Below, one piece after another: positions 1 to 21,226 of a stretch of DNA of 21,226 nt. Source of the DNA: a virus. Every line of letters starts with the position of its first letter. Positions within the stretch are counted from its first letter, which is position 1. A program made the position numbers and the translations under genes. A model generated the notes under the pieces. The model was given only the letters and a program-made list of their open reading frames with translations. It did not search any database and had not been told where the DNA came from. The stretch lies in the IMG/VR virus record IMGVR_UViG_3300009081_000049, positions 1 through 21,226 of that record; one strand, 5' to 3'.

Positions 1-303
1 CTTAATATTACCATTTTGCAAATCAATAGTTTTTAACAAATTATTTTGCGTTTCTTGAAGCGTGTCTATTTTCTTGTCACGAGTTTCAAGTTCAGTATTA
101 ACTGTGCTAATTAGTCGTGTATAAATATCCCTCTCTAAATCGGCTAAATCTTTTTTCGCCTTAACATCTTCTTGGTGTGCTTTTGCTTCCTCTTGTCCAG
201 CTTCTGCCTTGCCCTTTCGCCTTTGTATTTGTAACGTTAAAATAGTTGTCAATCCTGATGTTCCTCCTATTGCGAGTAATATCTCTAACCAATTAAATGC
301 CAT
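1..303 (-). CDS. Membrane-anchored coiled-coil protein, C-terminus outside window (possible i-spanin-like)
   Basis: I translated this reading frame from an ATG at 303 down to base 1 without meeting a stop, so about 101 N-terminal residues are visible and the rest is cut off. Residues 4-22 (WLEILLAIGGTSGLTTILT) form one hydrophobic membrane segment. It is followed by a basic stretch (QRRKGK) and a long, highly charged helical region rich in K, E, Q and D that looks like a coiled coil. One N-terminal anchor plus a coiled coil is the layout of inner-membrane spanins (Rz) and of small proteins often found beside holins in Bacteroidota phages. It starts 3 bases after the preceding gene's stop codon, so it shares that transcript. 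The lysis role is inferred from architecture and position only. It could equally be another phage membrane protein. Confidence 0.75.
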   Translation of the reverse strand, partial: MAFNWLEILLAIGGTSGLTTILTLQIQRRKGKAEAGQEEAKAHQEDVKAKKDLADLERDIYTRLISTVNTELETRDKKIDTLQETQNNLLKTIDLQNGNIK

Positions 304-306
304 AAT

Positions 307-594
307 CTAAAAAATTAATTTTATTAAAAAAGTAAAAATTGAACCGTATGCAGTCCATCTAATGTCCGCCCAATCAAATGGTGCTTTGTTTTTCATTGTG
401 TAATACGCTTCTCTAAACGCTGCTAAAACGGTTACTATAAACCCAACCGCTAAAGGATAAAACGCAAAGGCACATATTAAGGCATTAATTCCAAAATGCA
501 AGTAATACCGTTCTTTAATGAATTTATCCCATGTAAACCATTTAAAATCGCTTACAACTGCTAACAAGTCTAATTTTACAAATTTGAATTTCAT
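307..594 (-). CDS. Small two-helix membrane protein, holin candidate
   Basis: This 95-residue protein has two probable membrane helices, at about residues 33-60 and 79-95. They are separated by a polar loop with the pattern REAYY, then PFDWADIRWT. I associate a hydrophobic segment, an acidic E-(Y/D)-Y motif, then FDW-x-D-I and a second glycine-containing helix with small phage membrane proteins in Bacteroidota. The ATG overlaps the upstream stop codon (ATGA, 591-594), suggesting coupled translation. Its size, two helices and place next to another membrane/coiled-coil gene make a holin reasonable, but no neighbouring endolysin is visible to support this. It could instead be a non-lytic membrane protein. 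Confidence 0.7.
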   Translation of the reverse strand: MKFKFVKLDLLAVVSDFKWFTWDKFIKERYYLHFGINALICAFAFYPLAVGFIVTVLAAFREAYYTMKNKAPFDWADIRWTAYGSIFTFLIKLIF

Positions 595-938
595 AATTCT
601 TTAATTGATTTTATACAATGGTTTTCGTCTAATCTATCCAATAAATCACAAAGTATTTTACCCGTTTGTGTTAGTGTGTTATCTCTTTTATTTTTACCTA
701 AAGCACTTGAAACCGTTTCCCTTTCATCTCCAAACTGATACCCATTCTTTTGTAATGTTTCATTCCATAAAGTCCTAAAGTTTCTATTTGCAAACTTGTC
801 AATATCTACTGCCGTTTGGTAAAAATAGTCATCAATGGTTTTGAATTTCCAACCGTATTTTGAAAGCACTAATATAGTATTTATTATTGTTAATGGAACG
901 TATAAAATAATTGCTACAAAATAAAGTAATATACCCAT
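591..938 (-). CDS. Conserved phage protein with one N-terminal membrane helix, unknown function
   Basis: I chose the ATG at 938, which lies one base after the TGA of the upstream gene and gives 115 residues. In-frame ATGs at 971 and 983 would add 11 or 15 residues and overlap the upstream gene by 32 or 44 bases. From the chosen start, residues 2-25 are strongly hydrophobic (ILLYFVAIILYVPLTIINTI). The rest is a soluble domain with ID-x-FANRN, a GDERETVSSALGKN block, a LTQTGKILCDLL helix and a C-terminal DENHCIKSI. I remember this combination from proteins near the end of Bacteroidota phage structural modules, but I know of no established function. It overlaps the next gene by 4 bases (ATGA). 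Confidence 0.7.
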   Translation of the reverse strand: MGILLYFVAIILYVPLTIINTILVLSKYGWKFKTIDDYFYQTAVDIDKFANRNFRTLWNETLQKNGYQFGDERETVSSALGKNKRDNTLTQTGKILCDLLDRLDENHCIKSIKEL

Positions 939-939
939 A

Positions 940-1344
940 TCAATACTGATTCCCAATGATAAATATTTCATCGATTTGCTCATCTGTCATTTGTAAAAAT
1001 GTCTTACCTACAAAAATCAATTCAGGATTATTACGTTCAAATGTTCCAGCTTCGGTGTAGCTAATTAAAGCTATTGTTTTTGTTGGTTCAGGAAGTTGAC
1101 TAATACCGTTTAGAATATCTTGTTCATTCTTACCTAAAACTGCTAAAGCTATTTTAAACTGTCTGCGTGTGATTACTTGCGGAACTTCAATAGGTAAAGG
1201 TTCTCCTTCAATCCATTCTGTTCCATCAAATTTATGACGATTAAACATACCAGTTGGAGTAATATCTGTATAAAACTCCATTCCCTCATTATTCTCTGAT
1301 TTAATACCTAAGTAAAATCCGTTTTCATCTATTTGATAATACAT
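940..1344 (-). CDS. Small tail-fibre-adjacent protein
   Basis: This 134-residue protein starts 2 bases after the stop of the large fibre gene. The N-terminal third (residues 1-50) resembles short fibre-associated domains, with DENGFYLG and then FDGTEW-x-EG. The C-terminal part starts with ITRRQFKIAL, continues with an FERNNPEL segment and ends in MTDEQIDEIF. That is the general pattern (R-Q-x-x-x-A-L, then a W/F-x-R-x-x-P segment, then a Q-x-D-x-(L/I)-F ending) of short proteins that follow tail-fibre genes in many phages. A role in fibre assembly, or as a small fibre tip part, fits the position but is not shown. No membrane segment or signal peptide is seen. Confidence 0.75.
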   Translation of the reverse strand: MYYQIDENGFYLGIKSENNEGMEFYTDITPTGMFNRHKFDGTEWIEGEPLPIEVPQVITRRQFKIALAVLGKNEQDILNGISQLPEPTKTIALISYTEAGTFERNNPELIFVGKTFLQMTDEQIDEIFIIGNQY

Positions 1345-1346
1345 AA

Positions 1347-4157
1347 TTAAAATGATTTTATTTTTCCTATTCTATATCCCGTTAATGAAACATTTTCTGT
1401 TAAAACTGTTAATTGAGCAGTTAAAGTTAATTTCCACGCACTTGTAGGTGTTAAAGAAATTAATGAAGCCGCACCTGAAACAGAAATATCAGTAGTTGAA
1501 GTACTTAAAGCACCCCATATTCTTAATTGATTACCCGTTAAAAATTGTGGTCTTCCTCGATATAATGCAGAGTATCTTGAATTAGCAGCGGTTGCAGTTA
1601 ATAGAGCTATTTGACTATCAGATGTGTTTCCATTTACCCCTGCTCTCAATCTCCAAGTCACATTTCCTACTCCCAAATCTTTTTCTCCTGAAAAAAGCAA
1701 TGTCATCCAATCTCCCGCCACAAATTCATTTGCAGCAATATTGATAGACAAAATAACTGTTTCGGCAATATCTCCGGTGTGACTTCCAAAAGTTCCATTT
1801 GATTTTGAACGAATAATTTGTTCTACATTTTCAAGGTTTGCTTTCAAAGCCAAAGCATCAAACACTCCGTTGCTTTGTACACCATTTGTACTTCCATCTG
1901 TAGGTATTGCATCTAAAGGTATATTTGAAGCAGGAACAGGAAATGTAGTTCTTACAGGACTTGTTCCACCAAACTGAAAGTCATATTCAGGGTTACTTCC
2001 TCCTGCTACTCTATCAGCATAATACTTAACAACTATTCTATCAGTTGCTAAGAATGTGCCATTATTTAATAAGGCGGCAGCTAAAAATTCAGTATAAATA
2101 GCAGCACTTACAGGAGCTGTATTACTTGATGTTGCAATTAGTGTTTCAGTACCTCCTGAAGTTCTATGATAAACTTCATAATAAAATTCAGCTGTACCTG
2201 TTCCTGATGTTCTTCTTACATTACCTATTGTTAATAGATTGATGATGCCGGGATTCCCTACTAAAACATTTGCAGTTGTAGCTAAAGCAGCAATGAATTG
2301 TCCTGTTGTTGTAATTGCACCTGTTGGTATATCTACAGCAGTATCATTATAATCAGGGTCATCTATTGATGTAACCAATTTGAAGTATGTAGCTATATCA
2401 CTTGATACATTTGTTGCAAATAAATTAAGGTTAGAAGGAAGTTGGTCTGCTGTTACATAAGGAGATGTTCCATTTTCACCATCATTTGTAAGTTGTGATG
2501 TTAATGTTGGAATGTCATCTATAAATGCAATATTTCCATCTTTATCAGGAAAATCAGCATTTCTATCAGCAGTATGTCCCATTAAAGAAAATTGTTGTTT
2601 GAAACTTGACACTTCTTCATGTACAAAATAAAATTGTCCAGCAACTTCACTACAACCAATTTCAACAACAGAACCAGCCGTATTAAATCTTATTGGGTTT
2701 GTTGTTTCATTCCCCTCATCCGTTACCTCTTGAAGCGTTGGAGTTGCGGCAGGTGGAATGTCACTTGTTAAAGCTATTGTTCCATCAGCATCAGGTAAAT
2801 TGTATTTATGTGTATCTGTCAAATCAGCAGTTGAGATACGAGCCATAATTGTACCATCTTTTGAAAGTACCGTTTGTCCATCTTCATCGGCTTGTGCATT
2901 TTCTCCAAATAGGTTTACGTTGTTAAATGCGTTATCTACACCAGCAGCATTACCTAAAGCATTTTGATTATTACCTGTATTGTTTTGACCAGCAGCATTA
3001 CCTAAAGCATTTTGATTTGTTCCTGTATTATAAAAACCAGCAAAATATCCTAAAGCATTTTGATTATCACCTGAGTTACTAGCACCACTTTCATATCCTA
3101 AAGTATTTTGATTATCACCTGAGTTACTAGCACCAGCAAACCACCCTAAAGCATTTTGATTATCACCAGTATTAACTTCACCAGCACGTTCTCCTAAAGC
3201 ATTTTGGTTAATACCAGAATTATCAGAACCAGCTTCATATCCTAAAGCGTTTTGATTATAACCTGTATTTCCATCTCCTGCAAGTGTCCCAGCATTAAAT
3301 ATGCCATCAACTAAATCGTGGTTATTGTCCAATACCTCTTGAAGCGTTGGAATACCGCCTACGCTATATAACTCCCAAATCGCTGCTCCAGTACTTGCAT
3401 CTAAACATTTGTAAGTAGTACCGTTATCTAAAGTCCATAATGAATCAATTTTAAATCTTAATGTATCGTCAAAAGTTTCATCGGGAATAACATCAAAGCA
3501 ATTTGTTGAATGTCTTATAAGTCCGTTATTATCAAAAACGTGTCTGAATCCACTTTGCCACATATCCTCAAAACCTACACTACAAATTCTTGATATGCCA
3601 CCATCTCCACCAAAGTCATAAGTACCTTTTTTTAGCAAAGAAGTATTTTCAAGTTCAATCGCATCGGCATCATTTATAACTATGTTAAAACCTCCTGTAA
3701 CATTTCCGTTGTCTAAGGTTTCAGATAGCGTTTGTGAACCACCACCACCACCTTCAATAAATTCCAATCCCGTTTCATCTTCTTTAACTGCTACTACTTT
3801 ACCGCCTTGACTTGTATAATCATCAGGTGCATCAGTAAGTTGTATAAAAGCCGTAGCACCACCACTCCCACTAACTGCATTCCAAGCCGGAAAATTTAAC
3901 TCCTCTAAACGTAACAATAATTCTTGCATAGAAGTCCAACCCGTTTCAGGTGTACCTCCTTGACTTGCATAAACGGTAACATTAGATAATTGATAACGAT
4001 TAGTAGTTGCCCCACCTTGTGATACAATAAAGAAGTCTAAACCATCAGAATCAGCTTGTAATTTAGAAAATGAAAACCCATTTGCACCCGTAGGAACATC
4101 CGAAGCTAAAAACTTCCATACTTTGTTGCTATACTTAATAATCGATAATGTAGCCAT
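1347..4157 (-). CDS. Large tail fibre / receptor-binding protein with YadA-head-like repeats
   Basis: This 936-residue protein is probably the main host-contacting fibre. Residues about 1-130 form an N-terminal module that may attach to the tail. A TDAPDDYTSQGGKVVAV segment and a glycine-rich linker (about 107-141) follow. Two copies of a TLQEV-(L/T)-D-x-x-N motif (about 274-282 and 471-480) and two P-D-x-D-G-x-I-A segments are typical modular joints of Bacteroidota fibres. Residues 299-410 hold seven 16-residue repeats of the form G-x-N-Q-N-(A/T)-L-G, matching the left-handed beta-roll repeats of trimeric adhesin heads. The region from about 580 on contains YDFQFGGTSPVRTTFPVPAS and a beta-rich C-terminal module, likely the binding end. 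There is no chaperone-cleavage or lectin motif I can name. Trimerisation is inferred. Confidence 0.88.
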   Translation of the reverse strand: MATLSIIKYSNKVWKFLASDVPTGANGFSFSKLQADSDGLDFFIVSQGGATTNRYQLSNVTVYASQGGTPETGWTSMQELLLRLEELNFPAWNAVSGSGGATAFIQLTDAPDDYTSQGGKVVAVKEDETGLEFIEGGGGGSQTLSETLDNGNVTGGFNIVINDADAIELENTSLLKKGTYDFGGDGGISRICSVGFEDMWQSGFRHVFDNNGLIRHSTNCFDVIPDETFDDTLRFKIDSLWTLDNGTTYKCLDASTGAAIWELYSVGGIPTLQEVLDNNHDLVDGIFNAGTLAGDGNTGYNQNALGYEAGSDNSGINQNALGERAGEVNTGDNQNALGWFAGASNSGDNQNTLGYESGASNSGDNQNALGYFAGFYNTGTNQNALGNAAGQNNTGNNQNALGNAAGVDNAFNNVNLFGENAQADEDGQTVLSKDGTIMARISTADLTDTHKYNLPDADGTIALTSDIPPAATPTLQEVTDEGNETTNPIRFNTAGSVVEIGCSEVAGQFYFVHEEVSSFKQQFSLMGHTADRNADFPDKDGNIAFIDDIPTLTSQLTNDGENGTSPYVTADQLPSNLNLFATNVSSDIATYFKLVTSIDDPDYNDTAVDIPTGAITTTGQFIAALATTANVLVGNPGIINLLTIGNVRRTSGTGTAEFYYEVYHRTSGGTETLIATSSNTAPVSAAIYTEFLAAALLNNGTFLATDRIVVKYYADRVAGGSNPEYDFQFGGTSPVRTTFPVPASNIPLDAIPTDGSTNGVQSNGVFDALALKANLENVEQIIRSKSNGTFGSHTGDIAETVILSINIAANEFVAGDWMTLLFSGEKDLGVGNVTWRLRAGVNGNTSDSQIALLTATAANSRYSALYRGRPQFLTGNQLRIWGALSTSTTDISVSGAASLISLTPTSAWKLTLTAQLTVLTENVSLTGYRIGKIKSF
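2928..3263 (-). repeat. Seven tandem 48-bp repeats in the tail-fibre gene
   Basis: Seven in-frame 48-bp units begin at 3263, 3215, 3167, 3119, 3071, 3023 and 2975, and the last ends at 2928. Each encodes 16 residues with the consensus G-x-N-Q-N-A-L-G-x-x-A-G-x-x-N-(T/S). The invariant NQNALG core matches YadA/trimeric-adhesin head repeats. The units at 3119 and 3071 both begin GDNQN and share long identical DNA runs, so some copies probably arose by recent duplication. The seventh unit decays at its end into AFNNVNLFGENA, a natural cap. Confidence 0.9.
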
Positions 4158-4158
4158 T

Positions 4159-5205
4159 TTATCTTCCTTTGTGTGTTCGTGTTATTAATATTACAATATC
4201 GTAAATCAAAATATCCCCGTTAATTGGTGTTATTTGAATATTGCCTCCATTAGCTATAAAAGTAGTTCCGGTGAAATAATCTAATTCAACTGTAAATCTT
4301 TGTTCTGTATCGGCCAACCGTTGAAATACTTGCGTTGTTTGTGCAATAGTTCCAAGTGATCCGCCTATATTTATTCCAACATCAAAATATGCATTAAGAA
4401 CGTCCATTTTAGCTTTAAAACGTAAAGACATACTAAAAGCATCGCCATTATTAACGGCCACTAATTTATCAGTTGTATTATTCCAAAAAGTTGTAACACC
4501 CGTTGGTATTTGTGTATTTATTTCCGTTACCGTTCCAGTTGAAATTTTACCTGTTACACCCTCAAGAATTGAAAGCGGTGCAGCTACTGTATATGTTGAG
4601 TCTGTTATTTGTTGCCATCCAGTTTCATAATCTACAACCTCTAAAGGAAAAGTATAACGGCTTGGAATACCTAAACTACGATTATCTAATTCCATTTTAA
4701 AGCCATCTAAATAAGCTCTACAACCGATTGCATCAGCATAAAATTTAAAAGATAAATCATAAACATCATCCTCAGTTAATTGAACTATTTGGAAAAAGTT
4801 ATTCCATTCATCGTGAACGAATCCCGATGCTTGATTTGACCATTCAAATTGAAAGTCGCCTATTCCTGAACTGTTTATATAAGTGTCAAAAATACCAAAT
4901 ACCTCATCCCTCTCGTAATCACTTGAAATGAATACCTTAACAGAAAAAATATAATTACCCGTTTTTGGAGCTACAAAAGAAAAACCAGTATTTGCAGAAT
5001 CAAATACCAAAACTGTGTCAACTTCATTTGTGATTACTCTAAGCGAATTATTACCTTTATATTTTTCAATATCTGAATTATCAACCGTTCCGTTTCCTGA
5101 TATTATATTCCAACCAGTATAAGGTTCGTTAAAAGCCGTAAATAAAGGAAATAAATTTTCACTATATTTTGGTGTTTCTTGTTGTGCTATTACTACTTGT
5201 GCCAT
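4159..5205 (-). CDS. Tail-associated protein with two jelly-roll-like modules, putative receptor-binding protein
   Basis: This 348-residue protein has no membrane segment and is rich in beta-prone, aromatic and Asn/Thr residues. Residues about 15-175 look like a carbohydrate-binding-type jelly roll: FNEPYTGWNIISGNGTV at the start, a middle APKTGNYIFSVKVFI strand pair, and a closing CRAYLDGFKMEL strand. Residues about 190-348 form a second module that opens with YETGWQQITDSTYT and closes with ILIYDIVILITRTH. It lies in a tight run of fibre genes, 3 bases after the upstream stop and 1 base before the next start. Glycan or surface binding is inferred from fold-like features and context. I see no catalytic motif. 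Confidence 0.78.
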   Translation of the reverse strand: MAQVVIAQQETPKYSENLFPLFTAFNEPYTGWNIISGNGTVDNSDIEKYKGNNSLRVITNEVDTVLVFDSANTGFSFVAPKTGNYIFSVKVFISSDYERDEVFGIFDTYINSSGIGDFQFEWSNQASGFVHDEWNNFFQIVQLTEDDVYDLSFKFYADAIGCRAYLDGFKMELDNRSLGIPSRYTFPLEVVDYETGWQQITDSTYTVAAPLSILEGVTGKISTGTVTEINTQIPTGVTTFWNNTTDKLVAVNNGDAFSMSLRFKAKMDVLNAYFDVGINIGGSLGTIAQTTQVFQRLADTEQRFTVELDYFTGTTFIANGGNIQITPINGDILIYDIVILITRTHKGR

Positions 5206-5208
5206 ATC

Positions 5209-5673
5209 TTAGTCGTTTGTTATATAGTTAAAATTAAAGTAATATTGTTGGCCAACAACAATACTATCTAAAACATAGAAAGCTCCAGCAGTTAATGAAA
5301 TCCTTGCAGATGCGCCCGTATTGGATCTTGCTATAAATATTTGGTCAAAAGCAAATGTTTTAGCTTGAAATTCAGTATTTGAAATAGTTAACCAAGTTGT
5401 GTTACTCAAAATAGAATCCCCAAAATTTTGTATTAACCCGCTACAATTAACCCTATTGCCTGATTTGTTAAACAAAATTCTATATCTCTTTTGAAGTGAA
5501 ATAGTTGTTGTAATATTTGTTGTTGTTGTACTAAGTGGATAATAGTTTTCTGTATAAGTAGTGTTGTATATTTCATCCACAGTTGCACTCGCTGAACTTC
5601 TTACTTTAGCTTGTGTAATAATTGCGGTTAAAAAACCGTTTATTGCTGAAATTAAATTTGCTTTTGTTGCCAT
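5209..5673 (-). CDS. Small phage fibre/spike-type structural protein
   Basis: This 154-residue protein begins with a helix (MATKANLISAINGFLTAIIT) that may trimerise or attach it to the tail. A low-complexity Thr-rich linker follows (about residues 48-57, TTTTTNITTT-like), then a beta-rich C-terminal domain of about 90 residues ending in QQYYFNFNYITND. Short N-terminal helix, linker and beta domain is a common plan for small fibre tips. The gene is tightly packed between an Ig-like gene and a jelly-roll gene, which supports a tail-tip role. I cannot assign a named family. Confidence 0.72.
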   Translation of the reverse strand: MATKANLISAINGFLTAIITQAKVRSSASATVDEIYNTTYTENYYPLSTTTTNITTTISLQKRYRILFNKSGNRVNCSGLIQNFGDSILSNTTWLTISNTEFQAKTFAFDQIFIARSNTGASARISLTAGAFYVLDSIVVGQQYYFNFNYITND

Positions 5674-5676
5674 ATC

Positions 5677-5997
5677 TTAATTTATTAAAAATTCATTGTT
5701 AAAATCATTACTGTCAAACTCCCCATCAAGAATTGTGAACTTCCAAATATCAGGGTTTGAAACTGAATAATGTTCCCCAAATATAGACGTTATTAATCCT
5801 TCATCAAACAAAATATAATAATCACCATTATCAGGAAATAAGTTACTAATATCTATTGTAAAATAATTACCCGTTATTGTAATATCATTTTGAGTAAAAG
5901 TAAGGAATAAAACACCTTCTTTATAGACTCTCAATGTTCCAACTCCCAAAATAATATTTCGGTTAAAAGTGGCTCTTATTTCGTTTGGTAAGTTCAT
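5677..5997 (-). CDS. Single Ig-like (SbsA/Big_5-type) domain protein of the tail tip
   Basis: This 106-residue protein is almost entirely one predicted beta-sandwich. The order of elements resembles the SbsA-type bacterial Ig-like domain: a strand with IRATFNRNI, a G-x-L-x-V-Y strand (GTLRVYK), a central ITITGNYFTIDI strand, an L-x-x-x-x-x-Y-x-(I/V) strand (NGDYYILFDEG), a loop before a glycine (IFGEHYS) and a final WKFTI strand. The ATG overlaps the upstream stop (TAATG at 5997). A free-standing single Ig-like domain within a fibre array suggests an accessory decoration or adaptor of the tail tip. The family assignment is by pattern only. Confidence 0.72.
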   Translation of the reverse strand: MNLPNEIRATFNRNIILGVGTLRVYKEGVLFLTFTQNDITITGNYFTIDISNLFPDNGDYYILFDEGLITSIFGEHYSVSNPDIWKFTILDGEFDSNDFNNEFLIN

Positions 5998-6638
5998 TAA
6001 AGAGTTATTTCAAAATAAGTGATATATACATCTACTGTTGTTGTTCCATTAACAGGAACAGTAGGATTAGCGGATGCAGTTATAAAAACGTCTTTATTAA
6101 AAAAACTTGTCGTTGTATTACTTGGATTTCCCGGTAACAAATAGGTGAATTGTTCAGTTGTTGTGCCACTCCCCATTTGAGAAATAAAATTTGTTAATTG
6201 AAGCGTGTCTAATAATACTTTCCAACTTCCGGCAGAACCCCAGCCGTCATTATTAATATATTTTACTAAAATATCTTTGGGAACATACATTTTACCAACT
6301 GTTGCAGGTAAAACAACTATTGGAGTTGTAAAAATATTTAATAATTCAGAATGTGTTAAAGTTCTTTTAACGCTTTTAGCTACTTGAACCCCAGCATTAG
6401 CATCAACATAAGTTTTTACCGCTTTAACGCTTGGATATTTAGTATCACTTGCAGCATCGGTAGTAACGTTTGTTGATTTGTTTGTTAATACTTCTGCTAA
6501 AGCTATTTGCTCAGTAGTATAATCAATAGTATCTTTCATTCTACTTCCAACCTCTGTTGGTGTAATTGCAAAATCTACTGTTTCGTTTGTGATTTGCGTA
6601 TCAATTAACGCTTTTAATGTTGTTGGATTTATAGGCAT
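5997..6638 (-). CDS. Tail-fibre protein with Bacteroidota-type linker motif
   Basis: This 213-residue protein has a helical N-terminus that opens with MPINPTTLKALIDTQITNET, which may be the attachment part. A helix at about 40-50 leads into a repeat-like linker (LTNKSTNVTTDAASDTKYPS, 51-70, then VKAVKTYVD). This linker recurs in many fibre proteins of Bacteroidota phages. The C-terminal 120 residues are beta-rich with many Thr/Asn and end in DVYITYFEITL. The gene starts 12 bases after the upstream gene and its stop overlaps the next start by one base (TAATG). I read it as a short fibre or a fibre-connecting protein. No enzymatic motif is seen. Confidence 0.78.
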   Translation of the reverse strand: MPINPTTLKALIDTQITNETVDFAITPTEVGSRMKDTIDYTTEQIALAEVLTNKSTNVTTDAASDTKYPSVKAVKTYVDANAGVQVAKSVKRTLTHSELLNIFTTPIVVLPATVGKMYVPKDILVKYINNDGWGSAGSWKVLLDTLQLTNFISQMGSGTTTEQFTYLLPGNPSNTTTSFFNKDVFITASANPTVPVNGTTTVDVYITYFEITL

Positions 6639-6650
6639 AATTTCTTTTTT

Positions 6651-7574
6651 TTAAGCTCCGAAAACATCGGAAAATTTATTATTAAATGTTTTGTTTTGTG
6701 AACCATTACTCCCAAATGGAAGGGCAAATATATTACTAAATGTTCTATTTTGATAAACTGGTATTTGAGCCGTATATAACCCACTTGGAATAAGCTCAAT
6801 CGCTTCAAAAATAGCAAATATTTGAAATGTATCGCTAAAAGTATCATTATAATTAATTGGCACTTCAATTTCCTGCTCCCACCAATTAGAATCACTCGCC
6901 CTTTTGTCTGATTGTAAAATCTGTTTATTAGTTACTCGCAATCCATTAAAATAAACAATAGGAGTTACTAACATATTGTTTATATTTCTAAATGTAAAGC
7001 CATCTAAATATTCAAAAATAAAATGTTGTAAATTGGTAACTATTGCACGGCCTGAAACTTTACTTCCATTTATTTGCGTGTATTCCGTTATTTCACTTTC
7101 AGCATCTTCACGATCAAAATACATATTTAACCTAATCGACTGATAAAAATTAACAGGTCTTGAATAATCTAAATAATCAATCCTTGTCGTGTTTATATCT
7201 GTATTAATAGTAAATCTATTTGAATAAAGAGTTAAATCTGAAATTCCGTGTTTAAATTTAAGAATGACCGGAATATAAAAAACAGTTTGTATTGGTGCTA
7301 TTTCAAAAGCAAACTGAGTAACACCTGAAACAATCATTTCAAGTATTGCAACCTTTTCTGTAATATCGAGTAATTCCGTTCCATCACACTTGCAAACATG
7401 AACTGTATAATTACCATCAAAATCAGCACCGCCAACCACATCAGAATATTGCAAATAAGTTTCAAACGGATTTAAAACAATTTGCGAATAATTAGCTAAA
7501 GAGTAATCAACAGCGGAACTTGCTCCCGTGTTAATTGCATCACTTAAATTATTTTTTAGTCTTATAAAACTCAT
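6651..7574 (-). CDS. Tail-tip/baseplate structural protein
   Basis: This 307-residue protein has no membrane segment or recognisable catalytic motif. Its first 40 residues are Asn/Ser-rich and hydrophilic. They are followed by an Ig- or fibronectin-like stretch with YTVHVCKCDGTELLDITEK and a long series of alternating hydrophobic strands. The C-terminus ends with aromatic turns containing FSDVFGA. The ATG overlaps the stop of the large hub gene by 4 bases (ATGA, 7571-7574), so the two products are probably made together and may sit together in the tail tip. The position between hub and fibre genes suggests a baseplate or fibre-attachment part. The assignment is by context. Confidence 0.7.
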   Translation of the reverse strand: MSFIRLKNNLSDAINTGASSAVDYSLANYSQIVLNPFETYLQYSDVVGGADFDGNYTVHVCKCDGTELLDITEKVAILEMIVSGVTQFAFEIAPIQTVFYIPVILKFKHGISDLTLYSNRFTINTDINTTRIDYLDYSRPVNFYQSIRLNMYFDREDAESEITEYTQINGSKVSGRAIVTNLQHFIFEYLDGFTFRNINNMLVTPIVYFNGLRVTNKQILQSDKRASDSNWWEQEIEVPINYNDTFSDTFQIFAIFEAIELIPSGLYTAQIPVYQNRTFSNIFALPFGSNGSQNKTFNNKFSDVFGA

Positions 7575-10228
7575 TCTAACGCTGTTATTAAAGCATTTTC
7601 AAACGCTATTATATCCGTATAAATTACTCCATTTAATCTCATTTTGTCAAATGGTCTTGGTGTAATTATTAATTGTTCATTAAAATCATACAAACTTACA
7701 AAAAATCCAGTCAATCTAAACGAATTTAATATATTTATATTTATATCATAATACTCACTTTCAGTTTTAGGCCTTAGTTTCAATTCAAGTGAGTTATCAG
7801 ACCATTTGTATTCAGCTTCTTTTGCATAACCTAATAAAACAGTTCCGTCAAATTTATTAACTCTTACATACCCTTTATCGCTTTCAATTTTATTAAAAAA
7901 CTCGGTAGCATCGGTAAAATCAGCAAAGACATTCACAGTTTCAATTCTCGGCTCAAATTTGCGAAGTGCCTTAATCGTTTCAATATTTATAGGCTCTGAA
8001 TCTGCGAGTATTTCACTTTCCCCCGTTAATCGAGTTGATAAATTACCATTTACATCAAATAATGTGTTTTTTATTTCTCCGGTTAAATAACGACTAAATG
8101 AACCTAATAAAGAATAAAAATCTTTTAAGTTTCTGCCAATCGAATAACGTAAATTTCCATAATTTAAAGGATTTGCAATACCTTCAATTAAAGTAAAAGG
8201 CTCAAAAGTTTCATTTATAAACTGCACCCCCGTTAAAGTATATTCAATAGTAATTGTCGACGTTCCTGAAAATGTAGGTGCAGAAGGTGTGCCAAATATT
8301 GCACCCGTTAAAGTAAGTACATTTGGTTCAATAGCATTTACAGAATAACTCCCTTGATTTTCACCTGCTGTGATTGTAATTGTTGAAAATGTATTTATAC
8401 CAATTAAAGTCCAAGGCACGGCTGGTGAAAGTAATTTTAGTGCAGGGAACGGAGTTGTTTGAACTTGCATAGTAATTGATGCCGTGAATCCTGACGTTCT
8501 ATTTGGTGCAATTTGATTTCCTTTGATTAGAAATAACTTTGTATCTTCTGAAAGTGAAGTAGTACTTTCACGATTAAATAATCTTCTACGTTGTTGCTCA
8601 ATTAAAAAAGCACTCCTTATATGGTCAAATTCCCATTTATTTTCTTTTTCTATTTTTTTACTCGGCATTAACCATTGTGATTGACCGTGTACGTCATCAA
8701 TTGAACCCTCACTATTTGTTTCCCTATCTTTTGATGAATTTTTATAGTTAAATTCAAATTGCAAAATAGCACAATTTGGATCGGATGAACTTTCATCCCT
8801 TAATTGCGGAATTTCAATAAAAGAAGCTATTTCTTCATCCTGATAAAATTCATTAAAATGAACTATCTCAATATCTCCGTTTCTATTGATTTGATAGCCG
8901 CCGTTTCGTTCCATTGGTATTTTAAGCAAATCTTTTAACGTGTTGTTAAACGGCTTGTCTGTTACTTGTCCTAATAAATAACCATTTGTTGCAAAGTTGT
9001 TATAATGTTCACCTGAAACATCCCAATCAGGACAAATAACGTCTTCACCACCTACGGATTTATAAGCGTGTTTTAATACATCAATATATCTAACCGCTTT
9101 TACAATTGTGTCTATTGCAGTTGATGTTGCAGAAATTGTTAATTTTGAATTATTCCATTCAACATGAGTATAATCATCTATTGTATCATAATTAAATGTG
9201 TCTAACGATGTTGTGCTAAAAGTCCAAGTTATGCCAAAATAAACAGAAAGCACTTCACCGCTTCGGATTGATGGTATTTCAGCTGTTATTTCATTTGGCA
9301 ATATTACTGTTTGTCTTGTTGTTCCTGTAAATTCTTGAAAAAACATAATTCCAGTACTTACTATATTACCCGCACCATCAGTAATTAGCCAATACCAACC
9401 ACAATCAGTCCTATTATTAAAACCTTCTCTGCCATTATAAACATGAGTAAATTTCATATCAATATCGCTAATTTTTATTTTTATATCACTTAGTGATGAT
9501 GGTGATTTAGGAATAATCACTTTTAATTGGTCATCTAAAAGAGTTCCAAAAAAAGCGACAGTTGGGTCAAAAGATACAAAAGAATCTTCTATATTATATT
9601 TTACTAAACTTTGATTAAAATTAGCATATCTTATAAATGAACCGGCTGGGTATTTATTTCTCGGAGCTCCTAAAAAAATAATTGGTATTTTTTCCCAAAT
9701 ACTTTCTTGAACTATCGGTTTAGCTAATTGCAACATATCAATAGGAATACACGGCTCAATCGCATTGCCGTCTAAATCTTCATCATTAAAAGCATCAATA
9801 ACCACATCTAAACGTCTTTTAATCTCTTCTCTTTTACTCGCTTGAATTACTTTGAACTTTATCTCGTCTTTTGTTGTAACTGCCGTTAAACCATCTAAAA
9901 TGCCTTTTGAAAACTCAGCACCATCTTTTTCTAAAATATACTCAACATCCAACTCCCAACCCTTGAATTTTATTTCATTTACCAAATAATCAAAAGCATG
10001 ATTAAGATAATTTGTAAGCGTTCCATCGGTTTGCACTTGTGTAGATGTTCGCCCCTCAAAATGTGTTTTATCAACAGTTAAATCAATATCCTCGTCACCT
10101 AAAACAACATCACGGCCATAAAAATCTTCTTGCTCAACTTTATGAGTAGAACCATCAAAACCGAACGGCTCGGCTATTTCTATTCGTCCTATTTCGCCTT
10201 TAAAATCTAAAAAGTGTCGTAAATTCAT
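7571..10228 (-). CDS. Large tail hub/distal tail protein
   Basis: This 885-residue protein directly follows the tape measure gene, with TAATG overlap at 10228. That is where distal tail and hub proteins are encoded. Its N-terminus (FKGEIGRIEIAEPFGFDGS) opens a beta-rich domain. A mid region near residues 440-490 contains LLKIPMERNGGYQINRNGDI and EIVHFNEFY, which resembles hub-type tail proteins that carry a short insertion around a conserved glycine. A further beta domain of about 600-680 (rich in T, I, G, S) looks inserted. The C-terminal third reads like tail-tip proteins (RNLKDFYSLLGSFSRYLTGE, then EAEYKWSDNSLELKL). I see no peptidase or glycosidase active site. The hub call rests mainly on gene order and size. 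Confidence 0.78.
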   Translation of the reverse strand: MNLRHFLDFKGEIGRIEIAEPFGFDGSTHKVEQEDFYGRDVVLGDEDIDLTVDKTHFEGRTSTQVQTDGTLTNYLNHAFDYLVNEIKFKGWELDVEYILEKDGAEFSKGILDGLTAVTTKDEIKFKVIQASKREEIKRRLDVVIDAFNDEDLDGNAIEPCIPIDMLQLAKPIVQESIWEKIPIIFLGAPRNKYPAGSFIRYANFNQSLVKYNIEDSFVSFDPTVAFFGTLLDDQLKVIIPKSPSSLSDIKIKISDIDMKFTHVYNGREGFNNRTDCGWYWLITDGAGNIVSTGIMFFQEFTGTTRQTVILPNEITAEIPSIRSGEVLSVYFGITWTFSTTSLDTFNYDTIDDYTHVEWNNSKLTISATSTAIDTIVKAVRYIDVLKHAYKSVGGEDVICPDWDVSGEHYNNFATNGYLLGQVTDKPFNNTLKDLLKIPMERNGGYQINRNGDIEIVHFNEFYQDEEIASFIEIPQLRDESSSDPNCAILQFEFNYKNSSKDRETNSEGSIDDVHGQSQWLMPSKKIEKENKWEFDHIRSAFLIEQQRRRLFNRESTTSLSEDTKLFLIKGNQIAPNRTSGFTASITMQVQTTPFPALKLLSPAVPWTLIGINTFSTITITAGENQGSYSVNAIEPNVLTLTGAIFGTPSAPTFSGTSTITIEYTLTGVQFINETFEPFTLIEGIANPLNYGNLRYSIGRNLKDFYSLLGSFSRYLTGEIKNTLFDVNGNLSTRLTGESEILADSEPINIETIKALRKFEPRIETVNVFADFTDATEFFNKIESDKGYVRVNKFDGTVLLGYAKEAEYKWSDNSLELKLRPKTESEYYDININILNSFRLTGFFVSLYDFNEQLIITPRPFDKMRLNGVIYTDIIAFENALITALE

Positions 10229-13086
10229 TATGATTTTATTCTTAAACGATTACTAACTAATAACTTTTTAACTCCTTGTTCTTTTTGGTATAATCTTTCG
10301 CCTTGTACGTCACGAATCAAACTCCATTCAGGTTTATTCTTAATTACATTTGTAAGGTTGTTTATATCTGAACGCAATGGTGACAAATCTAAATTATTAT
10401 TTACAACTGTTGAAGCGTTTGAAATTCCGTTGTTCATTAAAATTCCGTTCAACTCATTGTTAAACATAATCGATTTTGTTTCCTTTGCATTAAATACTTT
10501 ATCGCCTTTGTTTAGGTGTGTTAATTGTGCTCCTTTATTACTACCTAAAGATTTAACTTTGCCGTGCTTATCTGTAATTAACTCCGCCCCTCTTTCTTGT
10601 GTCCACGCCATACCCTCAGGAGCATTGTCCGTTCCTTTGTAAAATTGTGGCACTTGTTGTGAAGCTATTAAAGCTATTTGAGCAGCTCCAATTATACCAA
10701 CTGCAATTGCCATTGGAATACCATCTTTTAACGCACTAACAACCGCTACTGCTGTATTAATAACCGCTTCTGCAATAGCCATTGTTTTTCTCTCTTTTGC
10801 TTGTCGATTTAACAACAAACGTCTTTTTTCGTCATATTGTCGTTCTATTTCTGCTCGTGCCGTTGAACTCTCACCAGCGAATAAAATTGCAACATTGCGG
10901 CTATTTTCTAATCTTCCTAACTCTTGTTCATAGGCTCTTTGCTGAGCTTCCTGAACTACGTTTATAGCATCTAAGGCAACGCTACTCCATTGTTGGAACT
11001 GTTCTTGCCAACCTTCTGTTAATTCCTCTCCGCTTTCAGTTCCTTGTTTTCTCCACGCTTCAAACCCTTCGGCTGTTAATCCCATTTCTTCAAAGTCTAA
11101 CTTTAATCCTTCGCCCTCTAAAGCGGTTAATTCGCCTCTTAATGCTTTTAAACCATCTTCTAATATTGCTAATTGAGCATTGAAAGATTTATATTCTTCT
11201 GTTGTATCGGCAGTATTAGCACGGATTTGTTTTAATGAAGAAATTTGCTTTTCATACCAAGACTCTGTGCCTTGTAATAATTCTAATTCTTTTTCAGTTT
11301 CTTTGTTGTTTTCTTTTTTAGCGGTTGTATTATCTTTAGTGGTATTTGTTTTTCCAGACATTAAAGATATTTCTTTTTTTAATTGCTCATTTGATTTGCT
11401 TTTAGCGACATCAAATAAAACCTCCTGACTTACATCTTTTTGTTTTAATTTATTTAAAGCAATGTGTTGACCTATTAATTTATTTCTAACTATTTGCTCC
11501 TCATTCATTTTTTGAGTTACAATGTTTTGAATTTTAATATTTGCGTTTAAATAACTATTAATTATTTTTTGATTTTCTGCTGTTGTATTTCCTCCAGCAA
11601 TTCCAACTTCTACCATTATTTCCTGAGAACGTAAGTTGCTAACTCCTTCTAATGATTTGGCTATATCTCTATATCTTTTTACTATTGTTTCAACTCTTTC
11701 TCTTTCTCCTTTGTAATATTCTATTGATGTTTTCTCTGATTTAGCAAAACCAGCATCAATAGCATTAACACCTCTTTCAATTATTTCACTTTCAGGCAAA
11801 AGTCCTTTTATAGATTTGAAAAGACCTACTTTGTCAATCCTTTCAGACATTCTTAATAAGTTAGCAAAAGCATCAGTTATTGACCTAAAAACATTAGCTG
11901 TAGTTCCTTCACCCGCTTGTAATGATGCAATATAAGCCTCCCATGCTACTGTTAATCTTTGTTGTGATGCGGTTAAACTTTCAATCCTATCTAAAGTTTC
12001 AATTCCGTATGTTTTCTCTAATTGTTTTGCAAATCTGGGTAAAACATCAGAAGCTAATAACTCCCCCGCTTTCATCATTTTGCCCAACTCTTGCTCAGTA
12101 ACTCCAACTGCTTTAGCCATAATCCCAAAAGCACCCGGCAAAGCCTCACCTAATTGACCTCGTAATTCCTCCGCTTGAATAGTGCCCTTTGACATCATTT
12201 GGTTTAACGCTAAAAATGCCCGTTCTTGTTGTTGAACGGTTAACCCCATTGATGCAGCAGCTTTTGATACACTTCTAAAGATACCTTGTATTTCTGTGCT
12301 ACTTATTTTATCTTTTGCTGATACATAAAATTGAGTATATTGCTTAGTTAATTGGCTTAAATCAACTCCGAAATCTTCTGCGGTTTTTCTTAAAAATGCT
12401 TGTGATTGTGTGAATATTTCTGATGATTGCGTAACTAACGCTAAAGCACGATTTAACCCGTCAAACTCTTTTGTTAGTTCAAATACAGATTTAACAATTC
12501 CAGCAAATACAGTTAAAACACCACCAATCCCTAAAACTGATAATAATTCACGCCCAAATTTTACGCTCCTTTGCCCTGTTCTATTCCATTTATCAACTGC
12601 TTTATCAGCTTGTAATACTTTTGTTTGTAGTTTTTGAAATTCCGCTTGTGCCGTTTTTAATTCACGGTTGTATTGTCTTTGCGTTTGTTCAGCTGTTTTA
12701 CCCCTTACTATTAAATCCTGATAACGTTGTGATGCAATAGCAACCTGAGCTGATAAATTAGCATAAGCACCAACTAATTGAGAGGTTGCCCGTGTTTGTC
12801 TGTCTGCGTTTTGAGCTAAAGCACGTCCGTTAACAATCTCTTCACTTGTTTTTTGATTTACTTGTGATTTAGCTTGTACTAATTTATTTGTCGCTTGTAC
12901 TGATTTTTCTTGTGCAGCTGCAACATCTTTCAACCCCTTAGCGTAATCACTCGGCAATTTCTTATACTCATCATTCAAACTTTTAACGGTTTGAACTGAC
13001 ATTTGCACAACTTTTACATGGTCTGTAAAGGCCTCATTTAACTTTTTAACGAGTCCTTCCGCTTCTATAAAATTACCTTTTGCCAT
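10228..13086 (-). CDS. Tail tape measure protein
   Basis: This 952-residue protein carries the tape-measure domain (TIGR02675-like) at about residues 205-395. The defining motif is at 299-320 (SKGTIQAEELRGQLGEALPG), preceded by a KAAASMGLTVQQQ helix. Residues about 40-170 and 590-760 are long, Gln/Lys/Glu-rich, coiled-coil-like helices. A hydrophobic segment at about 769-809 with VINTAVAVVSALKDGIPMAI may contact the host membrane during DNA entry. By the usual rule of about 0.15 nm per residue, the tail would be about 140 nm long, the length range of a siphovirus. The ATG at 13086 lies inside the end of the upstream gene (14-base overlap), which suggests coupled translation. The C-terminal tail holds a charged region ending LLVSNRLRIKS. 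Confidence 0.95.
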   Translation of the reverse strand: MAKGNFIEAEGLVKKLNEAFTDHVKVVQMSVQTVKSLNDEYKKLPSDYAKGLKDVAAAQEKSVQATNKLVQAKSQVNQKTSEEIVNGRALAQNADRQTRATSQLVGAYANLSAQVAIASQRYQDLIVRGKTAEQTQRQYNRELKTAQAEFQKLQTKVLQADKAVDKWNRTGQRSVKFGRELLSVLGIGGVLTVFAGIVKSVFELTKEFDGLNRALALVTQSSEIFTQSQAFLRKTAEDFGVDLSQLTKQYTQFYVSAKDKISSTEIQGIFRSVSKAAASMGLTVQQQERAFLALNQMMSKGTIQAEELRGQLGEALPGAFGIMAKAVGVTEQELGKMMKAGELLASDVLPRFAKQLEKTYGIETLDRIESLTASQQRLTVAWEAYIASLQAGEGTTANVFRSITDAFANLLRMSERIDKVGLFKSIKGLLPESEIIERGVNAIDAGFAKSEKTSIEYYKGERERVETIVKRYRDIAKSLEGVSNLRSQEIMVEVGIAGGNTTAENQKIINSYLNANIKIQNIVTQKMNEEQIVRNKLIGQHIALNKLKQKDVSQEVLFDVAKSKSNEQLKKEISLMSGKTNTTKDNTTAKKENNKETEKELELLQGTESWYEKQISSLKQIRANTADTTEEYKSFNAQLAILEDGLKALRGELTALEGEGLKLDFEEMGLTAEGFEAWRKQGTESGEELTEGWQEQFQQWSSVALDAINVVQEAQQRAYEQELGRLENSRNVAILFAGESSTARAEIERQYDEKRRLLLNRQAKERKTMAIAEAVINTAVAVVSALKDGIPMAIAVGIIGAAQIALIASQQVPQFYKGTDNAPEGMAWTQERGAELITDKHGKVKSLGSNKGAQLTHLNKGDKVFNAKETKSIMFNNELNGILMNNGISNASTVVNNNLDLSPLRSDINNLTNVIKNKPEWSLIRDVQGERLYQKEQGVKKLLVSNRLRIKS

Positions 13087-13720
13087 TTTTTACGCTTTTA
13101 ATTTTTTCGTTTGCAATATCTTCGTATGCCAACCATTGCATTACGCTTATTTCGTTTATGTTTGGTATTGACCGTTCTAAAATCTGTTCAACATTCGCTA
13201 CAACTTTGTAAACATTTGTTATTTCCTGCTCAATCTTTTCACTTGTTTTTTTCTGCATCAAAGTAAGTGAAGTAGTTAAAGCATTAACGGCCGATTGAAT
13301 TATTTTTAAATTTACCTCAATTCCTTCAAAAAACTTTAATTTTATTTTAGGCTCTAATTCTTTAATTAATGAATATAACTTTTGTTCATATTCCGCAAAC
13401 AATTCAGGCTCTAAAATATCCCTATAATGATTCTGTAAATCTACTAAAAAATTAGCCGTACTTACTATATTTTCAATACGAACTCTTAACTTCATTTCGT
13501 TAATTGCTTTTGATAAAAATAATTTTGCTTTCTGGTCGTTTTTAACAGCATAATAGTCATCATACAATTTATACCAAACGTTTAAAATTTGCTCGTTTTC
13601 GATTTTATTATATTTCTTATTTTCGGAATAATTAACATCCAATAAAAGATAGTTTTGTTCTTTTAGAATATTCCAAAATAAAATGATTCTTAACTTATCT
13701 AAACTATTGACTAATTCCAT
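13073..13720 (-). CDS. Helical protein in the tail-assembly-chaperone position
   Basis: I chose the ATG at 13720 because AAGGA lies just upstream and A residues sit at -3 and -6. An ATG at 13750 would add 10 residues (MVQNIITLRN) and overlap the previous gene by 47 bases instead of 17. The 215-residue product is mostly helical, lysine/glutamate-rich, and ends in basic residues (KIKSVKNGKR). It sits directly before the tape measure gene, where most siphoviruses encode a tail assembly chaperone that holds the tape measure. It is longer than usual single chaperones and has no motif I recognise, so the role is inferred from position. Confidence 0.68.
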   Translation of the reverse strand: MELVNSLDKLRIILFWNILKEQNYLLLDVNYSENKKYNKIENEQILNVWYKLYDDYYAVKNDQKAKLFLSKAINEMKLRVRIENIVSTANFLVDLQNHYRDILEPELFAEYEQKLYSLIKELEPKIKLKFFEGIEVNLKIIQSAVNALTTSLTLMQKKTSEKIEQEITNVYKVVANVEQILERSIPNINEISVMQWLAYEDIANEKIKSVKNGKR

Positions 13721-13949
13721 ATTCCTTAATGTGATTATATTCTGCACCATTTATAAAGTTTGGTTTTATATCTCTTTCAAAAATAATCATAAAACTTTCC
13801 TTCCTTGCTATTTCTACTGGTGCTGTTTGATTTACTTTATAAAAATAACGTTCAGTACCCTTTTGCTCAAATTCTTTCTTATATCGTCTTAAAAGTTCAT
13901 TTGTTGAACCGTTAAAACCTAAACCACAACTAAAGCAACCTACCGCCAT
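13704..13949 (-). CDS. Small Cys-containing phage tail protein, unknown
   Basis: This 81-residue protein has a distinctive N-terminus (MAVGCFSCGLGFNGSTNELL) with a CxxC pair, which could form a disulfide or bind a metal. One such pair alone is too little for a zinc site unless it multimerises. The rest is charged, with ERYFYK and FMIIFERDIKP stretches. It overlaps the upstream gene by 10 bases and the downstream gene by at least 17 bases. It is shorter than the usual chaperone partner. I recognise the GCFSCG opening loosely from Bacteroidota phage proteins without a defined role. Confidence 0.65.
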   Translation of the reverse strand: MAVGCFSCGLGFNGSTNELLRRYKKEFEQKGTERYFYKVNQTAPVEIARKESFMIIFERDIKPNFINGAEYNHIKEYGISQ

Positions 13950-14377
13950 AATTTATTCATTATTGATTCTACAACAAAATCATATATTTCAGCAAATAAT
14001 TGTTCTTGCTCTTCACTACTCAATCCAAACTCTTCAAATCCGTATTTTTTACCAATCTTTTCAAACTTTGAATCAGTTGAGTAAATCTCGAATAAATTAC
14101 CAGCTTTTCTAACCGTTAATAAATCCGCTAATGAACCAGTATCATGTAAATCTACAAAGCCTTTCGCTTGTGGGTTAATGCCTATTTTATATTGTCTGTA
14201 TTCCTCACTTCTGTATTCTGCAATTATTCCCCCATCAACTGATTTGCCTATTATCCATCTTCTTTTTACTTCGTTTACAATATTCCCAGCATTTAGAATA
14301 ATCATATCCGCAACAAATTTAGGGATGTTTGAAACTTCCCTATTCAATTGCAAACTATAATCATCTATGTAACTCAT
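13940..14377 (-). CDS. Tail-completion/neck-type protein (HK97 gp10-like candidate)
   Basis: This 145-residue protein contains GFVDLHDTGSLADLLTV (residues about 73-89). A short helix and a D-T-G-x-L core, followed by a strand pair, resemble the small neck or tail-completion proteins of HK97-like phages (gp10 group). The C-terminus holds an acidic helix (GLSSEEQEQLFAEIYDFV) that could contact another connector protein. The start codon lies 7 bases after the T-tract of a strong terminator, so transcription of this gene and all genes downstream depends on readthrough. The leader (AAAACAATG) has A at -3 and -6, as is common in Bacteroidota. The neck assignment is tentative. Confidence 0.7.
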   Translation of the reverse strand: MSYIDDYSLQLNREVSNIPKFVADMIILNAGNIVNEVKRRWIIGKSVDGGIIAEYRSEEYRQYKIGINPQAKGFVDLHDTGSLADLLTVRKAGNLFEIYSTDSKFEKIGKKYGFEEFGLSSEEQEQLFAEIYDFVVESIMNKLWR

Positions 14378-14383
14378 TGTTTT

Positions 14384-14414
14384 AAAAAAAAGCCCCTCTC
14401 ATAAGAGAGAGGCT
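14384..14414 (-). terminator. Strong intrinsic terminator after the major tail protein gene
   Basis: On the minus strand the RNA folds as AGCCUCUCUC, loop UUAU, then GAGAGGGGCU. This is ten base pairs, one of them a G-U wobble, followed directly by an eight-base T run counting the last stem base. It lies between the stop of the tail-tube gene (14439) and the next ATG (14377). The complementary strand has no T run after the hairpin, so the direction is clear. It probably lowers transcription of low-copy tail-tip genes relative to capsid and tube genes. Confidence 0.9.
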
Positions 14415-14438
14415 CAAAGCAAAAAATATGAAAAAAAA

Positions 14439-15374
14439 CTAAACAGACGGAGCTTCTGCAACAGTAAATGTTGCTTGTCCTTTAAATAAATTCCCTAAAG
14501 AATCTTCGGCGACATCATCCGAACCATCACGCAATTTCAATATCACAACTGCATCTTCATCTAAAGCCGTTACAGTAGCCGTGTATTTACCTGTTGCATT
14601 TGAATAACTAACAGCCGTTACCGGATTGTTAACACCATCTGCCGTAACTACATAATTTGTAATTGCATCTAAAGAAGTAATTAAATCGTCATTGTTACAA
14701 GCAGAAGCCACTTGAAAAACAATAGAAGTAGAACCATCAACAACTGTATCAACAGTTATCTTAGCATCAACAACACCCTCAACCTCTAAGGCATTGAATC
14801 CTAATTCTTCCCATGTAATAAATTGGAAACGTAAATTGAACTCCTCAGCATCCAATAATTGGATTTTAGCCATCGACATTTGCGGATCAGTACCCTGAAC
14901 AAGTTTGAAAGTTTCAACATCAAACAATCCCATGTTTAAACCTTTCAATTTAGTAGCTGCCTGATTTGTGGCCACTAAAAGACCTTTGTCAAACAACATA
15001 GCCAAATCCCATTTTGATTTTCCTGATTTGTCATATAAAGACTTGTGGAAACATCCACCTTTATCAAACGAAAATGTAAATTGTGGCTTACCGTTTCTAA
15101 CTTTTGACAATACTCCAGTACTTGAAGTGTTCACTTCGTTATCCGGTGTAGTTTGCTCAAAGTTGTATATTCCCAAAAATGGAAACAATCCAAATGCTTT
15201 AATTCTGTCTTTCCAAGTTGCTTCATCAAGCGTGTCAGTAGCAACATCCCATGTAAAGCCTTTAGTTAACAATCCAATCCCTAAAACATCGCCAAAGGTT
15301 TGGATATCGCAACTTCTGCTTCCTGTACCTCTTAAATCGGTCGTACAGTTACCGTATGAATTTAAATTTATCAT
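14439..15374 (-). CDS. Major tail (tube) protein with C-terminal Ig-like domain
   Basis: This 311-residue protein begins with an N-terminal segment containing two cysteines, C10 and C22, around TDLRGTGSRS. The tube-like domain spans about residues 1-198 and includes TFSFDKGGCFHKSLYDKSG and MSMAKIQLLDAEEFNLRF. A linker at about 198-204 leads to a C-terminal Ig-like domain (about 200-306) with the SbsA/Big_5 pattern: AKITVDT, then ITNYVVTADG, then GKYTATVTA, and a final strand ending FKGQATFTV. Such C-terminal Ig domains often decorate tubes of siphoviruses. Position, size and the strong terminator that follows it fit the abundant tube subunit. It stops with TAG at 14439. Confidence 0.88.
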   Translation of the reverse strand: MINLNSYGNCTTDLRGTGSRSCDIQTFGDVLGIGLLTKGFTWDVATDTLDEATWKDRIKAFGLFPFLGIYNFEQTTPDNEVNTSSTGVLSKVRNGKPQFTFSFDKGGCFHKSLYDKSGKSKWDLAMLFDKGLLVATNQAATKLKGLNMGLFDVETFKLVQGTDPQMSMAKIQLLDAEEFNLRFQFITWEELGFNALEVEGVVDAKITVDTVVDGSTSIVFQVASACNNDDLITSLDAITNYVVTADGVNNPVTAVSYSNATGKYTATVTALDEDAVVILKLRDGSDDVAEDSLGNLFKGQATFTVAEAPSV

Positions 15375-15385
15375 TTTATTTTTTA

Positions 15386-15925
15386 TTAATTAATTAAACA
15401 TTCTGCATTAATTCTTAAACTAAACTTTATCACTCGTGCATCAACAATATCAGTAACTATATTTACATCTGAATAGGTTTTTTTACCTTTAAAATCAGAT
15501 GTTGTTAAGTTTTCATTATTTGTATCTACACCATAATTCGGTTCATCTTTTTCCTTAAACCTATCTTTCAACTCACGTGAAACGATTTCAACGTGTAAGT
15601 TTTCGGTCAATCTATTCTTTACTAAATTTGTAAGCGGATTAATGATTTTAGTATAGCTTTCAATTTGTCTTGTTTTATTAAACCAAGCCGATTCAGTATT
15701 CTGCATTATTATCAAAGTGGCTTCGGTTTCATATTTACCGTTTAACTCAGTAAAGTCATTTAAGATATACCAAATTAAAGGATATTTTTGAGAGTTGCCC
15801 ATTGATTTAATCCACTTTAATAGTTCTTTTTGGTCACCATATCCGTATTGAACAGTTCTATTTGAACTATTGTAAGGTATTGTTAACCCTTGAAAAACTG
15901 TTGCTAAAGCAGTTGCAATTATCAT
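15386..15925 (-). CDS. Tail terminator / neck candidate protein
   Basis: This 179-residue protein lies between the connector and the major tail protein, the place of the tail terminator in HK97- and lambda-like phages. It has a short N-terminal helix, a YPLIWYILNDF strand followed by a YETEATLIIMQNT strand, then a long amphipathic helix (ESYTKIINPLTNLVKNRL). Helix-strand mixtures of this size match such neck proteins. The C-terminal part ends with VIKFSLRINAECLIN. It overlaps the upstream gene by 4 bases (ATGA, 15922-15925). The function is inferred from gene order rather than a specific motif. Confidence 0.7.
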   Translation of the reverse strand: MIIATALATVFQGLTIPYNSSNRTVQYGYGDQKELLKWIKSMGNSQKYPLIWYILNDFTELNGKYETEATLIIMQNTESAWFNKTRQIESYTKIINPLTNLVKNRLTENLHVEIVSRELKDRFKEKDEPNYGVDTNNENLTTSDFKGKKTYSDVNIVTDIVDARVIKFSLRINAECLIN

Positions 15926-16563
15926 AATCCAAATTGATTTTTATATTCAAAACAAGTGAATGGAGCATCAGGATAGTTTGTTTGATTATCTTTTAAGAAC
16001 GTGAATAAATCCACATAATAAGACTTATCAGCATGACTATAATCATATATCGGAACTCCAACGTTCCAATACATTATTCCCCTTCTGCCGTAGCTTTCAC
16101 CACCATTAACGGAATTTACAAATCGATTCCATGTGTTTGTCAATCTTTGTGTTGAATTTACAGAAACCGCATTTTTACTAACTTGCATTACTTCACCCAC
16201 TCCGGTCATATCAGTTAGTTTAGATTCTAACCAAAAGTAGTAAACATAATCAGCTAATAATGAACTCTTGAAAGTTCCTTCGGTAAATAACAATCCCTTC
16301 CAACGGTAATTTTTACCATTTTTAATATAGGTTTTGCCGTTTACTAAGTCCTTCCATTTCTGTTCTGCATCTGTTTTCAAAACTCCGTTTGTAATATCAC
16401 TATTCAAATCAGTAAATAAATCATAACCTAAAACCTCTTGTAATAACAGACGCACTTTACCATCGATGAACTCAGTTAATTCCGTAGCAGAATTACCTTG
16501 TAACTCGTTTACATTTGGTATTGCGATTTCTCGATTGAAATAAGATGCGTCTATTAAATACAT
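15922..16563 (-). CDS. Head-tail connector/adaptor-like protein (DUF6712-like)
   Basis: This 213-residue protein opens with MYLIDASYFNREIAIPN and an IDGKVRLLLQEVLGYDLFTD helix. These are features I associate with DUF6712-type connector proteins of Bacteroidota phages, which take the role of the HK97 gp6-like adaptor ring under the portal. Residues about 110-140 hold a helix with KSSLLADYVYYFWLES. The C-terminal third has a Tyr/Trp-rich stretch (GIMYWNVGVPIYDYSH). The gene is placed right after the capsid gene and the 68-residue gene, the correct location for this job. Its start is 12 bases from the preceding stop, and its end overlaps the next gene. The family name is from pattern memory. Confidence 0.75.
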   Translation of the reverse strand: MYLIDASYFNREIAIPNVNELQGNSATELTEFIDGKVRLLLQEVLGYDLFTDLNSDITNGVLKTDAEQKWKDLVNGKTYIKNGKNYRWKGLLFTEGTFKSSLLADYVYYFWLESKLTDMTGVGEVMQVSKNAVSVNSTQRLTNTWNRFVNSVNGGESYGRRGIMYWNVGVPIYDYSHADKSYYVDLFTFLKDNQTNYPDAPFTCFEYKNQFGL

Positions 16564-16575
16564 TGTTTTATAAAT

Positions 16576-16782
16576 TTAAGATTTAACAACTTTGGCTATA
16601 TCTAACCTCACAAGCTCATCAGCGACAAGTCTATGCGGTGTGATAATTTTCCCCAATTTGTAATGCTTTGTTTCTTTTATGATTTCCAATTTAACCCGAT
16701 CTGTGTAACGGATTTTTAACTTCTTTTCGTTTGCTCTTGAAAGCATAACTTTGGAATCAAATGTTTCTGTTTTAGTTGCCAT
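16576..16782 (-). CDS. Small basic protein between capsid and connector genes
   Basis: This 68-residue protein is rich in Lys and Arg and has no membrane segment. Its second half (HYKLGKIITPHRLVADELVR) resembles the end of many short phage proteins found between the major capsid and connector genes, in which K-x-G-x-x-x-x-P-H-x-(V/L)-x-A-x-x-L-V is followed by a short helix. The gene is 19 bases after the capsid stop codon and is followed by the connector after 12 bases. A small head-completion or decoration role would suit the place, but no test is possible from sequence alone. Confidence 0.68.
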   Translation of the reverse strand: MATKTETFDSKVMLSRANEKKLKIRYTDRVKLEIIKETKHYKLGKIITPHRLVADELVRLDIAKVVKS

Positions 16783-16801
16783 TGTTATTATTGTTTAAAG
16801 G

Positions 16802-18085
16802 TTATACACTTGGTTCAGCTTGTTCAATAGCTGATAATACAGTCGCAATATCATCATAAATGATAGAGTTAGTTAATGAGCTTGGAAGATAAGTTCCCAA
16901 AAACGCTTCTAATTTCTTAGACATTAAGTTTTTACGGAAATCGTCATTCTCATATCCTTCGTAATACTCGATGTTTTGAGAAATTACAACTTTAAAGTTT
17001 TTTAAGTCACCTACTAAAATAGATTCATTATCCATTTTGTTCGTGAATACAACTCTAACCTCACCTACATTGTTACCATCTTGCGTTACAAATGGTGGAA
17101 CGATATAATCGCCATCAGTATTTTTAATACCTTGCATTTTTGCTCTCCATACTGTGTTTAAAACAGCAGTAATTTGTCCTTTATAGTTCCCTAAACGAAC
17201 TTTAGTAGCCATTGCCATAATAACATCATAGATGTTAGCATCTTGGTAGTAACCCGCTAATTCTGTTGGAACAACAAATGCAGAAGCTAATTCAGCAACA
17301 CCTGCTAAATTATCACCGATATTATCACCGGCCAATACTTCGTCATCAATTTTTTGCTCAACTAATTCACTTGCATGAGTTCTAAAATCAGAAACAACAC
17401 TTGGAGCATTTTGTGCCAATCTTTTTGACATTTTCCAGAATAAAGCAACCTCTTTAACTGGTGCTTTTCTTTCTTGCCAATCTGCATCTACTAATGGTTT
17501 AGCATCACCTTCGCCAATAAATTCAGCATCCCCATCTTCGTTAATACGGTCAACATACCAAATTGACTCTGTACCGGCTTGTGTTTGAACATCTACTAAA
17601 GGTAAAATGAACGTGTCAGGCTTTGGAGTTGAATAGATTGTTGAATCGATATAATTACCAAACAACTGATTGAAACCGTTTGCTACATTTGGCAATACGT
17701 TTGCCGTAGTCATTAACGCAGGGTCTTTAGTTACTAATAAATCCTGAGCTTTAATTTCAGTTTTAGCTGAATAGCTTGGAGTTGTTTCAGGTTTAGCTTC
17801 TAAGTTCTTTTCAACGAACTCAACGAAATAACCTTTTTGAGTTCCGGTAGTGTTACCCATTTGATTTTCTTTTAATTGATTAATTAATTCTTCTAAATCG
17901 GTGATAGCTTTTGTAGCTTTACCTAATTCATTTGTCAAAGTTTCATTTGAAACTAATCCTTTTGTTGCTTCTTCAAGTTCTGTTTTTCTTAAATCAGCTT
18001 CGTGTGCTTTCATAGCAACTGCATAAACATCCACATCTTGCGGTGTCATTTTGCTTAAATCTTCTTGTGTTTTGTAAATAAACAT
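16802..18085 (-). CDS. HK97-fold major capsid protein with N-terminal delta-like region
   Basis: This 427-residue protein has an N-terminal helical, charged region at residues about 1-75 (KTELEEATKG, then ITDLEELINQLKEN), typical of the delta (scaffolding) domain that the prohead protease removes. A flexible stretch (about 76-130) follows. The HK97-type core begins near residue 130, with ESIWYVDRINEDGDAEFIGE, then KEVALFWKMSKRLAQNAPSV and ELVEQKIDDEVLAG. These are the E-loop and spine-helix type features of such coat proteins. It lies 2 bases after the protease gene, as expected for a protease/substrate pair. No separate scaffold gene is seen, so the N-terminal region probably serves as scaffold. 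The exact cleavage site cannot be read from the sequence. Confidence 0.9.
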   Translation of the reverse strand: MFIYKTQEDLSKMTPQDVDVYAVAMKAHEADLRKTELEEATKGLVSNETLTNELGKATKAITDLEELINQLKENQMGNTTGTQKGYFVEFVEKNLEAKPETTPSYSAKTEIKAQDLLVTKDPALMTTANVLPNVANGFNQLFGNYIDSTIYSTPKPDTFILPLVDVQTQAGTESIWYVDRINEDGDAEFIGEGDAKPLVDADWQERKAPVKEVALFWKMSKRLAQNAPSVVSDFRTHASELVEQKIDDEVLAGDNIGDNLAGVAELASAFVVPTELAGYYQDANIYDVIMAMATKVRLGNYKGQITAVLNTVWRAKMQGIKNTDGDYIVPPFVTQDGNNVGEVRVVFTNKMDNESILVGDLKNFKVVISQNIEYYEGYENDDFRKNLMSKKLEAFLGTYLPSSLTNSIIYDDIATVLSAIEQAEPSV

Positions 18086-18087
18086 TT

Positions 18088-18915
18088 TTAAAATAAGTTT
18101 ACGTTAATAATTGTTTTTGTTGTTGTTGTTTGAGTGTCTTGCAACGGCTCGGTTTGTTCTGCTGGAGTGTCTTTAACGGCTTCAACTGATATTGTAGGAG
18201 TTGCAAAGTTTGAACCTTTTACAACTGCTGAACCTTCTACTACTTTAGCTTCGGAAACTACCCAAAAATAACCCCTTTCATCTGCAACCTCTTTATTGGC
18301 TATTTCATTATAATATTTATCCCAGACTTCTTTTTCTTCTACATCAAATTTAGATTCTGAATTAACGGCTAAATCTAATTTAACATAACGCATCCCTACT
18401 GAGTGTTCTTTTACATATCCTTTTGCATATTGCTCAAACATAAACGGATTGCGTATCTTTGGAATGTTAGCTTCAAAAGTTAACGCTTCGGTTGTTCCTT
18501 TGTAACTATATCCTAAATCAGACCATTTCATTTCCATTACACTTGCTTTCACTTCATCTGTTATGATTTTGTCAAAAGTCATTTGATGTTCTTGCAATAA
18601 AAGTAAATTCTTTTGTTCCTTTACTGATTTATTCCAAATACCCTTAACGTGCAAATCGTTGTGACTGTCTAATAAATTGGTTGTGTTGATTATTAATTTA
18701 GCTTTTAAACCATTTGCATCAGCTAAAGGCATTGATTCCGCTTTTACTACTTCGCCTTTGTCGTTTTCAATACCTACATAATGAAAAGTTGCATCAGCAT
18801 CTTTAGTAATCATTTTCTTTTGAGCAATCAAAGTATTTTTATTATCCCTTAATGCTTTAAACAATTCATCTTGTGTAGCAAATTGTCTGTCCGGAAATTC
18901 TTTAACTACTATCAT
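18088..18915 (-). CDS. Prohead protease (HK97-type, S78 family)
   Basis: This 275-residue protein has the two signature sites of the HK97 prohead protease family. The first is a His in LLLLQEHQM (H110), preceded by an LLDSHNDLHVKGIW stretch (81-94) that fits the D-x-H-x-D ... G-x-(W/F) opening. The second is the Ser in VKEHSVGMRY (S172). The enzyme would remove the N-terminal helical part of the capsid protein during head maturation. Residues about 240-275 form a Thr/Gln/Pro-rich tail (EQTEPLQDTQTTTTK), likely disordered. The ATG overlaps the small upstream gene by 4 bases (ATGA, 18912-18915). The length is a little above the usual 180-220 residues because of the tail. Confidence 0.88.
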   Translation of the reverse strand: MIVVKEFPDRQFATQDELFKALRDNKNTLIAQKKMITKDADATFHYVGIENDKGEVVKAESMPLADANGLKAKLIINTTNLLDSHNDLHVKGIWNKSVKEQKNLLLLQEHQMTFDKIITDEVKASVMEMKWSDLGYSYKGTTEALTFEANIPKIRNPFMFEQYAKGYVKEHSVGMRYVKLDLAVNSESKFDVEEKEVWDKYYNEIANKEVADERGYFWVVSEAKVVEGSAVVKGSNFATPTISVEAVKDTPAEQTEPLQDTQTTTTKTIINVNLF

Positions 18916-19013
18916 TTCTTTATAATTTTATCCTCTTTCAAGGCTTTTAATTTATCTTTTGTTTCCTGTTCAATTGCTTTCTCAATTTCGGCTTTTGTTA
19001 ATTTTGTACTCAT
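18912..19013 (-). CDS. 33-codon gene between portal and protease
   Basis: This short reading frame has ATG at 19013 and stop TGA at 18912-18914. Its ATG overlaps the portal's TGA stop (ATGA, 19010-19013), and its TGA overlaps the protease's ATG (ATGA, 18912-18915). The product is a lysine/glutamate-rich helix that starts MSTKLTKAEIEKAIEQ and ends KEDKIIKK, probably amphipathic. Exact coupling on both sides and the helix-forming composition argue that it is translated. Without it the portal and protease would be separated by 94 bases, in a module where other gaps are below 25 bases. I recognise no family. It may act in head assembly, or its main role may be to carry ribosomes from portal to protease. 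Confidence 0.72.
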   Translation of the reverse strand: MSTKLTKAEIEKAIEQETKDKLKALKEDKIIKK

Positions 19014-20179
19014 AACGTTTCGATTTTGATTCCTAACTCCCTTGCTAATTGTTCATTTTCTAACTTTAATTTTATCACTTCTTGTTTTTCCTTTTCAAAT
19101 ACTTGGCTAAACATTAAATGACTCCATTCCATTCTTATATCTTCTAATCCAAATAATACTTCAAACTTATCCGTTAAATCTTGTCCGCTTGGCTTTAAAC
19201 TGTATTCGACGTGTCTTGCAGTTGCTTTCTCTTGGTTCTCATATGTTGAGCCTCTTAAATTAGCTTCAAGAACATCTCTTGGTATTCCATACATCGTTCC
19301 TATCATAAAATAGTCATTGTAGAAACTTTCATCTAATTTTAAACGTGCAATATCATCAACAAATCTTTTTATATCAATAGGCTTTTTAACTGCGTGTACT
19401 TTTTTGCCACTTCTTAAAACCGTTTCAATACTTTCTTTATCCTCTTGGCCTAACGGTATTTCGCTCAAACTGTCATTCTTTTGACTTGCAATAAACTGCT
19501 GAGAAAATTCAAGGTTGACCGCTTTTGCATTTAATGCTTGTTCAGAATTTCCGATAACTTTGTAAAGGCTATCTAAAACACTATTCCCTAAATACCAATT
19601 TCCACCTATTCCATTTGTAGTATCAAAAAAGAATGTTAAGTCAGAAATACGAATATTTGAAGTTAAGCCGTCCTCGAATGTATATGTTAGTGTTTGCCTT
19701 TGTTGTTCATCAAATGATTGTTTGCTAAATAGCATTCTGCTAAACTTACTTTTACCGTTACTGAAATCAAAGTTAGCAGGATTCAACCAATATAGTTGAG
19801 TGCTTTCATTCATTGTATTGTTGGTTCTGTATAGAATCGCTTGTCCTAACATTTTCCAAAACATATAATCCCAAAAAAACTGTGTCCAACTTTGATAAAA
19901 ATTAGGTTGCTTTTTTATTGAGTATAAAAAGTTTATCTCTTTTAACTCATCATTTTGATATTGGTTTACTTTTCCAAGCGAAAACAAATCACAATTTAAC
20001 TTAAAGACTTTTGTACAAGCTGGGTTCAAAAGCACCGCATTAAGTTTCTGCTGATAGTTTGTGTACTCTTTTGAAGTTGCTCCAGCTCTAAACATTTCTG
20101 TAAACCAATTGCCCTCATTATCTCTTGTAAGTGATAATGGTTGCTTTCCCCAATCTAAATTAAAACTGAATCGTGCCAT
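19010..20179 (-). CDS. Portal protein (HK97-type)
   Basis: This 389-residue protein shows the pattern of HK97-type portals. Residues about 95-120 contain a WDYMFWKMLGQAILYR helix and strand, followed by a YWLNPANFDF segment (130-139). A central wing/stem part follows. The conserved GTMYGIPRDVLEANLRG STYENQEKA region (294-319) contains the G-x-P and S-T-Y-x-N residues of the family. A C-terminal helix (KEKQEVIKLKLENEQLARE) closes the crown end. The length is close to that of the HK97 portal (about 400-430 residues), slightly short. The start lies 11 bases past the T-run of a terminator hairpin, and the stop overlaps the next 33-codon gene. The leader AATATG has no clear Shine-Dalgarno site. 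Confidence 0.9.
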   Translation of the reverse strand: MARFSFNLDWGKQPLSLTRDNEGNWFTEMFRAGATSKEYTNYQQKLNAVLLNPACTKVFKLNCDLFSLGKVNQYQNDELKEINFLYSIKKQPNFYQSWTQFFWDYMFWKMLGQAILYRTNNTMNESTQLYWLNPANFDFSNGKSKFSRMLFSKQSFDEQQRQTLTYTFEDGLTSNIRISDLTFFFDTTNGIGGNWYLGNSVLDSLYKVIGNSEQALNAKAVNLEFSQQFIASQKNDSLSEIPLGQEDKESIETVLRSGKKVHAVKKPIDIKRFVDDIARLKLDESFYNDYFMIGTMYGIPRDVLEANLRGSTYENQEKATARHVEYSLKPSGQDLTDKFEVLFGLEDIRMEWSHLMFSQVFEKEKQEVIKLKLENEQLARELGIKIETL

Positions 20180-20190
20180 ATTAAATAAAC

Positions 20191-20236
20191 AAAAAAAGCG
20201 TACTGCTATCTAAATTAATAGAAGCAATACGCTTAA
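20191..20236 (-). terminator. Strong intrinsic terminator immediately before the portal gene
   Basis: On the minus strand AAGCGUAUUGCU pairs with AGCAGUACGCUU (12 consecutive pairs including one G-U). Three more pairs (UCU with AGA, after one bulged U) close an eight-base AUUAAUUU loop. A seven-base T run follows at 20191-20197. The T run is about 11 bases upstream of the portal ATG at 20179. The strand direction is clear because the opposite strand lacks a T run. Any transcript from the terminase side must pass this hairpin for the portal and capsid genes to be expressed. Confidence 0.88.
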
Positions 20237-20270
20237 AACTTTGTTGTGCTGTCTTTACGTCCATTAATTT
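20212..20270 (-). promoter_or_regulatory. Leader segment complementary to the terminator loop (possible anti-terminator)
   Basis: The terminator loop and part of its stem (minus strand TCTATTAATTT, 20212-20222) can pair over 11 bases, with one G-U, with AAATTAATGGA at 20260-20270, upstream in the same RNA. The alternative helix includes the UCU that forms the top of the terminator stem, so both cannot form together. This is the layout of an attenuator. However, the region is AT-rich and the pairing could be chance. An additional small hairpin at about 20272-20294 (AAAGTG with CACTTT) lies upstream. Confidence 0.45.
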
Positions 20271-20297
20271 GAAAAGTGCATCTTCACACTTTGAAAG

Positions 20298-20305
20298 CAA
20301 AAGTA
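20298..20305 (-). promoter_or_regulatory. Possible Bacteroidota -7 element
   Basis: The minus strand reads TACTTTTG, a perfect TAnnTTTG match to the -7 element described for Bacteroidota. It lies 32 bases after the terminase stop codon. No good TTG (-33) partner is visible about 17-25 bases upstream, so strength is doubtful. If used, transcription would begin near 20291, giving a leader of about 100 nt before the terminator. It is uncertain whether this feeds the portal gene or ends as a short RNA. Confidence 0.35.
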
Positions 20306-20336
20306 TAAAATAAATATTGAATAATTTGTTTATTTG

Positions 20337-21226
20337 TTATATTTTTTTTATTACTCCGAAATCGAACAACTTTTGAACGCAATAAGCAGTACTATCAATT
20401 AGGTGATTATCTTGGTCAATTGGCTCTTCTTGAATGACTCCAAACTTGTCTTTTTGATAGCAATAGTTTTCTTGTTCTAACTCTATATTCTTTGAAGTAT
20501 CTGTATAATAGATATTTAAACCTTGTAGCATTTGTATTCTGTCCAGTAGTCTTGACTTACCACCAACGGCCACCGCATTTTCATAACCAACCCTACGAAG
20601 TGAAACAATTTTGTTTGGTCTGTTATTATCGCAAACAATTATTTTATTCTTTGGGATGTTTAGCTTTTGAAATAACCAACTAACTAAGCCATCTTCATCA
20701 GCTCCATTAATAGAATGTAAATCCATTGATGAAAGTGAACGTCTTATTTCATTCTCACTTGCGTAGTTATGCTCATGAAGATATAAATTACCATCGCTAT
20801 ATTTAGCCTCAACTATTGCAAACGGGTCAACTGTTCCCCAATCGACTCCGAAATATGATTCTTTATTTAGATTTAAAAACTCAATGTAAGGAATTGACTT
20901 CCAATTGTAAATACGTCCTTCAACTTGTCCAACTTGGCCGAGTCCGTACACTCGCCACATATTCGCCCAATATTCATTTATTACCTTACCATCTTGCAAA
21001 AATCCCTTTTCCTTATATCTTAATATTTCCCCTTTTTCTTCTTCTGATAAAAATTCATTATCTAAATAAGTAAGGTTTATAAAATCGCAATCGTTCCGGG
21101 TCATTACTTCGGTGTGAAACCAAAACTTTGCATTTGGATTAAAATCGATTATTACTCTTTTTGCACGGGATGTTAATTCACGGTATGTGTCAAACTTTAC
21201 TTTGTTTGCTTCATTTACAAAAACAA
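20337..21226 (-). CDS. terL: Terminase large subunit, N-terminus outside window
   Basis: The reading frame is open through 21226, so this is the C-terminal 295 residues of the packaging motor. The first visible residues are VFVNEANKV, the likely Walker B region, then RVIIDFNP near residue 23, a segment typical of terminase_3-type proteins. The ATG at 21104 is internal. The nuclease domain is complete: FGVDWGT (Asp at fragment residue 128), IIVCDNNRP (Asp 199) and DQDNHLIDSTAY (Asp 277) supply the three acidic residues of an RNase H-like fold. The ATPase Walker A part lies beyond the window. It ends with TAA at 20337. A 157-bp gap separates it from the portal, which is unusual here. Confidence 0.92.
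   Translation of the reverse strand, partial: VFVNEANKVKFDTYRELTSRAKRVIIDFNPNAKFWFHTEVMTRNDCDFINLTYLDNEFLSEEEKGEILRYKEKGFLQDGKVINEYWANMWRVYGLGQVGQVEGRIYNWKSIPYIEFLNLNKESYFGVDWGTVDPFAIVEAKYSDGNLYLHEHNYASENEIRRSLSSMDLHSINGADEDGLVSWLFQKLNIPKNKIIVCDNNRPNKIVSLRRVGYENAVAVGGKSRLLDRIQMLQGLNIYYTDTSKNIELEQENYCYQKDKFGVIQEEPIDQDNHLIDSTAYCVQKLFDFGVIKKI

Follow-up and report, generated by a model that had tools for sequence, protein, structure and literature searches.

A candidate transcription attenuator, coupled to translation, in the portal leaders of Bacteroidota phages

In phage lambda, the late promoter pR' gives rise to a short terminated transcript (i.e. 6S RNA) that ends at the terminator tR', ahead of the morphogenesis genes, and this arrangement is controlled by Q. 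In the pyrBI operon of Escherichia coli, an intrinsic terminator sits within the 135-bp leader peptide gene directly before the first structural gene, and a ribosome following closely would keep the hairpin from forming (PMC4824070). Attenuators of the trp/his type also place a leader peptide and a terminator before structural genes but use competing RNA pairings, and their leader peptides end >20 bp before the terminator (PMC4824070). In the Bacteroidota, transcription ends prematurely in the 5' leaders of Bacteroides capsule operons and is relieved by UpxY, a NusG paralogue from the same operon (PMC7819879). Nothing on attenuation or antitermination of late genes in Bacteroidota phages was found in the open-access literature, and how head genes are switched on in these phages is poorly described.

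The portal leader of the window

The window (i.e. the whole 21,226-nucleotide stretch of viral DNA that was analysed) carries on its minus strand the 3' part of a terminase large subunit gene (20337–21224, truncated by the window end; PHROG terminase families, E 5e-17), followed by a portal gene (19010–20179). The portal is the ring through which phage DNA gets packaged; this one was recognized by a match to PF04860 (E 4e-6, under Pfam's own cut-off) and by 39.5% identity to the portal annotated in Olleya phage Harreka_1. A stretch of 157 bases separates the stop of the terminase gene (20337) from the ATG of the portal gene (20179). A 33-codon ORF (MSTKLTKAEIEKAIEQETKDKLKALKEDKIIKK, 18912–19013, minus strand) that was missing from the ORF list lies between the portal gene and the one that follows it, and the matching position in annotated phages is occupied by a small hypothetical gene. 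A second strong terminator-like hairpin, GAGCCTCTCTCTTATGAGAGGGGC followed by T8, lies at 14378–14438 on the minus strand, within the late operon and after gene 14439–15374. Scans of genome contigs for prophage relatives produced no matches.

Ahead of the portal gene, a Bacteroidota-type −7 promoter element (i.e. TACTTTTG, consensus TAHHTTTG) is present at 20298–20305 on the minus strand, in agreement with the TAnnTTTG match that had been picked out by a sequence-only reading of the window. It is the sole intergenic TAHHTTTG of transcription sense in the window. As the T of the −7 element is placed at −12 and the G at −5 in F. johnsoniae, the same spacing rule applied to TACTTTTG puts the predicted transcription start at ~20293 (PMC6847099). 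The leader from promoter to terminator is ~100 nt long. It ends in the hairpin P2 (20196–20234, minus strand), which has the hexaloop UUAAUU and a folding energy of −20.1 kcal/mol (z about −7 versus shuffles), and in a T run (20191–20197) whose last two bases are also paired in P2. The T run ends 11 bases from the portal ATG, so that the strong hairpin and T run noted in the earlier reading were borne out. Folding of 20180–20310, which that reading had proposed, gave a z of −3.96, with 0 of 200 shuffles as stable. The P2 terminator was not among the results of a simple terminator scan. No Rfam match was obtained for the leader in the window even at E≤1, and none of 16 related loci reached the gathering threshold.

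Two features of the leader were absent from the sequence-only reading. One is a hairpin at the 5' end, P1 (AAAGUGU-GAAGAU-GCACUUU; 20273–20292, minus strand), which was identified by folding and by comparison with relatives; its loop is GNRA-like and bears start codons at the apex. The other is a leader ORF of 27 codons (i.e. MDVKTAQQSFKRIASINLDSSTLFLFI*; 20181–20264, minus strand) that crosses the terminator, its stop starting 4 nt before the portal ATG. The two are joined by a mini-ORF (GUG...UAA, encoding VKMHFSN*; 20264–20287, minus strand) that starts in P1 at GUG 20287 and ends in a stop sharing bases with the AUG that follows (UAAUG).

The window resembles pyrBI in that an intrinsic terminator is placed between the promoter and the first structural gene and that the leader ORF extends into and through this terminator. 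It differs in that the operon is a phage head operon with a Bacteroidota promoter, that the ORF is shorter and that the start codon is carried on a 5' hairpin; pyrBI also has a UTP-sensitive polymerase pause whereas no U-rich pause was seen here by eye. Unlike the trp/his leaders, the window ORF does not end upstream of the terminator. The order of late promoter, short terminated RNA, terminator and morphogenesis genes is shared with lambda pR'/tR', but the lambda leader lacks a comparable ORF through its terminator, and no Q-like protein or Q binding site was found here. Premature termination in a Bacteroidota 5' leader is shared with the UpxY-dependent capsule operons, but the window contains no such NusG paralogue gene and the available part of the UpxY account describes no leader ORF (PMC7819879).

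Recurrence and conservation in related phages

Well over 100 loci were collected from portal-gene searches and annotated phages. Two of these, L002 and L003, are near identical to the window, and other close kin have portal identities of 86% (L036, over the first 114 residues), 93% (L004) and 73% (L005). The TAnnTTTG element is found at the terminase/portal junction in many relatives. A subset also has a terminator, whose end mostly lies 15–18 nt short of the portal ATG; in this subset the promoter is mostly found 99–126 nt upstream of that ATG. Relatives such as L006–L024 have the promoter only, with a gap of 12–22 nt. In a mechanical count, a promoter with a terminator preceded 20/98 portal genes as compared to 5/562 other genes of the same loci (Fisher p 1e-13). 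The unit of promoter, leader, terminator and portal suggested by the sequence-only reading is therefore a recurring one; the pairing between loop and leader that was to operate it is unsupported as a conserved mechanism (see below). A reading of the terminator as the end of the terminase operon, with a separate promoter for the portal, was rejected for the window: the 11 nt after its T run are too short for a promoter, and where other genes intervene in L089, the unit remains next to the portal.

Comparisons were made among about 20 distinct portal leaders of Bacteroidota phages, which are mutually related (perhaps a dozen lineages, by estimate), so that the counts given here are not independent. 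These leaders share a layout but not a sequence. What is conserved is the P1 hairpin, a tiny ORF that starts from P1, a terminator that is entered or crossed by this ORF and a stop that usually lies beside the portal ATG. As far as can be read from the sequences, the layout with a terminator inside a tiny leader ORF is common to many related Bacteroidota viruses.

P1-like hairpins, defined by a G-first loop of 4–6 nt and an apical AUG or GUG, were found in 16/19 leaders as compared to 1.0 expected when the first 75 nt of the leader (for L005, the 75 nt preceding the terminator) were searched. Only this looser count is usable, because a stricter loop pattern came from the same data. The loops were GUGA, GUGAU, GCGAU, GAGAU, GAAGAU, GAAGAC, GAAGCA and GAUGAU, and the stems varied in sequence while pairing was kept. 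Two leaders, L041 and L043, have a P1 loop GGGA that lacks a start codon.

An ATG-initiated leader ORF of ≥23 codons abutting the portal ATG was present in 15/19 leaders (17/19 with GTG), as compared to 1.1 expected after dinucleotide shuffling in which the final 10 bases were left unchanged. In 15 leaders, the ORF frame contains 0 stops in 392 codons as compared to 66/754 in the other two frames; as the frame was chosen for being open, the fair comparison is that with shuffles. When translation was followed from the P1 start codon, it entered or crossed P2 in all 21 tabulated leaders, with the start codon chosen by hand and with L041 and L043 omitted for their lack of a P1 start codon, both of which weaken the count; L041 and L043 also disagree in frame. 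Translation ended 2–7 nt from the portal ATG in 18 of the 21, and in 15 it ran directly from the P1 start until a stop positioned between −2 and −4 relative to this ATG. A mini-ORF comes first in the window, L036 (VKTHFSD*, with an overlap as in the window) and L122, its stop overlapping the next AUG (UAAUG or AUGA). In L004, L005 and L194, the ORF ends within P2 or where P2 begins, and not beside the portal ATG. Two leaders retrieved after the hypothesis was formed (i.e. L288 and L289) both fit an ORF running from the P1 start to P2. Changes in the leader ORF between diverged pairs were spread evenly over codon positions and were mostly non-synonymous, indicating that the open frame matters and the peptide does not; conservation of a leader peptide for its amino acids was rejected on these grounds.

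The pairing of both hairpins was retained between the window and L036, with 23/23 pairs kept and four double changes (P2, 16/16 pairs and three double changes; P1, 7/7 pairs and one double change). This covariation comes from two sequences and has a weak shuffle control, reached by 28/500 shuffles, but slid versions were paired in ≤54% of cells. A loop-anchored alignment of eleven P2 hairpins contained 26 double-change cells versus 7.0 in shuffles, and pairing was 90%, falling below 50% once the partner was slid. The search for covariation in related phages, as advised by the earlier reading, hence found P2 to covary in both comparisons. By eye, the P2 hexaloop is often UUNAUU. Within the viral collection, the arrangement AAGCGTA..TATTAATTTA..TACGCTT was limited to four stretches: two belong to the clade of the window, and the leaders of the other two (i.e. 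L232 and L249) stand before a capsid-like gene and also have a promoter and P1.

A proposed role for the ribosome and its alternatives

The sequence-only reading had proposed that the terminator loop and upper stem pair over 11 bases with an upstream segment of the leader, as an RNA switch. This pairing exists in the window (about 20271–20261 with about 20222–20212, minus strand), and the extended duplex of −15.1 kcal/mol was equalled by only 1% of shuffled leaders. As a switch controlling P2, it fared poorly. Equivalent pairing reached p<0.05 in 1/19 leaders (median p 0.5), so that complementarity was not kept in related phages. In L036, the closest of the diverged relatives, the corresponding duplex weakens from −9.1 to −5.0 kcal/mol, eight pairs (two of them G-U) still being possible by eye. 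When competing structures were folded, enforcing the pairing gave −20.1 kcal/mol as compared to −28.8 kcal/mol for the terminator fold, a loss of 8.7 kcal/mol, and A/T complementarity comes easily with a recurring UUAAUU loop. The pairing was dropped as a conserved mechanism after this test in 19 leaders; it is probably not the mechanism, and control of P2 by such a switch appears highly improbable. The conserved, mutually exclusive antiterminator pairing of trp-type attenuators was likewise not found, which is what a switch operated by the ribosome would predict.

With somewhat more confidence than doubt, we propose that the leader is a translation-coupled transcription attenuator before the portal and the head operon. 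RNA polymerase would start at ~20293, make the ~100-nt leader and, by default, stop at the U run after P2 (20197–20191), yielding a short RNA. A ribosome initiating at the apical start codon of P1 (GUG 20287) would translate the mini-ORF, transfer at the overlapping UAAUG to the leader ORF of 27 codons and then move into the terminator. There it would melt P2 or prevent its formation, allowing the polymerase to read on into the portal gene, and it would end 4 nt from the portal ATG, where it could restart. The promoter match, P1, P2, the ORF, the abutting stop and start codons and their conservation are taken from sequence and comparison; from these we infer that P2 would terminate transcription in vivo, that the ORF would be translated, that translation would lower termination and that this would bear on the timing or level of head-gene expression. 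Expression of the head genes would probably depend on a ribosome close behind the RNA polymerase, and the likeliest control point for leader translation is P1, which bears the start codon.

Terminator hairpins are blocked by coupled ribosomes (PMC7819879). Without a pause, however, E. coli ribosomes are poor at suppressing a terminator that falls within the first 100 bp of a coding region (PMC4824070), so that termination would be the default and readthrough conditional. No conserved U-rich tract or pause site was seen upstream of P2 by eye in the leaders. Bacteroidota ribosomes, to our knowledge, do not use Shine-Dalgarno sequences, and the portal leader would offer a natural test of ribosome-polymerase coupling in such a phylum. 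The recurring unit of promoter, start-codon hairpin, leader ORF, terminator and portal offers a directly testable candidate switch.

Translational coupling only, with the leader ORF opening a hairpin that masks the portal start and termination at P2 being weak or absent, would also account for the stop and start codons, which in most leaders abut at distances of −2 to −4. This is rather unlikely, as a U run follows P2 in nearly all leaders and the constant position of P2, 15–18 nt before the ATG, exceeds the needs of a masking hairpin. A stand-alone RNA of ~100 nt, bounded by the promoter and the terminator and acting elsewhere while the portal is expressed by readthrough, is less probable still: leader sequences are very different among relatives whereas the ORF and the portal distance are constant, and an Rfam match is absent. 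Both ends of such an RNA are defined, and L044 and L077 appear by eye to have a second TAnnTTTG-like element between terminator and portal; a terminated ~100-nt RNA is, moreover, predicted under every attenuator model.

The main rival is an antiterminator that binds P1. P1 would then be an RNA site of the nut, put or LoaP type, at which a phage or host factor modifies the polymerase to pass P2 as well as terminators further on. The role of the leader ORF would be secondary. The conserved promoter-proximal RNA hairpin typical of such systems is present here as P1, and its GNRA-like loops on varied stems suggest a bound factor. The boxB hairpins of lambda also have GNRA-like loops. The further terminator-like hairpin within the late operon (14378–14438) fits this explanation, as does the prevention of termination by UpxY proteins in Bacteroides 5' leaders (PMC7819879). 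Against it, there is no explanation for an ORF that stays open across P2 and ends beside the portal ATG, no recurring boxA-like element was seen by eye and no candidate factor has come to light. We regard antitermination as possible but clearly the less probable explanation.

The distribution of P1 also bears on antitermination. A scan for TTTG followed after 4–26 bases by ATGTTGTGAAACAT returned at least 120 stretches. Among 92 distinct P1 sites, the full TAHHTTTG was present in 47/59 with a spacing of 7–15 as compared to 4/33 at other spacings, against a background of 7%. The genes behind these sites were mostly portals following a terminase-like protein (named by similarity to annotated portals) or capsid-like genes (named by reading the sequence only). 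Most portal P1 sites lack a terminator. Flavobacterium phages of the Lillamyvirus/Muminvirus group have the promoter and a GUUGUGAAACA motif, with no terminator. P1 is therefore older or more general than the attenuator and has some additional role, and antitermination stays alive as a rival; across many phages, terminator-less portals included, the spacing between promoter and P1 varies little. A tentative extension, to which we give little weight, would make P1 a dedicated cis-acting RNA element, widespread in the late operons of Bacteroidota phages, a GNRA-like 5' hairpin that carries the leader-ORF start codon and is bound by a phage factor, deciding both ribosome entry and polymerase passage of the terminator into the head genes. 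P1 could help to locate late promoters in viral metagenomes.

Other observations at related loci

Several loci contained further elements. In L218, L267 and L186, a second small hairpin (i.e. GAAGUAGGACUACUUC or similar) is present between the terminator and the capsid-like gene. In the cultured Tenacibaculum phage JQ (L286, MT002873.2, about 560–690), TATTTTTG is followed by a leader and by a terminator, GTCTAAGCTGTAAAAGTTTAGGC with T7, that runs directly into the portal ATG; a leader ORF was not evident before this portal. Olleya phage Harreka_1 (L045, about 2820–2970) has an unannotated ORF of ~48 aa, resembling a membrane protein, between terminase and portal with a hairpin within it, and similar ORFs occur in L067–L071. 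Before the portals of L027, L028 and L029, an inverted repeat (e.g. TGACAAATAGCATAATTGTCA) reaches the −7 element and by eye resembles a repressor operator over the promoter. An identical long hairpin was found in L011 (about 980–1025) and L020 (about 430–475) ahead of two unlike endonuclease-like genes, by eye one GIY-YIG-like and one HNH-like, as if carried by a mobile element.
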